Below, one piece after another: positions 1-64,000 of a stretch of DNA of 64,000 nt. The notes beneath the pieces were generated by a model. That model did no database searches. It saw nothing but the letters and a program-made list of their open reading frames with translations, and was not told the DNA's origin. Source of the DNA: Luteolibacter rhizosphaerae (GTDB lineage Bacteria > Verrucomicrobiota > Verrucomicrobiia > Verrucomicrobiales > Akkermansiaceae); assembly GCF_025950095.1 (NCBI RefSeq), contig NZ_JAPDDR010000004.1:1-64000 (forward strand), read 5' to 3'. Each line of letters starts with the position of its first letter. Position 1 is the stretch's first letter. The position numbers and the translations under genes are program-made.

Positions 1-111
1 GCGGGGATTGAGAAAGGAGAAGAACTGGAATGGGTACTGGAGGACCGGAACACGTTCGTGTTGAGACGGGTCAAACCGGCGAAGTCGGTGCTGAAAAAGC
101 CGAAGGCTTAA
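1..111 (+). CDS. AbrB/MazE/SpoVT-type DNA-binding protein, C-terminal end (partial)
   Basis: Only the last 36 codons are present; the gene begins before the window and ends with TAA at 109-111. The visible stretch has the pattern GIEKGEELEWVLED followed by a beta-strand pair (TFVLRRVK). This is the usual end of the swapped-hairpin AbrB/MazE fold, which binds DNA as an antitoxin or transition-state regulator. A basic tail (KKPKA) closes the protein. No toxin partner follows; any partner could lie upstream. The assignment rests on a short segment, so it is moderate. Confidence 0.55.
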   Translation, partial: AGIEKGEELEWVLEDRNTFVLRRVKPAKSVLKKPKA

Positions 112-241
112 CCTGACGCGCATGCCCGTTGGGGCTTTAGAGATGGGCTGGTTGTCGGGGCTCGTCCCTGGCTTCTGCTGCTCCTGCCAAGGCTTTGGGC
201 TGGATTCGTCGCGGGGGGATGGGCGAGGGTGGGGGCGAGAT

Positions 242-910
242 ATGTCACGGGTCCTTTTGCTAATGGTTGCGGCGCTTTTGCTGGCGGGGTGCAAGAAGCC
301 CTTGGTCGCGGCGAGCGATGACGAGAAGCGGCTGGAGCAGATCAATGCGCGCTTCCATGGCGGTGACCTTGCGGGAGCCGAGGAGGACCTGCTGAAGTAC
401 ACGGTGGAGTATCCGAAATCGGGAGGGGCATGGGGCCTGATGGGCTGGGTGCACCTGAAGAAGGACGACTACGAGAATGCGGGGAAGTACTTCGACAAGG
501 CGCTGGAGGTGGACCCGAACTGGGAGAATGCCCATGTGGGGAAGGGGGCGATGTATCGCGAACTGGGCGACACGGAGCGTGCGCGGAAGTCCTACCTGCA
601 GGCGATCCGGATGAAGCCGGATGCCGCGGAAGCTTACTCAAGCTTGCTGGTGATCGAGCTGATGGAGGGCAACTACGAGAAGGCAGTGGAGCACGGGGAG
701 AAGGGTTGGAGCTACCGCAAGGATCTGGGGACGATCGCGGCGAACCTCTCGGTGGCCTATCACTACACGGGGGACATGAAGAAGCGCCGCGAGTTCTACG
801 ACGAGGCGAAGAAGCTGGGCTATGCGAACCTGACCGTGCTTGAGGAAGTTTTCCGCGGCGAGCGGACGATCGGCCCGGGAACGCGGGCTACTGCCCCGGA
901 GGAACCATGA
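242..910 (+). CDS. TPR-repeat lipoprotein
   Basis: 222 residues from the ATG at 242. That start is chosen over an upstream in-frame ATG at 122 because it begins a clean lipoprotein signal peptide (MSRVLLLMVAALLLAGC, lipid Cys17). The mature part has three to four tetratricopeptide repeats, roughly residues 28-60, 62-95, 96-129 and 130-163, with the typical G/A-Y-A-P spacing (for example YFDKALEVDP). TPR lipoproteins act as scaffolds at the outer or inner membrane; the partner is not evident. The stop overlaps the start of the next gene by four bases, so the two are translationally coupled. Confidence 0.8.
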   Translation: MSRVLLLMVAALLLAGCKKPLVAASDDEKRLEQINARFHGGDLAGAEEDLLKYTVEYPKSGGAWGLMGWVHLKKDDYENAGKYFDKALEVDPNWENAHVGKGAMYRELGDTERARKSYLQAIRMKPDAAEAYSSLLVIELMEGNYEKAVEHGEKGWSYRKDLGTIAANLSVAYHYTGDMKKRREFYDEAKKLGYANLTVLEEVFRGERTIGPGTRATAPEEP

Positions 911-1254
911 GCGCGCGACTGAATCTCACGGTGATCCGGTGTGCGGATATCGAGGCCTCCGCGGCCTTCTACCGCTTGCTGGGCCTCGCCTTCGAGAAGC
1001 ATCGCCACGGCAAGGGGCCGGAGCATTTCGCATCCACGGGAGAGGGGCCGACTTTCGAGCTCTATCCGGCGAGCGAGCGCTTCCCGGTGACTATGGGGAC
1101 GCGGCTTGGCTTCGCGGTAGCCTCTTGCGACGAGGCGTGCCGGTTGTTAGAAGAGGCGGGTCATGTGATTGAGACGCCGGCGGCGGATTCGCCGTGGGGA
1201 CGCCGGGCGGTGGCGATCGACCCCGGGGGGCATCGGGTGGAGATCGTTTCGTAG
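907..1254 (+). CDS. VOC (glyoxalase/bleomycin-resistance) superfamily protein
   Basis: 115 residues, one full vicinal-oxygen-chelate domain: an N-terminal beta strand, the helix ASAAFYRLLGL, and a C-terminal strand DPGGHRVEIV. The N-terminal metal-ligand His usual in the first strand is replaced (LNLTV), while the C-terminal Glu in HRVEI is kept. Metal-dependent catalysis is therefore uncertain, and a ligand-binding or resistance-type role is possible. It overlaps the TPR lipoprotein gene by ATGA, which supports the start. Confidence 0.75.
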   Translation: MSARLNLTVIRCADIEASAAFYRLLGLAFEKHRHGKGPEHFASTGEGPTFELYPASERFPVTMGTRLGFAVASCDEACRLLEEAGHVIETPAADSPWGRRAVAIDPGGHRVEIVS

Positions 1255-1321
1255 GTTGTGAACCCGGTTGAGAAGACGTCCATCGTTTGACAATTGGAAC
1301 GCGTTTGTGCTCTGGTCGGGC

Positions 1322-3694
1322 ATGAAGCTTGTTCCCGTTCTGATTGCTTCAGCGACCCTGCCGCTGCCCGTACTTGCCCAGGCGGTACTGCCCACGGAAG
1401 CGGTGCCGAATCGTGCGCCGCTGCAGCAGGCGCCCTTCGTGGCGCTGGCGCTCGGCAGTGTGGATGCGACGGGCTGGCTGGAGCACCAGCTCCGCCTGCA
1501 GACGAATGGTCTAACAGGTCATGCGGAGGAGGCGATTTCGGAGCTGGGGCCGGACAACGGCTGGCGCGGTGGCCCGGGCGAGGGTTGGGAGAAGGGACCC
1601 TACTTCCTGCGCGGTCTGGTGAGCCTGGCCTATGTGACGGATGACGCGAAGCTGAAGGCGCAGGGGCAGAAGTGGATCGAGGCGATCCTGGCATCCCAGA
1701 CTCCGGAAGGACAGATCGGGCCGAAATCGAGCAACGACTGGTGGCCGCGGATGGTGATCTGCTGGACCCTGCGCGACTACTACGAGGCGACCAAGGACGA
1801 GCGGGTGATCCCGTGCCTGCTGAAGTACTGCCGCTACATGCTGCAGAAAATGCCGGAGCAACCGCTCTTCGAGTGGGCGAAGGCGCGCTCCGGCGACCAG
1901 ATCGACACGGTGCACTGGCTCTACAACCGGACGGGCGAGGCATTCCTGCTAGATCTCTCCGCGCTGCTGGAGAAGCAGGCGAACCGCTGGAACTCCTTCT
2001 ACCGCTCGCTGGATGGCAGCCCGGGCGATTTCCGGATCGTGCACGGGGTGAACGTCTCGCAGGGAATGAAGTTCCCGGTGACGAACTACGAGCGCACCGG
2101 CAGCACGGATGACAAGACGGCCTTCAAGGATGCATGGGCTACGCTGCGGAAGAAGCACGGGCTCTCCGTGGGGATGTGGAGCGGCACCGAGCCGCTGGCC
2201 GGGAAGTCCACCACGCAGGGAATCGAGATGTGCTCGATCGTGGAGCAGATGCTGAGCAACGAGGTGGCGATGGAAGCTTTGGGCGATCCGGAGATCGCGG
2301 ACTGGCACGAGCGGATCGCCTTCAACCTGCTGCCCGGCGGGACGACGAAGGAGTTCAAGCAATTCCAGTATTACACGGTGCCGAACTGCCCGGTGGCGCG
2401 GAAGAACGAGAAGGGCACGCTGCCCTATGCGGACGATCACGGCGACGACCTGCTGGTGAGCCCGCACTCCGGCTTCCACTGCTGCTGCTACAACCTGCAC
2501 ATGGGCTGGCCGAAGTATGTGCAGCACGCGTGGATGGCGACGCAGGACGGCGGCCTGGCGGCGATGGCCTACGGGCCGACGAAGGTATCCGTGAAGATCG
2601 GCGGTACGCCGGTGACGATCGAGGAAGAGACCGACTATCCCTTTTCCGATGTGGTGAGGCTGACGGTGCGGCCGGGCAAGGACCTGGCCTTCCCGCTGAA
2701 GCTGCGCATCCCTTCCTGGGCGGTGAACGCGCGGGTGGCGGTGAACGGTGAATTCGTCTCCGGGGTGAAGCAGGGTGAATTCCTGACGATCCAGCGGACC
2801 TGGAAGGCGGGGGACAAGGTGTTGGCCGAGTTCCCGGCGGAGATCGAGACGGAGAACGGCTTCAACGGGTCCGCCTCGCTGTGGCGCGGGCCGCTGGTTT
2901 TCTCGCTGCGGATCAAGGAGCAGGTGGAGTCCGTGACGAAGATCGCGGGCGGGAAATTCGATGAGCTGGAATACAGGCCCGGCTCGGCATGGAACTACGC
3001 GCTGGATATCGAGCGCGGGAAGCCGGGCAACGTGAAGCTGACACGGGGCAAGATGCCGGAGAACCCGTGGCTGCCGGAGAGCACGCCGGTGACGCTGACG
3101 GTGCCGGCGAAGCGCCTGCCGAGCTGGGGTCTGGTGCGGCAGGAGCGGATGGCGGACGAGGTGCCGCTGAGCCCGGTGAAGAGCGAGGAACCGGTGGAGC
3201 AGGTCACGCTGGTGCCCTTCGGCGCGCAGACGCTGCGGATCACGGCCTTCCCGCTACTGCGTGGCGAGGCGGTGCTGGAACCGGGCTTCACGGCCTCGCA
3301 TCATCACGGTGGGGATGCCACGGATGTAATCCTGAGGAACCCGACGCCCGCGTCGTCGCGGGGCGAGGGGATGCCGCGCTTCACCTTCTGGAACCATGTC
3401 GGAACCGCGGAGTGGATCCAGAACACCTACGAGGAGGTGAAGGAGATCTCCTCGGTATCGGTGTATTGGTTCGATGATTCGGACTCCGGCCGCTGCCGTG
3501 TGCCGCAGTCCTGGCAGGTGACCTACCTGGATGGCTCCGAGTGGAAGCCGGTGGCGAATGCGAGCGGCTACGGCGTGGCGAAGGATGCGCTGAACACGGT
3601 GAAATTCGATGCGGTGAAGACGCGGGCGATCCGGGTGGAGGTGAAGCTGCAACCGGAGTTCTCCGGCGGGCTGCTGCAGCTGAAGGCGGAGTGA
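1322..3694 (+). CDS. GH127-family beta-L-arabinofuranosidase, secreted
   Basis: 790 residues from ATG 1322, chosen because it starts a signal peptide (MKLVPVLIASATLPLPVLAQA); an in-frame TTG at 1268 would add an unlikely leader. The body matches the DUF1680/GH127 (alpha/alpha)6 barrel. The zinc-thiolate catalytic set is visible: Glu302-x-Cys304 and the Cys cluster 387-389 (HCCCYN), where characterised enzymes have E-x-C and CC. A beta-sandwich follows, and the last ~100 residues (WFDDSDSGRCRVP, SWQVTYLDG) look like a discoidin-type carbohydrate-binding module. It probably removes beta-L-arabinofuranose from plant or algal glycans outside the cytoplasm. Confidence 0.85.
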   Translation: MKLVPVLIASATLPLPVLAQAVLPTEAVPNRAPLQQAPFVALALGSVDATGWLEHQLRLQTNGLTGHAEEAISELGPDNGWRGGPGEGWEKGPYFLRGLVSLAYVTDDAKLKAQGQKWIEAILASQTPEGQIGPKSSNDWWPRMVICWTLRDYYEATKDERVIPCLLKYCRYMLQKMPEQPLFEWAKARSGDQIDTVHWLYNRTGEAFLLDLSALLEKQANRWNSFYRSLDGSPGDFRIVHGVNVSQGMKFPVTNYERTGSTDDKTAFKDAWATLRKKHGLSVGMWSGTEPLAGKSTTQGIEMCSIVEQMLSNEVAMEALGDPEIADWHERIAFNLLPGGTTKEFKQFQYYTVPNCPVARKNEKGTLPYADDHGDDLLVSPHSGFHCCCYNLHMGWPKYVQHAWMATQDGGLAAMAYGPTKVSVKIGGTPVTIEEETDYPFSDVVRLTVRPGKDLAFPLKLRIPSWAVNARVAVNGEFVSGVKQGEFLTIQRTWKAGDKVLAEFPAEIETENGFNGSASLWRGPLVFSLRIKEQVESVTKIAGGKFDELEYRPGSAWNYALDIERGKPGNVKLTRGKMPENPWLPESTPVTLTVPAKRLPSWGLVRQERMADEVPLSPVKSEEPVEQVTLVPFGAQTLRITAFPLLRGEAVLEPGFTASHHHGGDATDVILRNPTPASSRGEGMPRFTFWNHVGTAEWIQNTYEEVKEISSVSVYWFDDSDSGRCRVPQSWQVTYLDGSEWKPVANASGYGVAKDALNTVKFDAVKTRAIRVEVKLQPEFSGGLLQLKAE

Positions 3695-3736
3695 GTCGAA
3701 GTTGCCGCTTGCGTGGAAATAGGGAGGAGATGAATC

Positions 3737-4255
3737 GTGGGGTCGATGAAAGCCCTCGTTCTATCCTCCCCGATCCTTGCATCGCTGGCTCTGCCGGGCC
3801 TGGCCGCGGATACACCTGCTCCGATTCCGCTGAAGACACTGGAGCCGGGCGTGATTCCCGCGCGGGCGGAGAGGGGTGGATTCTACCGCTTCTGGTACGG
3901 AACTCCCCTTTCCAATCAGGGGCTGAACGCGCGCAAGGCCTTCGTGCGGGTGCATGAGGTCCAAGGCGATTGGGTCTTCGCGGATCTGATCTACGAGGAG
4001 AGCATGGCGATGGCGATGCTGGTGGTAGCGGAATTGCAGAAGGGCGATCCGGCGCTGGAGAAGCTGCTGACGGATACCGGGAAGACGAAGGAGGAGCTGT
4101 TGGAGAAAGTCGCAAAAACGCCCCCGGGCGAGGCCGACATGCGCAGCCTGTGGATCAACCTGGTTCAGGTGGAAGCGGTCGAGCGGATCGACCTGAAGGC
4201 GGAGATGGAGAAGGCGAGGAAGAGAAAAGAGGACAAGGACATGAAGACGGAGTAA
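3737..4255 (+). CDS. Exported protein of unknown function
   Basis: 172 residues with a signal peptide (LVLSSPILASLALPGLAA). The GTG at 3737 is preferred because a GGAGG at 3723-3727 lies nine bases upstream; the in-frame ATG at 3746 is the alternative. The mature protein has a small beta-rich N-terminal half (FYRFWYGTPL, FVRVHEVQGDWVFADL) and a charged helical C-terminus rich in K and E. I recognise no family. It sits 42 bases after the arabinofuranosidase gene and 8 before the SRPBCC gene, so co-transcription with the latter is likely. Confidence 0.65.
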   Translation: MGSMKALVLSSPILASLALPGLAADTPAPIPLKTLEPGVIPARAERGGFYRFWYGTPLSNQGLNARKAFVRVHEVQGDWVFADLIYEESMAMAMLVVAELQKGDPALEKLLTDTGKTKEELLEKVAKTPPGEADMRSLWINLVQVEAVERIDLKAEMEKARKRKEDKDMKTE

Positions 4256-4263
4256 AGAGGAGC

Positions 4264-4725
4264 ATGGCGACCATCTATCATCAGGTGTGGATCGAGGCTC
4301 CGGTGGCGAAAGTCTATGCGGCGATCGCGACGGCGGAAGGGCTGGGCAAGTGGTGGGCACCGCACACGACGACGGTGACGGACGACGGGCTGGTGCTGGC
4401 GCATGATCCGGGCGAGCGGCACGGCGAGGTGAAGCTGAAGGTGATCGACCTGATCGAGAACGAGCGGATCGAGTGGGAGGTGATCAGCAGTCATCCGGAG
4501 CAGAGCCCGGCCTCCGGGTGGATGGGCACGCGGATCCTCTTCGAGCTGGACGAGCGGGAGAATCCCGGCGGCTGGCTGGGGATGGAGGACGGCGAGAGGA
4601 AGCTAACGGTGCTGGAGTTCCGGCACTCCGGCTGGGCGGAGGACAGTCCGTTCCTGGGCTTCTGCAATTTCGCGTGGGGCGCGGTGCTGGGGATGCTGAA
4701 GGAGTGGGCGGAGAAGGAGGAGTGA
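4264..4725 (+). CDS. SRPBCC / AHSA1-type protein
   Basis: 153 residues from ATG 4264, with AAAGAGGAG just upstream. It is a helix-grip START-like domain: VWIEAPVAKVYAAIATAEGLGKWWAP at the N-terminus and the GWAEDSPF..FAWGAVLGMLKEW C-terminal helix typical of the AHSA1/polyketide-cyclase group. Such proteins bind small hydrophobic ligands or act as Hsp90-activator-like folds; the substrate cannot be told. It lies in a + strand run just before the two gamma-glutamylcyclotransferase genes. Confidence 0.8.
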   Translation: MATIYHQVWIEAPVAKVYAAIATAEGLGKWWAPHTTTVTDDGLVLAHDPGERHGEVKLKVIDLIENERIEWEVISSHPEQSPASGWMGTRILFELDERENPGGWLGMEDGERKLTVLEFRHSGWAEDSPFLGFCNFAWGAVLGMLKEWAEKEE

Positions 4726-4739
4726 ACTCTGACAGGGTG

Positions 4740-5438
4740 ATGGCCGAAGGGCTGGAAGAAGGGAGGGAGCTGGTGTTCGTCTACGGCACGCTCCGAAGCG
4801 GAGCTCCGGATGCCGTGCGGATGGTGGATATGGAGTGGGTGGGAAATGGCCGCGCGAAGGGTGTGCTCTACTCGATCGATTCGCGGCCCGCGCTGGTGTA
4901 TGTGCATGACGAAGGGTGGAATGTCGTCGGGGAGATCCACCGGGCATCTGTCGCCTCGCTGCGGGAGTTGGATGAGTTTCACGGCATTCCTTCGGGAGAA
5001 TCAAGCGGGTCACACTATCGGAGAGTCCGGAGAAGCATCGTGTCCTCGCGATCCTATTCCGAGCGACATGAGGTCTGGCTTTGGGAGTGGACTGGCGGGA
5101 TGGAAGACAAGGTGAAGATCCGCTCCGGCAACTGGATGGAGGTGGCGATTCCGAGGACGACACCGATCATGACCTGGGTGGCATTCGGCTGCCTGCTGGC
5201 CGGGCCGCTGATGCTGTTTGCCTATCTGTATTTCGTATGGGACCCGATGGGGAGTTCCGACGATTTCATCGAGAATGTCGTCATGGTTTTGTCGCTGGCC
5301 TCGCCATTCGCGGGGTGTCTCGCCGTGTATCTCGCCGGGCGACGGAGGGAGCGGCAGAAGGTTTTCCGCTTGGTCTCGGGACTGCTGCTTGTCTCGGAAG
5401 CCTTGCTGGTGGTCTGGATCCTCGCGAACATGGGTTGA
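4740..5438 (+). CDS. Gamma-glutamylcyclotransferase-like domain fused to three membrane helices
   Basis: 232 residues from ATG 4740; in-frame GTG codons at 4722 and 4737 are possible alternatives. Residues 10-125 form an AIG2/GGCT domain with the VYGTL substrate loop (14-18) and LDEF (77-80), whose Glu79 is the expected catalytic acid. Residues 143-167, 180-199 and 208-230 are hydrophobic and read as three transmembrane helices, with a basic RRRERQK loop between the last two. GGCT enzymes cleave gamma-glutamyl amides to 5-oxoproline. The membrane tail is unusual and absent from the adjacent paralogue. Confidence 0.8.
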   Translation: MAEGLEEGRELVFVYGTLRSGAPDAVRMVDMEWVGNGRAKGVLYSIDSRPALVYVHDEGWNVVGEIHRASVASLRELDEFHGIPSGESSGSHYRRVRRSIVSSRSYSERHEVWLWEWTGGMEDKVKIRSGNWMEVAIPRTTPIMTWVAFGCLLAGPLMLFAYLYFVWDPMGSSDDFIENVVMVLSLASPFAGCLAVYLAGRRRERQKVFRLVSGLLLVSEALLVVWILANMG

Positions 5439-5448
5439 AGAACTTCCC

Positions 5449-5877
5449 ATGAGCGACGAGGAATCTCACCGAGAATTGGTTTTCGTTTACGGCACGCTGC
5501 GGCGCGGCGGGTCGAATGCGTTCCGCATGGAGGGCGCGGGCTTTCGTGGTGCGGCGCGGGTGGAGGGTGAACTGCATGCGATCACGTGGTACCCGGGGCT
5601 GACACTGAAGCCGGGAGCGGGATGGGTGATCGGGGAACTCTATGCGGTGAGGCCGGAGCAGATGGCGGCGCTGGATGAGTTCGAGGGGCTTTCGGCCGGG
5701 GAGGTGGAGGGCTCGGAATACCGGCGGGTGAGGGTGCCGGTGGTCTCGGAGGATGGGGCCGAGGAGGAAGCTTGGGCCTACGAGTGGATCGGGCCGGTGG
5801 ATCCGCTGCGGGTGGTGAGCTCGGGGGACTGGCTGCAGCGGGCGGAGGACGAAGGCACCGATCCGACGGTGAAATAG
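5449..5877 (+). CDS. Gamma-glutamylcyclotransferase (AIG2-like), soluble
   Basis: 142 residues, start ATG 5449, ten bases after the preceding paralogue. It contains VYGTL (13-17) and LDEF (75-78, catalytic Glu77), then the conserved SEYRRVRVPV strand and an acidic C-terminus. It is a single-domain cytosolic version of its neighbour, so the pair looks like a tandem duplication in which one copy gained or lost the membrane part. The gene ends just before a nested inverted repeat that separates it from the convergent psd gene. Confidence 0.85.
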   Translation: MSDEESHRELVFVYGTLRRGGSNAFRMEGAGFRGAARVEGELHAITWYPGLTLKPGAGWVIGELYAVRPEQMAALDEFEGLSAGEVEGSEYRRVRVPVVSEDGAEEEAWAYEWIGPVDPLRVVSSGDWLQRAEDEGTDPTVK

Positions 5878-5888
5878 GACGGACGCGA

Positions 5889-5947
5889 GCAGCCGGAAGG
5901 ACGAGAGTCCTTCCGCTACTATGAATGTAGTAGTACCTGCGGGCTGC
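5889..5947. repeat. Nested inverted repeat (REP-like) between convergent genes
   Basis: The whole 70-base gap between the two convergent stop codons is structured. An outer arm pair GCAGCC (5889-5894) and GGCTGC (5942-5947) encloses two hairpins. One is GGAAGGAC/GTCCTTCC (5895-5902 with 5907-5914, 4-base loop) and the other CTACTA/TAGTAG (5916-5921 with 5928-5933, 6-base loop). It has no T-run, but probably limits read-through in both directions or is a REP element; a related hairpin lies at 10915-10940. Confidence 0.75.
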
Positions 5948-6838
5948 TTACGGCGCGGCGTCGCCCATGGTGGTGCCGACCTTGGCGTAGAGTTCGACCT
6001 GGCGGGATGAGCATTCGACGAGATCGGGAGCGAGCGTGACCGCGCCGGGTTCGAAGATGGTGATGGTGGAGGAACCACCGAAGGCGAAGTAGCCTTTCTC
6101 ATCGCCCTTCTGCACCGGCTTGCCGGGGGTGAAGGTCTGGAGGATGGAGCCGACGCAGGTGGCGCCGATTTCCATGAGCAGGACGGTGCCGAGGTCGCTG
6201 GTCTCCAACTTGGTGATCGTGCGCTTGTTCTCCCAGAGGTAGGCGAGGCGGCGGCGCAGGGCGATGGGGGAGACGGAGAAGAGCGGGCCGTTGATCAGCT
6301 TCACCGCGCCGGGGGTGCCGGTGGCGGGGAAGTGGAAGCGGTGGTAATCGACCGGGCAGAGGCGGGAGAGGACGAGCGAGCCGGTGGCGTATTTCGCGGC
6401 AAGCGAGTCATCGCCTAGAAGTTTCCCTAGGTCGAAGTTCTGGCCCTTCACGAAGACGCCCTTGATCTCGCTGGCATTCTGGAAGCCGAGGTGGCGGCCA
6501 TCGGCTGGGAAGACGGCGGCACTGTCCGCGATGGGGCGGGCCTCCGGCTTGAGCTTGCGGTAGAAGAATTCGTTGAAGGTGGCGTAGCTGTCCGGGGCAT
6601 CGGCGAACTCGGCGGGATCGAGGCCGTATTGGGCGATGAAGGGTGCGACTTTCGCCTTGGTGGCGGGGCTATCCATGCGGCGGCCATACCAGCGGGAGAA
6701 GCCGGCGCGCTTCACCATGGCGTGGAGCGGGAGGGCGCCGAGGGGGTTCCCGTAGCTGAATTTCAGGAAGCCCTCGCCGTAGACCTGTTCGGTTTCCTCG
6801 CGGCGGGTGTGTCGGTTGAAGTAGCGGATGGCGCTCAC
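5948..6838 (-). CDS. psd: Phosphatidylserine decarboxylase
   Basis: 296 residues. It makes phosphatidylethanolamine from phosphatidylserine at the inner membrane. Visible landmarks are the N-terminal YFNRHTRREETEQVYG, the FNEFFYRKLKP segment, PADGR (Asp of the charge relay), the His-rich DYHRFHFPATG and the self-cleavage region GGSST at 254-258, where the Ser becomes the pyruvoyl group. Length and the N-terminal extension fit the longer, Clostridium-like type. It is convergent with the cyclotransferase gene and divergent from the next lipoprotein gene, so it is probably monocistronic. Confidence 0.92.
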   Translation of the reverse strand: MSAIRYFNRHTRREETEQVYGEGFLKFSYGNPLGALPLHAMVKRAGFSRWYGRRMDSPATKAKVAPFIAQYGLDPAEFADAPDSYATFNEFFYRKLKPEARPIADSAAVFPADGRHLGFQNASEIKGVFVKGQNFDLGKLLGDDSLAAKYATGSLVLSRLCPVDYHRFHFPATGTPGAVKLINGPLFSVSPIALRRRLAYLWENKRTITKLETSDLGTVLLMEIGATCVGSILQTFTPGKPVQKGDEKGYFAFGGSSTITIFEPGAVTLAPDLVECSSRQVELYAKVGTTMGDAAP

Positions 6839-6960
6839 GTGGGGGAAGCTAAGGGTAAGAATTCCGGAATACTAAGCACGAATTCCCCTCCGCGTGCTGC
6901 TGCCGGATTGCAACCGGAATACCCTTGCCCGTACCGGAAGGGAGGGGTATCCGCAGCGCG

Positions 6961-7548
6961 ATGAAAATCCGGGGAATCACCGCATGCCTCGGCGTGGCGC
7001 TCCTGCTGCCCGCCTGTCGCAAATCGGAAGAAACGGTCGATCACACGCGCGCGGTGACGCTGCGCGACCAGGATCTGCAGCTCGATGCGAGCAGCAACGA
7101 ACGTTTTGAACGGCCCGGGACGGGGCCGATCGTGGCCGGGATGGTGCCGGAGGGCTGGCTGGAGCAGCCGGGCTCGCAGTTCCGCATTCTGAGCTACCGC
7201 TTCGGCACGGGTGGCGATGTGGCCGTGGGCTTGGCGGCGGGTGGCATGGCGGACAATGTGAACCGCTGGCTGGGCCAGTTCGACATGGATCCGCTGAGCG
7301 AGGCGGCGATCGCCAAGCTGGAGCAGGGGACCGTGACCGGGATCCCGGGGCTCTGGGTGGAGGCGGAGGGCGATTACATGCCGGGCATGGGGCAGGCCGC
7401 GAAACCGGCTCAGGCGCTTTACGGAATCATTGCCGAGAAGGATGGCCGGATCGTGACGGTGAAGATGACCGGCCCGACCGCCGAGGTGAAGGCGGAGAAA
7501 GAAAAGCTGAAGGCCTTCGTGGCCGCGCTCCGCAACCGTGCTGAATAA
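6961..7548 (+). CDS. Lipoprotein upstream of cytochrome c maturation genes
   Basis: 195 residues from ATG 6961, chosen because it opens a lipoprotein signal (MKIRGITACLGVALLLPAC, lipid Cys19); an in-frame ATG at 6925 lacks that property. The mature region has an aligned run of beta strands (FRILSYRFG, GLWVEAEGDY, GIIAEKDGRIVTVKMTGP) and a lysine-rich C-terminal helix. No named family is recognised. It is 33 bases before the ResB gene on the same strand, so a role in cytochrome c maturation or its quality control is inferred from position only. Confidence 0.7.
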   Translation: MKIRGITACLGVALLLPACRKSEETVDHTRAVTLRDQDLQLDASSNERFERPGTGPIVAGMVPEGWLEQPGSQFRILSYRFGTGGDVAVGLAAGGMADNVNRWLGQFDMDPLSEAAIAKLEQGTVTGIPGLWVEAEGDYMPGMGQAAKPAQALYGIIAEKDGRIVTVKMTGPTAEVKAEKEKLKAFVAALRNRAE

Positions 7549-7581
7549 GTTCCCGCCCGCGACCCGTAACCTGCTGCCCTG

Positions 7582-8883
7582 ATGAGTTCCTCCGACCCGG
7601 CAACCGAGCGTCCGAAGAAATCCTTTCCCGCGCACTTCATGGCGTGGCTGTCGGGCTTCGGCCTGGCGACCGCGCTGCTGGTGATCCTGATGGTGCTGAC
7701 CTGGCTGGCCACGCTGGAGCAGGTGCACCACGGGCTGCACGCCACGCTGGAGAAGTATTTCACGCCGAAGGAACTCTGGGTCTTCCCGGATGCCGCGGTG
7801 ATCTTCCCGGATCTGGCGGGCAAGGAGAAGTATCTGCCGCCGCTGCCGGGTGGCTACTGGGTCTGCGCGTTGCTGGTGATCAATCTCACTTTGGGCGGCC
7901 TGATCAAGCTGCGCAAAAGCCCGAAGACGATCGGCATCCTGCTGTCCCACTTCGGGATCGTCTTCATGATGATCGCGGGCGGTGTGGCGCAGCTTACCGA
8001 AGAGCGCGGGCTGATGATGCTGAGCGAAAAGGAAGGGGCCGGCCTGCCGACGACTTCCGACTACGCGCAATCCCTGACCGAGACGACGGTGGAGGTCATC
8101 GAGGTGAAGGACGGCAAGCCCGTCGGCCAGGTGCACTTCGTGGAGGACAAGTACTTCAAGGATCTGGAGAAAGCGGGAGACACACGGACCATCCGCATCC
8201 CGAGCCTGCCCTTCGATCTGGAGTTCGCCCGCTACGTGCAGAATTCCCGAGTGGTATCGGCGCAGAGCATGGCACCCTCCCGTGGCGAGCCGATTGTAGA
8301 GGGCTGGTTCCTCTATGGGCAGGACCCGGGCAAGATGACGGAGCAGGACACGCCGGGCGTGCACGTGAAGGTGCTGGGCCGCGATGGCAAGAACAGCGAT
8401 CCCTTCATCCTGACGGTGCCGGAGGCGGATAGCTTCGCGCCGCGTGCTCCCTATACCTACCGCACGGGGGATCGCACCTTCGCGATCCGGATGGAGAAGC
8501 GGATCTGGCCGGTGCCGTTCCAGGTGCGCCTGAAGGATGCGCGTTCCGAGTATTTCCCGCACACCACCAAGCCGAAGTTCTTCGAGAGCGATATCGTGCG
8601 GATCGAGGATGGCCGCGAGTCGGACGTGTTCATCGAGATGAACGAGCCAATGCGTTACGCCGGGCTGACCTTTTACCAGCACACGATGATCAACAGCGCG
8701 CCGCGCGACGGCGGGGAAGCGACGATTTCAGGATTTGAAGTCGTGCGGAATCCGTCCGATCAGTGGCCGAAGTACAGCATTTACATCGCGGGTTTCGGGC
8801 TCTGCCTGCACTTCGCCCTGAAGCTGTGGAGCTTCATGACCCGCGGAAAGTCCAAGACCGCCAACGCCAACCAAGCCGCCTGA
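7582..8883 (+). CDS. resB: ResB-like cytochrome c biogenesis protein
   Basis: 433 residues. Membrane segments are seen near residues 22-42 (GLATALLVILMVLTWLATL), 93-112 (YWVCALLVINLTLGGLI) and 120-142 (IGILLSHFGIVFMMIAGGVAQL), then a large periplasmic domain, and a last segment near 395-415 (YSIYIAGFGLCLHFALKLW). Features typical of ResB/Ccs1 include the conserved LTFYQH segment before the last helix. With CcsA it forms the system II haem lyase that attaches haem to apocytochrome c outside the inner membrane. It is one base from the ccsA start, so they form an operon. Confidence 0.85.
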   Translation: MSSSDPATERPKKSFPAHFMAWLSGFGLATALLVILMVLTWLATLEQVHHGLHATLEKYFTPKELWVFPDAAVIFPDLAGKEKYLPPLPGGYWVCALLVINLTLGGLIKLRKSPKTIGILLSHFGIVFMMIAGGVAQLTEERGLMMLSEKEGAGLPTTSDYAQSLTETTVEVIEVKDGKPVGQVHFVEDKYFKDLEKAGDTRTIRIPSLPFDLEFARYVQNSRVVSAQSMAPSRGEPIVEGWFLYGQDPGKMTEQDTPGVHVKVLGRDGKNSDPFILTVPEADSFAPRAPYTYRTGDRTFAIRMEKRIWPVPFQVRLKDARSEYFPHTTKPKFFESDIVRIEDGRESDVFIEMNEPMRYAGLTFYQHTMINSAPRDGGEATISGFEVVRNPSDQWPKYSIYIAGFGLCLHFALKLWSFMTRGKSKTANANQAA

Positions 8884-8884
8884 G

Positions 8885-10909
8885 ATGAACGCGAAGACCG
8901 GACGCTGGATTGTATTCTTCCTGGGCCTCGCCAGCCTGGTTTACCTCGTGTCGCTCGTCTACAAGGACAGCACGCCGGAGGGAGCGGTGCGCACGATCCC
9001 GGCCTACAAGCCATGGGACGAGGAGACGGTGGAGAAGGCCTCGCTCCTGCCGGTGCAGGATGGCGGGCGCGTGAAGCCGCTGGGCACCTACGCGGGCTTC
9101 ACCATGCTGAGCCTGCACGGCCAGCGCTCGATGGACATCATCGGCCAGGATGGCAAGAAGGTGCGCCTGAAGCCGCTGGAGTGGATGCTGGACTGCCTCT
9201 TCCGCCCGGAGCTGGCGAAGGATTTGCCGACCTTCCGCCTCGACAATGCGGACGTGCTGAAGGCGATCGGCGTGGCGACGAAGGACCGCCGCGACCGATA
9301 TAGCTACAACGACATCGCGCCGCAGGTGGAGAAGCTGAAGCAATTCGCCGGCTCGTACAACCAGATCCCGGCGGCGAACCGAAAGACGATCGAGACGCAA
9401 ACGATCGAACTCTATTCGAACGTGATGACCTTCGAGGCGCTGACGAACTACATGAAGTTCGCGCGCGAAGGCCTGCTGCCCGGCTCCGCCGAGCGCGAGA
9501 ATGGCAAGAAGCTGCGGATCAGCGAGGTGATGGGTGCCGCGCCGAAGATCCGCCAGGCGGTGTCCGAATTCCAGCATCACGGCACGCCGCTGCCGGAGCA
9601 GGTGCAGACGATCCAGACGCTGATCGTGGAGCGTGCGAACGAGTCGAACTTCGGGCTGAAGCTCTTCCCGCCCTCGAACAAGGAGGATGTGACCTGGGTG
9701 AGCGCGGGCGACCGGATGTTCAACATCTTCACCGGCGTGACCCGCGAGCCGGAGCAATCGATCGCGGATGTGAAGCTGCTGGAGGAGACGGTGGAGGCGC
9801 TGGCCACGGGTGAGGGTGCCTTCCGCGACAAGTTTTCGGCGCTGGAAGATAGCATCGTGGCACGGGCGAAGGTCCGCGATGAATACAGCTCGATCCCGCT
9901 GGAGGCGGACTACTTCCGCAAGAACTGGCTGGTCTACGCGCTGGTCTTCTTTCTGATGGCCACGGTGACCTCGGGCGTCATGCTTTTCACCGGCGAGAGC
10001 AAGGCCGGGAAAATCAGCTACTGGGCGACGGTGATCACCCTCTCGCTCGGCCTGATCTACCTGATCATCCCGATCGTGAAGCGTTGCATCATCATGCAGC
10101 GCCCGCCGGTGGGTAACCTCTACGACACGATCATCTTCATCGACATGGCGATGGTCTTCTTCGCGCTGCTGGTGCTGTGGATGTCGAAGAAGAAGTTCGT
10201 GCTGGGGATCGCGCCGATCGGTGCAGCCTTCCTGGTGGTGCTGGCGCGCCGCTTCGAAGTGGGCGAGGGCAAGGACCATCTGGACCCGCTGATCGCGGTG
10301 CTGCGCTCGAATTTCTGGCTCTCCACGCACGTGATCACGATCACGCTGGGCTATGCTTCCGGACTGATCGCCGCGCTGATCTCGATCTGCTACGTGATGC
10401 TCCGCGTGCTGGGGCTCGACGAGGGCGATACCTCGCAGCGCCGGGCGGTGACCCGTGCGGCCTACGGCTGCCTGTGCCTCACGCTGGTGCTCTCGCTGAT
10501 CGGCACGGTGCTAGGCGGGATCTGGGCGAACGATTCCTGGGGCCGCTTCTGGGGCTGGGACCCGAAGGAGAACGGCGCGCTGATGATCGTGCTGTGGACC
10601 CTGGCAATCCTGCATGCCCGCCTCGGCGGCTACATCAAGGAGTGGGGCCTGCACATGGCGTCGATTTTCGGTGCGGTGATCGTGGGCTTCTCCTGGTGGG
10701 GTGTGAACTTCCTCAGCGTGGGTCTGCACAACTACGGCTTCTCCGATAGCAAGAAGGGTGCGCTGCACTTCTTCTACGGCGCGATGCTGGTCTTCGTGGT
10801 TCTCGCGATCGTCGGTTGGGCGATGGAACGGGCCGAGAAGAAGGCGAAGGCGGATGCCTCCGCAGCGAAGAAAACGGAGGAAGGCGGCGGGAAGAAGCTG
10901 GAGGTGTGA
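8885..10909 (+). CDS. ccsA: CcsA/ResC-type cytochrome c assembly protein
   Basis: 674 residues. An N-terminal helix and a ~300-residue soluble domain precede a membrane domain beginning near residue 350. The tryptophan-rich haem-handling motif WGRFWGWDPKE is clear, followed by the expected ALMIVLWTLAILHARL helix, and conserved His residues occur in the membrane part (STHVITITLGY). The protein is longer than the usual ~300-400 residue CcsA because of the N-terminal extracytoplasmic domain, as in some fused or PVC/Bacteroidetes versions. It transports and presents haem for ligation with the ResB partner encoded just upstream. Confidence 0.88.
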   Translation: MNAKTGRWIVFFLGLASLVYLVSLVYKDSTPEGAVRTIPAYKPWDEETVEKASLLPVQDGGRVKPLGTYAGFTMLSLHGQRSMDIIGQDGKKVRLKPLEWMLDCLFRPELAKDLPTFRLDNADVLKAIGVATKDRRDRYSYNDIAPQVEKLKQFAGSYNQIPAANRKTIETQTIELYSNVMTFEALTNYMKFAREGLLPGSAERENGKKLRISEVMGAAPKIRQAVSEFQHHGTPLPEQVQTIQTLIVERANESNFGLKLFPPSNKEDVTWVSAGDRMFNIFTGVTREPEQSIADVKLLEETVEALATGEGAFRDKFSALEDSIVARAKVRDEYSSIPLEADYFRKNWLVYALVFFLMATVTSGVMLFTGESKAGKISYWATVITLSLGLIYLIIPIVKRCIIMQRPPVGNLYDTIIFIDMAMVFFALLVLWMSKKKFVLGIAPIGAAFLVVLARRFEVGEGKDHLDPLIAVLRSNFWLSTHVITITLGYASGLIAALISICYVMLRVLGLDEGDTSQRRAVTRAAYGCLCLTLVLSLIGTVLGGIWANDSWGRFWGWDPKENGALMIVLWTLAILHARLGGYIKEWGLHMASIFGAVIVGFSWWGVNFLSVGLHNYGFSDSKKGALHFFYGAMLVFVVLAIVGWAMERAEKKAKADASAAKKTEEGGGKKLEV

Positions 10910-10914
10910 GGGGT

Positions 10915-10940
10915 AGCGGGAGGACTCGCGTCCTTCCGCT
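10915..10940. repeat. REP-like hairpin
   Basis: AGCGGGAGGAC (10915-10925), a 4-base loop, and GTCCTTCCGCT (10930-10940) form an 11-bp stem with one G-T wobble, six bases past the ccsA stop. The core GGAAGGAC/GTCCTTCC family is shared with the hairpin at 5895-5914. It has no T-run, so it is a dispersed palindrome more than a textbook terminator. Confidence 0.7.
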
Positions 10941-10974
10941 AAGCTGAGTGTTGTGGCACTTGAGATGGCTTCGA

Positions 10975-10988
10975 CCGCCTGAAGGCGG
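10975..10988. repeat. Short hairpin CCGCCT-GA-AGGCGG
   Basis: A perfect 6-bp inverted repeat with a 2-base centre sits between the ends of convergent genes (ccsA and the SGNH hydrolase). Together with the hairpin at 10915-10940 it fills this 115-base gap, which holds no other recognisable signal. Confidence 0.55.
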
Positions 10989-11024
10989 GACTACGTACCC
11001 TTGGTGGCGGGCTTCAAAAGCTTG

Positions 11025-12311
11025 TTAGAGGGGCTTCACCGAGATGCTGTGCTCGAGCGGTTGCAGTGCTTCGGCGATGGCCTTGGCGAGCGGGGCTCGG
11101 GCTTTCTCGGTGAGGGCGAAGGTGGCTTCGCGGTCGGCGGCACCTTCGGGGCCGTGGACGAGGGTTTTGATCTGGCGGGTCTCGTAGTTCTGCTTGGCTT
11201 CGACGGCATCCCAGACGCGCTTGAAGGCGGGCTGTGCGGGGTTCGTCTCGAAGTCCTTCGCGAGGTTGACGCCGGCCTTGATCTGATCGGCGCTGTAGGT
11301 GCGCGCGGTATCGCCCCAGCGGACCTCGTAGTTGGCGGCTGCAGGGGCATCGATCTTTAGGATGAAGCGGTTCAATTCTTCATCGAAGGGAATGAGTGCA
11401 AGCCCGGCGCGGATCACGTCGTCGTTCTTCACATCGCCGGGGCCGCCGCAGAAGGGGAGCTTCGCGCTGCGCAGGCGGATGGTGCCATCGGTGGCGGAGA
11501 GCACCTCATGGCCCGCGGTGGCGGTGGCCGTGTTGGATGCAGGGTCATAGGTGATGGTACCGATGTTGCCATCGAGCCCCATGCCCTTGAGGAAGGCGTA
11601 GGCCATCACGACCTGGCCGGCCCAGCCGGGGTGCACGCCGTCCTTGCCGGAGACCATGAAGCCGGGTCCGTGAAGCTTCTCCGCCTGATTGTCGGCCAGC
11701 AGCATCGAGCGATACACATCGGCGAAGCCCACGCCCTCCGCCTTGGCCACGGCGATGCCGATATTGCGGAACTTCGAGAGCGCGAGGTTCAGGTCCTCCT
11801 TGGTGCCCGCCGCGGACTTCACCCAGTGCGGCACGGTATCGATAATGCCCGGCGAACCTAACAGGACGCGCGCGCCCGTCTTCTTGAAAGCCTGGACCAT
11901 CGCGGTCTCGTTCTTGCGGTATTCCTCAGCGATCGGTTCGTTGAAGGGCACGTAGCGGAAATCGTTCATGCCGTAGCAGGAGGTCGCGATGGTCGGCTGG
12001 AAGCGCAGGACATCGCTCTCCATGCGGCCGAGGAAGCCGCCCGCCTGTTCACCGCTCCAGCCGTACTGGCGGCAGCTCACCTGCAGCTCCGGCATGCAGG
12101 CGGCGAGGTAGGCCTCGATGATCACGGAGTAGCGCTTCTGCTCGGTGATCGAGTCGCCGCAGATCGCGAGGCGATCACCCTTCTGAAGAAGCAGGCCTGT
12201 AGGCTCCGGGGCGGCATCCAGCACGTAGGCAGAGAGCTCCGCGGGAAGCGGCGGGACTTCCTTGGCGAAGACCGGGGCGACGAGGGCAAGGCAGAGGAGC
12301 TGGCAGATCAT
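11025..12311 (-). CDS. Secreted SGNH/GDSL-family hydrolase
   Basis: 428 residues from the ATG at 12311, chosen because it starts a signal peptide (MICQLLCLALVAPVFA). Upstream in-frame codons would give an arginine-rich non-signal leader. SGNH blocks are present: GDSITEQ (block I, catalytic Ser), the GMND block with its Asn, and DGVHP (block V, Asp-His). Such enzymes are esterases, often acetyl-xylan or rhamnogalacturonan acetylesterases. The C-terminal ~150 residues form an extra domain (ILKIDAPAAANYEVRWGD) seen in planctomycete/verrucomicrobial members. It is divergent from the small lipoprotein gene at 12416. Confidence 0.85.
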   Translation of the reverse strand: MICQLLCLALVAPVFAKEVPPLPAELSAYVLDAAPEPTGLLLQKGDRLAICGDSITEQKRYSVIIEAYLAACMPELQVSCRQYGWSGEQAGGFLGRMESDVLRFQPTIATSCYGMNDFRYVPFNEPIAEEYRKNETAMVQAFKKTGARVLLGSPGIIDTVPHWVKSAAGTKEDLNLALSKFRNIGIAVAKAEGVGFADVYRSMLLADNQAEKLHGPGFMVSGKDGVHPGWAGQVVMAYAFLKGMGLDGNIGTITYDPASNTATATAGHEVLSATDGTIRLRSAKLPFCGGPGDVKNDDVIRAGLALIPFDEELNRFILKIDAPAAANYEVRWGDTARTYSADQIKAGVNLAKDFETNPAQPAFKRVWDAVEAKQNYETRQIKTLVHGPEGAADREATFALTEKARAPLAKAIAEALQPLEHSISVKPL

Positions 12312-12415
12312 GCACCCATGAGACGAGCGGGAAGCCGGGGATGTATCAAGGAACGAGTGCGCGGCGACGCGATGCCGGAGAGTTGCCTTCGCCGCAGGGG
12401 ATGGATAGAAGGCGG

Positions 12416-12964
12416 ATGATGAAGCCGTGGTGGATCCTCGCTGCCGGTGTCCTGCTCGCCGCCGGGTTGGCCATGGTCGGATGCCCGGGGCAGAACGGGA
12501 GGGATGCCGATGAAGAAGGGGAAGGCGGGCGCGGCAGGTCACCGGCACTTTCCGCGGGGATGGGGGGAGAAAGCGGAGGGCGTAAAGCCTCGAAGAGACA
12601 ACGTAAGGAAGATGATGCGGCGCAGGCCGCCATCCGTGAGAAGCTGAAGTCCATCATCATTCCGAAGGTGGATTTCGAGGGTACGACGCTGGAAGAGTCG
12701 GTCGATTTCCTATGTTTACGAATGGCGGAACTGGATCCGGATCCAGATTTGGAGCCGACGCAGCGGGGGGTAAAGGTGGGATTCCGTGTGGCAGCGGGAG
12801 AAGACATTTTCGAGCGGCCCCTATCGGAGTGGTCTTCCCGGCGGATCCGGGACATAGCCCGAAACGATGTCTCGGCGTGGGAACTACTTTACGAAATCGC
12901 GCGCGAAACCGGGATGAAAGTGGAGATCACAGAGACCGGAATCGAGATGATGCCGCGCGAATGA
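12416..12964 (+). CDS. Small lipoprotein, paralogue of the frameshifted gene at 15085
   Basis: 182 residues from ATG 12416 (AGAAGGCGG just before it); ATG 12401 and 12419 are alternatives. A lipoprotein-like signal ends at AGLAMVGC, then a charged linker. The folded part starts with IREKLKSIIIPKVDFEGTTL and ends with NDVSAWELLYEIARETGMKV. This pattern resembles short secretin-N/STN-like modules common in verrucomicrobial proteins, but no named family is certain. The gene at 15085 has the same layout, and the two bracket the cluster from 12974 to 15046. Confidence 0.65.
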   Translation: MMKPWWILAAGVLLAAGLAMVGCPGQNGRDADEEGEGGRGRSPALSAGMGGESGGRKASKRQRKEDDAAQAAIREKLKSIIIPKVDFEGTTLEESVDFLCLRMAELDPDPDLEPTQRGVKVGFRVAAGEDIFERPLSEWSSRRIRDIARNDVSAWELLYEIARETGMKVEITETGIEMMPRE

Positions 12965-12973
12965 CCAAGGTTT

Positions 12974-13438
12974 TTATCCTGCCATCGTCCCTGGTTGTGT
13001 CGGGAACTCCGGTAGTGGCTTGCCGAGCGAGATGACCTTCGGCCCGCTGCTGCCTTTCGGGCTGACATAGAATAGCACGTCGAGCCCGGCATGTTCTCCG
13101 GTGAACGAGAGCGTCGCTTGCTTGCGGCAGCGTTCCACGACCTCGTCATGTTTCGCCCGGAAGTAATCCGGCATGATGCATTCCCACAGCGCCCGATCAG
13201 GAAAGATGAAGTGGCGATCATCGCTGCCGGAGAAGGTGAGCTGGCGGCCCTTGTCGAAGTATTCCAGCAAGGATCCATCGCCCGGCTCCCGCGGGCCGAA
13301 GATCCAGGCGCGCCGCCCGAAGCGGCGGCGGAGAGTCTCGACGGGACCGGCCCAGATCACCAGCGGCGCCAGCAAGGCGAAGACTGCTCCCGCGATCCAA
13401 GCCAAGGCATTCCAGAGGAAGTCGAGGAGCAGGTTCAT
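12974..13438 (-). CDS. Hypothetical membrane-anchored protein
   Basis: 154 residues. One N-terminal transmembrane segment (residues 5-32, LDFLWNALAWIAGAVFALLAPLVIWAG) is followed by a basic stretch (TLRRRFGRR) and a soluble domain with LTFSGSDDRHFIFPDRALWECIMPDYF. The positive residues after the helix suggest the soluble part faces the cytoplasm. No family is recognised. It is convergent with the lipoprotein gene at 12416 and divergent from the GRDP-like gene at 13550. Confidence 0.65.
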   Translation of the reverse strand: MNLLLDFLWNALAWIAGAVFALLAPLVIWAGPVETLRRRFGRRAWIFGPREPGDGSLLEYFDKGRQLTFSGSDDRHFIFPDRALWECIMPDYFRAKHDEVVERCRKQATLSFTGEHAGLDVLFYVSPKGSSGPKVISLGKPLPEFPTQPGTMAG

Positions 13439-13549
13439 CGAGTGGGACCTGTATTGAATCAGCTGGCCCGACGCGGAACAAGATCAGGCCGCATGGAATC
13501 GGGGCACTTGTTTTCCACCCGCGGGTCCGGGTATGAGACATGCAATCGC

Positions 13550-14083
13550 ATGAGCCAAGGCAATGCCACGCTGCGGGAAAGGATCGAAGCCTTCGAACTC
13601 GATGAGGCCGGGGCCAGCCTACCCTTTACCAGCCGTCTGGCGCGCGAGCAGGGCTGGACGCATGCGGAGGCCGCGCGGGTGGTGCTGGAATACAAGCGCT
13701 TCCTGGTGCTGGCGATGGAAGCGGGTCATCCGGTGACTCCCTCCGAGTCCGTCGATCAGGCATGGCATCTCCACCTCGTTTACACGCGCAGCTACTGGCA
13801 GCGGCTCTGCGGTGAAGTGCTCGGCCGCGAGCTGCACCATGAGCCGACCAGCGGTGGCAGCACGGAAGGCGCGAAATTCCACGACTGGTATTCGCGCACG
13901 CTGGAGAGCTACCAGCGGATTTTCGATGAAGCGGCACCGGCGGAGATCTGGCCGCCCGCGGACGAGCGCTTCCACGAGTCCGGCAAGGGCCGCTGGGTGG
14001 ATGCGGCGAGCCACTGGATCATCCCGAAACCTTTTCCATGGCTGCGTGCTGCACGCGGCAGTAAAAAGCAAAACCCCTCCTGA
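13550..14083 (+). CDS. Glycine-rich-domain-containing-protein-like (GRDP/DUF1399-type) protein
   Basis: 177 residues, start ATG 13550. The diagnostic segment is PSESVDQAWHLHLVYTRSYWQRLC, with the V-D-x-x-W-H-x-H-L-x-Y-T pattern of the GRDP family, preceded by the helix VVLEYKRFLVLAMEAG. There is no signal peptide, so it is cytosolic or peripheral. It is three bases upstream of the TIGR04222-like membrane protein. Its biochemical role is unknown; tight coupling suggests it works with that membrane protein. Confidence 0.7.
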   Translation: MSQGNATLRERIEAFELDEAGASLPFTSRLAREQGWTHAEAARVVLEYKRFLVLAMEAGHPVTPSESVDQAWHLHLVYTRSYWQRLCGEVLGRELHHEPTSGGSTEGAKFHDWYSRTLESYQRIFDEAAPAEIWPPADERFHESGKGRWVDAASHWIIPKPFPWLRAARGSKKQNPS

Positions 14084-14086
14084 GCC

Positions 14087-15046
14087 ATGAATGACTCGAT
14101 TCCCCTCCTCGCTTTGAACCCGAACGTCTTTGACTGGGATGGTCCCGCCTTTCTGGCCTTCTACGCAATCTGCCTGATGATCGCGCTGATCTGGAGCTCG
14201 AAGCTCGGTGCACGCGTGATGAAGCGTTTCGATGTTCCGGGAGAGCCAACTCTCCACGATCCCTACGAGGTCGCCTACCTCTCCGGTGGTGCCTCTCGCG
14301 TGGCCCAGCTCGCCGTGGTGCGGCTGATCGCCGCGGGCAAGGTGAGGTGGGAAAAGAAGATCTTCGGCGACCGTCTGATCTTGGCAGGCGACTCCTCGCA
14401 ATCCGGTCTCAAGACGGCGGAGAAGGCGATTCTGGATGCGATCCGCAGTCGTGGAGACAAGGGGCTGAAGGCCGCCGAAGCGGGCCTACAAGTCGGGCCG
14501 GCGGTGCAAGCGCTGGAGATCCGCCTGGCGAAGCTCGGGCTGCGCCCCACCGCTTCGGAGAAGGCCACGGCGGCGATCTCCAAGTCTTGGCCGGTCGCCC
14601 TTTTGCTGGTTCTCGGCGTGATCAAGTTGTTGGTGGGACTGTCTCGCGACAAGCCCGTGGCTTTCCTCGTGGTCGCGCTATTCGTAACCCTGATCCTGGT
14701 ATTCGTGATGGGACGCACCGGTGGCTACCTGACGCCGGCGGGGGTGAATCTGTTAGGCAAGCTACGCCTCCAGCACCAGGACCGTCGCAGGATGCGGGTG
14801 AGCTCGGCTGCGGAAGACATGGCGGGCGTCTCGCTCGGGCTCGCGCTCTTCGGTGCCTCCAGCCTCTCCGCGGTCGCCGGCATGGAGCATCTGCAAAAGG
14901 ATCTGGCGAAGCAGGTGGGCCCCGGCGGTGGCGATGGAGGGGGCGGCGGCTGTGGTGCCGGCGGAACCTCCGGTTGCGGGACTTCGGGTTGCTCCTCCGG
15001 CTGTGGTGGGGGTGGCTGCGGCGGTTGTGGTGGCGGGGGAGATTGA
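14087..15046 (+). CDS. TIGR04222-like membrane protein with Gly/Cys-rich tail
   Basis: 319 residues. The first helix is at residues 19-36. A soluble domain follows (DPYEVAYLSGGASRVAQLAVVRLIAAGKV), which matches my memory of the TIGR04222 family, then two helices near 168-185 and 193-209. The last ~45 residues are almost only Gly with six Cys, spaced C-7-C-4-C-3-C-4-C-2-C, ending GGGGD. Such tails occur in this family and look like a metal-binding or modified peptide, but no function is established. It is encoded three bases after the GRDP-like gene. Confidence 0.72.
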   Translation: MNDSIPLLALNPNVFDWDGPAFLAFYAICLMIALIWSSKLGARVMKRFDVPGEPTLHDPYEVAYLSGGASRVAQLAVVRLIAAGKVRWEKKIFGDRLILAGDSSQSGLKTAEKAILDAIRSRGDKGLKAAEAGLQVGPAVQALEIRLAKLGLRPTASEKATAAISKSWPVALLLVLGVIKLLVGLSRDKPVAFLVVALFVTLILVFVMGRTGGYLTPAGVNLLGKLRLQHQDRRRMRVSSAAEDMAGVSLGLALFGASSLSAVAGMEHLQKDLAKQVGPGGGDGGGGGCGAGGTSGCGTSGCSSGCGGGGCGGCGGGGD

Positions 15047-15084
15047 TCGACTTCTTCTGCTGACTCGGCTAGGCAAGCGAACCG

Positions 15085-15601
15085 ATGAAATGGAATCTGA
15101 TCCTTCCGGCCTTCGCTCTGACTTTTTTGCCGGGCTGCGATGAAGCGCCTTCCGAGAAGGTGGCCAGCGAGGCCGCCAAGACGGAGGCGCGCAGCGAACC
15201 GCAGGAGTCTCCGGAGCTGAAAGCCGCGCGGGAGACTCTAGAGAAGGTGATCATCCCGGTAGTCGATTTCGATCGAACGTCTGCGGAAGAGGCCACGGGT
15301 TTCATCGAATTCAAGGTAGCGGAAGCGGTGCCGGATAACGCGGTGAAGATCGTTGCCAGACGACCTCGCATTTCGGATGAACGTCTGAAGGAGTTCGGGG
15401 TCACCCGGGAGCAGGGAGCATAGCGTAAAGTGCGAGTATCTTGCCCACGACTTCAGCGCTCGCGACATCTCCGCTTGGAAGCTGCTGGAACGGGTGGCCA
15501 GCGACAACCGCATGAAGATCGAGTGGACCAACGATCGCATCGAACTCCGACCGGTCGATGAGCATGGCCAGAGCATCGAGCCGCGGCCCTATTACGAGTA
15601 G
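15085..15601 (+). pseudogene. Small lipoprotein gene, frameshifted; paralogue of 12416 gene
   Basis: The first frame starts at ATG 15085 with a lipoprotein signal (ILPAFALTFLPGC) and the EKVIIPVVDFDRTSAEEA segment, and stops at TAG 15421-15423. From 15422 the next frame continues without a break to TAG 15599-15601 and encodes SVKCEYLAHDF, then DISAWKLLERVASDNRMKIEW. That matches the C-terminus of the 12416 protein (DVSAWELLYEIARETGMKVEI). One extra base near 15405-15422 would explain it. It is either a decaying gene or a sequence error; the joined product would be about 172 residues. Confidence 0.75.
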
Positions 15602-15609
15602 CTTGGAGA

Positions 15610-17230
15610 CTACTTCCGCTTCGCGCGTTGCTTGATGCCATTCTGGTGGAGCACGAGGCTTGCTACCTTGCCGTCATCTCCGCGCTCGAATTCCAGCGCC
15701 GCCTTCACAAGGTCGTATTCGAAGTGGTCGGGCTTGGTGGCGAAAACGGGCACGGCGGGTTGTCCGCTGAGCTGGGCGAAGAGGTTTCCGCCCTTGATCG
15801 TGATGGTGAAGGTTGCCAGCGGGCCGAGCGAATATTCGCCCGTGTAGGCCTGCAGCTCCTCCTCCGATGGGAAAAGGATCGCGGGTGGCGGTGCGTCTGT
15901 GCGCTTGGCCGCAATCTCGCGACCGTTCTGGTGGAGCACGACGGAGGCGACCTTCTCGTTCTCACGCGCGAACTGGAGTTCGGCGGGGACATCCAGATAG
16001 CGGAAGCGATCCTTCGCCACCGGCTTCACGCGCAGGAAGGTCTGGCCGGATTCGGACCCAGAGGGCATCATCTCGACGCAGGATGGTGAAGCTGCTGGCA
16101 GGGCCGATCTCGTAGGTGCCGGTGAAGGCATCGAGCTCGTCCGGTGCGAGCTTGATCTCCGGGGTGTCGGCAGCATTCGCTTGCTCGCGCGTGGCACCCA
16201 GCACGGCGGAGGCCGCGAGATCGGAATTGTTTACCAGCACCACGCGCACACGCTTGAGCGCGGGAATGACCTGGAGGGTAGAGCGATAGCCGCCGGTGCC
16301 GCCGTCGTGGGTGTATTCACGTTGGCCGTCGAGCTTGGCGATGATGATGCCCAAGCCGATCTCCGCGGACATGTCGCGGTAGGGGGCGTGGACTTCCATC
16401 ATGCGGCGGATCGCGGGAGCGAGCGGTGCCTTTGCGGGGTCGATGAGTGCCTCGCCGAAGCGCAGAAGATCGCTGGCGGTGGAGCGCAGCCCGCCCGCTC
16501 CGACCATCGCTTGGAAGGTCCATGAGTGATTCGCCTTGTTGCCGGCGTAGGGCGGTGCGAGGCGGGACTTCTGTTCCTCATTAAGCACGACCACGGTATC
16601 CGACATGCCGAGGGGTCCGGTGATCTTTTCTTTCACCAGTTCTTCCCAGCTTTTGCCGGAAGCCTCCGCGAGCAGATCACCGAGCAGCCCCATCCCGTAG
16701 TTCGAGTAGGAGGCGGGGTAGGGCGGATCACCGGTGAGCTTGGCCTTGGCGAGATAGGTGCGGGCCTGCTTGCGGCCATAGTCGGCGTAGGGGTCTTCCG
16801 CAGTGTCGGGGCTCGGTCCGATGTTGTCCGGCAGTCGAGGTAGACCGCTGGTGTGGGTGGCAAGTTGGAGTAGGGTGATGCGGCCCACCTTGGGATCGGC
16901 GAACTTCAGCTCTTTGCCCAAGAGTTCGGCGAGCGTGGTATCCAGCCGGAGCTTGCCGCTCTCCACGGCATCCGCGAGGAGCAGGCCGGTGAAGACCTTG
17001 CTGATCGAGCCGATCTCGAAGATGCGCTTCTCCGTGGGAATGTCCGCGGGCTCGGCCTTGCCCGCGAGGGCGAAGCTTGCTTCACCCTTGAGAGATTCGC
17101 CGGTGACGATGCATCCGGCGGGGAGCTTCCCGGCGAGTTCGGCGGCAGCTTGCGCGAGGGGCTTGTCGGCCAATGCGCAGGAGATGCCTGCCACCGCTAC
17201 GAGTAGTGCAGTGATCGGACGGGAAGACAT
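15610..17230 (-). pseudogene. Class C beta-lactamase-type serine hydrolase with two DUF3471-like repeats, frameshifted
   Basis: Starts at ATG 17230 with a signal peptide (MSSRPITALLVAVAGISCALA). Catalytic motifs are intact: S75-I-S-K78 (SxxK), YSNYG (YxN) and HDGGTGG. The reading frame is lost near 16045-16060, inside the first of two tandem C-terminal repeats that each end in VLHQNG. The frame read up to there runs into an unrelated arginine/proline tail stopping at 15962, while the next frame carries GQTFLRVKPVAKDRFRYLD through both repeats to 15610. The domain would be an esterase, DD-peptidase or beta-lactamase-like enzyme of the periplasm. The catalytic domain could still be made. Confidence 0.8.
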
Positions 17231-17297
17231 GGTGGCGAGATTGGCCGGATGCTTGTCCTCCGGCGATCGGGAACTGGCCTCGCGTTTGGAATCGCGA

Positions 17298-18446
17298 TCA
17301 GAACAAGCGGCGTCCCCGCTGACGTTTGTCAGCGGCCAGGTACTCGATCCTGGTTTCATCCGGCATGCCTGCGGCACGCGCGGACTCGCGAATGATGTCG
17401 ATGCTGCGCTGACCGTCGAAGACCAGGAAGTCGATGTAGCTGCGCTGGATGCCGATGGCACCGCCGATGTGTTTGCCAGCCTGTGCCGCGGCAAGTTGGG
17501 CATCGATCCTCTCCTCGATGTCCCCGCGAACATCGACCGGGTTCCGGTCGCCGAAGAAGGAGGAGTTGAAGGACAGATAGATCCAATTGGCGCCAAGAGG
17601 GCAGAAGGGATCTTCAGCCGCCGCGGGATTGTCGAGAAAGCCGGCGAGCGGGCCGAAACAGAGACTGCTGCCGGAGATCGTGTCGAGACGTGGTCGGTTC
17701 AGGTCGATCTTGTCCTCCGGGATCCGATAGCCGCTCCAGAGATCGAAGGGCACGTGCATCTTCCACGCTCGCGATCTAACGGTCTCTTCCACGAACTCCT
17801 TCAGCTCGGTGATCGGAAGCGATTGGGCCAGCTTGTCCTTGCCGATGTCGATCGATCCGATCCAGCGTCCGGTGCCATATTCACCGAAGATCTCATCGAG
17901 GAAAAGGAAGAGAACCGTCTGGAATGCTCCTTTGTTCTCGCCATCGGCGAGCGGGTGCCAGACCGAGAGATCGACCCTTTCTTCCTCTTCGTCGATCACC
18001 GGGGTGACCCAGAACTCGATCGGCTTGAACTCGATCTCACCGATCCTAATGGTGAAATCGCCGGGATCCGGGGATGCCTGCCGCTCCGCGTAGAAGGTCC
18101 AACCCTCCAGTTTGGGCGCCCGTTTCCGCCATTCCTCGGCCAGGATTTGCTCGGGCTTAATGCCTTCTCCGGAGAGAGTGAGCGAATGGCCCCTCCTGTT
18201 TTCGCCGGGACCGTAATTCCATGCCAGACGGGGGAGGAAGCGATCGACGGCGGAACTCGTTTCATCGGTCAGGGTCGTGGACTGTTTGTCCTCGATCGTC
18301 TGATAGAAGCGGGGAGCCACACCTTCGAACCACTCCCAAAATCCTTCCACCCGCTGTTTGAAGGTGAACTCCGCGGGTCCCTCCGTGGAAGCGGGGGCGG
18401 GGAGGGGCTCCTGCTTCTTTCCGAACAAGCGCGATAGGAATGACAT
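17298..18446 (-). CDS. Hypothetical protein, 382 residues
   Basis: No signal peptide; the N-terminus is basic (MSFLSRLFGKKQEP). Notable segments are FWEWFEGVAPRFYQTIEDKQ, EFWVTPVIDEEEERVDLSVWHPL, FLFLDEIFGEYGTGRWIGSIDI and the C-terminal YIDFLVFDGQRSIDIIRESA. The FWxWF..F opening and acidic helical content recall cytosolic DUF families found beside suppressor or immunity-type proteins, but I cannot name one. It lies 16 bases after the 92-residue gene at 18463, so it is likely the end of the hemL operon. Confidence 0.65.
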   Translation of the reverse strand: MSFLSRLFGKKQEPLPAPASTEGPAEFTFKQRVEGFWEWFEGVAPRFYQTIEDKQSTTLTDETSSAVDRFLPRLAWNYGPGENRRGHSLTLSGEGIKPEQILAEEWRKRAPKLEGWTFYAERQASPDPGDFTIRIGEIEFKPIEFWVTPVIDEEEERVDLSVWHPLADGENKGAFQTVLFLFLDEIFGEYGTGRWIGSIDIGKDKLAQSLPITELKEFVEETVRSRAWKMHVPFDLWSGYRIPEDKIDLNRPRLDTISGSSLCFGPLAGFLDNPAAAEDPFCPLGANWIYLSFNSSFFGDRNPVDVRGDIEERIDAQLAAAQAGKHIGGAIGIQRSYIDFLVFDGQRSIDIIRESARAAGMPDETRIEYLAADKRQRGRRLF

Positions 18447-18462
18447 CGTGGGTGATTTCTCG

Positions 18463-18741
18463 TTAGCTTTCCACCGTGACGAAGGACCCCTTCACATACT
18501 TGCAGCGGAAGGGCTCGCCTGCAGCACGCGGGTTCCAGCCGTTGGCGAGGCCGCAGTCGATCGCCAGAGGGACCATCTCGCGGTTCACCACGCGCGGCAC
18601 CTCGCCGATGAGATACTGGCCACCCACGGACGCGCTCATCTGGACCCAGAGCTCGTTCCTGCCGCCGCGGTTGCGGTAGATCCAGCGGTAGTGGATGTCC
18701 TTGTGGTTGAGCGGCGTGAGGCCTTTGGATGGGAAACTCAT
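18463..18741 (-). CDS. Hypothetical small protein, 92 residues
   Basis: It starts three bases after the hemL stop on the same strand. It contains LNHKDIHYRWIYRNRGGRNELWVQ, GGQYLIGEVPRVVNREMV and a C-terminal FRCKYVKGSFVTVES. It is basic and rich in aromatic residues, with no signal peptide or membrane segment. No family is recognised. Co-transcription with hemL and the 382-residue gene is probable from spacing. Confidence 0.6.
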   Translation of the reverse strand: MSFPSKGLTPLNHKDIHYRWIYRNRGGRNELWVQMSASVGGQYLIGEVPRVVNREMVPLAIDCGLANGWNPRAAGEPFRCKYVKGSFVTVES

Positions 18742-18744
18742 GAA

Positions 18745-20028
<1,284 letters not shown>

Positions 20029-20074
20029 GGGGGGAGCTTGGAGCCCCTCCCCGGAAAGGTCCAGCGTGAGCTAA

Positions 20075-21586
20075 TCAGCCTACGAAGCGGGATTGCGGGG
20101 TAAGTCCGGCGCGGAACACGTTCTCGCCGGGGTAGGGCATGCCATCGGGCAGCGGGGTATCGATCACCTCGATCCCCAGCAGCTTGAAGGCATCGTAGAG
20201 CACTCCGCCGACGTGCGCGAAGGCGACGGCGGCGTGGTGGTGGTAGCGGCCGAGCAGGACGTGGCGATAGAAGCGGTGGAAGCCCGGGATGTAGGCGGTG
20301 CCGGTGCAGCCGAAGGTCTTCGGGTCGAGATCGAGGAAGTGGCCCTCGCAGATGTAGGCGCGCAGCTTGTCGCCGTGGCCATGCACCTGGCAGACGGTGA
20401 TAGGGGAGGCGGAGATCTGGCCCTCGATGGTGCCGCGGGTGATGTCCGGATCGGTATCCGGCTCCATCAGGCGCTTCATGATGAGCTGGTATTTCATTTC
20501 CGGATTCTTCAGCAGCTTGCCCGCGGTATTGCCGCAGTGGAACATGCCGACCATGTCCTTCAGCGGGTAGTGCTTCAGGGATTCATGGAGGTTGCCGGGG
20601 ATCGAGTGGTTGATGTCGAGAACGGTGACGGTGTTGTCGCTGGCGTACTGCGCGAGCAGCTCGGCCACGAGCGAGTAAGCGTCGTTCTCGCAGGCGATGG
20701 GGAAGCCCTTGTCGGCCATGCGGCCGTTGATGAAGCAGGGCACGTGCTTCAGGGAGAACTCCTGCTCGGACCAGCACTGGCTGGCGGCTCCGGAGAGTTT
20801 GAGGCGTTCGCGGAAGTTGCGGATGGCCTGCTCGTAGTCGGAGAGGCGGGTCTTGAACTGCGGGTCCTCCGGGATCGAGGGCATGCCTGCCTTTTGCTCG
20901 CTGGCGATGGCGGAGGAAGCACCGGCTTGGATCGCCTTGATCTCGTTCTGCAGATCGAAGAGGCCGAGCTCTTCGATCTCCACGCCGATCGATTGGATCG
21001 AGGCGAGGTTGTAGTTGCAGGACTCGAAGTCGCGTGGGCGCGGTCCGAAGAGGCCGAGCGTCGCATTGCGGGCGCCCTTCACCACCTTGATCATCTTGAT
21101 GAAGTGCTGGATCTCCGCGAGGCCTTCCTCCGCGGAGACGATCGGCAGTTCGGGGATGTGCACGCGGTCCTGCACGTCGCGCTTGCGGATCGCGAGGGCG
21201 GCGGAGAGCAGGCCGCAGAGGGCATCGCCGCGCTTTTGCAGCAGGGTCATCGCGTTCTCCTCGGCGGCGGCGATCAGCAGCACGGGGCCGGGGAAGGCTT
21301 TCACGAATGCGGCATCCTCGATCTCCGGGGAGAAGTTGCCGAGGAAGAGCACGGCGGCATCCACACCGGAGGCGATGAGCTCCGCGGCGGCATCCGCGGC
21401 GTGGGTGCGGGTCTCGATGATCGCACATTCACCTTCCGGGACGACAAGCTCGATCCCGGCGTCGCGGGACAGGGCGATGATGCGTTCCGAGCGCTCCGCG
21501 GCGAGGGCGCGGGGGAAGCAATTGCGGGATGCGGAAACGAAGCCGAGGCGGATATCGGGCGAGTATTGGCCGAGTGGCAGGTACAT
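20075..21586 (-). CDS. L-fucose/L-arabinose isomerase-family protein
   Basis: 503 residues. The family interconverts aldoses and ketoses with a divalent metal. Supporting segments are the N-terminal Rossmann-like part (RLGFVSASRNCFPRAL, AAVLFLGNF), FGPRPRDFESCNYN, VLDINHSIPGNL, a GTIEGQISASPITVCQVHGHG strand pair and the His-rich GRYHHHAAVAFAHVGG near the C-terminus. The substrate (fucose, arabinose or other) cannot be decided. The LacI-type regulator gene ends 88 bases upstream and may control this gene. The nearest glycosidase, GH127, is far away at 1.3 kb. Confidence 0.8.
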   Translation of the reverse strand: MYLPLGQYSPDIRLGFVSASRNCFPRALAAERSERIIALSRDAGIELVVPEGECAIIETRTHAADAAAELIASGVDAAVLFLGNFSPEIEDAAFVKAFPGPVLLIAAAEENAMTLLQKRGDALCGLLSAALAIRKRDVQDRVHIPELPIVSAEEGLAEIQHFIKMIKVVKGARNATLGLFGPRPRDFESCNYNLASIQSIGVEIEELGLFDLQNEIKAIQAGASSAIASEQKAGMPSIPEDPQFKTRLSDYEQAIRNFRERLKLSGAASQCWSEQEFSLKHVPCFINGRMADKGFPIACENDAYSLVAELLAQYASDNTVTVLDINHSIPGNLHESLKHYPLKDMVGMFHCGNTAGKLLKNPEMKYQLIMKRLMEPDTDPDITRGTIEGQISASPITVCQVHGHGDKLRAYICEGHFLDLDPKTFGCTGTAYIPGFHRFYRHVLLGRYHHHAAVAFAHVGGVLYDAFKLLGIEVIDTPLPDGMPYPGENVFRAGLTPQSRFVG

Positions 21587-21674
21587 AGGGCAAGGAGGAT
21601 GGGTAGGGCGCGGACGCTAAGGCAGCCGCGGTCTTCCTGCTATTATTGAAGCGACGAAGCGGAGCGGGATCGCA

Positions 21675-22745
21675 TCATAGACGGCCCGCGGCATCCGGCG
21701 CGATCCTCGTGGGCAGGGTGCTGCCATCCTGCCATGAGCCGCCGACGAGAACTTGGCGGAAGATCTTCGGGATTCCCCGCACGCCTTCCTGGATCAGGGA
21801 GGCCAGCAGGAAGAGCGCGACGCGTCCGGTCTCCTCCGGCTCCTGGTTGATGCCCGCATCCGCCTGCGCATCGAGCACGGTGGTGGCAGCCACTCCCAGG
21901 TCTTCCGGCACGCGGATGCCTTGGCGGCCCAGCAGCTTCGGGATGCCGGGGATATCCGTATAGATCGCGTCCACCCCATGCTGTCGGACCCATTCCACGA
22001 TCTGCTTGCCCATCGCGAAGCCGGGCTCGCCGCTTACCGAAAGCACCGGCACCGGGTTCGCCTCCTTCGCCTCGCGCTGGGCATACAGGAAGCCGGCGAG
22101 GAAGAGATGCCCGCGTTGGAAGGCGCGCTGCTCGTCCGTTATAAAGCCGATGCGGCGGTAACCGCGTTTGGAAATCTCCGCACAGGCGAGGCGGGTGTTG
22201 GCGACTTGATCGGAAGTCACGAGATGGGTGCGCGGTTCCGGCACCGTGCGGCCGAAGCGCACCACCGAATACTCGTGCCATGGGAAGTCTCCCCAATCCG
22301 GTGCGAAGCCCTGCGGCGGGATCAGCATGGCGCTGATGCCGCGCGCGGCGAGAATCTCGTGCAGCCGCTGTGGCGTGTAGTGGCCGCCGAAGCGGAACTC
22401 CTCAAGCCGGTAGCCGGATTGGCGGGCCGCGGCTTCAGCTCCCTTCCAGTAGAGATCGAACTCGCCGTGCTTGCGGAGATCCGCGGCATCCGGCCAGGCA
22501 TTGATCCATGCGATGCAAGTGGCCACCGGGCGTTCGGACTTGCCCTTCCGGTAGTTCGCCAGCGCGGCGAGCATCGGGTCCGGCCGGTAGCCCAGCTCAT
22601 CGGCCAGCTTGCGGACCCGCTCCTGCATCGGCTTCGAGATGCGGGGATGATTCCGCAGCGCAAGCGAGACGGTGACATGGCTCACGCCGATAGCTTTGGC
22701 GATGTCCCGCAGGCTCACGCGGCGCGGTTCGGGCTCCGGGTTCAC
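21675..22745 (-). CDS. LacI-family transcriptional regulator
   Basis: 356 residues. The N-terminal helix-turn-helix is textbook (VSLRDIAKAIGVSHVTVSLALRNHPRIS), with the hinge RVRKLADELGYRPDPMLAAL. A periplasmic-binding-protein-like effector domain follows (GFITDEQRAFQRGHLFLAGFLY, VDAIYTDIPGIPKLL). It probably represses the downstream sugar isomerase gene in response to a sugar. No clear symmetric operator was found in the 88-base gap. The LAALANYRKG variant after the hinge is common in verrucomicrobial LacI proteins. Confidence 0.9.
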   Translation of the reverse strand: MNPEPEPRRVSLRDIAKAIGVSHVTVSLALRNHPRISKPMQERVRKLADELGYRPDPMLAALANYRKGKSERPVATCIAWINAWPDAADLRKHGEFDLYWKGAEAAARQSGYRLEEFRFGGHYTPQRLHEILAARGISAMLIPPQGFAPDWGDFPWHEYSVVRFGRTVPEPRTHLVTSDQVANTRLACAEISKRGYRRIGFITDEQRAFQRGHLFLAGFLYAQREAKEANPVPVLSVSGEPGFAMGKQIVEWVRQHGVDAIYTDIPGIPKLLGRQGIRVPEDLGVAATTVLDAQADAGINQEPEETGRVALFLLASLIQEGVRGIPKIFRQVLVGGSWQDGSTLPTRIAPDAAGRL

Positions 22746-22840
22746 GTCATCGAGCCTAGGTCCGCCCGCGGGCTTTGTCGATGGCGTGTGGCCGCGCGAT
22801 CCGTCATCGCGTCTCTAACAGATCCGAGGCGGAGCGCGGC

Positions 22841-25800
22841 TTACTCCACATCCCTGATCTCACCGAGCGACTCCCACTTGCCGGGCGGAAACTTCATCCG
22901 TAACTGCGGAGGGCCGGTTTCGCCTTTGTCGGGCACGAAGAGCTGCATCTCCTTGTTCTCAGTGTTGGTGATGATGGTCCCGGAGAGGTTCCGGTGGCGC
23001 ATGCGCTCCCCGACGCGGAATTCCGTCGTGGTGCCGGATGGCTTGGTCTCGACCCAGATGTCGCCCGTCCGCTTCCAGTGGCGCGGGCCCGGGTCGTCCG
23101 CCTGATAATCGAAGATAAAGCGGCTGGGGCTTTTGCCCTCCGGATCCGGAGCCGCTTCCTTCAAATTCCGGAAGGCGGGGTAATCGCGCAGAAAGGAGAA
23201 AGGCTCGTTTGCACCGTAGTCCGGGAGATTGGGACTGCCCCGATCTACCGCTTGTTGGAGAAGGGCGATGGCTTGCGCGGCGTGCCGCTCTGCTTGTTCT
23301 TGGTTCTTCAGCGAGAGATCCGCCACGAACACCTTCGCAACCAGCAGGGCGGCCCCTTGTGATTCCAGCCAGCCGCGCGCTCCCGTTTCCGGGATCTTGA
23401 GTGCTTCGGTCACCGCGAGCTCCAGATCGCCCTGCTCGATCGCCATCTGGGACAGGGAGTCGAGCCGTTCGGCGTGAAAGTTGTGATCGCTCAGCTCCGC
23501 CATGCCCAAGGTCCGCGAGTGGAGATGGCAAGCGATGGATTGCTCGTAGTAGCTCCGCGCCGCCGCCCACTCGCGGTTTCTTCGTTTGATCGCAGCGAGC
23601 ACGTCGAGGGTAACGGCTTCCCTGCCCGGATAATCCGGATTGGTGGGAAACTGTTGGCTCAGCCGGTGATGTACTTCGACCGCGATCTTCAGTTCCGGTT
23701 CCGCTTCCCATGAGCGGTCGAGGCGGAAAAGGCACAGTCCGATCACGGTCCGGCACTTCGCGCCGGAGGCCGTGTGCTCGGGTGCGGAGGGTACTTGGAT
23801 CGCCAGCAGATCGCTGTGTGCGGCAGACTCGCGGAGCATGGCGAGCGCCTCTTCGTAGCGACCCCTGGAGGAAAGGAGATGTCCGAGATTGAAGGTGGTG
23901 GTGGCCAGCAGCTCGCGCTGGATCTGGTCCCCCGGATGATCCCTGATCCACCGGTCCTGCAGGTCGCGCGCAATCCGGAAGTGCTCCTCGGCGACAGGAT
24001 CGTTGGCGGTATGCAGCGCGACCGCATAGTTCGAGTGAACGTAGGCGAGCTGCTTCTTTACGACCTCATTGTCCGGGTATTCCCTCGAGAGTTGCTTGGC
24101 TTCTTCCAGTGCCTCTCCCATCAGCGCAATGCCTCCCTTGCGGTCGATGTCTTGCAAGGCCAGCATCTGGGCCAGGTTGACCATGAGCGTGATCATGGTG
24201 TTCCGGTGCTCCTTGCTCTCGGGATAGTCGCGGACGAGATTCCGGATGATCTCCAGTGATCGCTTCTGCGCTTCGAGCGCCTCGGACGTGCGTTTCAACG
24301 CGCCCAGCGAGGCCGCCATGTTGTTGTAGCCGGCCAGTTGGGAATCACGGTAATCGACTCCGGGTGCTGCCGTGCGGATCAGCTCCTCCACCACCGCGAT
24401 CTGGCGCTGGTAGGAAGCCACCGCCTTCTCGGGTTGACCCAACTCGTGATACAACAGGCCCAGCCGGTTCAATGCCGTGGCACGTTCCTTCGTCGTCTTC
24501 CCACCCGGCGTGTTCTCGGCGGAGAGCTCCTCGTAGAAGGGCAGGGCTTTCTCTAACAGCTCGCTCCGGAGGTGGATGAAGTCCGCCTCATGCAGTCGCG
24601 GGTCTTCCGTGATCTCGTTGAGAAACGCATCGACCGCCGCGCGGGCCCGGTCCTGATTCTCCACGGCAAGCGCCAGGTTCTGCTCGGCCTGCAGCGCGTT
24701 CGCCTCCGCCTTGTGGCTTTCCCGCTTGGCGATCGCCGCCTGCTTCAGGCTCACTGCCGTGGCTGTGACCAGCGCCACGGCGACAACGCCGGTGCTGATG
24801 AAGACGACGCGGTTCCGGCGGGCGAACTTCGAGAACTGGTAGCTCCAGGTGGGTGCCGCGGCACTCACCGGTTCGCGATCCAAGTAGCGGCGCAGGTCCG
24901 TGGCGAAAGCGGTGGCGGTCTCGTAGCGGCGGCGGCGATCTTTCTCCAGCGCCTTCACCGTGATCCAATCGAGATCGCCGCGCAGCGCCCGGCGCAGGCG
25001 GCTGCCCTCGGTGCCGCGGATTGTCGTGGTTTCCGGCCGGGCCACCGTGCTGGGGCGCGGGGCTTCCTCGGTGCGGATGCGCCGCAGCGTCTCGTCGTAG
25101 GCTTCGCGCCGGGGCGCGGCAGCGAGAGGCGTCACGCCGGTGAGCAGCTCGTAGAGGATCACGCCCAGCGAGTAGACATCGCTGCGCGTATCCACGTCCG
25201 AGACACTGCCGGCCTGCTCCGGGCTCATGTACTGGAGAGTGCCGAGAATGGCACCGGCGCGGGTGTAGAGAAGGCTGGCGTCCAGCGCGGCCTCCGGTGT
25301 GGCACCGAGCGCCTTCGCGATCCCGAAGTCGATCACCTTCGGCACCGGCTTCCCGTCCACCTCGGTCACGATGATGTTCGAGGGCTTCAGATCGCGGTGA
25401 AGGATCGCCTTCTGGTGCGCATGCTGCACCGCCTGGCAGACGGGGATGAAGAGCTCCAGCCGTTCGCGCAGGCCCAGACTACGGGAATCACAGTAGCTCG
25501 TCAGCGGCTCGCCCTTCACCAGCTCCATCGCGAAGAAGGGCCTGCCGTCCGCCGTGGTCCCGGCATCGAAGACCGCCGCGATGTTCGGGTGATCCATCAG
25601 GGCCAGCGCTTGGCTCTCCGCGGCGAAGCGTGCCACGATCTCGCGGCTGTCCATGCCGCGGCGGATCAGCTTCAGGGCGATCGCCCGGTGAATTGGCTCG
25701 ATCTGTTCCGCACTCCAGACGTAGCCGAAGCCGCCTTCACCCAGGGGCTCGACCAAGCGGTAGCGGCCGATGAGGTCGCCCGGCTTGTCCTCGCATTCCT

Positions 25801-25915
25801 GATCCGGTGTGCCCGGCTCCGGAGTCATGGTCCCGAACCCCAAGTCCAACAGGGCGGCGGCGTGTTCGCCCGTGAGCGGCCTTGGCTGCTTGCTGGTATC
25901 GGATTCGTCGGGCAT
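22841..25915 (-). CDS. Transmembrane Ser/Thr protein kinase with TPR-rich C-terminus
   Basis: 1024 residues. A Hanks-type kinase spans about 50-345: glycine loop GEGGFG (59-64), Lys82, HRDLKPSN (173-180), DFG with Asp196, and MSPEQ (230-234). One membrane helix lies at about 369-390. The outer part holds a coiled linker and multiple TPR-like repeats (for example TALNRLGLLYHELGQPEKAVASYQRQIAVVEEL). The final ~100 residues form a small beta domain. The ECF sigma gene lies 56 bases upstream on the same strand, the arrangement of STK-linked ECF groups in Planctomycetes and Verrucomicrobia, where the kinase is thought to act in place of an anti-sigma factor. Confidence 0.88.
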   Translation of the reverse strand: MPDESDTSKQPRPLTGEHAAALLDLGFGTMTPEPGTPDQECEDKPGDLIGRYRLVEPLGEGGFGYVWSAEQIEPIHRAIALKLIRRGMDSREIVARFAAESQALALMDHPNIAAVFDAGTTADGRPFFAMELVKGEPLTSYCDSRSLGLRERLELFIPVCQAVQHAHQKAILHRDLKPSNIIVTEVDGKPVPKVIDFGIAKALGATPEAALDASLLYTRAGAILGTLQYMSPEQAGSVSDVDTRSDVYSLGVILYELLTGVTPLAAAPRREAYDETLRRIRTEEAPRPSTVARPETTTIRGTEGSRLRRALRGDLDWITVKALEKDRRRRYETATAFATDLRRYLDREPVSAAAPTWSYQFSKFARRNRVVFISTGVVAVALVTATAVSLKQAAIAKRESHKAEANALQAEQNLALAVENQDRARAAVDAFLNEITEDPRLHEADFIHLRSELLEKALPFYEELSAENTPGGKTTKERATALNRLGLLYHELGQPEKAVASYQRQIAVVEELIRTAAPGVDYRDSQLAGYNNMAASLGALKRTSEALEAQKRSLEIIRNLVRDYPESKEHRNTMITLMVNLAQMLALQDIDRKGGIALMGEALEEAKQLSREYPDNEVVKKQLAYVHSNYAVALHTANDPVAEEHFRIARDLQDRWIRDHPGDQIQRELLATTTFNLGHLLSSRGRYEEALAMLRESAAHSDLLAIQVPSAPEHTASGAKCRTVIGLCLFRLDRSWEAEPELKIAVEVHHRLSQQFPTNPDYPGREAVTLDVLAAIKRRNREWAAARSYYEQSIACHLHSRTLGMAELSDHNFHAERLDSLSQMAIEQGDLELAVTEALKIPETGARGWLESQGAALLVAKVFVADLSLKNQEQAERHAAQAIALLQQAVDRGSPNLPDYGANEPFSFLRDYPAFRNLKEAAPDPEGKSPSRFIFDYQADDPGPRHWKRTGDIWVETKPSGTTTEFRVGERMRHRNLSGTIITNTENKEMQLFVPDKGETGPPQLRMKFPPGKWESLGEIRDVE

Positions 25916-25971
25916 CGGGGCTGGCCTTCAGACAAGCAGATCGCGAACCGCCGGGGGAGCGGATTCCGGCA

Positions 25972-26709
25972 TCAGCCGCGCAGGGCGTCCCGCAGCGCCA
26001 TCAGTTCTTCGTCCACCTGATGCTCGTCCGGCTCATGTAGGGTGGCGGCGATCTGCTCGCGCAGCGCATCGCGGAACTTGCGGCGCAGCCGGCTCACCGC
26101 CTTGCGCACCGCTTCCTGATTCATGCCCAGCGCCCGCGCCGCGGTCTCGTAGCTACCCTCGGCGACCGCCGAGGCATTCAGGAAAGGTTCCAGCACCTTG
26201 AAGTGAGGCTCGCGGCCCGCGAGTCCCTCCGCCTTGCCGAGTTCCTGCAGCGATTTTGCCAGCAGAGCCATCGCCCAACTGCGGTCATAGAGCGCCTCGG
26301 GGGTGAGGGGATCCGCCGGTTCATTCGCATAGCGCTCCTCGCCCTCGCGCAGGTCGAGCGAGATCAGCGTTTGCCCGCCACCGCGCTTGAGCGCACGGTC
26401 CCGGTCCCGGACGTCCCCGATGTAGCGCTGGAAGATCGTGAGCAGGAAAGTCCGCAGCTTGCCGAGGTCTTGGCTTGCCGAGGCGAAGAGATTCTTCTCG
26501 AGCAAGTAGTGGAAGAAGCCTTGGGTCAGATCCTCCGCATCCTCGCAGCCGACCCCTTGGCGCCGGGCAAAGACGTAAAGCGGATACCAGTAGGCGCGGC
26601 AGAGTTCCTCCAGGGAGCGGCGGCGCAGTTCCGGATCCTGGGCACGACAGCCGTTCACCAGCAGGGTCCACTGGGTCACGGGAAAAAGCGGCGAGTGGGT
26701 CGCGGTCAT
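25972..26709 (-). CDS. ECF-type RNA polymerase sigma factor linked to the kinase
   Basis: 245 residues. Region 2 is seen at FARRQGVGCEDAEDLTQGFFHYLLE and region 4 near the C-terminus with YETAARALGMNQEAVRKAVSRLRRKFRDAL. The spacing between them is long (ALKRGGGQTLISLDLREGEERY), and the acidic tail (HEPDEHQVDEELMALRDAL) is typical of sigma factors paired with Ser/Thr kinases. It probably directs RNA polymerase to promoters for a signal sensed by the TPR region of the kinase encoded downstream. No anti-sigma gene is next to it. Confidence 0.88.
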   Translation of the reverse strand: MTATHSPLFPVTQWTLLVNGCRAQDPELRRRSLEELCRAYWYPLYVFARRQGVGCEDAEDLTQGFFHYLLEKNLFASASQDLGKLRTFLLTIFQRYIGDVRDRDRALKRGGGQTLISLDLREGEERYANEPADPLTPEALYDRSWAMALLAKSLQELGKAEGLAGREPHFKVLEPFLNASAVAEGSYETAARALGMNQEAVRKAVSRLRRKFRDALREQIAATLHEPDEHQVDEELMALRDALRG

Positions 26710-26887
26710 GGCAGGAGAATGGCCGAATCCGTAAAAAGGCTAAGTAGGCTTGTGAGCGTTTGGAAGGCCAAAGAATTCCGACGCCGCGGAACACCCTTGC
26801 CTCTCGCGAAACTCACCTGTGTGCGATCGTCTCCGGCGTTCGCAAGAAACCTTGGCCAAGCTCGCCCGAACCCATCACCTTTACTCC

Positions 26888-28357
26888 ATGCGCCCGCTGC
26901 TTTTTCTTTTCGCATTCCTGCTTCCGCTGGCCGCTCAGGAAAACCGGAAGAACGTGCTCCTGATCTGCGTGGATGATCTCAAGCCGGCGCTCGGCTGCTA
27001 CGGTGACGCTCTGGCCAAGACCCCGGGGATCGACAAGCTCGCCGCCCGCGGCGTGCGTTTCGATCGCGCCTACTGCAACCAAGCGATCTGCTCCGCCTCG
27101 CGCAACAACCTTCTGTTAGGCTCCCGCTCCACCTCGATCGGGATCTACGATCTCAAGGTGAATTTCCGTCAAGCGGTGCCGGATGCCGTGACGCTGCCGC
27201 AGTGGTTCATCAAGCACGGCTACCGCGCCGAAGCGGTCGGCAAGATCCTGCACACCGGTCACGGCAACGACGACGACGCTGCCTCGTGGAGCGTCCCCAC
27301 GATCACCCACAAGGTGGTGGAATACTACAAGCCCGAGAGCAGCGCGGGCGGGCAACTGACGCGCGAGGAAGCTTACTTTTGGAACAAGGAGCTCGGCCGG
27401 ATCAACCAGCTTCCCCGCGGGGCCGCTTGGGAGATCGCGGACGTGCCGGACAATGCCTATTCGGACGGGAAGATCGCGGACGAAGGCATCGAACGCCTGA
27501 AGGCTGCGAAGGAGCGCAAGCAGCCCTTCTTCCTCGCGCTCGGCTTCACCAAGCCGCACCTGCCTTTCACCGCGCCGAAGAAGTATTGGGACATGCACGA
27601 TCCCGCCGCCTTCGAGCTGGCGAAGCTTGACCGCTACCCGCAGGGCGCACCGCCCTACGCCACCAAGCGTGGCGAGGAGATCGCCAACTACGAGCCGGTG
27701 CCGTCGGATGGGAAGGTGGACCCGGAACTCGCGCGCAAGCTGATCCACGGTTACTACGCCGCCAGCAGCTATGCGGATGCCCAGATCGGCCGCGTGATCG
27801 ATGAACTCGATCGCCTCGGGCTCGCGGAGAATACCGTGATCGTCCTGTGGGGAGACCACGGCTGGCACCTCGGCGACCACGGCATGTGGACCAAGCACAC
27901 CAACTACGAGCAGGCCAACCGTATCCCGCTGCTGGTGGTCGCCCCTGGCATTGCCAAGCCGGGCACGCAAGCGGGCTTCGCGGAGACCGTCGATATCTAT
28001 CCTACCATTGTGGAACTCGCCGGCCTGCCAAAGCCGGAGGTGCCGCAGCCCATCGATGGCAAGAGCCTCGTCGCGACTCTCAAGGACCCCGCCGTGAAGA
28101 CGCGGGAGCATGTAACCCATTGCTTCCCGCGTGGCGGCCGCCTCGGTCGCGCGATCCGGACCGAGCGCTACCGCATGGTGGAGTGGAGGGCCATCGGCGA
28201 TCCGGCGGACAAGGCCGAGATCGAACTCTACGACTACGAGTCCGATCCCTTGGAATCGAAGAATCTCGCCACGGAGAAGCCGGAGATCGTGAAAGAACTC
28301 CGGTCGATCTTGGATGCCCAGCCTGCCCCGCTCCAAAAGCCGGGCAAGCGGTCTTGA
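26888..28357 (+). CDS. Secreted sulfatase (iduronate-2-sulfatase type)
   Basis: 489 residues from ATG 26888, which begins a signal peptide (MRPLLFLFAFLLPLAA). An upstream in-frame start at 26819 adds a non-signal leader. Metal ligands are visible in LLICVDDLKP and in LWGDHGWHLGDHGMW. The active-site motif is C68-S-A-S-R72, the formylglycine Cys in a C-x-A-x-R setting where Pro is usual. Segments such as GKILHTGHGNDD and FLALGFTKPHLPF fit the iduronate/choline sulfatase-like clade abundant in PVC bacteria, acting on sulfated polysaccharides. It needs a formylglycine-generating enzyme encoded elsewhere. Confidence 0.9.
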   Translation: MRPLLFLFAFLLPLAAQENRKNVLLICVDDLKPALGCYGDALAKTPGIDKLAARGVRFDRAYCNQAICSASRNNLLLGSRSTSIGIYDLKVNFRQAVPDAVTLPQWFIKHGYRAEAVGKILHTGHGNDDDAASWSVPTITHKVVEYYKPESSAGGQLTREEAYFWNKELGRINQLPRGAAWEIADVPDNAYSDGKIADEGIERLKAAKERKQPFFLALGFTKPHLPFTAPKKYWDMHDPAAFELAKLDRYPQGAPPYATKRGEEIANYEPVPSDGKVDPELARKLIHGYYAASSYADAQIGRVIDELDRLGLAENTVIVLWGDHGWHLGDHGMWTKHTNYEQANRIPLLVVAPGIAKPGTQAGFAETVDIYPTIVELAGLPKPEVPQPIDGKSLVATLKDPAVKTREHVTHCFPRGGRLGRAIRTERYRMVEWRAIGDPADKAEIELYDYESDPLESKNLATEKPEIVKELRSILDAQPAPLQKPGKRS

Positions 28358-28363
28358 GCCGGC

Positions 28364-29542
28364 TCAAGGCGCCGCCACCGGTGGCTTCCTCATCCGCATC
28401 GCGGGATCGCCAAGCATGGACCACATCTCAAGGTGCTCCTGCCGTTGGTCGGCCAAGCTCACCTTGCCGTTGCTGCCGTCCACCCGGTCGAAGACCATGA
28501 AGGTCAGGCCCGACATGGAAGTCCGTGTGATGGCGTGGCGGACCTTGCCCCACCACTCGCCGGCGGTCTGCGGGCTTTCGGTCTTAGAGACGCATTCGAT
28601 CAGTCCTTTGCCTGCGAGATAGCCGATGGTGGAGTAGCTCACCCCGCTCGCCCCGATCACGGCGGCAGGTCCCGAGGGCGATCTCATCGCGCGTACCGCG
28701 TAGGCATCCTGCGTCTCCAGCGCGTGGCAGCCGCAGGTGAAGAAAAGGCCCCGCGCCGGTCCCTCGCTGGTGAACCAAGAATCGGACAGGCGATAGCTGC
28801 GACCGAGCGAATAGATTCCTTCCGGCCCGGAGTGTCCGAAGTAAGCAAGCGTTTCCCAGGTTCCGCTGGCCACGCGATCCATCGCCATCCCGAATTCCGG
28901 GGATGCTTCCGCGAAAGGGGACACCAGCAGATCGTCGGCTCCGGTCGTGGTCCAGCCGGAGTTGACCTTGAACAACATCAACTTCGTGTTCAACGCCACG
29001 AAGGCATCGGGCAGCCACTCGGCTTTCTGACCCATCGGGTTGCCTACCACGCAGCCCAGCTTGCCTTGAGACTTGGAGCTTTCTTTTTCATAGCGCAGGA
29101 TCTTCGCGACCATGGTGCTCATATCCTCCGGAGACTCGGCGGGGAGCCTGCCGATCATGAGGGCGGCGCTATCTTCTCCACCCGCCAGCACGCCATCGCT
29201 CGGCTGATCCTTCATCCGGCCATGGGTGCCTTTCCCACCGGGCAGCACGCAGTCCTTCCGGGCCCCGCCCTTGGCATCGAGTGCCCCGGCGAGGACCACA
29301 ACATCCCCGCTGCGCGGGGGAGATGCCCTGAGTCCGGCAAGCGTCTCCAGCAAGGTAGCGGAGTCGGCGCCTTTCACCTCAACCCACTCCACCTCATAGC
29401 CTTGGGAGACCCGGTGATCGGCCAGGGGCATGAGCGCCTTCTTCAACGCAGGGGCATGGATCACCGTCCAGCGCGGTGCCTCCTCGCCCTGCACGCGGCA
29501 GAGGGCGAGGAAGGGGAGAAGCAAGAAAATCTTGGGTCGCAT
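28364..29542 (-). CDS. Peptidase C25 (gingipain)-like secreted protein
   Basis: 392 residues with an N-terminal signal (KIFLLLPFLALCRVQG). The layout matches the caspase-fold C25 family: ADHRVSQGYEVEWVEV, then a Rossmann-like core with VVVLAGALD, the putative catalytic His in LAYFGHSGPEG, the putative catalytic Cys in LFFTCGCHAL, and the terminal MLGDPAMRM strand. Gingipain-type enzymes cleave after Arg or Lys. This one is short and lacks the C-terminal sorting domains of Porphyromonas homologues. It is convergent with the sulfatase gene, six bases apart. Confidence 0.7.
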   Translation of the reverse strand: MRPKIFLLLPFLALCRVQGEEAPRWTVIHAPALKKALMPLADHRVSQGYEVEWVEVKGADSATLLETLAGLRASPPRSGDVVVLAGALDAKGGARKDCVLPGGKGTHGRMKDQPSDGVLAGGEDSAALMIGRLPAESPEDMSTMVAKILRYEKESSKSQGKLGCVVGNPMGQKAEWLPDAFVALNTKLMLFKVNSGWTTTGADDLLVSPFAEASPEFGMAMDRVASGTWETLAYFGHSGPEGIYSLGRSYRLSDSWFTSEGPARGLFFTCGCHALETQDAYAVRAMRSPSGPAAVIGASGVSYSTIGYLAGKGLIECVSKTESPQTAGEWWGKVRHAITRTSMSGLTFMVFDRVDGSNGKVSLADQRQEHLEMWSMLGDPAMRMRKPPVAAP

Positions 29543-29632
29543 GGGGGAAAGGAACGGAGCCCTCGTCCCAATTCATAGCCGGAAAATGTGAAACGCAACC
29601 TGTGAATGCACCCGCCGCCGGGCATTTCCCGG

Positions 29633-30229
29633 CTACTTGGAGGCGGCTGAGAAGCGGGATGCCCCCTCCTTCTTGTCCAGCACCTCGCAGATTTTAGTGC
29701 AAAAGGCGGGCAAATCGTCGGGGCTGCGCGAGGTGACCAGTGCCCCGTCCACCACCACTTCCTTGTCGCGCCAATCGGCTCCGGCGTTCTTGAGATCGTT
29801 CGCAATCGCTTTGTAGGAGGTCATCTTGCGGCCCTCTACCAGACCGGCATCGATCAGCACTTGGCCGCCGTGGCAAATCACGAAGGCAGGCTTGCCCTCT
29901 TGGAAAAAATGGGCCGCGAAGCTCTGCGCCTCTTCCAAAGTACGAAGGCTATCGGAGTTCATCACGCCGCCGGGAAGCAGGAGCGCGTCGTAGTCGGCCG
30001 GATCGGCATCTTCCAGCGCGAGGTCTGCATTCACGAACTGGCCCCAGTCCTCCTCATCCCAGCCGCGGATCGAATCACCCTCCGGCGTGATCACGTCCAC
30101 GCGGGCACCGCAGCTCTCCAGCACGTCCACGGGTACCAGCAGCTCGGATTGCTCGAAACCGTGGGTGGCGAGCACGGCGACACGCTTGTCCTGCAAGTCG
30201 TGGCGTTCGGTGAGTTTGATCGTCTTCAT
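29633..30229 (-). CDS. PfpI/YhbO-type DJ-1 superfamily protein
   Basis: 198 residues. The DJ-1/PfpI fold is clear: VAVLATHGFEQSELLVPVDVL, the PEGDSIRGWDEEDWG loop, YDALLLPGGVMNSD, and the nucleophile elbow FVICHGGQ. It also has LVTSRSPDDLPAFC near the C-terminus. Such proteins are stress-linked hydrolases or chaperone/deglycase-like enzymes; the last role is disputed in the field. The start overlaps the stop of the DUF1737 gene by four bases, so the two are coupled in an operon. Confidence 0.9.
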   Translation of the reverse strand: MKTIKLTERHDLQDKRVAVLATHGFEQSELLVPVDVLESCGARVDVITPEGDSIRGWDEEDWGQFVNADLALEDADPADYDALLLPGGVMNSDSLRTLEEAQSFAAHFFQEGKPAFVICHGGQVLIDAGLVEGRKMTSYKAIANDLKNAGADWRDKEVVVDGALVTSRSPDDLPAFCTKICEVLDKKEGASRFSAASK

Positions 30230-30555
30230 GGTTTCTCGTCTTTTGCAATCTGCGTGCCGGAGGCCCCGGCGAGTGATCTGCCGTCACTCTCGGGATCGCG
30301 GGGTAAGCTGATGCTTTCCAAGTCCTTGGGGAGATCGAGCGCCTCCTCGGCTTCCGCTTCAAGCGCTGCGGCGGAGGCGGGAAGGATCAGCGCTTGGCTC
30401 CACTGGACATGCAGGATGCCATTGCCGGTATCCGGAAGAGTGCAGCTCGCCACACCTCCTTGTATCTGCCAGCCGTCGCCTAGCAATTGGTTTACCCGGT
30501 CCTCGAATTTGCCGAAGTCGTCCGAGGTGACCACGGTATACTTGGTGAGGTTCAT
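30226..30555 (-). CDS. DUF1737-domain protein
   Basis: 109 residues. The N-terminal half (YTVVTSDDFGKFEDRVNQLLGDGWQIQGG) matches the DUF1737 pattern, a small alpha/beta domain of unknown role. The C-terminal half is an Ala/Glu-rich low-complexity tail. It is the middle gene of a three-gene minus-strand run: DUF2383 protein, this one, then the PfpI protein. The neighbours suggest a general stress setting. Confidence 0.72.
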   Translation of the reverse strand: MNLTKYTVVTSDDFGKFEDRVNQLLGDGWQIQGGVASCTLPDTGNGILHVQWSQALILPASAAALEAEAEEALDLPKDLESISLPRDPESDGRSLAGASGTQIAKDEKP

Positions 30556-30593
30556 GTGGCATCGGGGTGGGGAATCACTGTCCGCGGGCAGGT

Positions 30594-31073
30594 TTACACG
30601 CCGTTTGCGGTCAGCCTCTGCGTGTCCTGAGCTTGCTCGGACCGCAGTTTCTCCAATTCGGCCACATGCCTTTGCAGGCGCGGGATCAAGCGGCTGCGGA
30701 GATCCTCCTTCAGAGGCGCGGGAAGTTCCGGATCGGCCATCGCCGTGCGGCAGGCTTCAAGCGCTGCTGCCTCACCAGCCTCCAAGGCCATGAAAGTCGC
30801 ATGCTCCCCGAAGGTGAGGGAAATGCTTTCCACTGCTTTCGAGAAGCGGTCGAGGGTTTCGCCATTCTCGGAACTCGCCCCCATGGCAAGCAGGTGATCG
30901 CTGATGCAGTCGATGTTCTCATCGTGTCCGGCCCGGATCGCCAGCAGCAGCGACTGCTCCGGGTCGGCGTGAAAGAAATCCAAGGCCTCGGTGTAAGTTT
31001 CGGAGGCTGCGGACTCGATGCCGATGAGATGGCGGCATGCATCCTCGTAGGCGCGGGGTTCGGGTGTGGTCAT
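30594..31073 (-). CDS. DUF2383 / PA2169-type four-helix protein
   Basis: 159 residues, all helical. Ferritin-like periodicity is seen in CRHLIGIESAASETYTEALDFF, SLLLAIRAGHDENIDCISDHLLAMG and ATFMALEAGEAAALEACRTAM. Glu and His residues occur at intervals typical of DUF2383 (PA2169-family) proteins, which are often in stress or osmotic-response operons. It is the first gene of the run with DUF1737 and PfpI. Whether it binds metal is not shown. Confidence 0.72.
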   Translation of the reverse strand: MTTPEPRAYEDACRHLIGIESAASETYTEALDFFHADPEQSLLLAIRAGHDENIDCISDHLLAMGASSENGETLDRFSKAVESISLTFGEHATFMALEAGEAAALEACRTAMADPELPAPLKEDLRSRLIPRLQRHVAELEKLRSEQAQDTQRLTANGV

Positions 31074-31173
31074 CCGTCTTTTTCCATCATCCGCCGCGCC
31101 AGTGGAGCAAGTGAAGTGTGATGCTGGATTAGAGCGGGTTGCGCAAAATCGTGGCTTTCAGCGAAGCTGCGAC

Positions 31174-31206
31174 CGTGCAATTTTCCGTCCCGGGTCGTGC
31201 AATTTT
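31174..31206 (+). promoter_or_regulatory. Duplicated operator-like motif CGTGCAATTTT
   Basis: Two identical 11-bp copies at 31174-31184 and 31196-31206 start 22 bp apart, about two helical turns, in the AT-rich gap upstream of the repeat protein gene at 31325. The second copy runs into GCAATT. This spacing suits a dimeric or cooperative regulator on one DNA face. No regulator gene adjoins. Confidence 0.45.
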
Positions 31207-31324
31207 GCAATTACCGGGTTCCCGGTCGTTTGATTCCCGCTTGAAATTGGAATGGGGCGCGCCGTTGATCTCTCTTATCCAGACAGTTCGTCGCCGTCGC
31301 GGCGTTAAATTCCACGAATTCCCG

Positions 31325-32620
31325 ATGTCTTCTCGCACTCTTACCCTTGTGGGCGCAGTGGCCGTGGCCAGCGCCGGAGCTTTCTTTGCCGGTCGCATGA
31401 CCGCTTCCGGCCCGGCGGCTGGCGAGCATGCGGCGGCCGATGCCGCACTCTCCGCGAAGTCGGGCGCGCGTGGCAGTGGCGCGGATGCCGGGGATGCCGC
31501 GGGCGGGCGCCGCTTCGGCAGCGACCGCGACGGCAAGGACAGGGCCGCCGCCAACCGCGGTGAGAAGGCGATCGCCCGCATGGAAGAGGTGATGCGCCTG
31601 ACTGATCCGATGGAGCGCAGCAAGGCTTGGCTCGATTTCATCAACACCATCGACCCGGCGGAGTTTGAATCCGTGGTCGGTTCCTTCCGCGGGCAAGGCC
31701 TGACCAACACCCGCATGGCGGAGTATTCCATGCTCCTCACCGCGTGGGCGAAAAAGGATCCGCTGCAGGCGCTGGCCTATGCCGAGGCGAACACCGGCAA
31801 CCGCTTCGCCCGGAATACGATTCTCACCAGTTGGGCCGCCACCGATCCGGATGCCGCGATCCGCTGGGCGCAGGAGCACCACACCGCCGGGGAGGGCGAA
31901 GGCAATCCATGGATGATCGGCGTGATCCAAGGGATCGCCGCCAGCGATCCGGAGCGTGCCTCGCAACTGCTCGCGGAGATGCCCTTCTCGGAGGAGCGGG
32001 GCGAAGCGATGGCGGCACTCCTGCCGCACCTGCTCGCCCAAGGCGCGGAGAAGGCCCAAGCTTGGGTCGAGAGCATCAGCGATGACCAGCTCAAGCAGGG
32101 GGCGATCAGTCGTCTGGCGGAGACGCTGGCAATCAAGGACCCCGCCGGCACGGCGGAGTGGCTGACCCGGAACCCGGGCGAAGCCTCGCAGCGCTCGATG
32201 GACGATGTGATCAGCGCGTGGATGGCGCAGGACCAGGATTCCGCCATCGCCTATTATAAAGCTTTGCCCGCCGGGCTGGACCGCAGCAACGCCCTGCGCG
32301 GCGTGGCGAATAACCTGGCGATGAGCGATCCCCAAGCTGCCGCCGATTTCATCGACGAGCACGCTGCCGATGCCAACGACCGCGTTTACCAGCAACTGGC
32401 GTGGAACGTCTACGGGAAGGATCCGGGCCTAGCGGCGAACTCCATCGCCAAGATCACCGATGCCCGCGAGCAGGAGCGGATGTACAGCCGCATGCTGGAT
32501 GGATGGCTGCGTCGCGATCCCCAAGCGGCTACGACATGGATCAATGGTGCGACCCTGCCGCAGAACGTGCAGCAGCGCCTGCAGCGTCGCATGCAGGAGC
32601 AGCAGCAGCGCCAGCAGTGA
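31325..32620 (+). CDS. Exported WA..D-repeat protein
   Basis: 431 residues from ATG 31325, chosen because it starts a membrane/signal segment (LTLVGAVAVASAGAFFAGRM). After an Ala/Gly/Asp-rich linker there are at least eight helical repeats of ~30 residues with cores such as LTAWAKKDPLQALAYAE, LTSWAATDPDAAIRWAQ, IAASDPERASQLLAEMP and NNLAMSDPQAAADFIDE. It ends in a Gln/Arg-rich helix. The repeats read as an alpha-solenoid. This protein type is common in Verrucomicrobia with no assigned role. A shorter relative is encoded at 61483. Confidence 0.75.
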   Translation: MSSRTLTLVGAVAVASAGAFFAGRMTASGPAAGEHAAADAALSAKSGARGSGADAGDAAGGRRFGSDRDGKDRAAANRGEKAIARMEEVMRLTDPMERSKAWLDFINTIDPAEFESVVGSFRGQGLTNTRMAEYSMLLTAWAKKDPLQALAYAEANTGNRFARNTILTSWAATDPDAAIRWAQEHHTAGEGEGNPWMIGVIQGIAASDPERASQLLAEMPFSEERGEAMAALLPHLLAQGAEKAQAWVESISDDQLKQGAISRLAETLAIKDPAGTAEWLTRNPGEASQRSMDDVISAWMAQDQDSAIAYYKALPAGLDRSNALRGVANNLAMSDPQAAADFIDEHAADANDRVYQQLAWNVYGKDPGLAANSIAKITDAREQERMYSRMLDGWLRRDPQAATTWINGATLPQNVQQRLQRRMQEQQQRQQ

Positions 32621-32626
32621 AAGGCG

Positions 32627-33100
32627 CTACTTCTGCCCGGTCCACTCGACGGTGAAGATCACCGGATCCTTCAGGCTCGAGGCGGTGTAGTTCTCCTTCG
32701 TAAACGAGAACTTGCGCTCCTTGCCCGCATCCGTGTCCCGGTAGCCCGGCTTCACGATCTTATCGATCGTGAGCTCGACCCCGTATTCCGTCCCGGAGCG
32801 GGCCTTGCTCATGAAGCCGTCTTCCTTCACCCGCCCGACCGAGAAGATGCCGTCCGCCCCCCACGTGAAGTCCCAGCCCTTTTCGGGTTCATAGAAACCG
32901 GCCTTCTTCTTGACCGTGTAGTAGACCTTGGCCCGGCTCACCAACTGGCCGTCTTGATCCACCACCTTCCCGGCGAAGATGATCTCCGGGCCCATGGTCG
33001 CGCGGCTGACGACATGGTAGAGGATCAGCGCTCCAATCGCTCCGATCACGATGACATTGCGGATCTTCTCCTGCCGCTTCGTTTCCTGCGGGGTCTTCAA
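32627..33100 (-). CDS. Membrane-anchored hypothetical protein with carboxypeptidase-regulatory-like domain
   Basis: 157 residues. A basic N-terminus (KTPQETKRQEKIRN) precedes one membrane helix (VIVIGAIGALILYHVV). The outer part begins with IIFAGKVVDQDGQLVSRAKVYYTV, the pattern of carboxypeptidase-regulatory-like Ig-type folds, then FTWGADGIFSVGRVKEDG and ends in VIFTVEWTG. It is probably a small envelope-exposed beta-sandwich. The gene is convergent with the repeat protein gene, six bases apart. Confidence 0.65.
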   Translation of the reverse strand: MKTPQETKRQEKIRNVIVIGAIGALILYHVVSRATMGPEIIFAGKVVDQDGQLVSRAKVYYTVKKKAGFYEPEKGWDFTWGADGIFSVGRVKEDGFMSKARSGTEYGVELTIDKIVKPGYRDTDAGKERKFSFTKENYTASSLKDPVIFTVEWTGQK

Positions 33101-33231
33101 GATCAGGTCCTTCTTCGTCCCTTTTGTCGGACCACAGGTTCATACGCCGGTCTCCGCGCGCGCCACTGCAAAGAGGAGGAGAAGTTTCCACTTAGTAGGC
33201 CGCGCGGGACCGTTCGATCTGCTCGCGGGTA

Positions 33232-33909
33232 TCAACCTCTGCGCCGTTCGAGGAGAACGAGCATGAGATAGGAGAGCAGCAGGTTCATCTCCTCGCGCGG
33301 CGAGAGATCGGCCAGCTTGTCGATGCGGAAGCGGCCCTCGAAGAAGGCGGCTTCCTTGGTCAGGCGCATCGCGGGCGTGCCATCGCTGCGCGAGGCCAGA
33401 TAGCGCGGGTGGAAGAAGTAACCGCTGAACAAGCCGATGATCGGAAGTTCACCGAGAATGGCATCGGCTACCTTGGCGCCGGCATTTTCCTCGCGAATCG
33501 AGAAGTCCGGGCTGTTGTCGCCGGGATTGAAGGCCTCGTAGTGAGCGCGCCACATCGAGCGCCAGCCGCGGCGGCCCACGCTGCCGATCTCGCGACCGCT
33601 GGCATCGGTGGAGGTGTAGCGGGCGGACCAATCGATGATCTTGTTCGCGCGGATATCCGCGAGGGCCACGCTGCGGGTGGAGTCGGTGAAGATCTCCACG
33701 TGCTCGCGGAACTTCAGGAGCTTCTGCTTGGTGTAGAGCACCGTGCGGCCGGTGGCATCCGTCATCGTGGCCTGGCTTGCCAGCGCGAGAATCTTGAAGG
33801 AGAGGCGAAGGGGATACTGGAGGCCTTGGAGTGCCTTGGCGATGTCATCGGTAGCGACGGCATGCGCGGGCAGGGGAGGGGCGGACGGGGTTGCGTAAGG
33901 GTTGTCCAT
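33232..33909 (-). CDS. LURP-one/scramblase-like domain protein
   Basis: 225 residues from ATG 33909 (MDNPYATP, a common PVC N-terminus). The core has alternating strands: LRLSFKILALASQATMTDATGRTVLYTKQKLLKFREHVEIFTD, then GSVGRRGWRSMWRAHYEAF. This resembles the LURP-one-related/tubby-like fold. FFHPRYLASRSDGTPAMRLTKEAAFFEGRFRI follows and the C-terminus is a hydrophobic helix (EMNLLLSYLMLVLLERRR). Membrane association is likely; the function is unknown. Confidence 0.6.
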   Translation of the reverse strand: MDNPYATPSAPPLPAHAVATDDIAKALQGLQYPLRLSFKILALASQATMTDATGRTVLYTKQKLLKFREHVEIFTDSTRSVALADIRANKIIDWSARYTSTDASGREIGSVGRRGWRSMWRAHYEAFNPGDNSPDFSIREENAGAKVADAILGELPIIGLFSGYFFHPRYLASRSDGTPAMRLTKEAAFFEGRFRIDKLADLSPREEMNLLLSYLMLVLLERRRG

Positions 33910-33996
33910 GCGCGGGCATTCCATCATCTCGGCTCGGAGCTGCCAATCCTCCTCTTTCCCGTTTGCTAGCGGCCTTCGGGCATTCATGCTCGGTCC

Positions 33997-35064
33997 GTGA
34001 ACGGTCAACTGCTCCTGCTCGGCATTCGCGGTCCGGAACTCGCTCCGGACGAAGCGGCGCTCTTCCGCAAGCTCAAGCCGGCGGGTTATATTCTTTTCGG
34101 ACGGAATATCACCAGCGCGGCACAGACCCGGAAACTGACCGATGATCTGCGGGACCTGAGCTATGAGGACCCGATCCTCGCCATCGATCAGGAGGGCGGG
34201 CGCGTGACCCGCACGAAGGAGATCGCACCGGTGATCCCTTCCGCGAATGCCTTCGCGGCGAAGGGGGATGTGAATCTCAGCGCCCGCGGCGGCGTGTTGA
34301 CCGGTGACCAGCTCCGCCTGCTCGGCTTCAATCTCGATTTCGCCCCGGTCCTCGACCTCGATTATCATCCCGGGGTCCAGAATGCCCTGCGCGGCCGCTG
34401 CTGGGGTCGCGACCCGCAGAAAGTCATCGACCATGCCGGAAGCTGGAACCGCTGGATGCGCAAGCGCGGCATCCTCTCCTGCGCCAAGCACTTCCCCGCC
34501 TGCGGTCGGGCGCTCTCCGACCCGCACTTCGACCTGCCGGTGAGCGATGCCACCATCCCGGATCTGTTAAAGGAGGACGTGATTCCCTACACCGCGCTGA
34601 TGCCGGAGCTGGACGGCGTGATGCTGGCCCACGTGCTTTTTCCCGCCATCGACCCGGACCGCCCGGCCTCCCTCTCGCGGCGGATCGTGACCGGCTTCCT
34701 GCGCGAGCAACTCGGCTTCGACAAACACCTCGTCCTTACCGACGACCTCGACATGGGTGCCATTGCCGACCGCTACCATTATAATAGCGACGTGGTGGCC
34801 GCCATCGAGGCGGGCAATGACTTGGCCATGATCTGCCATAAGACCGAGCGGGCGGAAGCCGCGGCCATCGAGCTGGGCAAGCTGCCGGGCCGGATCACCG
34901 AGGATGCGGAGAAGCGGATCGCCCGCTTCCGGAAGAAGCTGCAGGGTCCCCTGAAATGGTCCGAGGCCGCGTGGGAAAAGCTCTGCGGGGAGATCGCGGA
35001 ACTTGCCGAGAAGGTGCCCGAACCGGGGATCGCGGCGGCGGGTTCGCCGGTGGCCGATTACTAA
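33997..35064 (+). CDS. nagZ: GH3 beta-N-acetylhexosaminidase (NagZ-like)
   Basis: 355 residues with a GTG start at 33997; no in-frame ATG is available upstream, and an ATG at 33986 is out of frame. It removes N-acetylglucosamine from muropeptides in peptidoglycan recycling. Markers are PAGYILFGRNI, AIDQEGGRV, NLDFAPVLDLD, KHFPACGRALSDPHFDLP and the nucleophile region TDDLDMGAI. The usual KHFPGHG-x-T-x-x-D-S-H is altered to PACGRALSDPH: the Lys-His and the Asp-x-His dyad stay, but the GHGD loop is changed, so substrate range may differ. There is no signal peptide, as for cytosolic NagZ. Confidence 0.82.
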   Translation: MNGQLLLLGIRGPELAPDEAALFRKLKPAGYILFGRNITSAAQTRKLTDDLRDLSYEDPILAIDQEGGRVTRTKEIAPVIPSANAFAAKGDVNLSARGGVLTGDQLRLLGFNLDFAPVLDLDYHPGVQNALRGRCWGRDPQKVIDHAGSWNRWMRKRGILSCAKHFPACGRALSDPHFDLPVSDATIPDLLKEDVIPYTALMPELDGVMLAHVLFPAIDPDRPASLSRRIVTGFLREQLGFDKHLVLTDDLDMGAIADRYHYNSDVVAAIEAGNDLAMICHKTERAEAAAIELGKLPGRITEDAEKRIARFRKKLQGPLKWSEAAWEKLCGEIAELAEKVPEPGIAAAGSPVADY

Positions 35065-35123
35065 GGTTTCCCGTGCCAATCCGGCCGCCGCCTCGTTGGT
35101 TTCCGGGACAGGGTGAAAAAATC

Positions 35124-35138
35124 ATCCCCTACGGGGAT
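35124..35138 (-). terminator. Terminator-like hairpin facing minus-strand transcription
   Basis: ATCCCC (35124-35129), TAC, GGGGAT (35133-35138), flanked on its left by GAAAAAAT. Read on the minus strand it is a stem followed by a six-base T-run, so it could stop antisense transcripts entering nagZ. Both neighbouring genes are on the + strand, which makes its orientation odd. The stem is short. Confidence 0.45.
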
Positions 35139-35218
35139 CGTCGACTCCGACCCGGAATCCCCTTGCCAAGCAACCGCCCCCCCGTCTAGTCCCTCGGCCG
35201 GAGACCGCCAGCCAATCC

Positions 35219-37750
35219 ATGGGAAAAACCCTGATCATCGCCGAGAAACCGAGTGTCATGACCGACCTTAGCCGGGCATTGGCCAAGGCTTTGGGCAAAT
35301 TCGACAAGGAGGGATCGGGGCGTGACACGTGGTTCGAGAACGATCAGGCAATTATCACCTCCGCCGTCGGTCACCTGGTGGAGCTGCGCATGCCGACCGG
35401 CCCGAACGGCAAGAAGCTGCCGTGGAATTTCGAGGTTCTGCCCGCGATTCCGGAGCGCTTCGAACTCGATCCGATCCCGGATTCCGAGACCCGCCTCAAG
35501 CAGGTGCTGAAGCTCGCGAAGCGCAAGGACGTGGATAATATCGTCAATGCCTGCGACGCCGGTCGCGAGGGGGAACTGATTTTCCGTTATATCATGGACA
35601 TCGGCGGCGTCACCAAGCCGGTGAAGCGCCTCTGGATGCAGTCCATGACCAATCAGGCGATCATGGATGCCTGGGACCGCCTCCGCTCCGACGAGGAGAT
35701 GCGCCCGCTGGCCGATGCCGCGAAGTGCCGCTCCGAATCCGACTGGCTGGTAGGCCTGAATGCGACCCGCGCCCTGACTTGTTTCCGCTCGCGCCACGGT
35801 GGCTTCAATATCACCGCGGCCGGTCGCGTGCAGACGCCGACCTTGGCGATCCTGGCGGCCCGGGAGGCGGAGATCCAAGCCTTCCAGTCGAGCCCCTATT
35901 TTGAAGTGCATGCCACCTTCGGCGTGGCGGCGGGCGAATACGCCGGTCGCTGGATCGACGAGGCGTGGAAGAAGGACGAGTCGAACCCCCATGGCCGCCA
36001 GGAGCGGATTTGGGACCAGTCGCTCGCGGAGGCGATCAAGGCCCGCTGCGAGGGCAAGCCGGGCACGGTCTCCGAGGAGACCAAAGCCCAATCCCAGATC
36101 GTGCCGCAGCTCTACGACCTGACCACGCTCCAGCGCGATGCGCCCTTCACCGCGAAGGGGACCCTAGCGATCGCCCAGGCGCTGTATGAGAAGCACAAGA
36201 TGATCACCTATCCCCGTACCGACTCCCGCTACCTGCCGGAGGATTACGGGGACACCGTGCGCGACACGCTGCGGGACATCGCCAGCTCCGACCTCAGCGT
36301 GGCCGGTTACGCCCGTGCGGTGTTGGAGGGCAAGAACGAGAACGGCCCGCGCTTCTCGAAGTCGAAGCGCGTCTTCGACTCGAAGAAGGTTTCCGACCAC
36401 TTTGCCATCATCCCGACCGGCAAGATCGCCAAACTCAGCGATACCGAGGAGAAGCTCTACGACATGATCGTGAAGCGCTTCATCGCGGTGTTCTTCCCGA
36501 ACGCGGAGTATGAGCAAACCACGCGCCTGACCCGCATCACCACCGCAGAGGCCACGGATACCTTCCGCACCGATGGCCGCGTGCTGATCAAGCCCGGCTG
36601 GCTGGAAGTCTATGGCCGCCGTCCCGGTGTCGCCTCCGGCAAGGATGAGCTCACCGCGGTTTCTCCCGGCGAGAAGGCGGATACCAAGGAGATCGAAGTC
36701 CGCCACGAGCAGACCAAGCCGCCCGCCCGCTTCACCGAGTCCACCCTGCTTTCCGCGATGGAAGGTGCTGGCAAGCTGATCGATGACGAGGCCCTGCGCG
36801 AAGCGATGTCCGAGCGCGGCTTGGGCACCCCCGCCACCCGTGCCGCCACCATCGAAGGTCTCATCGCCCAGAAATACATCGTCCGCGATGGCCGGGATTT
36901 GCACGTCACGCCGAATGGCATGCGCCTGATCCATATCCTGAAGGAGATGGAGATCGTGGGCCTGACCTCGCCCGGCATGACCGGCGAATGGGAGTTCAAG
37001 CTTCGTCAGATGGAGCACGGCCAACTCCAGCGCGAGGTCTTCATGCAGCAGATCGAGGACTACACGCGCGACATCGTGAAGCGCGCGAAGTCCCTCGCCG
37101 CGGAGATCAAGAGCCGTGCTTTCCCGGACCTTCAGGCCGTATGTCCGAAGTGCGGGGCCCAGAACCTCAAGCAGACGGACGACACCTACGAGTGCCGGAA
37201 TCCGGAGTGCAACTTCAAGACGAAGAAGTATATCGCGGGACGCCCCTTGAGCGAGGAGGAGGCCAAGGAGCTTTTCAGCAAGCGCTTTGTCGGTCCGTTG
37301 ACAGGCTTCAAGTCGAAGTTCAACAAGCCTTTCGATGCGGGCTTGGAATTGGACGACAAGTTCAAGGTCAACTTCGTCTTCGAGGGTAAGGAGGACAAGG
37401 TCGTCGAACTCACCGAGGAGATGGTGCTCGGTACCGTGACTCTACGTGACGGCCGTACCGTGAAAGTCTACGGCACCGAGAAGGCCTACATGGTCCCGGA
37501 CCTGAAGACCAAGAGCGACCCCGACGGCCTGCGCCTCGGCCGCGAGATTCTCCGTGCGGAGATTCCGCAGGACCAGGCCTTCAAGCTGCTCTCGGAAGGG
37601 AAGACGGATCTCATCAAAGGCTTCGTCTCGAATCGCACCAAGCGCCCCTTCGATGCGCATCTCCTCCTCGACCCCGCGAAGGGTAAGGTGGAGTTCGAAT
37701 TCCCCGAACGCCCGCCACGGGCCAAGAAGGGCGCGAAGACGGAGGGCTAG
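35219..37750 (+). CDS. topB: DNA topoisomerase III (type IA)
   Basis: 843 residues. A Toprim domain starts at the N-terminus ([11 protein letters not shown], then [16 protein letters not shown]). The active-site Tyr331 lies in [24 protein letters not shown]-like segment [19 protein letters not shown] and NGMRLI fit TopB. After ~620 a four-Cys zinc module is present (CPKCGAQ...YECRNPEC), followed by repeated C-terminal modules ([20 protein letters not shown] and a second copy). It relaxes and decatenates DNA through a transient 5'-phosphotyrosine. It is longer than E. coli TopB (653) because of the C-terminal repeats. Confidence 0.92.
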
Positions 37751-37853
37751 TAAGGAGCAGCGACCTTACTGTCGCTGGCGCCGGTCGGGTGAAGCTGTTC
37801 TTGTGGTCGGCCGTCAGGGACCGTTCCGGGGACAGTTAGGTCCCCGCTCCTTA
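37751..37853. repeat. BIME-like pair of inverted REP hairpins
   Basis: Terminal arms TAAGGAGC (37751-37758) and GCTCCTTA (37846-37853) are exact inverted repeats. Just inside each is a 6-bp hairpin with a 6-base loop: AGCGAC/GTCGCT (37759-37764, 37771-37776) and GGGGAC/GTCCCC (37828-37833, 37840-37845). It exactly fills the gap between the convergent topB and lnt genes. The symmetric layout is that of a REP doublet or tiny non-autonomous element. Confidence 0.75.
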
Positions 37854-39296
37854 TCCCACGACCGGCCTGCCTGCCTTCATGCGGCGGAAGTCATCCACCA
37901 GGAGGAACAGCGCCAGCGCTGCCGTCAGCCCCAGGCAGGGCCAGACCAGCCAGCGATCCAGCGGCCTGCGTCCCTTCCCGGAGGGGGTCACCTGACCGTG
38001 GATGACCTCGCCCTGCCCCGGCATGCTCGTCTCCGCGAGGAGCCGTCCGTTCGGCAGCGCGATCCGCGAGTAGCCGGAACTTGCGAGGCGGAAGAGGGGA
38101 ACGCCATATTCCGCCGCACGCACCGCCGCGAGCTGCGCGCTCAGGGTGTGGGCTCGTTCGCCCCATGACTTGAGATCCATCGCGGGGATCACCAGCAGCT
38201 CCGCTTCCTTGCGGATCAGCCCGTCCATCACGCGGGCGTAGTTCATGTCATAGCAGATCGCGATGCCGACTTTGGCCTCCGGCGAATCCCACACCCGCTG
38301 CCGCCGTGCGGGCAGCCCGTCGTTCATGAACTGGATCGGCACGCTCTTGGCCTGCTTGTGGATCACCTTTCCCTCCGGTCCGATGACGTAGGTCATGTTG
38401 TAGACCTCCTCCTCCATGTGCTTTCCGCGGATCGTCTCGATGCCGCCCACCAGCACGTGCGCGGCATTCCGGTGGCACCACTCGAGCAGCTCCAAGGGCG
38501 GGGGAGCCTGGTAGGTGTATTCGCTCAGCACGAAGAAATGGGCACCGGGTGCCTTGGCGCGGGCGGCATCCAGATCCGCGATCACTTCGTCCGGAAATGG
38601 TTCCTCCCGCTGCACCCCCGCGACGAGCACCGACCCTTCCGGGCCTCCCGGCGCCTTCGCGTGCGGCAGCCCCATCAGGCCGAAAGGCAGCACCGCGGGC
38701 AGCACCCACTTGATCGGTCCGCGCGAGGTATCCGCCACCCAGGCAGCCGCATAAACCAGCAGCGCGCCCATGCCATACACGCCCAACCAATGGAAGGCGC
38801 CGGCATAAGTCTCCGCCGGCATCGCGAAGCCTGGCGTGAGCCAGGCAAACTTCAGCGGCCACACCTCGCAGCGCGCGAACTCGAAACCCATCCACAGCAC
38901 CGGTGCCGCCACCACGCCCCACTCCCGCCCGAAGCGGCGCTCCACCAGCTTTCCCACCGCCACGAAGGCCGCGAACCAGATCGCCAGCAAGAACCACAGC
39001 GCGAACGCCGGCGGCCCGAAGATCCGGAAAAAGAACGCCAGTTGCGGTGCCATGATCCCGATGCCCACCAGCAGGCCACCGTAGAAGGCCCGCCGCACCG
39101 TCGCCGCACGCCTCAGCCGCAGCAGGAAGACGAGCGAGAGCATCACCAGCCAGCCCGCCGCCTGCGGCAGGAACAGTGCTGCTTGGAACAATCCCGCGGA
39201 GAGCAGCACCTCCACCGTCCACTGCCGCCACGAACTCCCGCGGCGGATCTCCACCGCTTCGACAACCGGGTCGGGGGCCTGTTCCGCTACAGGCAC
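37851..39296 (-). CDS. lnt: Apolipoprotein N-acyltransferase
   Basis: About 481 residues from GTG 39296; a GTG at 39461 would add 55 residues unlike any signal or membrane segment. About six N-terminal membrane helices (for example LLSAGLFQAALFLPQAAGWLVMLSLVFLLRL) lead to a nitrilase-fold domain. The catalytic triad is visible: Glu in VLSEYTYQ, Lys in HKQAKSVPIQ and Cys in AICYDMNYARV. A final helix (WLVWPCLGLTAALALFLLV) ends the protein. It adds the third acyl chain to lipoproteins at the outer face of the inner membrane; the many lipoproteins here fit. The start is uncertain. Confidence 0.85.
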   Translation of the reverse strand: MPVAEQAPDPVVEAVEIRRGSSWRQWTVEVLLSAGLFQAALFLPQAAGWLVMLSLVFLLRLRRAATVRRAFYGGLLVGIGIMAPQLAFFFRIFGPPAFALWFLLAIWFAAFVAVGKLVERRFGREWGVVAAPVLWMGFEFARCEVWPLKFAWLTPGFAMPAETYAGAFHWLGVYGMGALLVYAAAWVADTSRGPIKWVLPAVLPFGLMGLPHAKAPGGPEGSVLVAGVQREEPFPDEVIADLDAARAKAPGAHFFVLSEYTYQAPPPLELLEWCHRNAAHVLVGGIETIRGKHMEEEVYNMTYVIGPEGKVIHKQAKSVPIQFMNDGLPARRQRVWDSPEAKVGIAICYDMNYARVMDGLIRKEAELLVIPAMDLKSWGERAHTLSAQLAAVRAAEYGVPLFRLASSGYSRIALPNGRLLAETSMPGQGEVIHGQVTPSGKGRRPLDRWLVWPCLGLTAALALFLLVDDFRRMKAGRPVVG

Positions 39297-39454
39297 GATG
39301 CTGTTCTGGCAGGACTTCGCCCGATGCCAAGACTCCCGGCAACCCGCCGCGCCTTTTGTGCCGCGCCGCACATAACGCTCCTTCACTCTGGACACGGAGC
39401 GACCGTAGCCGTCATCGACCGAATCCCATTCTTGCCAACCGTCTGGATCGCAAT

Positions 39455-39495
39455 GTGCCACGCGTCAGAGGTCTCAGACCCCCGAGGCGTGGCAC
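39455..39495. repeat. Nested palindrome upstream of lnt
   Basis: GTGCCACGC (39455-39463) and GCGTGGCAC (39487-39495) are perfect 9-bp arms. They enclose a second inverted repeat GGTCT-c-AGACC (39470-39480). A further small pair, GGACGC (39509-39514) and GCGTCC (39528-39533), lies next to the stop of the large upstream gene. Together they fill much of the 250-base gap between the two minus-strand genes. This could be a terminator, an operator or a REP element. Confidence 0.6.
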
Positions 39496-39546
39496 CGCGT
39501 TCAATATAGGACGCACTTTTCGGGCAGGCGTCCGGCCCGGCATATC

Positions 39547-42500
39547 TCAGTGGCCCAGCTCGGCCGCCGTCCACGGGGTGGTGCGGTCCTTGTATTTGGC
39601 CCGGATTTCCTTCACCTGAGCCGGGGTCACCGGCGCGGCATCGTTCGACCAGCTCTGGCGGACGAAGGTCAGCACGTCCGAGATCTTCTGGTCATCAAGG
39701 TCCACGTGGGGCGGCATGATGCTGTTGAACTCCTTGCCTGCGACCTTCACCGGGCCTTGCAGGCCGCCGATGACGACACGGATCGGCACGCTCGGGTCAC
39801 CGGTGGCCCACTCGGAGCCATCCAGCGGCGGGAAGGCGGCAGGAACGCCCTGGCCTTCCGGCTGGTGGCAGGCGATGCAGGTCAGCCCGTAGACCGCCTT
39901 GCCGCGCTCGTGCACCTCGGAGTCCGGCTTGAACTTCTTCTCCTTCGCTGCCACCGGGGCAGCGGGCTTGGCGTTCATCTCGGCCAGCAGCTTCTTGGCA
40001 TAAGCCGTGTCGATCTTGGCCAGCTCGTCGGCGAGGGCCTGCTTGGCCGCGGCATCCGCCGTGGTGGCGAAGCGGGAAGCCACCTGCCCGACCATGCCAG
40101 TGATGCCGGAGCCTCCCGGGATCTCGGTGAGCGAGACGTCATCGAAGTAAGCCGTGCCGGTGGCACCGCCGTAGCCGCCGAAGAGGCAGTGGATCAGCAG
40201 TTCGCTGCGGTCGCCGGAATCCACCTCGGTGGAAACCTGCGTCCAATCCGTCGTGCCCTTCACGCCGTTCGTGCGCTCACCACCGTGGATGTTGAGCAGT
40301 GCGCCCGGACCGTTGCCCGCAGCCTTGAGATCCTTCGTCTTGATCCAAGCGGAGAGCTTGTAGCGCGTGCGCTTCTTCACCGGGATGGTGACAGCTGCAC
40401 CGTTGTCCGAGTTCTGCGCGGAGGAGATGGCCAGGCAGGTGCTGCCCTCGCGGCCTTCCGGAGAAACACTGAGCTTCACGCCATTGCGATCGCCGCCGTA
40501 GAAGCGGTGGTCGGTCCAGCTCCCCGGCTTGCCACCGCTTACTTCGGAGAAGTCGGGATTCGGCATCAGGTTCGGCATCACCTTGTCGGCTTCGGAGCCA
40601 CCCAGACCGGCTGCCGCCGCGGCCAGCAGCACGCCTGCGGCCTGGCGGTTCGCGGCGATCTGCCAGCCATCCTTGAGAGTCGTGTCGCTGCTGATCTTGG
40701 CGTCTTCCGCTTGCAGCAGGGCGAAGAGCGCCTTGCCGTAGGCCGGATCGGACTCGCCGCGGGACATCGCGACCAGCGCTTCCGCCAGATCACGCGGATC
40801 CTGCACGCGGATTTTGTTGTCCGCCACGAAGGTGTCGCGCAGTTGCTGCGGAGCGGCGCAGGTGATCGCGGCGCGGATGGTCGCACGCACGTTCGAGGTC
40901 AGGGCGGAAGTCACCGAGGCTTCATCCAGCGCGCCCAGTCCGGCCAGCGCGTAAACGGCGTGTGCGGCATCGCGACCGCCGGAGCTCACCAGCGCGGCCA
41001 GCTTCGGCGCATAGGCCCCCTTGTTGCCGCTCTCCACGATCAGGCGCTGCGCGTGCAGGCGCCAGAAGAGGTTCGGGTGATTCAGCGCGGCGATCAGCGT
41101 GTCGCCCTTTGCCGGGTCGAGGCCCGGGTTGCTGTCGTCCGGCGTGCCCTTCGGATAGATGCGGTAGACGCGGCCGAAGTGATCGTTGCGCAGCGGGGTC
41201 TCGTAGGCGTTGCCCTTGCCGTTCTTCGCATCCAGACCGGAGGACTGTTTGCTCGGTGTCGGGTTGTGCTGGATGATCAGGTTGTACCAATCGCAGACCC
41301 ACACGGCGCCGTCCGGACCCGTCTCGGCGCAGACCGGGCCGGACCAGGCATCGGCGCTGTTGTAGAGGTTGTTGAAGAGCTGGGTGGCCTTGTAGCCCGC
41401 GCCCTCGCGCTCGACGTGGAAGACGCCCACCAGCTTGCCGGTGCCTTCGGTCACGAAGGCCGTCTTCTCGCGCCAGGCGGCGGGGAAGCGCTCGGAGGTG
41501 TAGAAGGCATGACCCGCGCCCGCGGTGTAGCGGTCGAACTGGTCCACCTGGCGGATGTCCATCGAGCTCGGGTTGAAGATCGGATTGTCATCCGCAGCCG
41601 GGGTGCGGGGACCGCGCAGGCCGGCGGCCTCGTAGTCCGAGCGATGGTGCGTGAGGTAGAAGGACGGGTTGCCGTTGGCAGTCGATCCCATCACGTCGAA
41701 GTCGGAGGTGGTGCCGAAGCCCCAGGTGTTGTTCGTGCTGTTCTGCAGGAACTCCAGCTTCGAGGCATCCGGCTTAAAGCGGAAGACGCCCGTGGAGAAC
41801 TCGTGCTGCTGGCCGCCCACCGTGCCCTTGAAGCCGGAGTAGCCGATCGTGGCGTAGATCCAGTTGTCGTGGCCATAACGGAGGTTCGACACGCCGGCAT
41901 GGGTGTCGCCCATGTTGAAGCCGCTGAAGAGCACTTCGCGCACGTCAGCCTTGTCGTCGCCGTTGGTATCTTTCAGGAACAGCATCTCGCTGCCATTGGT
42001 GCAGATCACGCCGCCGTTGGCGAAGACCAGCGAGGTCGGGATCGAAAGCTTGTCCGCGAAGGTGGTGAACTTGTCGGCCTGGCCGTCCTTGTTCGTGTCC
42101 TCCGCGACGATGATCTTGTCGTTGCCCAGATTACCCGCGTGCAGGTTGTTCGGGTAGTCCACGGTCTGGATAATGAAGGCGCGGCCCTTGTGGTCCCAGT
42201 TCACGAAGATCGGGTTCACGATGTCCGGCTCGGCGGCGAAGAGCGAGAGCTCGAAGCCCACCGGTACCTGCGCCAGCTTCATCGACTCTTCCGGGGAGAT
42301 CGGCTTCTGCGCCTTGGTGATCAGCTCGCGCTTCAGGTAGCCCGGCAGCTCCACCTTTTCCTCCTCCAGCTTCGGCAGCTTCAGGTTCTGCAGCAGCTTG
42401 TATTTCTCCGGCCCCACGCCCCAGAAGATCGCGTTGCGGATGAACTCGTTGAACTCCGGCAGATCCCACACCCGGTGGTCGTGTCCGGCGGCGGTGTAGA

Positions 42501-43122
42501 AGACGCGGCCCTTGCCCTGCTCGCGCACCCAGCTCCAAGGTTCCTGATCGCGCTTCTCCAGGATCACGCGGTCGTCACCGTGGTTGTCATGCACGTAGGT
42601 TTCGTCCCATGCCTCGAAGCCTTTGTAGCCGCGCATGATCGGGTGGCTCCGGTTCACGTTGGTCACGCGGAAGACCCCGCCTTGGTGCTCCTTGAAGCGG
42701 CCGCCCACCAGCTTGATGAATTCCGGCGAACCGCCGTAGCAGGCGGAGGCGCAGTGGATCGGCAGGAAGGCACCGCCGTTGTTCACGTAATCGGTCAGGG
42801 ACTTGAGCTGATCCGCGGGCATGGGGCCGTTCTGCTCCCAGTTCGCGTACATCAGCACCGCATCGTACTTCGCCAGGGTCTCCGGGTTGAAGGTTTCAGC
42901 CGGATCCTCCATGTAGGTGAAGTCGATCCCCTCGACGCCGAGGTGCTTCTTGATGGCACGGTAGCGGGTGACCGGATCGTGGTGGGGGCCGTTCTTGGTG
43001 GGGGCACCGAAGAACAGGACTTCAAGCCGCCGGGCTTCCGGTTTCGGCATGATCAATGGCTTGGCTAGCAGCGCCCCGAGGGCGAGTAGCGGCAGCAGCA
43101 GGGATAAGCGGAGCGCTTGCAT
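39547..43122 (-). CDS. ThuA / membrane-bound dehydrogenase / carbohydrate-binding / cytochrome c fusion protein
   Basis: 1191 residues with a signal segment (LRLSLLLPLLALGALLA). Domains in order are as follows. ThuA-like, about 34-240 (EVLFFGAPTKNGPHHDPVTRY, GGAFLPIHCASACYGG). A PVC-type dehydrogenase beta-propeller, about 290-640 (GFELSLFAAEPDIVNPIFVNWD). A HEAT-like stretch. A CBM4/9-like module, about 860-990 (NPDFSEVSGGKPGSWTD). A C-terminal cytochrome c with CIACH at 1082-1086 and a possible axial Met at 1136 (SIMPPH). It likely oxidises a sugar or polyol in the periplasm and passes electrons to the respiratory chain. The divergent PAS-AraC gene may control it. Confidence 0.85.
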   Translation of the reverse strand: MQALRLSLLLPLLALGALLAKPLIMPKPEARRLEVLFFGAPTKNGPHHDPVTRYRAIKKHLGVEGIDFTYMEDPAETFNPETLAKYDAVLMYANWEQNGPMPADQLKSLTDYVNNGGAFLPIHCASACYGGSPEFIKLVGGRFKEHQGGVFRVTNVNRSHPIMRGYKGFEAWDETYVHDNHGDDRVILEKRDQEPWSWVREQGKGRVFYTAAGHDHRVWDLPEFNEFIRNAIFWGVGPEKYKLLQNLKLPKLEEEKVELPGYLKRELITKAQKPISPEESMKLAQVPVGFELSLFAAEPDIVNPIFVNWDHKGRAFIIQTVDYPNNLHAGNLGNDKIIVAEDTNKDGQADKFTTFADKLSIPTSLVFANGGVICTNGSEMLFLKDTNGDDKADVREVLFSGFNMGDTHAGVSNLRYGHDNWIYATIGYSGFKGTVGGQQHEFSTGVFRFKPDASKLEFLQNSTNNTWGFGTTSDFDVMGSTANGNPSFYLTHHRSDYEAAGLRGPRTPAADDNPIFNPSSMDIRQVDQFDRYTAGAGHAFYTSERFPAAWREKTAFVTEGTGKLVGVFHVEREGAGYKATQLFNNLYNSADAWSGPVCAETGPDGAVWVCDWYNLIIQHNPTPSKQSSGLDAKNGKGNAYETPLRNDHFGRVYRIYPKGTPDDSNPGLDPAKGDTLIAALNHPNLFWRLHAQRLIVESGNKGAYAPKLAALVSSGGRDAAHAVYALAGLGALDEASVTSALTSNVRATIRAAITCAAPQQLRDTFVADNKIRVQDPRDLAEALVAMSRGESDPAYGKALFALLQAEDAKISSDTTLKDGWQIAANRQAAGVLLAAAAAGLGGSEADKVMPNLMPNPDFSEVSGGKPGSWTDHRFYGGDRNGVKLSVSPEGREGSTCLAISSAQNSDNGAAVTIPVKKRTRYKLSAWIKTKDLKAAGNGPGALLNIHGGERTNGVKGTTDWTQVSTEVDSGDRSELLIHCLFGGYGGATGTAYFDDVSLTEIPGGSGITGMVGQVASRFATTADAAAKQALADELAKIDTAYAKKLLAEMNAKPAAPVAAKEKKFKPDSEVHERGKAVYGLTCIACHQPEGQGVPAAFPPLDGSEWATGDPSVPIRVVIGGLQGPVKVAGKEFNSIMPPHVDLDDQKISDVLTFVRQSWSNDAAPVTPAQVKEIRAKYKDRTTPWTAAELGH

Positions 43123-43151
43123 GAATTTGGAGCTTGGACGATTGGGTTGGG

Positions 43152-43189
43152 GCTTTCAACCTGCCGTATCGTCACGTGCTTTCAAGCTG
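43152..43189. promoter_or_regulatory. Direct repeat GCTTTCAAnCTG in divergent promoter region
   Basis: Two copies, 43152-43163 and 43178-43189, identical at 11 of 12 positions, start 26 bp apart in the 113-base gap between the dehydrogenase fusion and the AraC-type gene. AraC-family proteins commonly bind direct repeats of about this size. The position near both starts suits autoregulation and control of the large gene. This is inference from layout. Confidence 0.5.
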
Positions 43190-43235
43190 ACGCGGAATAG
43201 AGAAGATCGCTTGTAGGATTGCGGGAAACACTTGT

Positions 43236-44000
43236 ATGTTTCCGCCAGTGGACACTCCGCAGCACCTCCGCAAATGGATGGAAGAACTGCCTCCCGGGCA
43301 ATTCCGCCACCTCTTCGATCACCTCCCCGGCACCCTCTTCTTCGCCAAGGACCGCGACGGGCGCCTGGTGGCAGGAAACCCCGCTTTCGTGAAACGCTGC
43401 GGCTACCAGCGGGAGGACCAGATCGTCGGCCTCACCGACAAGCAGATCTTTCCCCCGCGGATGGCGGACAAGTTCCACCGCGACGACGAAAGGATCTTCA
43501 CCACCCGCCAGCCGCTGCTCGGGCTGATCGAGCTGTTTCCGAATGCGCAGGGGCGCCCGGAGTGGTTCATCACCGACAAGCTCCCGCTCTTCGACAAGCA
43601 CGGGAATGTTTGCGGGCTCTGCGGCACCGTGCGCTCCTATGAGGAACAGCGCGCCGCGATCCAGCCCTACCTCGAACTCGCCGAGGTGGCGGAGCACCTG
43701 AAGGCGAACTTCCGCGAGCGCCTCGAAGTCTCCGAGCTCGCTGAGATCGCGGGTCTGTCCGTGCGCCAGTTCGAGCGCAAGTTCCGCAAGACCTTCCAGA
43801 CCACCCCGCGCAGCTACTTGATGCGCATGCGCGTGATCAAAGCCTGTGAACTACTTGCCGGCACCAACCTGCCGATCACCGAGGTGGCCTTGGAATCGGG
43901 CTTCTACGATCACAGCGATTTCTCCCGCCAGTTCCGCAAGCACATGGGCCAGGCGCCCACCGCCTACCGTCGCGAGAAGAGGACCGGCGGGAAGCGGTAG
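43236..44000 (+). CDS. PAS-domain AraC-family transcriptional regulator
   Basis: 254 residues. The N-terminal half is a PAS sensor (FRHLFDHLPGTLFFAKDRDGRLVAGNPAFVKRCGY, and the closing LFDKHGNVCGLCGTVRSYEEQ). The C-terminal ~100 residues form an AraC double helix-turn-helix (LEVSELAEIAGLSVRQFERKFRKTF; ITEVALESGFYDHSDFSRQFRKHMG). Two Cys (VCGLCG) end the PAS domain. It is divergent from the large dehydrogenase gene and probably senses its substrate or redox state. No membrane segment is seen. Confidence 0.9.
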   Translation: MFPPVDTPQHLRKWMEELPPGQFRHLFDHLPGTLFFAKDRDGRLVAGNPAFVKRCGYQREDQIVGLTDKQIFPPRMADKFHRDDERIFTTRQPLLGLIELFPNAQGRPEWFITDKLPLFDKHGNVCGLCGTVRSYEEQRAAIQPYLELAEVAEHLKANFRERLEVSELAEIAGLSVRQFERKFRKTFQTTPRSYLMRMRVIKACELLAGTNLPITEVALESGFYDHSDFSRQFRKHMGQAPTAYRREKRTGGKR

Positions 44001-44019
44001 GAGACGCAGGAGTCACGAC

Positions 44020-44391
44020 ATGAGTCCCAAGCTTCACTATCTTCTGAAGTGCATCGTTGTGGTCCTGATTCTCGTTGTCGGTTGGAAGGGTCTGTTTGCC
44101 GTCGACGGTTCTGCCTGTCCGCCAGCGCACCTAAAAACTTTGGCCGAGTTCGAGACGTGGTTGGGTGAGAGGAAAACCGATAGGGGGACCTTCGATCACG
44201 AGGGGACTCGCTACACGATCCTGATGGGGAAACCCGCGAGGGCGCTGGCCTCCGGCCCTGCTGCTTATATCTTCGATCCGTCTGATGATCTTGTCGATTG
44301 GACCCCGGACATGGGCGACTTCCGCACAGTGAAGCATGGCGTCGATCTCAGCAGTCGGAATGTGAAATTCATGGATCCGGTTGGCCCTTAG
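44020..44391 (+). CDS. Small exported protein of unknown function
   Basis: 123 residues from ATG 44020, with AGGAG at 44008-44012 seven bases upstream. An N-terminal hydrophobic segment (LLKCIVVVLILVVGWKGLFAV) acts as a signal or anchor. The rest is a small domain with LKTLAEFETWLGERKTDRG, TRYTILMGKPAR and YIFDPSDDLVDWTPDMGDF, suggesting an immunity- or inhibitor-like alpha/beta fold, but no family is recognised. It follows the AraC gene by 19 bases. Confidence 0.6.
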   Translation: MSPKLHYLLKCIVVVLILVVGWKGLFAVDGSACPPAHLKTLAEFETWLGERKTDRGTFDHEGTRYTILMGKPARALASGPAAYIFDPSDDLVDWTPDMGDFRTVKHGVDLSSRNVKFMDPVGP

Positions 44392-44451
44392 CGGTAGGGC
44401 GACGATGCATCCCGGGAATACCATTGGCGTCCCGCGGCTCTCTTGTCTTAA

Positions 44452-45264
44452 ATGGCTGTGATGAAATTCTCGATCTTGATGGCGGCGGGCATTCCGCTGG
44501 TATCCCCGTTGATGGCAGCAGGGGTGAAATCCGGACACGCGGAGGCGGAGCTGCTCGTCAATACGGCAGGCTACAAGCCGGGCCAGCCGCTGACCCTCGG
44601 CATCCAACTGAAGGTGGAGCAGGGCTGGCACAGCTATTGGGTGAACCCGGGCGTGGGCGGCATGCCGCTCAAGGTCACTTGGACATTGCCGGAAGGGTGG
44701 CAGGCTGAAGAGCTGCGCCAGCCGATCCCGAAGCGCTTCATGACCGGCGATCTCCCGGGCTTCGGCTACGAGGGCACGGCGCTTTTCCTGGCGAATGTGA
44801 CGCCGCCTGCCTCCGCGCAAGGCGAGGTGGAGCTGAAGGCGAAGGTGTCCTGGCTGACCTGCAACGACAGCGCCTGCGTTCCGGGCGATGCCGAGCTTTC
44901 CGTGAAACTTCCGGTGGGGGAGGGCAAGCCGGGTGGCGATGTCGCGGCGATCTTCCAAGCCGAGAAGAAAGTGCCGGTGAAAATGGAAGGCGCCGAACTG
45001 ATCGTGGAGGAAGCGGGCGACACACTGACCCTGCGGGTCATCGCCCCGAATACCTTCAATCTGCAGGGTAGCACCGTGTTCCCGGCCACGCCGGAGGTGG
45101 TGGACCCCGCCGCGCCGATTGTCTTCAAGCGCGCGAAGACCGAGTGGATCGCCACGGTCAAAAAGAATGAATATGCGGAGGGGTCTCCGGCTCTACTCGA
45201 TATCGTGCTCTTCGGCGGCATGCTGGAGAAGCCGTACATCGTGTCGTGGCAGGCGAAAAAGTGA
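44452..45264 (+). CDS. DsbD N-terminal-domain-like exported protein
   Basis: 270 residues with a signal peptide (SILMAAGIPLVSPLMAAG). The mature part fits the immunoglobulin-like N-terminal domain of DsbD: GYKPGQPLTLGIQLKVEQGWHSYWVNPGVGG, FGYEGTALFLANV and the thiol pair in WLTCNDSACVPGDAEL. In DsbD this domain relays electrons from the membrane domain to periplasmic thiol proteins. Here the membrane and thioredoxin domains are missing from the polypeptide, so it must work with separate partners. A redoxin gene follows 76 bases downstream. Confidence 0.78.
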   Translation: MAVMKFSILMAAGIPLVSPLMAAGVKSGHAEAELLVNTAGYKPGQPLTLGIQLKVEQGWHSYWVNPGVGGMPLKVTWTLPEGWQAEELRQPIPKRFMTGDLPGFGYEGTALFLANVTPPASAQGEVELKAKVSWLTCNDSACVPGDAELSVKLPVGEGKPGGDVAAIFQAEKKVPVKMEGAELIVEEAGDTLTLRVIAPNTFNLQGSTVFPATPEVVDPAAPIVFKRAKTEWIATVKKNEYAEGSPALLDIVLFGGMLEKPYIVSWQAKK

Positions 45265-45340
45265 CCGGATTTCCGTTGGACAAACCGCATCACCTCTCGA
45301 CGGTCATCGACGACCAGTAATCCCCACCCATCAAAGAAAC

Positions 45341-45949
45341 ATGAAGCAAAACACATTCCTCGGTGCCGTGATCGGTGCCATGATTTGCAGCGCCACCGCT
45401 TGGGCCGCCGAGCCGGGCGATGCGGCTCCCGCATTCACGGTGAAGAACGTGAAGGGTGAAGAAGTGACCCTCGCCAAGCAAAAGGGCAAGGTCGTCGTGC
45501 TCGAGTGGGTGAACTACGAGTGCCCCTTCGTGAAGAAGCACTACGGCAGCGGCAACCTGCCGAAGCTTCAGGAAAAGTACACCGGCAAGGACGTCGTCTG
45601 GATCACCGTGGCCTCGGGTGCGGAGGGCGAGCAGGGCTACCTGCCCGCCGGTGAACTCGCCGCCCGCTCCGAAAAGGAAGGCAACAAGGCCAGCGAGATC
45701 GTGCTGGATACCGATGGCAAGGTGGGCAAGGCCTATGGTGCCAAGACCACTCCGCAACTCATCGTGATCGATAAGGAAGGCAAGGTCGCCTACAACGGCG
45801 CGATCGACTCCAAGGCTACCACCGAAGCCGCCGATATCGCCTCCGCCGATAGCTACATCTCCGCCGCGCTCGACTCCGTGCTCGCCGGCAAGACCGTGGA
45901 CAAGGCCAAGACCCAGCCCTACGGCTGCGGCGTGAAGTACGCGAAGTAA
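45341..45949 (+). CDS. Exported redoxin (AhpC/TSA-type thioredoxin fold)
   Basis: 202 residues from ATG 45341 with a signal peptide (MKQNTFLGAVIGAMICSATAWAA). The redoxin fold is seen in GDAAPAFTVKNVKGEEVTLAKQKGKVVVLEWVNYECPFVKKHY, with one active-site Cys (ECPFV) and no CxxC. It continues with YGAKTTPQLIVIDKEGKVAYNGAID (cis-Pro loop TTPQ) and a C-terminal YGCGVKY Cys that could be the resolving residue. This matches a thiol peroxidase-like periplasmic protein. A strong terminator follows 38 bases after the stop. Confidence 0.85.
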   Translation: MKQNTFLGAVIGAMICSATAWAAEPGDAAPAFTVKNVKGEEVTLAKQKGKVVVLEWVNYECPFVKKHYGSGNLPKLQEKYTGKDVVWITVASGAEGEQGYLPAGELAARSEKEGNKASEIVLDTDGKVGKAYGAKTTPQLIVIDKEGKVAYNGAIDSKATTEAADIASADSYISAALDSVLAGKTVDKAKTQPYGCGVKYAK

Positions 45950-45982
45950 GTTTTTCTTCGCGAACGAACGATCGATTTGAAC

Positions 45983-46012
45983 AAAAGCCCCGGGAGCAAT
46001 CCCGGGGTTTTT
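45983..46012 (+). terminator. Rho-independent terminator
   Basis: An A-tract, then CCCCGGG (45988-45994), a 6-base loop, CCCGGGG (46001-46007) and TTTTT. It is the classic stem plus U-run directly after the redoxin gene. With the preceding AAAA it could also work for the converging M56 gene. Confidence 0.93.
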
Positions 46013-46076
46013 CGTTTTCTTCGCCCCGTTGGCGATCGTGATTCACAATCCCGTCCGCGTCATCCGCGGTTTCACC

Positions 46077-46985
46077 TCACTCTGCCGGAAATGGATCCGC
46101 CTCCAAGCGCGTGCGGATCTCCTCGATCGGTACGACCGGGCGGGGAGGGGGATCGGCACGGCGCAGCACGACCAGACCGAGCGCGGTGAGCAGGGTAAGC
46201 ACGATCAAGGTGCCGACCGCCCAGCGCGGGCTGGTGGGCACCGTGGAAAACATGCGCCTCACCCGCGCTTCCAGGCCGCTTTGGTGCGCCATCGCCAGTG
46301 CTGTAGCCGGTGAAGGTCTCGCGGCAGCGAGATCGCAGAGCACGTTCGCATAGCGGTTCGCAGGCATGCCCTCGGCTAGCAGGGCCTCGTCGCAGGCGAA
46401 TTCGCATTGCTCGCCCAGACGCCCGGCCATCCACCAGACGAGTGGATTGAACCAATGAAGCGTGCAGGCGGCGGAAGCGATCGCGCGGAGCAGCGGATCG
46501 CGGCGCTGATGGTGCTTCATCTCGTGCGCCAGCACCGCCTCCTGCGTTTCCGTGCTCCACGAGTGCCAGTCTTCCGGCACGAAGATCACCGGCTTGAAGA
46601 TCCCGGCCGCTACCGGGCCCGGATGCTCCTTGAGCAAGCGCACGTCCGCGATCAGTTCGCCCGCCTCACGCACGCCGATACGCTCGGAGTTCCGGCGCCA
46701 GCGGTTCAGCACGACGAGAGCGGCGAGCAGTCGCAGAGAAGCCAGCGCCACTCCGATTCCCCAAGCCCATGGCAGCCACTTCCACAGAGTCTGGGGGACC
46801 GCCATCCCGCTTTCGGGGGCATGCGGGAAGATCTGCCACTTCGGCAGGAAGAACAGCAGCGGGAAGACCAGCAGGAGGGCCAGCGCCAGGAAGGTCAGCC
46901 ACGGATCCTTTGCCTGATCGCGCCGACCCGCCCACCACACGGCGGCGGCGGCTATCAGGGAAAAGGCGATGGCGGGCAAGAGCAT
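46077..46985 (-). CDS. BlaR1/MecR1-type M56 metallopeptidase
   Basis: 302 residues. Membrane helices appear at the N-terminus (AIAFSLIAAAAVWWAG; LTFLALALLLVFPLLFFL) and near the middle (WGIGVALASLRLLAALVVL). The zinc site is HEMKHHQRRDP, followed by the second-ligand region CEFACDEALL. A last helix (WAVGTLIVLTLLTALGLVVL) ends with a short proline-rich tail. It lacks the large penicillin-sensing domain of true BlaR1, so the signal is unknown. It is encoded 13 bases after the BlaI-type repressor gene and would inactivate that repressor by proteolysis. Confidence 0.88.
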   Translation of the reverse strand: MLLPAIAFSLIAAAAVWWAGRRDQAKDPWLTFLALALLLVFPLLFFLPKWQIFPHAPESGMAVPQTLWKWLPWAWGIGVALASLRLLAALVVLNRWRRNSERIGVREAGELIADVRLLKEHPGPVAAGIFKPVIFVPEDWHSWSTETQEAVLAHEMKHHQRRDPLLRAIASAACTLHWFNPLVWWMAGRLGEQCEFACDEALLAEGMPANRYANVLCDLAAARPSPATALAMAHQSGLEARVRRMFSTVPTSPRWAVGTLIVLTLLTALGLVVLRRADPPPRPVVPIEEIRTRLEADPFPAE

Positions 46986-46998
46986 GGCTTCCGGCGTC

Positions 46999-47373
46999 TC
47001 AGTCTTGGTTCTCGTCGATCAGCTTGCGGATCTTCTCGATCTCGTCCGTGCTGAGTTGTTGGTCCTTCGGATCGAGCAGGGCCGCAACCAGCTTCTCCGG
47101 CTTGCCTTCGAAGAAGGTGGAGAGGAGCTGCTTCAGTGCGGAGCGCTTGGCCTTCTTCTCCGAAACCGCGGGACGATAAACATAGCGGCGCGAGTCCTTG
47201 CGGAACTCCACCAGACCCTTCTCGGTCATGGTCGCCAGCAGGGCGCGCACGGCCGAGTAAGTGGGCGGATCGGTCATCGCATCCATCACCTCCTGGGCCG
47301 TTGCTTCGCCCATGCGGTAAAGAATATCCATGACCTGCCGCTCCCTTCGTGCCAGTGCTTCCGCGTTGCTCAT
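46999..47373 (-). CDS. BlaI/MecI/CopY-family repressor
   Basis: 124 residues from ATG 47373; the upstream in-frame ATG at 47409 is unlikely because it adds a non-conserved leader. The winged helix is visible (ARRERQVMDILYRMGEATAQEVMDAM; PPTYSAVRALLATMTEKGLVEFRKDSRRYVYRP). The C-terminal helix (LKQLLSTFFEGKPEKLVAALLD) dimerises in the family. It pairs with the downstream M56 peptidase. The divergent gene at 47478 is the most likely target, since TGCTG/CAGCA dyads occur next to both starts. Confidence 0.92.
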   Translation of the reverse strand: MSNAEALARRERQVMDILYRMGEATAQEVMDAMTDPPTYSAVRALLATMTEKGLVEFRKDSRRYVYRPAVSEKKAKRSALKQLLSTFFEGKPEKLVAALLDPKDQQLSTDEIEKIRKLIDENQD

Positions 47374-47384
47374 GCAGGGGACTA

Positions 47385-47397
47385 CAGCACCCTGCTG
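47385..47397. promoter_or_regulatory. Inverted repeat CAGCA-ccc-TGCTG upstream of the BlaI-type gene
   Basis: A perfect 5-bp dyad 12 bases upstream of the repressor start. A second one, TGCTG-6-CAGCA, sits at 47460-47475, three bases before the divergent lipoprotein start. Shared half-sites beside both starts suggest operators for the BlaI-like dimer, though the known BlaI half-site is TACA/TGTA. It is inference only. Confidence 0.4.
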
Positions 47398-47477
47398 GAA
47401 AAGCTGCAATTCAAATGTTGAAAAAATAGCATTTGGTGTTGACGTCGGCTGGTTTTAAATGCTGTTTTTGCAGCACC

Positions 47478-48335
47478 ATGAAATTCCTCATGAACTCGAA
47501 GGGTCTTTGGTTTCGCGCCGGACGGAACATCTCAGTAGCCCTGCTCGCCGCCTTCTGGCTGACGGGATGTGCCTCGAATGTGAGTCCAGGGTCAGGAGAT
47601 GTCGGCGAGGCCCGGGGCGCCTACATCACGGCCCCGCCCGGCAGCCCGGCCAAGCCTGCGGCATCCCCCGAACGGGCCCGTCAGAAGGCGGCCGAGGAAC
47701 GCCCCGGCTTGGCAACGGGGAAGGGCGAGCAAATCGAATCCCCATGGAACCGTCAGTCCTTCGTGCGGGCCTCCGCCACCAAACCGGCGGGCATGGGCGC
47801 GATCTACTACAACAACCGCGAAGGCATCGCGGCGATGACCGGCTACAAGGAGAAGGTCGACGGCATGCAACGCGCGGCCGGAGACATGATCGAGTGGGGG
47901 GTGAAGGGCGGCTTCGGTTATTTGCCCAGCTATCAGACTTATGGGCCCTCCCGTCGCTTCGTGGTGGGCAGCCGGGACTCGAATTACTCGATCGTCCTGA
48001 AGAACCGCTGCAAGAGTCGTCTGGAGGTCGTGCTTAGCGTGGACGGCTTGGACGTGATTGATGGCAATCCTGCCGGCTTCTCGAAGCGTGGCTATGTGAT
48101 CGGCTCCGGCGAGACGCTGGAGGTCAAGGGCTGGCGCACCAGCCCGGAAACCGTGGCACGTTTCAATTTCTCCACGGTATCCGGTTCGCATGCGAACCTC
48201 ACGCATGGCGATCACCGCAATGTCGGTGTCATCGGCCTCGCGGTCTTTACCGAGGAGGGAGTGGACCCCTGGACTTGGATGCCGCGCGAGGTGGACCAGC
48301 GGATCAACGCGGATCCCTTCGCTAGAAAACTCTAA
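47478..48335 (+). CDS. Lipoprotein of unknown function, divergent from blaI-like gene
   Basis: 285 residues from ATG 47478. A lipoprotein signal ends at FWLTGC (Cys then AS). A Pro/Ala linker follows (TAPPGSPAKPAASPERARQKAAEE). The folded C-terminal domain contains PSRRFVVGSRDSNYSIVLKNRCKSRLEVVLSVDGLDVIDG and GSGETLEVKGWRTSPETVARFNF, a beta-sandwich-like pattern. No family can be named with certainty. Its divergent position next to the repressor-protease pair suggests it belongs to the regulated response. Confidence 0.7.
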   Translation: MKFLMNSKGLWFRAGRNISVALLAAFWLTGCASNVSPGSGDVGEARGAYITAPPGSPAKPAASPERARQKAAEERPGLATGKGEQIESPWNRQSFVRASATKPAGMGAIYYNNREGIAAMTGYKEKVDGMQRAAGDMIEWGVKGGFGYLPSYQTYGPSRRFVVGSRDSNYSIVLKNRCKSRLEVVLSVDGLDVIDGNPAGFSKRGYVIGSGETLEVKGWRTSPETVARFNFSTVSGSHANLTHGDHRNVGVIGLAVFTEEGVDPWTWMPREVDQRINADPFARKL

Positions 48336-48347
48336 GCTGCAGCGCCG

Positions 48348-48947
48348 GTGCAAGTCGTCCTTCGTTGGAGCCTCCCCGGCTGGATCGGAATGGGCGCGCT
48401 CTCCCTTATGGTGGGCGCGTGCAACACCTCACCGCGCTTTGAAAAGCCGGCCGAAGGGTTATCACCCGCTCCGATGTTTGCCGTTTGGCTCCGCAGCGAT
48501 GGCATGCGTCTGGTGAAAGATCGGAAGGCACCGAGTCTGAGGTTCGCCATCTGGGAAGACGGTCGCGTGATCCGTGCCGACGATCCGAGGACATGGGGTT
48601 CTCCCTTACGCGAGGGCAGGCTATCACCCGAGCAAGTCACGGAGCTCAAGGCCCGCATGGCGGGCTCCGGTGTCTTCGCTTTGAAGCGCACCAATGCGGC
48701 CGTGCCGGATGCCCCGCTCCACGCGATGGTGGTCAACCTGGAGGGTCAGAGGCAGATCCTTCATTGGGACGAGCGTGAGATACCCAACTACGGGATCAAC
48801 ATCTCGCCGAATGCGGACGACTTGGCGTTCATGCGCTGCTGGAAGGCTCTCAACCGCGCCGGGACGGCCGTGAAGCCGCAAGGCCTCAAGCGGGCGGGGG
48901 ACTCCTTCGTGTTCGAGCCTCGCTCATGGATGCCCCGGGGATCTTGA
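48348..48947 (+). CDS. Lipoprotein of unknown function
   Basis: 199 residues with a GTG start at 48348, 12 bases after the preceding stop. The signal is LPGWIGMGALSLMVGAC (lipid Cys). The mature part has strands MFAVWLRSDGMRLV, SLRFAIWEDGRVIRADD and MVVNLEGQRQILHWDE and a C-terminal helix with FMRCWKALNRAG. No family is recognised. It is probably in an operon with the upstream lipoprotein gene; a terminator follows at 48980. Confidence 0.65.
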   Translation: MQVVLRWSLPGWIGMGALSLMVGACNTSPRFEKPAEGLSPAPMFAVWLRSDGMRLVKDRKAPSLRFAIWEDGRVIRADDPRTWGSPLREGRLSPEQVTELKARMAGSGVFALKRTNAAVPDAPLHAMVVNLEGQRQILHWDEREIPNYGINISPNADDLAFMRCWKALNRAGTAVKPQGLKRAGDSFVFEPRSWMPRGS

Positions 48948-48979
48948 AAGAGTCCGGCGGGTGAGGGCGTAGAAAGAAG

Positions 48980-49025
48980 AAGAGCGTGAGCCGTCATCCC
49001 CCCCGGAATTTCGACTCACGCTCTT
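48980..49025 (+). terminator. Terminator-like long hairpin in the gap before glnD
   Basis: AAGAGCGTGAG (48980-48990) pairs exactly with CTCACGCTCTT (49015-49025) across a 24-base loop, followed by TCTGGTTTT. It would end the lipoprotein transcript. The loop contains CCCCCCGGAATT, which recurs at 49070-49081. The 312-base gap 48948-49259 also holds an 8-bp palindrome (49244-49260) at the glnD end. I see no gene in it. Confidence 0.65.
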
Positions 49026-49259
49026 TCTGGTTTTGAGCTGATCCTCCCGGCTGTCGTGCCGACTGAAGTCCCCCCGGAATTCAGGCTCGAACAATGTGAC
49101 AGGCCGCTTGGGTCGGCTTCCCGCATGCCTGCGTTGGCAAGCCTGCGGTTTCGGCAGGATGCCCGCCAAACCTGCTTTGGCTAGGAAGAAATCGGCTGAA
49201 TCGCGCAAAACTTATGCGCATTTATTCCCAATTCGGCCCCATCAGCCGCTTGAAGCGGC

Positions 49260-52004
49260 TTATTGTGCATCCTTTTTCCCGATCAGGTCTTCAATGCTGT
49301 GCTGTAGCCGCTCCAAAAGTGCTTCATCCGCCACTTTCTTCCCGTCCGCGGTGGTGACGTAGAAGGTGTCCATCGCGGCTCCTTTTTCCGTCGAGATCCG
49401 TGCATTCGCCGTATTGAGACCGTAGGTGTTGATCGCGTGGAAAAGATCGTGCAGCAGGCCGATGCGGTCCACGGCCTGGATTTCGATCGCGGTGCAGGCC
49501 GGGTGCAGGTCGTTCGAGACATACGCGCGGACCGGGAAGGCCATGCCGTGATCGTCCTTCGGCCGCAGCAGGTTCGGCTTCCGGCGGAAGTAGCGTGCGT
49601 GCTCGTACTTCTCCAGCAGGCCTACCTCCCGCAGCGTGGAGGACAGGCGCTTGCGCAGGCCGAGGTCCGATACCGGCTCGAAGTTCGTCGTGCAGACGCG
49701 GAAGATATCCAGCACCACGGCATCGCTGCGGGTGAAGAAGTCGGCGGAGAGAATGTTCAGCTCCTCCGAGGCGAGCGCGCAGCAGATCTTCTCTAACAGG
49801 AGCGGCCGGTCGTGGGTCGCGATTACGAGTTCCGTGTAGCCCTTCTCGGGCATGTCGAGCCATTGCAGGGAGCAGTCGAAGACGTCTTCGTCCTTCTTCG
49901 GTTCCAGCTTGAGCACGGCCTTCACGTGGGCCGCCACGGAGGCCGCCTCGCGGAAACGGAAGTAGGAGTCCGGCATCCGCTTGAAGTGGTCATCCACCGC
50001 GGGCGCATCCTCGTCCTTGAGCAGATCCTTCACCTGCTGCTTCAGCTCCTTCTTCTCGCCGCGGATGGAAGCGGCATAGCGCTCGCGCCCTTCCTTCAGG
50101 AACACCCGCGTGCTGGAGTGAAGCTGCAGCATCAGAGTCTCCTTCCAGCTCGACCAAGTCTCGGTGTTGGTGCCGTTCGAGTCCGCGTAGCTGAAGAGCA
50201 GCAGCAGATCGAGCCGCTCCTTGGTCTTCACGATCCGCGCGAACTCGGCGACCACATCCGGGTCCTCGATGTTCCGCGTGGTAGCGTAGCGCCAGAAGCT
50301 CAGGTGGTGATCCACCAGGAACATGATCAGCGCCCGCCGCGGGCCATGGACCTGCAGACGGTTGCAAAGCCGCGAGGCGAGCATGGCCGAGCCATCGGTG
50401 TGCTCTCGCACGTTCTCCGCCCGGCCGGTGTCGTGCAAGATCAGGGCGAGATAGAGCGCGTAGGGGTCCTCCGCCTCGTGGAAGAGCCGGCGGTAGACTT
50501 CCTTCCGCGGTTCGTCGGTGCCGACCAGAGCGTCGAGCTCCTCGATGCAGCGCAGGGTGTGTTCGTCAGCAGTATAGCGGTGGAAGAACTCGTGCTGCAC
50601 CAGGCAATCCAGCGCGCCGAATTCCGGCAAATAGCGGCCCAGGAACCCCACCCGGTGCATCTGGCGCAGCGTGCGCGAGACATCCCCCTTGCGCTCCAGG
50701 ATGGCTTGGAATGTCTCGCGATTCGTCTTCGAGTAGCGGAAGGGCCGGTCTACATCCTCGCGGTGCGCCTTGATCAGGCGCCGCATCGGCGGGCTCAGGC
50801 GCAGGTTCCGCAACTGCGTGTGCTGGAAGAGCCGCATCAGGCGATGCGGGTCCTCGGTGAAGATCTCGTTGCTCTGCGGATAGATCCGGCCGTCGCGGGC
50901 GATGAAGCCGTCGAACTCCTCGCGCTTCTTCCGACCCAGCGTGAGGAAAGACTTCAGGCCGGTATCCGCCTGCTCCTGCTGCTCGATCTCGAAGGTTTCC
51001 ATCAGCGAGCCGGTGTGCTGGTAGAGGCTCCGCGTGTGGCGGTAGTAGTCCCGCATGAACTCCTCCGTGCGGCGCAGGATGCTGCGCTGCGGATAGTGGA
51101 AGTTCGTCGCCACCACTCCTTGGAGCCGGAGCGTCAGTTGGTCGTTCGCACGACCCGTCTCGTAGTGCAGCTCGTTGCGCACCCGCATCAGGAAATCGTA
51201 AGCGGCATCGATGCGACGCAGCGCGGTGGCCGTGAGCAGCTTGTCATCCACCAGCTCGCGCAGGTCCGTGGTCCCCCGCTTCACCCGGGTCACCCAGCGG
51301 ATATTGTGGTAATCCCGCATCCCACCGCAGCCTTCCTTCACGTTCGGCTCCTGCAGGAAGACGGTCTTGGAGAATTTCTTGTGACGCGTGCGAAGATCCT
51401 GGCGCCGCAGTTCGAAGAAGGCCTCTTGCCCCTTCTGCACGCACTCCTTCTCGAAGCGGGTCTGAAATTCGGCGAATAGCTTCTTGTCCCCAGCAATCAT
51501 CCGCGCGTCGATCATCGCCGTTTTGTTCTGCGGATCGGCTTTCGATTGCTCCATGCATTCGGCGATCGAGCGGCACGCATGGCCCACCTTGAAGCCCACA
51601 TCCCACATCAGGTACAGGATCTCTTGCACCAGTGCGGACAAGTCCTCCGGCAGCTTGTTCGAAGCCCGCGGCAGCAGGAACAGCAGATCGACGTCCGAAC
51701 CCGGATTCAGGGTCCCGCGGCCGTAACCGCCGATCGCCACCAGCGCCAGCACCGGCGCCTCCTTCCGCTTTGAAAGCGCCAAGTCGAAGAGCGAGCGCAG
51801 CACCACATCCAGCAGCTCCGCCCGCGCCCCCGCGATTTCCAGCCCGCCCGCGCCGGCGCGGTGCCGCAGTTTGATCCGGTGTTCCTCGATCTTCAGGAAG
51901 CGGCGATACAGGGCGATGCGCTCGGCGGGCGAGAGATGACCTTGGACGGCAGGCTTGAGCGCCGTCTTCGCATGCGCTTGTAAGGTTTTAAGATGGGTGG
52001 ACAT
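49260..52004 (-). CDS. glnD: PII uridylyltransferase / uridylyl-removing enzyme
   Basis: 914 residues from ATG 52004; the in-frame ATG at 52124 would add a basic leader crossing the DnaA-box-like cluster. The nucleotidyltransferase domain has GGYGRG (92-97) and GSDVDLL. An HD region follows with LILHDTGRAENVREHTDGS, then two ACT domains at the C-terminus (ELVIATHDRPLLLEKICCALA; IEIQAVDRIGLLHDLFHAINT). It adds or removes UMP on PII proteins in response to glutamine, which makes it the main nitrogen sensor. Length is normal. No PII gene is in the window. Confidence 0.93.
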   Translation of the reverse strand: MSTHLKTLQAHAKTALKPAVQGHLSPAERIALYRRFLKIEEHRIKLRHRAGAGGLEIAGARAELLDVVLRSLFDLALSKRKEAPVLALVAIGGYGRGTLNPGSDVDLLFLLPRASNKLPEDLSALVQEILYLMWDVGFKVGHACRSIAECMEQSKADPQNKTAMIDARMIAGDKKLFAEFQTRFEKECVQKGQEAFFELRRQDLRTRHKKFSKTVFLQEPNVKEGCGGMRDYHNIRWVTRVKRGTTDLRELVDDKLLTATALRRIDAAYDFLMRVRNELHYETGRANDQLTLRLQGVVATNFHYPQRSILRRTEEFMRDYYRHTRSLYQHTGSLMETFEIEQQEQADTGLKSFLTLGRKKREEFDGFIARDGRIYPQSNEIFTEDPHRLMRLFQHTQLRNLRLSPPMRRLIKAHREDVDRPFRYSKTNRETFQAILERKGDVSRTLRQMHRVGFLGRYLPEFGALDCLVQHEFFHRYTADEHTLRCIEELDALVGTDEPRKEVYRRLFHEAEDPYALYLALILHDTGRAENVREHTDGSAMLASRLCNRLQVHGPRRALIMFLVDHHLSFWRYATTRNIEDPDVVAEFARIVKTKERLDLLLLFSYADSNGTNTETWSSWKETLMLQLHSSTRVFLKEGRERYAASIRGEKKELKQQVKDLLKDEDAPAVDDHFKRMPDSYFRFREAASVAAHVKAVLKLEPKKDEDVFDCSLQWLDMPEKGYTELVIATHDRPLLLEKICCALASEELNILSADFFTRSDAVVLDIFRVCTTNFEPVSDLGLRKRLSSTLREVGLLEKYEHARYFRRKPNLLRPKDDHGMAFPVRAYVSNDLHPACTAIEIQAVDRIGLLHDLFHAINTYGLNTANARISTEKGAAMDTFYVTTADGKKVADEALLERLQHSIEDLIGKKDAQ

Positions 52005-52070
52005 CCGCTGCGTGCAGGGTGCGCGGATTTTCGCGGGGGTCAAGGCGGGGAACCACGGAGAGCCCTGCCG

Positions 52071-52102
52071 TGGGGACAAGCTGTGGATAAAATGTGAGCA
52101 AC
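52071..52102. promoter_or_regulatory. DnaA-box-like triplet between glnD and the metzincin gene
   Basis: TGTGGATAA at 52082-52090 is an exact match to the reverse complement of the DnaA box TTATCCACA. On each side, 11-12 bp away, are weaker relatives: TGGGGACAA (52071-52079) and TGTGAGCAA (52094-52102). All have the same orientation and helical spacing. The site lies upstream of the glnD start on the minus strand, so it could regulate glnD or bind DnaA for another reason. Confidence 0.6.
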
Positions 52103-52136
52103 TCCGCCGCCCCCTGATCCTCAAATGGGAATAGCC

Positions 52137-53318
52137 TCACGGCGGGCTCAGCGTCATCCAGTCGATCGGCTCCGCGATTACCGCTGCCCCACCCTCTGAT
52201 TCCCCTGCCGGAATGAAGCTCCCTGCCCCGCCCGAAACCGGGCTGGAATCCACCTTCAGGCGCATGAAACGCCGCCCACCGCCGGAGTTCAGCCGCACCG
52301 AGAGCGTGCTGGCATTATTCGTCACCACCGTGCTCCCGCTGTTTGCCGCGCCTGCCGCCAGCCAAGTCGTCAGGTTGCTGCCGGTTTGGATCTGATAGAC
52401 CAGTCCGTCCGCCACTGCCTGCGCGTTCTTCGTCAGGGTCCAGGTCAGCCCGTTCGCCGCTGCCGCCGGAGCTGGCAGTACGCTCGGCGCATTCGGATTC
52501 AGCCCCAGCATGAATTCGATCACGTTGTCGATCCCGTCCACGTCGTCGTCTCCATCCGGCCCGTTGTCGATGCCGTTGGTCGTGGCCCACTGCTCGTAGT
52601 TCGTGGCAGCCGGCAGCGTCTGTAGGAAGTCGTAGCCATCGGTGCCGTTGTCGTTCGTAAAAACCGTGGTGCGCTGCGCCGTGGTCAGTTGGGAGGTCGT
52701 TCCCCCGGAACTCATCAGGTTCGGCTGGCCGTTCTGCTGCGTGTGGTCCAAACCGAGATTATGGCCGATCTCATGCGCGATCACGCGGGCAATCACATCC
52801 CGCCCGCCCTCGAATGCCGCCAGATTGGCGCCCACGTGCATGGTAATGCCGTTACCATCAATGTAGGCCAGACCGTTCGCGGTGTTGTCGCTCGTCTGCT
52901 GGAAGCCCGGAACGATCTCGATGAAGAACATGTTGATCACCAACGCGTTCGAACTCTTCGGCGGGGCCCCGGCGCCGCTGTTGATCGTCCCGAGATGGGC
53001 GGTCGGACGAGGGCTCGAGCTGTAGTTGTTTGCCGGATCGCTGAAAGCGAAGTTGTTCACATACTGCGTGAAGGGTAGCCAATCGATCCGCACCCCCGCC
53101 TGCGCCCAGATCCGGTTGATCTGCTCCTTGATGTAGGTGGACTGTGCCGTATCACCCAGAATCGTCGCCGCTGTCCCGTCGGTTTTGAAAACTTGGATCG
53201 GCTGGATCTGCACCCTGCGCGTGATCGTCATCGGGGCGTTCACGATCACCTCTGCAGCGGCAGAGTGAACGAGACCCGCCGCGACCAAGCAGCGGGCGAT
53301 CAAAAGCGGGAAGGGCAT
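52137..53318 (-). CDS. Secreted metzincin-type zinc metalloprotease
   Basis: 393 residues from ATG 53318, which begins a signal peptide (MPFPLLIARCLVAAGLVHSAAA). The zinc motif is HEIGHNLGLDH (HExxHxxGxxH), followed by a possible Met-turn segment (PNLMSS). The C-terminal part has an acidic calcium-type run (GPDGDDDVDGIDNVIEFMLGLNP) and a surface-type beta domain, a layout frequent in verrucomicrobial exported proteins. The 5' side of the gene faces the larger DnaA-box-like cluster. The peptide substrate is unknown. Confidence 0.82.
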   Translation of the reverse strand: MPFPLLIARCLVAAGLVHSAAAEVIVNAPMTITRRVQIQPIQVFKTDGTAATILGDTAQSTYIKEQINRIWAQAGVRIDWLPFTQYVNNFAFSDPANNYSSSPRPTAHLGTINSGAGAPPKSSNALVINMFFIEIVPGFQQTSDNTANGLAYIDGNGITMHVGANLAAFEGGRDVIARVIAHEIGHNLGLDHTQQNGQPNLMSSGGTTSQLTTAQRTTVFTNDNGTDGYDFLQTLPAATNYEQWATTNGIDNGPDGDDDVDGIDNVIEFMLGLNPNAPSVLPAPAAAANGLTWTLTKNAQAVADGLVYQIQTGSNLTTWLAAGAANSGSTVVTNNASTLSVRLNSGGGRRFMRLKVDSSPVSGGAGSFIPAGESEGGAAVIAEPIDWMTLSPP

Positions 53319-53398
53319 CTTAGAATTCAAGGCCCCGCTACTATTCGGATTTCGGCAATCTTCAAGCCCACAGACCCCGGTCCGGAATTGTGCGTAGC

Positions 53399-53490
53399 TT
53401 GTGAACAACTCCCCGCGAATCCCTGTGAACAATCATGCGATAAGCTGTGAACAAGTCGCTTGTGAACAACGGTCAACAACTTGTGAACAA
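53399..53490 (+). repeat. Five direct repeats TGTGAACAA (DnaA-box-like / iteron-like)
   Basis: Identical 9-mers at 53400-53408, 53424-53432, 53446-53454, 53461-53469 and 53482-53490, all in one orientation, with starts 24, 22, 15 and 21 bp apart. The reverse complement TTGTTCACA differs by one base from TTGTCCACA, the DnaA box of several high-GC bacteria. A partial copy (GTCAACAAC) lies at 53472-53480. The 260-base gap 53319-53578 holds no gene apart from this array. Nearby DNA shows no obvious AT-rich unwinding element. Confidence 0.8.
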
Positions 53491-53578
53491 GCTCTCGGCT
53501 GGCTGGACCTCAAGCGGCACCGGTTAAAAACCCGGAAGGAGTGGACAAGCCCCCGCGTCACGGGCACAAGCCGCCCCT

Positions 53579-53875
53579 GTGAAGAAGACCTTTCCCTTGG
53601 TGCAACCGGATCGTCCCGTCGAGCGGCAGCTCGATGCGATCAAACACGAGCTCCGGAAGTATTTGAAACGGGAGCGCCGCAAGCCCTTGCCCGAAGGCGT
53701 GGACTTCTGGGACTTCGATTGTCAGGTGGGGAAGGGGGACTCCGCCCCCGAACCGAAGCACTCCGGCGATCTTGAGAAGGCCATTGAGGAAGCTGCCAAG
53801 GAAGGTGCCCTCTCGGTCTTCGTCGCCATCCAGTCCAAGCCGGGCAAGCGTACGAAGAAAGAAAAGGAAGCCTGA
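53579..53875 (+). CDS. DUF6172-type small protein
   Basis: 98 residues with a GTG start at 53579. The sequence MKKTFPLVQPDRPVERQLDAIKHELRKYLKRERRK, then LPEGVDFWDFDCQVG, is the pattern I recall for DUF6172, a short basic protein family of unknown role. The C-terminus is Lys-rich. It lies directly after the TGTGAACAA array. Its stop TGA and the stop of the opposing protease gene form the palindrome TGATCA with no base between the two genes. Confidence 0.72.
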   Translation: MKKTFPLVQPDRPVERQLDAIKHELRKYLKRERRKPLPEGVDFWDFDCQVGKGDSAPEPKHSGDLEKAIEEAAKEGALSVFVAIQSKPGKRTKKEKEA

Positions 53876-56017
53876 TCAGATCTCCCGCTGCGTCGCCTCG
53901 ACCAAGTCGCCCAGCACTGCCATTGCCTCGCGTTTCCACGGGTCCAGCCCGCTCGGCCAAGCCGGGCCCGGTCGCTTCTCACGCGCAGCGATCGCACCCA
54001 CCTGGAGTCCGGCCCCGCTCTTCAGATCCGCCAGAGTGAGCCGATGGATCGCGAGCTTCGCGCCGTCTTCCTCCGCCATGCGCCCGAAGCGCCCCCGCCG
54101 CTCCTCCTCCCGCTGCCGGGCCGTGGCGCTCTCCTGCGCCATCTCCTTCCGCCGCTCGTCCAGATTCATGCTCACTTGGTTCGCCGCCAGCCGCTGCTTC
54201 ATCCGGGCGGCATCCTCCCGCAGGTAGGCGAAGTCCTGATCCGCGGCCACCCGTGCGGCGCTCTTCCCGGTGATCTCCGGCAGGAATAGTCCCGCCCGCT
54301 CCAGCGGCCGGAAGCCATGCGCCGGCGCGATCCGGTCCTGCCCCAGCGCATGGTCCAGATCGCCCTCGCCCATCTCATGGCCATCGGCCAAGCCGGGCAG
54401 CACGATGTCCGGAATCACCCCGCGATTTTGCGTCGAAAGCCCGGAAGGCCGGTAGAACTTCTGCACCGTCAGCCGCAGCGCCCCGGCCCCCTTGCGCGGC
54501 GAAAAGAAGGGCAGGCTCTCCCCGAGATCCTTGATCGTCTGCACCGTGCCCTTCCCGAAGGTCGCGGCCTTCCCCACGATCACCGCCCGGTTGTCGTCCT
54601 GCAGCGCCCCGGCGAAGATCTCGCTGGCGGAGGCGCTGCCGCGATCGGTCAGCACCACCAGCGGTCCATCGAAGAGCGGCTCAGGGAAAGTCGAATCCAG
54701 GATGATCGTCTTGCCGAAGCCGTCCTTCACCTGGGTCACCGGCGCCTTGCCGGTGAACAAGCCCGTCATCCGCTGTGCCTCGGCCAAGGAGCCGCCGCCA
54801 TTGCCACGCAGGTCAATCAGCAGGCCATCGATTCTTTCCTGCTTCAGCCGCAGGATCAGCTCTTCCACATCGCGCGAGCAGGAGGTCTGCTCCTTCTCGA
54901 AGTCGCGGTAGAAGCCGGGCAGCAGGATGTAGCCCAGCCTGCGCTCGCCTCCCGCATCCTTCACGCGGATGAGTTGCGCGCTGGCCAAGCTCTCTTCCAC
55001 CGGAACCTGTCCGCGCAGCAGAGACACCTCCGTCATGCCCCCGCCATCCGCGCCAGCCACCTTCAGGCTCACCGGCGTGCCCGCCTTCCCGCGGATCAGC
55101 TCGGACACCCGGGCACTGCTCATGAAGAGGATCTCCACCGGCTCGCGTGGCCCCTCGGAGTCCGGATCGATCTCCATCACCCGGTCGCCCGCATGCAGCC
55201 CGCCAAGGAGATCCGCCGGACCTTTCGGGAAAATTCCGCGGATCACCGTGGGGCCGCCGGGGTCCGCTTGGATCGAGACGCCGATCCCATTGAGCTCGTT
55301 GCGCATCTCCTCGTTGAAGAGCTCCATATCCCGTTCACTCATGTACTGCGTGTGCGGATCGAAGGACCGGGCGATCGCACGCAGGAATCCGGCCGCCATC
55401 TTGTCCGGACTGCTATCCGCCACCACGTCCGCCCGGAGCCGCCGATAGCGCGCGGCAAGCTTGGCTTCAGGGCTATCCGTTTCGCTTTGGGCGGCGGGCT
55501 GCTCGCGCCGCAGGATCTCCGCCAGCAGCGATTCCTTCACCTCCTGTTGCCAGATCGTCATGGCCTCCGCCTCATCCTTCGGCCATGCCGCATCTTTCCG
55601 GCTCGCGGGGATGATCTCCTGCAAGCTGAAGTCGAAGTCAGGCTCGGCCAGCAAACGCTCGGCTTCGGCGATGCGTGCATCCACCCTCGCGACGAAGGTT
55701 CGCGAGATCTCCTCCGCAGCACGCATGCAGTCGCCTTTCATCAATAGATCATCCAGCGTGTCGCCATAGTCGCGCTCGAAGCGGCCGATGTCTTCGCGCG
55801 TGAAGTAGACCTTACCGGGATCGAGCGACTTCAGATAGCTATCAAGGAAACGCGGGCTCAGCTTCGAGAAGGGCAGGCGCGAGAAGTGCCCGTTCTGCAG
55901 CGCGATTGCCATCCACTTGCCCACCTCGTCGGGATCCGCCTGATCCGTGGGAGCAGCAGCGGAAGGACATGCGAGTGCGACGCAGAACAGGGCGAGGATA
56001 CGGGTGCGTGGAGTCAT
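53876..56017 (-). CDS. prc: C-terminal processing (tail-specific) protease, S41 family
   Basis: 713 residues from ATG 56017; a TTG at 56038 is the alternative. The signal peptide is TRILALFCVALACPSAAA. A helical N-terminal domain precedes a PDZ domain (NGIGVSIQADPGGPTVIRGIFPKGPADLLGGLHAGD). The catalytic core has TDRGSASASE (first Ser at 461) and the Lys in ATFGKGTVQ. The extended C-terminal domain fits Prc/Tsp rather than short CtpA enzymes. It degrades periplasmic proteins and may trim penicillin-binding proteins or lipoproteins. The gene is monocistronic by position. Confidence 0.9.
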   Translation of the reverse strand: MTPRTRILALFCVALACPSAAAPTDQADPDEVGKWMAIALQNGHFSRLPFSKLSPRFLDSYLKSLDPGKVYFTREDIGRFERDYGDTLDDLLMKGDCMRAAEEISRTFVARVDARIAEAERLLAEPDFDFSLQEIIPASRKDAAWPKDEAEAMTIWQQEVKESLLAEILRREQPAAQSETDSPEAKLAARYRRLRADVVADSSPDKMAAGFLRAIARSFDPHTQYMSERDMELFNEEMRNELNGIGVSIQADPGGPTVIRGIFPKGPADLLGGLHAGDRVMEIDPDSEGPREPVEILFMSSARVSELIRGKAGTPVSLKVAGADGGGMTEVSLLRGQVPVEESLASAQLIRVKDAGGERRLGYILLPGFYRDFEKEQTSCSRDVEELILRLKQERIDGLLIDLRGNGGGSLAEAQRMTGLFTGKAPVTQVKDGFGKTIILDSTFPEPLFDGPLVVLTDRGSASASEIFAGALQDDNRAVIVGKAATFGKGTVQTIKDLGESLPFFSPRKGAGALRLTVQKFYRPSGLSTQNRGVIPDIVLPGLADGHEMGEGDLDHALGQDRIAPAHGFRPLERAGLFLPEITGKSAARVAADQDFAYLREDAARMKQRLAANQVSMNLDERRKEMAQESATARQREEERRGRFGRMAEEDGAKLAIHRLTLADLKSGAGLQVGAIAAREKRPGPAWPSGLDPWKREAMAVLGDLVEATQREI

Positions 56018-56126
56018 ACCTTTGGTTCGGATCGACAAGGCTCAAGCAAGCGGGTTCCCGGACACGGAACCGCGGATCTAACAGAAAAGACGCTGCCGCT
56101 CTCCTTGCGGGAGCAGACCGGTGGGA

Positions 56127-57116
56127 TTAGACGAGCAAGCTCGCAGGGTCCGGCTCGGCGAGCCGGAGTGCTACTTCCAGTTGCGGGGCCGGATACCACA
56201 TCTCGATATCCTCGGCAGGAGAGGGCTCGAAGCCCTTCAGCGGAAGCGTGGAACTGCTCGCCGTCTCACGCTCCGGCTCAGCCGCTTGCTCCGGCGGGGC
56301 GGGCAGCATTTGCAGCGTGCTTGCCTCCGCCGCGGTCGGAGAATTTTGCAGGCCCGTCAGCCCGATCAGCATGCAGGCCACCAGTGCCATCGCCGGAGCC
56401 GGACTTGCCAACCGTAGCGTGAAAAAGGAACGGAGCGCCACCAGCCACGGTCCGGGCGGCGGCACGCTCACCTGGGATACGTGCGCCAGCACTCCAAGCG
56501 GGAGAGGGGAGCTCGCACGGGCAGGCAAGCAGAGTGCGAGCAGCGCGGCGGAGGTCGTGATGCCGCGCCGCTCCAGCAGCACGCGCATCTTGTTCATCGC
56601 CCGCTTCAGGCGCATGCGCACCGCGTCCTCCGTCATCCCCAGGGTCCGGGCCATGCTGCCGTGGGAGCAATCGCTGAAGAAACGGGAGAGGATCAGCTCG
56701 CGGTCGCGCGCGGGCAGTTGCGCGATCACTTCATCGATCAGCGGCGAAATCTTGACCCAGAGACTATCCGCATCAGGCGCGTCGGTCGGTGCCTCCGCCA
56801 GCGTCGCCGCCACGGATTCCCGCCGTCGCCGCCGTTCCTCCGCTCGGACCAGGTCGATCGCCGCGGAGCGTGTGATCCGGTGTAGCCAGATCTGGAGGGA
56901 GACCCCGGGGGTACGCTGCAACGAGGCGAGCTTGATCAGCACCGTCTGCGAAACCTCCTGCGCCAGATCCGCAGCCCGCGTGATCCGAAGCGCCGCTGCA
57001 TAGACCAGACCCAGATGAGCACCCGCCAGCTCGGCGAAGGCTCGCTGATCACGGGTCGCTAGGAACAGCTCCAGCAGTTCGGCGTGCTCCCCGGTGCTCC
57101 TCGGCATCATCTTCAT
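56127..57116 (-). CDS. ECF-type sigma factor with C-terminal membrane segment
   Basis: 329 residues from ATG 57116 (GAGAAG upstream); GTG 57131 is an alternative. Sigma region 2 (HLGLVYAAALRITRAADLAQEVSQTVLIKL) and region 4 (LPARDRELILSRFFSDCSHGSMARTLGMTEDAVRMRLKRAM) occupy the first ~180 residues. The remaining ~150 contain a hydrophobic stretch (APAMALVACMLIGLTGL) and an acidic tail, so this sigma factor may be tethered to the membrane by its own C-terminus. No anti-sigma gene adjoins. This matches a verrucomicrobial sigma type with fused regulatory tails. Confidence 0.82.
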   Translation of the reverse strand: MKMMPRSTGEHAELLELFLATRDQRAFAELAGAHLGLVYAAALRITRAADLAQEVSQTVLIKLASLQRTPGVSLQIWLHRITRSAAIDLVRAEERRRRRESVAATLAEAPTDAPDADSLWVKISPLIDEVIAQLPARDRELILSRFFSDCSHGSMARTLGMTEDAVRMRLKRAMNKMRVLLERRGITTSAALLALCLPARASSPLPLGVLAHVSQVSVPPPGPWLVALRSFFTLRLASPAPAMALVACMLIGLTGLQNSPTAAEASTLQMLPAPPEQAAEPERETASSSTLPLKGFEPSPAEDIEMWYPAPQLEVALRLAEPDPASLLV

Positions 57117-57186
57117 GGTCTTCTCAACCACTATTCGTCACCCGCCGCACAAACCGAACAAATATTTTCACCCCGAGCCCGGGAGC

Positions 57187-57198
57187 CCTGAGCTCAGG
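57187..57198. repeat. 12-bp perfect palindrome CCTGAGCTCAGG
   Basis: It sits in the 91-base gap between the FG-GAP gene stop and the sigma factor start, preceded by CCCGGGAGC, which also occurs beside the hairpin at 58540-58553. Both look like members of a dispersed hairpin family at gene ends. No T-run is present. Confidence 0.5.
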
Positions 57199-57207
57199 CC
57201 GCCGGCC

Positions 57208-58392
57208 TCACCGCCGGATCACATGCACGCCCTTCTTGCTCCCCGCTACGAATTCCAGCATCCCGTCGCCATCCAGGTCGTCCGCCAGCACCTGGCAGCC
57301 CACGCCTGAATCGCTATCGAGCACCTGAGGTTCCCACTTCACACCGGATCCGTCCTTGCGATTGAAGAAGACCACGGCAAGCGCCGGATCCTTCGCGCCC
57401 GGGTCGTTCGCCATGTGGGCCCAGAAGCGCTTGCCGGTGATGAAGTCCATCCGGCCGTCCTTGTCGAAGTCTCCCATGTCGAGCGCGTGGAGTTGGCTGA
57501 ACTGAAGGCCGTTGGGGCCGGTCTTCGCCGGATCGGTCGGCAAGATCTCGTGGCGGATGAAAGTCACCTTGCCGCTCACCTTCTTGTTCTCGAACCATGC
57601 CAGCCCGTAACCGTGGCCATCGATGCTCGTGACCATGTCATTGTCGCGATCGCCATCGAAGTCGTACACGAGCATCTGCGCCCCACCCGGTCCGGCGAAT
57701 TCTTCCTTGTGCCAGACCCACTCCTCGCCCGCCTTCGCCGGTTGCTCATACCAGCCCTGCTTCTCCACGATGTCCGGCTTGCCGTCGCCGCTCAGATCAC
57801 CTGCGCCGAGTCCATGGACATACGGGGAATCGCTGCGCTTCTCCTTCGAGACCGCCACGAAGGTCCATGGCTTCGTCGGGTTCGACCAATCGACCTTGCC
57901 GTAGCCGAACTTGCCATCCTCCATGCAGACGATCTCGTTCTTCCCGTCGCCATCCAGGTCCACCCAGATCGGGCTCTCCGTCGCTGCCTGCGCCATCACC
58001 CGGTGCGCGGCCCACTCGCCGTCCGCCTTGCCCGGGTTCACGTAGAGATCGATCCCGCGGCCGGGATGGCGGGCCATCAGAATGTCATTTTTGCCGTCGC
58101 CCGTGATGTCGCCCGCCCAAGCTAGGAAGGAGTCTTCCATGTAGGCCTCGATGGTCGTTGCGGCCCCCGGGCGGTACTGCTTGCGCTCCGTGAAATCCGG
58201 GCCTTTGAACCAGAAGGCTCCTGCCACGAGGTCCTTCTTCCCGTCGCCATCGATGTCCGCCGCGGCGATCCCTTCGCTCAGGAATTCAGGCGTCACCACC
58301 TGCTTCGCCCATGGCTTGCCGGTCGGCGTCTTCGCAAGCGTGAAGGTGGCGGCTAACAGACCGGCCGGCAGCAGGATGGCATGGGGTTTCAT
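57208..58392 (-). CDS. Secreted FG-GAP/VCBS-repeat protein
   Basis: 394 residues from ATG 58392, which starts a signal peptide (MKPHAILLPAGLLAATFTLA). Seven calcium-binding loops of the DxDGDGxxD type are visible (DIDGDGKKDL, DITGDGKNDI, DLDGDGKNEI, DLSGDGKPDI, DFDGDRDNDM, DFDKDGRMDF, DLDGDGMLEF). This fits a seven-bladed beta-propeller as in integrin-alpha-like FG-GAP proteins. Such proteins are common in PVC bacteria and probably bind carbohydrates or proteins; no enzyme motif is visible. Confidence 0.88.
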   Translation of the reverse strand: MKPHAILLPAGLLAATFTLAKTPTGKPWAKQVVTPEFLSEGIAAADIDGDGKKDLVAGAFWFKGPDFTERKQYRPGAATTIEAYMEDSFLAWAGDITGDGKNDILMARHPGRGIDLYVNPGKADGEWAAHRVMAQAATESPIWVDLDGDGKNEIVCMEDGKFGYGKVDWSNPTKPWTFVAVSKEKRSDSPYVHGLGAGDLSGDGKPDIVEKQGWYEQPAKAGEEWVWHKEEFAGPGGAQMLVYDFDGDRDNDMVTSIDGHGYGLAWFENKKVSGKVTFIRHEILPTDPAKTGPNGLQFSQLHALDMGDFDKDGRMDFITGKRFWAHMANDPGAKDPALAVVFFNRKDGSGVKWEPQVLDSDSGVGCQVLADDLDGDGMLEFVAGSKKGVHVIRR

Positions 58393-58475
58393 GGAAGCGG
58401 AGAAAACGGCAAGAGGTGAAGCAACCTTTCTCAAGGAAAGCGGATGTGAGGATCTAAGTCTCCCTACTCCGGCAG

Positions 58476-58532
58476 GGGGAGCGTTTTCCCAGCGGCCCGC
58501 AGCTTTGGCACAAATTGGGAATCACGCTCCCC
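58476..58532. repeat. Long bulged stem-loop upstream of the FG-GAP gene
   Basis: GGGGAGCGT (58476-58484) pairs with ACGCTCCCC (58524-58532). Inside, TTCCCA (58486-58491) pairs with TGGGAA (58516-58521), giving about 15 paired bases with a small bulge and a 24-base loop. It lies within the 153-base gap (58393-58545), between the end of the membrane-protein gene and the FG-GAP start, on the transcript of the latter. It could be an attenuator or terminator; no U-run is evident. Confidence 0.6.
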
Positions 58533-58539
58533 GGGAGCC

Positions 58540-58553
58540 CGGACCTTAGTCCG
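58540..58553. repeat. REP-like hairpin CGGAC-CTTA-GTCCG overlapping a stop codon
   Basis: A perfect 5-bp stem with a 4-base loop whose loop contains the stop codon of the gene at 58546. The loop and stem resemble the units at 37759-37845 (GAC-cttact-GTC and GGAC-agttag-GTCC), so a shared family is suspected. Confidence 0.5.
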
Positions 58554-59100
58554 CCCGAACAATCGCCGTTGCCCTCTCTCCACCCGCCATGTCAGCCGCC
58601 GCCAGCTCCGCCCGGGCGATCTCCTCGTCCATCTCCCGTAGCCACTCCCGGTTCAGCTTCGTCCAATGGTTCCCGCAACGGAGCCAAACGAAGAAGAAAC
58701 CGAAGTGCAGAACCAGACAGACCACGGCCCCGGTCCAGTCATTCCCCGCGATCTCTCCGACAAGTCTGAAGAAGAAGCCGCATGAGAAGATGGCACTGAA
58801 CTGGATCGACAGATTCCACAGTAACCGTTCCGCCAAGCGTCTTCCACCGAGTCGCTCCCGTGGATCGTTCGCGAGGATCCGGTTCCCGATCACCATGAGG
58901 TAGGCGACGGTGACCGCGATGATCCCCGCTGCCGCCCCTGCCATCATAAACCAGAGGCGGCGCGAAGAGTGCTCGTACGAAAGAGAGGAAATCGTTACGA
59001 CCGTCACGAGAGCACCGTAGATCCAGAGAATCGCGCCGGGGAACCCGATGCACAGAATCGAGAATGCGCGGAGCAATCGCGGCAGGGGAGTCGTGTTCAC
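58546..59100 (-). CDS. Membrane protein of unknown function (second of pair)
   Basis: 184 residues with four likely helices: about 12-34 (FSILCIGFPGAILWIYGALVTVV), 48-71 (LWFMMAGAAAGIIAVTVAYLMVIG), 96-116 (IQFSAIFSCGFFFRLV) and 124-142 (AVVCLVLHFGFFFVWL). The C-terminus is an acidic amphipathic helix. No family is recognised. The start overlaps the stop of the upstream membrane-protein gene by four bases, so the pair is translationally coupled and may form a complex. Confidence 0.65.
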   Translation of the reverse strand: MNTTPLPRLLRAFSILCIGFPGAILWIYGALVTVVTISSLSYEHSSRRLWFMMAGAAAGIIAVTVAYLMVIGNRILANDPRERLGGRRLAERLLWNLSIQFSAIFSCGFFFRLVGEIAGNDWTGAVVCLVLHFGFFFVWLRCGNHWTKLNREWLREMDEEIARAELAAADMAGGERATAIVRAD

Positions 59101-59642
59101 AGGGTATCCTCCAAGGGCGGCGGTATCTCACGGTAGTCGCCGTTCCACGCCGCCCGCCATTCCTTGATCCGGCGGCTGTTCGTGAACGCGAATACAATCG
59201 TTGAGATGCAGATGATCGGGCCGAAGACCGCGAGGAGAGGCCGGGCCGAATCGCTGAATAGTCCGCCGAGAACCATGCTAACCCCGATAGTTCCCCCGGT
59301 CTGTACCAGCACCTCGACCATGATCCCCTGTATCAAGGTTCCCAATGGGACCGCCTCGCGATACTTGGCTAGCACATACTCGACGGCGACCGTGAGGAGA
59401 TAGGCCAACACGCTTGTAAACAGGCAGAGGAAGAATGCCAGCGGCCCGGGAAGGCTAAAGAAGGTAGGTGTGCCGACGAGCCATGAGGTCCCGATAACGC
59501 AGGCGACGAGCAGGGCCAACAGCCTCATGATACCCGCCGGTATGCCGACGAACGCCACGATCATGGCAGTCGCACAGAGAGGGATAGAACTCATCGTTTG
59601 TATCCATAGGATCCTCACCTCCACCCCGCGAGACGATTCCAT
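59097..59642 (-). CDS. Membrane protein of unknown function (first of pair)
   Basis: 181 residues from ATG 59642, with GAAGGG immediately before it; ATG 59594 gives a shorter version beginning at the first helix. Four to five helices are visible (CATAMIVAFVGIPAGIMRLLALLVACVIG, LAFFLCLFTSVLAYLLTVAV, VEVLVQTGGTIGVSMVLGGLF, LLAVFGPIICISTIVFAF), followed by a short basic/acidic tail. No family is recognised. It is coupled by ATGA overlap to the next membrane-protein gene. Confidence 0.65.
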   Translation of the reverse strand: MESSRGVEVRILWIQTMSSIPLCATAMIVAFVGIPAGIMRLLALLVACVIGTSWLVGTPTFFSLPGPLAFFLCLFTSVLAYLLTVAVEYVLAKYREAVPLGTLIQGIMVEVLVQTGGTIGVSMVLGGLFSDSARPLLAVFGPIICISTIVFAFTNSRRIKEWRAAWNGDYREIPPPLEDTL

Positions 59643-59657
59643 CCCTTCACCGAAGTT

Positions 59658-60755
59658 TCACCGTTTCACATAACGGAAACCCGGGAGCGCCCGCACCAGC
59701 TTGCGCATCTCCAGCTTCATCAGCGTGGTCGCCACCACCGGAGCCGGTAGCCCGGTATTCTCGATCAGACGATCGACCCCCGCCTCACCCTCGCCTAGTG
59801 CCGCGAAGACGATGGCCTCGTCGCGAGGCAGATCTGGCATCGCCACCTTCGGCATCAGCGGCAGCTCGGGCTGGTCTCCCATTGCCAGTGGCAACTCCGA
59901 GAGATCTTCCAGGATATCCCCACCGCTGGTGATCAGCGTGGCTCCCTCGCGGATGAGCTGGTTGCAGCCCGCGGAACTCTCTTGGTCGATCGGCCCCGGC
60001 ACGGCATAGACCGGACGTCCGTAGTCTCCGGCAAGATTCGCGGTGATGAGAGAGCCGGACTTGCGCGCGCACTCCGTGACCACCAGCGCCTGCGACCAAG
60101 CTGCCACGATCCGGTTCCGCTGCGGGAAGGTCTGTTTGTCCGGCGTGGTGTGGAGCGGGAACTCCGAGACCACGGCTCCGTTCCCGCTCGCGATCTTCTC
60201 CGCCAGCGCCAGGTTCTCGGTGGGCCATACCTTCGCGAGCCCGGAGCCCAGTACCGCGATCGTCCTGCCCTTCGCTGCCAGCGCCGCTTCGTGCGCCACC
60301 GTATCCACCCCGCGCGCCAATCCGGACACGATGGTGAATCCCGCATGCGCGAGCTGGAAGGAGATCAGCTTGGTGGCATTCATCCCGTACATCGTGCAGC
60401 GCCGGGTGCCGACGATACCGATGGCGTGGCGATCCCGTGCATCCAGCTTACCCCAGACATACAAGAGCAGCGGCGAATCGTAGGCCTCGCGCAGCGCCTC
60501 GGGGAAGGCCTCGTCATCCGCTGTTAGAATCGAAAAGCCGCGCTGCTGCACTTCCGCCAGCTCCTTCGCCGGGTCCACGAAGTCCTGCCAGCGGCTGACG
60601 ATGCTGGCCTGTTCCTCGTTGATCCCATCAACCCTCAAGAGTGCATCCTTGCGCGCCGCCAGTACCGCCTCGGCATCGCCGAAATGATCCAGCAAGCGCC
60701 GGATCCGGATCGGTCCGATCTTCGGCAGCGAGTTAAGGGCGAGGAAGGAATGCAT
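59658..60755 (-). CDS. dprA: DNA processing protein DprA
   Basis: 365 residues. A helix-hairpin-helix-like N-terminus (SLPKIGPIRIRRLLDHFGDAEAVLAA) precedes the Rossmann-like core. The core has GIVGTRRCTMYGMNATKLISFQLAHAGFTIVSGLARGVDTVAH, GSGLAKVWPTENLALAEKI and ARKSGSLITANLAGDYGRPVYAVPGP. A winged-helix domain ends the protein (FAALGEGEAGVDRLIENTGLPAPVVATTLMKLEM). DprA binds incoming single-stranded DNA and loads RecA during natural transformation. Length is normal. Confidence 0.95.
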   Translation of the reverse strand: MHSFLALNSLPKIGPIRIRRLLDHFGDAEAVLAARKDALLRVDGINEEQASIVSRWQDFVDPAKELAEVQQRGFSILTADDEAFPEALREAYDSPLLLYVWGKLDARDRHAIGIVGTRRCTMYGMNATKLISFQLAHAGFTIVSGLARGVDTVAHEAALAAKGRTIAVLGSGLAKVWPTENLALAEKIASGNGAVVSEFPLHTTPDKQTFPQRNRIVAAWSQALVVTECARKSGSLITANLAGDYGRPVYAVPGPIDQESSAGCNQLIREGATLITSGGDILEDLSELPLAMGDQPELPLMPKVAMPDLPRDEAIVFAALGEGEAGVDRLIENTGLPAPVVATTLMKLEMRKLVRALPGFRYVKR

Positions 60756-60793
60756 CGGCGGGAAGACTTATCAGCGGCGGTGCCGACGGCTGG

Positions 60794-60832
60794 AAGCATC
60801 CCAAAACTGCGACTTTCTGGCAAGGGATGCTT
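60794..60832. repeat. Perfect 9-bp inverted repeat upstream of dprA
   Basis: AAGCATCCC (60794-60802) and GGGATGCTT (60824-60832) with a 21-base spacer, 39 bases upstream of the dprA start. It lies in the 230-base gap between dprA and the truncated GH18-like gene. Operator or mRNA leader hairpin are both possible. Nothing else was recognised in the gap. Confidence 0.5.
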
Positions 60833-60985
60833 GGGCTGCGGCTGCAGGTGATACGGCCGGGAAAGTCTACCCCACATATCAGGTATTCCACGGCCTAACA
60901 AATTTCACCTACCCGTTCGTAGAGATCGCCTCGGGCAAGCTCCATTTTCGTTTACCCCCCTGACTTCAGTTACCAGAAGCCGGAG

Positions 60986-61486
60986 ATGCAGTCCCAAGAC
61001 TGCGAAACCCACAAATCCAAGATGAAGACTCAAGATTCAATCCTTGTCTCCTGGTCACGCTCCCTCCGGTCCGCTGCCCCCGGATTCCTCAGGCGCCTCT
61101 CCCGCCCCCTGCTTGTCGGGGCGGCGTTGGTAGCACTCCAACCTGCAACAGCATTGGCTTCCCGGGCGGCGCTATTCCTCAATGGGAACATGGCTACCCG
61201 CGCCGCTCTCACCACCTCCCAGATCAATGGTATCCGGTCCTCGGGATTCAACACGCTGATCATCTTCAACATGCGGGTCGCCACCAATGGCGACTTCACC
61301 TACGACGGAACCTTGTGCAGCAACGGGAACTGGGTAGGTCCTTCCGATTGGGGCCCCTTGTTCAACCAGTGCAAGGCCATGCCGTCCGGAGTCACTCGCA
61401 TCGAGCTCTGCATCGGCGGCTGGAACGACGCCAGTTTGTGGCATCGTCTTCACGGGCGATGCCACCCCATCGCACGGCTCTCATGA
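60986..61486 (+). pseudogene. Truncated GH18-like (chitinase-fold) gene
   Basis: The frame begins at ATG 60986 (or 61022) with a signal peptide ending at ALASRA. It continues with AALFLNGNMATRAALTTSQINGIRSSGFNTLIIFNMRV and RIELCIGGWNDAS, the first strands of a GH18-type barrel, where IGGW is typical. After about residue 150 it changes to an unrelated tail (LWHRLHGRCHPIARLS) and stops, so only a fifth to a third of a barrel is present and the catalytic DxxDxDxE is missing. A 7-bp hairpin (61440-61463) marks the break. The stop overlaps the next gene start (ATGA). Confidence 0.6.
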
Positions 61487-62217
61487 ACAAGTTCATTCTC
61501 GGCTGTTTCTTTCTTTGCCTGTTCGTAGCCCTCGCTGCCTTGCAACGCTCCGAGCCTCCGTCACCGGAGATCGCAACCGCCAGTGCGTCGTCTAGAACGA
61601 ATCGCCACTCTCTATCTCCGGAGACTTCATCTCGGAGGGCCACGGCGCATGAAGGGTCGCAGGATGAATCGTCCTTTCAAAGGGAAGCCCGACTCTTGAT
61701 CGAACTGCGCGAGCAGGCGGAGCAGGACCCGCCGGCGGCTTGGGCAACTGCCCTCGAGTGGCCTGAAAGAAACGGAGGCGAGCGCGACCAAGCTCTGGCT
61801 GAAGTGTGCTTCGGCATCGCGGCGCGCGATCCACAGGGGGCAATTGAAAGGGCCCGTAGTGTCGGCTTGGACAGGCAGTCCGGCGCGCTGGAAGAACGGC
61901 TCGTCCAGCAATGGGCCGCGGCCGATGCCGCCTCCGCACTCGCGTGGCTTCTTAAAGAGCCGGCGGATGAATCCCGCGATAAGCTCATGCTTCGCGTCAC
62001 CTATGTTCTCAGTCAGACCGATCCTGTGGCGGCTGCGAAGCTCGCCTTGGAAAAAATGCCTCCCGGTCCGGCGCAGGACGAAGCCGTGATGATCGTCGTC
62101 GGCCTGTGGGCCCGGAGGGATCTCCCCGCGGCAAGGACTTGGGTCGAGGAGTTTCCAGACAGCCCCTTGCAGGCGCGCGCCGCCGGCGAGTTGGAGTCGA
62201 TTGCGGGTCGGCGGTGA
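61483..62217 (+). CDS. Exported WA..D-repeat protein, short form
   Basis: 244 residues from ATG 61483. A signal/anchor segment (FILGCFFLCLFVALAAL) and a Ser/Thr/Glu-rich linker precede helical repeats with cores VCFGIAARDPQGAIERARSV, LVQQWAAADAASALAWLLKE, VLSQTDPVAAAKLALEKMP and VGLWARRDLPAARTWVEEFP. It resembles the 431-residue protein at 31325 and is probably an alpha-solenoid in the envelope. It starts inside the stop of the truncated GH18-like gene, probably a by-product of a deletion. Confidence 0.72.
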   Translation: MNKFILGCFFLCLFVALAALQRSEPPSPEIATASASSRTNRHSLSPETSSRRATAHEGSQDESSFQREARLLIELREQAEQDPPAAWATALEWPERNGGERDQALAEVCFGIAARDPQGAIERARSVGLDRQSGALEERLVQQWAAADAASALAWLLKEPADESRDKLMLRVTYVLSQTDPVAAAKLALEKMPPGPAQDEAVMIVVGLWARRDLPAARTWVEEFPDSPLQARAAGELESIAGRR

Positions 62218-62242
62218 GCGGACCGGACTCCATCCTGTTAGA

Positions 62243-63619
62243 TCAACCGTCCGCTTTCGGCCTCCATTGCATCAACTGTTCCGGGAAGGGGCAGTCGGCG
62301 CAATCGCTGGAATCCTCCAGGCAGAAGTCCGCATAGATCTGGAGCAGCGCTTGATGATGTGCGGCCTTCTTCAGCCAGGGCGCGGCAGCCTCCTCGCTGC
62401 CGAAGAGCCGGATCGCACAGCGCTTGACCTTCTCATTGCGGGCCCCTGCGGGAACCTTCAGGTAGTCGGCGAAGGCTTGGCCCTCGTGCAGCGCGAGCGG
62501 GAACAGGTGATTGGCGAGCAACTCGGTGAGCTTGTCGCCGCCAAAGAGCGCGACCGGCCGCGCCGAGTTCGTGGAGGAGAGCGTGTGGCGATGGGTCCAG
62601 AATGGATCCGCCAGCTTGGCAAGGAAGTCGCCGAGACCCTTCACATCGAGAGGTTGCGAGAAGGCCAGCTTGCGGAACTTCGACCAGTTCTTTGCTAGAG
62701 CAGCGAGTGCGGCAACCCGGCGGTGAGGATGGTTTGCCGGCCGTTGGCCCGCGGCTTTCCATGGCAGCTTGTGGGAGGATTCCCAGCGGCCCCGGGCTTT
62801 CCACCAGGTGTCCCACAAAGTTCGCAAATGCTCGCGGGTGTCAGCCGGGGCCTTCTCATGCAAATCCGGAGCCAGGAATCCAGCTGCCCCGAAAAGCAGT
62901 GCCTCCGCATCGACACCCGCCTCTCGCACCGCGCTCAGCGGCATCCGTTGCGCCAGCAAGCGCATCGGCAGCGTGTTCGCCCGGTAGCCGAGCGTCTCCG
63001 CCACCGCATGATACAGCGCCGCATCCGGACCGTGCACATCCGCCGTGCGTAGGAAGCGCGCCGCCTTCAGCCTCGCCCGGTGCGTCGCGGCTTCGAGGAT
63101 CAGCGCTGAAACCGCCACCGGCGACATCGCCGCCAGCGGATGGACGCAGCGCCCCGGCCGCGCGATCGCCGTCTCGCGCTGCGGTCGCATCAGCGCCTCT
63201 TCCAACTGCGCCGCCGTGATCGTTACCCGCGGCACCTCGCGGTGCTCATGCGTGCGGGTGAAGCTCTCTGTACCACCCGATTGAAAAACGACATGGAGCA
63301 CCGTGCTGCCGAATGCGGGGTCGGCCCCATGCCCGTGTCCCTCCCAGTCGCTGGCCCGCTGGTCCAGCTCGATTGCTCCCTGCCCGAGTTCTCCAGCGAT
63401 CTCCACGGAGGTGTGAAGGAAGTCCGGTCCGGCCGAGCGGTTCCACTCGCCGAATTGAACGATTCGCACCGCCTTCCCGGCGCCGTCCACGAAGTCGCGC
63501 CCGAATGCCCCCGCAAACCAAAGCGCCTGTAATTCCAACTCCGGCGGAAGAGGAGCACGTCCCGGCTCCGCAAGCGCGGATGCCCCGTGCACGCTATCGA
63601 GCAGTCCGCGGTAATCCAT
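62243..63619 (-). CDS. DUF2851 family protein
   Basis: 458 residues from ATG 63619; a start at 63673 would run into the upstream gene. The N-terminal nuclease-like part contains ELELQALWFAGAFGRDF, FGEWNRSAGPDFLHTSVEI and GAIELDQRASDWEGHGH, with the pattern GxDF...E(I/L)D...W..HxH of DUF2851. The C-terminus has a Cys cluster, C-x6-C-x2-C (CLEDSSDCADCPFPEQ), suggesting a metal site. The function is unknown; the N-terminal motif resembles restriction-endonuclease-like cores, which is inference. The start overlaps the upstream stop by one base. Confidence 0.8.
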   Translation of the reverse strand: MDYRGLLDSVHGASALAEPGRAPLPPELELQALWFAGAFGRDFVDGAGKAVRIVQFGEWNRSAGPDFLHTSVEIAGELGQGAIELDQRASDWEGHGHGADPAFGSTVLHVVFQSGGTESFTRTHEHREVPRVTITAAQLEEALMRPQRETAIARPGRCVHPLAAMSPVAVSALILEAATHRARLKAARFLRTADVHGPDAALYHAVAETLGYRANTLPMRLLAQRMPLSAVREAGVDAEALLFGAAGFLAPDLHEKAPADTREHLRTLWDTWWKARGRWESSHKLPWKAAGQRPANHPHRRVAALAALAKNWSKFRKLAFSQPLDVKGLGDFLAKLADPFWTHRHTLSSTNSARPVALFGGDKLTELLANHLFPLALHEGQAFADYLKVPAGARNEKVKRCAIRLFGSEEAAAPWLKKAAHHQALLQIYADFCLEDSSDCADCPFPEQLMQWRPKADG

Positions 63620-64000
63620 CACTTCTTCGGCTGTGCCGGCGGCGGGGAGGGTGGATCGATGACATTCAGCCAAGCTTGGGCCGCGACGGCTTCAGGCAGA
63701 TTCGCGTAGAGAGTCCTCGCTCCGCGCAGGATGCTGATGGCGGAATCATTCCGCCCGCCCGCGCGGTCGATCGCGGCGATGTGGAGGTCCATCCGCAGGC
63801 GGTCGGGAGCGGCGGTGTAGTAGACCTTGGCGCGCTGGAAATCCACGGCCGCTTCCGCCGTCATCCGTTGCTCCGTCTTCATGAGCCCGAGGCTCTCCAT
63901 GATCACGCCGCTCTTCAGCCGGTCCGCACCCTCCCGCAGCATGGCATCGAGCTGGCGCGGATCGTTCTGCCAGCGCATCGTGGCCAGTCGGATGGCGCGA
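63619..64000 (-). CDS. Partial TPR-like protein
   Basis: At least 126 codons, running off the right edge with no stop in frame; the true start lies outside. The visible part is helical with a TPR-like rhythm (MESLGLMKTEQRMTAEAAVDFQRAKVYYTAAPDRLRMDLHIAAIDRAGGRNDSAISILRGARTLY) and a Pro-rich end (DPPSPPPAQPKK). It is translationally coupled to the DUF2851 gene downstream, by a one-base stop/start overlap. No family is named. Confidence 0.6.
   Translation of the reverse strand, partial: RAIRLATMRWQNDPRQLDAMLREGADRLKSGVIMESLGLMKTEQRMTAEAAVDFQRAKVYYTAAPDRLRMDLHIAAIDRAGGRNDSAISILRGARTLYANLPEAVAAQAWLNVIDPPSPPPAQPKK

Follow-up and report, generated by a model that had tools for sequence, protein, structure and literature searches.

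The window, by which we mean the whole 64,000-nt stretch of DNA that was analysed, lies on contig C4 of a Luteolibacter genome of 6.23 Mb in 31 contigs (G000, hereafter the own genome). Between a gene for a DUF6172 protein and a divergent metallopeptidase gene it carries five exact copies of the 9-mer TGTGAACAA, all on the forward strand (Table 1). The first-pass annotation had reported five identical words in one orientation within 91 bp, with start-to-start spacings of 24, 22, 15 and 21, and all of them were recovered at 53400-53490. It had also placed them in a gene-free gap of 260 bp, which holds (53319-53578) with the start codons that we assumed, an ATG at 53316-53318 for the metallopeptidase, giving by eye a signal-peptide-like start, and the GTG at 53579 for DUF6172. 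The spacers between the words measure 15, 13, 6 and 12 bases and are mutually dissimilar, so the array did not arise by the copying of a longer unit, and its words were kept or gained individually. GC content is 46% in the array and 55% in the gap, on a contig stretch of about 63%. The six neighbouring proteins that we scanned are of chromosomal types, including glnD, a tail-specific protease and a sigma factor.

Table 1. Features of the array region, in coordinates of the window
Feature	Coordinates	Strand	Remarks
glnD (PII uridylyltransferase)	49260..52004	-	PF08335; ATG at about 52004, placed by eye
Single TTATCCACA	52082..52090	-	Between the inferred GlnD start and the metallopeptidase end
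Reprolysin-like metallopeptidase gene	52137..53318	-	PF13583, E 4.6e-08; PF13582, E 3e-06; divergent from DUF6172
Isolated TTGTTCACA	53053..53061	+	Within the metallopeptidase gene; relative G004 has TAGTTCACA in its similar coding stretch
Candidate DnaA-box cluster, five boxes	53400..53490	- (TTGTTCACA; TGTGAACAA on +)	All parallel; 53400-53408, 53424-53432, 53446-53454, 53461-53469, 53482-53490
Promoter-like element TGGACA-N17-CACAAG	53542..53570	+	8 bases before the DUF6172 GTG; conserved
DUF6172 protein gene, 98 aa	53579..53875	+	PF19669, E 1.7e-30; GTG start

The promoter-like element ahead of DUF6172 recurs in all 12 DUF6172 genes of the genus, with TGGACA or TCGACA, a spacer of 17 bases (16 in G013) and CACAAG or a one-base variant of it, and in each of the 12 it ends 7-8 bases ahead of the start codon. 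This short distance suggests a leaderless message. In the window the element lies 51 bp from the end of the array, and the array is 82-172 bp from the metallopeptidase start. A scan for the sigma-70 consensus and for terminators found nothing, and an Rfam scan of 51900-54100 returned one match, far below its gathering score. The DUF6172 protein has no sequence relative in the PDB at E up to 1, a search of open-licence papers found none that mentions DUF6172, and we know of no link between DUF6172 and DnaA.

The repeated word as a probable DnaA box of the genus

DnaA boxes follow the degenerate consensus TTRTNCACA. The first-pass annotation had described the word as one base away from the box TTGTCCACA, which is correct, yet its reverse complement, TTGTTCACA, matches the degenerate consensus fully. 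Seven perfect TTRTNCACA were observed in the window against 0.74 expected from shuffles, and two of the seven fall outside the array, at 52082 (-) and 53053 (+), the latter probably being coincidental. Over the own genome TGTGNAYAA occurs 74 times, compared with 28 for a reversed-pattern control. When 74 sites were placed randomly 20,000 times, a span the size of the array never held more than three sites, and held three once, so the density is far above chance, as had been claimed. Pairs of TGTGAACAA 3-30 bases apart number four in the own genome, all in the array. Same-strand TGTGNAYAA 3-33 bases apart were found at two places, the array and a stretch upstream of dnaB; looser groups of boxes are at C4:495590/495645 and, with three boxes, on contig C12. 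The many similar clusters that the first-pass annotation would have counted against its proposal were not encountered in this genome-wide search. The two boxes at C4:495590-495653 and four boxes at L104:6827-6906 of relative G004 lie upstream or at the start of NAD(P)-binding proteins that by eye resemble each other.

Three comparisons, of the region upstream of dnaB, of a conserved three-box element and of the flanks of the boxes, indicate that the genus uses TTGTTCACA as a DnaA box. The own genome carries six perfect boxes ahead of dnaB, all parallel, of which four read TTATTCACA and two TTGTTCACA (C4:143643-143852, -700..-499); they sit between rsfS and an ORF of 121 aa, without a Pfam match, that comes before dnaB. 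At least one perfect TTRTNCACA on the dnaB strand was found upstream of the gene in 16 of 17 genomes of the genus, the own genome included, and at -163..-64 in 13, where chance would give about 0.02 boxes per 1500 bp at the site density of G000 and G004; G012 has no perfect box on that strand upstream of dnaB. The count covers 17 of the 18 genomes, G015 with 5 nt of upstream sequence being left out, and 1500 bp in each, or 300 in G007 and 810 in G011. The dnaB-upstream boxes share with the array the same words and the parallel arrangement, and differ from it in their presence in nearly every genome, the array being nearly private. DnaA control of the helicase gene dnaB through these boxes is possible. 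As oriC, the dnaB cluster (six boxes, on the same contig and 90 kb from the window) was rejected, since many genomes have only one box there and C4 has neither a lasting skew switch nor parS. In four of 12 genomes (G006, G011, G012 and G014) DUF6172 is convergent with dnaB at a distance of 0.4-1.7 kb downstream, on the far side of that gene from the dnaB boxes.

The three-box element (C12:101043-101395 in the own genome) occurs once in each of 11 of the 18 genus genomes, and never with the reversed pattern. Its central box was part of the search pattern and is present by construction; a (-) box at +87..+110 accompanies it in all 11 matched genomes, and a (-) box at -231..-244 in nine of them. 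These positions are fixed, with TTGTTCACA at one or more of the three in five of the 11 genomes and TTATTCACA elsewhere. By eye, an AT-rich stretch precedes the central box in most copies.

For the flanks, 49 boxes of relatives gave the consensus CAAGTTRTTCACAA; they came from the dnaB set (13 of 18 loci, omitting the own genome, G012, G015, and G013 and G017 with C for T) and from the three-box element set (10 of 11). The array boxes have a mean flank score of -0.39 against -4.36 for 33 isolated control words (one-sided P 0.026), a difference of which coding bias may explain part, since the control words are mostly in reading frames. Three of the five array boxes score above 32 of the 33 control words and two are poor (-7.55 and -1.97). 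The same test gave P 0.0002 for the own dnaB boxes and P 0.0025 for the own three-box element. As controls we used 15 words of G000 (omitting the dnaB-upstream locus, the C4:495590-495653 locus and the word at 53053), 10 of 22 from G004 and 8 of 25 from G010. The conserved boxes are more often TTATTCACA, and all five of the array are TTGTTCACA. The organism's own DnaA has the usual domains (PF08299, E 5.5e-30) and a DNA-binding signature, GGRDHGTVIHACKK, that we take to be near-canonical. Comparison of sequences thereby lends support to the DnaA link that the first-pass annotation had drawn for the array words.

The array in relatives and the location of the origin

DUF6172 is present in 12 of the 18 genus genomes. 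We scanned 350 bp upstream of the gene in the other 11, allowing one mismatch; ten have no perfect box and G010 has two TTGTTCACA, at -123 and -60. Absence from all close relatives, an outcome that the first-pass annotation had named as speaking against it, is thus nearly what we found, G010 being the exception. In that genome glnD is the direct divergent neighbour of DUF6172, and tblastn did not find the metallopeptidase in the 10 kb at the DUF6172 locus; this associates the boxes with the DUF6172 side. G004 has both glnD and the metallopeptidase, placed as they are in the window, and has no box there. Common to G004 and the own genome are GGTCCGGAATTG and, further on, AGTGGACAA, with 149 bp between them in the own genome, array included, versus 26 bp in G004, so that the array was either gained in the line of the own genome or lost in G004.

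In a wider collection of genome contigs, 76 of the best 80 of 332 DUF6172 loci have no perfect box within 400 bp (a few of the 80 have less than 400 bp upstream), three have one box and one, the G010 contig, has two; on these counts DUF6172 was rejected as a generally DnaA-linked gene. A survey of the family found three same-strand boxes in a row in 13 of 260 genomes, and the reversed control matched in one (G217). Among the 13, G053 has a longer repeated unit that by eye is probably coding, the arrays lie upstream of dnaB in the own genome and G145 and beside a Na/H exchanger gene in G183 and G209, and the remaining ones are in G105, G117, G176 and G178, apart from four beside ribD (G045, G050, G084 and G217, from two other genera). 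The ribD array of G045 has two parS-like sites, with 1 mismatch each, within 0.9 kb of it, and may therefore mark an origin. The ribD stretches of G050, G084 and G217 have no parS within 2 mismatches, and a 20-kb ribD stretch of G004 has no perfect TTRTNCACA.

That the array itself is a replication origin, main or secondary, is very unlikely. Dense DnaA boxes in a gap of lowered GC content would suit such a role. An oriC is expected to keep its place and architecture in relatives, and the array has no conserved counterpart there, ten of the 11 DUF6172-bearing relatives having no perfect box and one having two. The first-pass annotation had proposed that a position near a skew minimum would favour an origin; in 10-kb intervals of C4 the skew changes sign locally, with -0.068 at 50-60 kb flanked by +0.027 and +0.045, a lasting switch is absent, and no parS within 2 mismatches was found on this contig. 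Further evidence against an origin at the array comes from relative G003, where skew and parS point near mnmG. Cumulative skew over 2.28-2.70 Mb of that genome has its minimum at about 2.48 Mb, where a wider sample also turns from negative to positive, and four parS-like sites (2, 1, 2 and 0 mismatches; C1:2415637-2417390), in and beside mnmG, lie about 65 kb from the minimum; the mnmG region is the likely origin region of G003. The scan of 2.28-2.70 Mb found scattered perfect boxes only, and nowhere five one-mismatch sites within 300 bp; this origin region is therefore not marked by a DnaA-box cluster. Origins do not always lie at dnaA, according to PMC10197239.

The three-box element was also considered as oriC, as suggested by its fixed geometry, single copy and AT-rich stretch, and this was set back by the skew and parS of G003. 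The G003 copy is at 4.42 Mb, 1.9 Mb from the indicated origin, so that the element is probably a control site. This is the one genome in which the distance was checked, and the copy is degenerate, with 2 mismatches, an outer box missing and no AT-rich stretch, so that its position may not settle the matter for other genomes. In G004 the three-box element is at 5.07 Mb and the skew turns near 2.0-2.2 Mb; the 46 skew samples of this genome are mostly negative to 2.0 Mb and mostly positive at 2.2-6.2 Mb, a fuzzy picture in which one or the other measure departs from this trend at about 0.4, 1.4, 1.6, 2.4, 2.5, 2.9, 3.1-3.5, 3.8, 4.4, 5.1 and 5.2 Mb. On C12 no skew switch was seen over 158 of the 164 kb, and a parS search allowing 2 mismatches found none. 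A conserved DnaA control site is more likely than an origin for the three-box element, and it is perhaps a conserved datA- or DARS-like site. Its origin status has no bearing on the word as a DnaA box or on the place of the array.

Proposed role of the array and competing explanations

The reading that we prefer, with a probability of about 0.6, is that the array is a chromosomal DnaA-box cluster outside any recognised origin that acts on the DUF6172 promoter and secondarily titrates DnaA. Taken singly, both parts are tentative, promoter control being put slightly ahead of pure titration. DnaA would bind the five parallel boxes cooperatively and, bound 51 bp upstream of the DUF6172 element, would alter transcription of one or both divergent genes, the change following the level or the nucleotide state of DnaA. 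The DUF6172 promoter would be affected first, since G010 has boxes there without the metallopeptidase. The cluster would also hold several DnaA molecules, and the resulting titration, a side effect in this scheme, may be the main effect. Two of the roles envisaged in the first-pass annotation, a DnaA-controlled promoter and a titration site, are kept here with the support of the word comparison.

A less probable explanation is a locus like datA or the DnaA-box clusters (DBCs) of Bacillus subtilis that controls initiation, at which DnaA would be sequestered or its nucleotide switched and the flanking genes would be bystanders. The datA locus stimulates hydrolysis of DnaA-ATP, and its deletion leads to over-initiation. 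A group of five boxes within 91 bp that lies at no recognised origin fits this explanation, and PMC5295017 describes five high-affinity boxes in Escherichia coli datA and six extra-origin clusters in B. subtilis. The place of the array, however, is not conserved, whereas the control regions of E. coli are reported to be (PMC4585315), and a role of this kind would suit the conserved three-box element better. The DARS label, which the first-pass annotation had also offered, fails on geometry, since in the three-box DARS core described in PMC5742627 box I points the opposite way from boxes II and III and in the array all five boxes are parallel.

We consider it unlikely that the words form an operator array of another regulator with a DnaA-box-like site. 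Such a regulator could account for the imperfect inverted repeat in the 10-mer TTGTGAACAA (TTGT-GA-ACAA), which is complete in three of the five copies, and for the identity of the five words, down to a G where the conserved boxes more often have A. However, the same word is found at conserved DnaA-type places, mixed with TTATTCACA at dnaB, and the genome has no second close word pair, although the single sites of a regulon would be invisible to that search. Plasmid-type iterons, or the remnant of an integrated plasmid, are as improbable as an origin. They would explain why words are repeated directly in a gap where no gene is recognised. Iterons are regularly spaced direct repeats next to a rep gene, but the spacings (24, 22, 15 and 21) are irregular, the spacers are dissimilar, the scanned neighbours are chromosomal-type and the word also stands upstream of dnaB. 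The first-pass annotation, which had raised the iterons, had itself stated that no rep or dnaA gene is near; indeed no rep-type domain was found in the six scanned neighbours, and dnaA lies on the contig of the array at a distance of 234 kb.

Significance and comparison with known systems

For the genus as a whole, it is conceivable, if doubtful, that DnaA acts as a transcription factor of dnaB and binds the three-box control element, and that the array is a newly gained dense target for DUF6172 and/or the metallopeptidase. If this were true, the state of replication would feed into gene expression, in a lineage for which we found no described DnaA regulon in the open-licence literature. Among open-licence papers, judged by title or abstract start, none dealt with DnaA boxes in Verrucomicrobia, a search for the Akkermansia replication origin and DnaA likewise gave none on such boxes, and no paper was found on TTGTTCACA with DnaA. 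The analysis yields a DnaA-box consensus for the genus (CAAGTTRTTCACAA) and a conserved three-box element that is probably not an origin, together with a box ahead of dnaB that almost all the genomes have and a single dense cluster that is private.

Regulation by DnaA at sites other than oriC is understood from work in a few model bacteria. An extra-origin cluster is taken to have at least three boxes of the organism's own consensus in a short stretch, and the array has five perfect ones in 91 bp; from its sequence it is predicted to belong to this known class. In B. subtilis joint loss of the six DBCs leads to early initiation (PMC5295017), and full activation of sda requires the DnaA boxes in its promoter (PMC5295017, PMC4447404). 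The array resembles these in having several candidate DnaA boxes probably away from the origin, and differs from them in belonging to another phylum and in consisting of five identical parallel words beside DUF6172 and the metallopeptidase. E. coli datA also has five DnaA boxes, of high affinity, in an intergenic position outside oriC (PMC5295017, PMC5742627). Its core is situated downstream of genes and includes an IHF site between the essential boxes, whereas the array lies between divergent genes at a place that is not conserved. DARS1 (101 bp) and DARS2 of E. coli are, like the array, short DnaA-box clusters, and are set apart from its single orientation by their opposed box I (PMC5742627).
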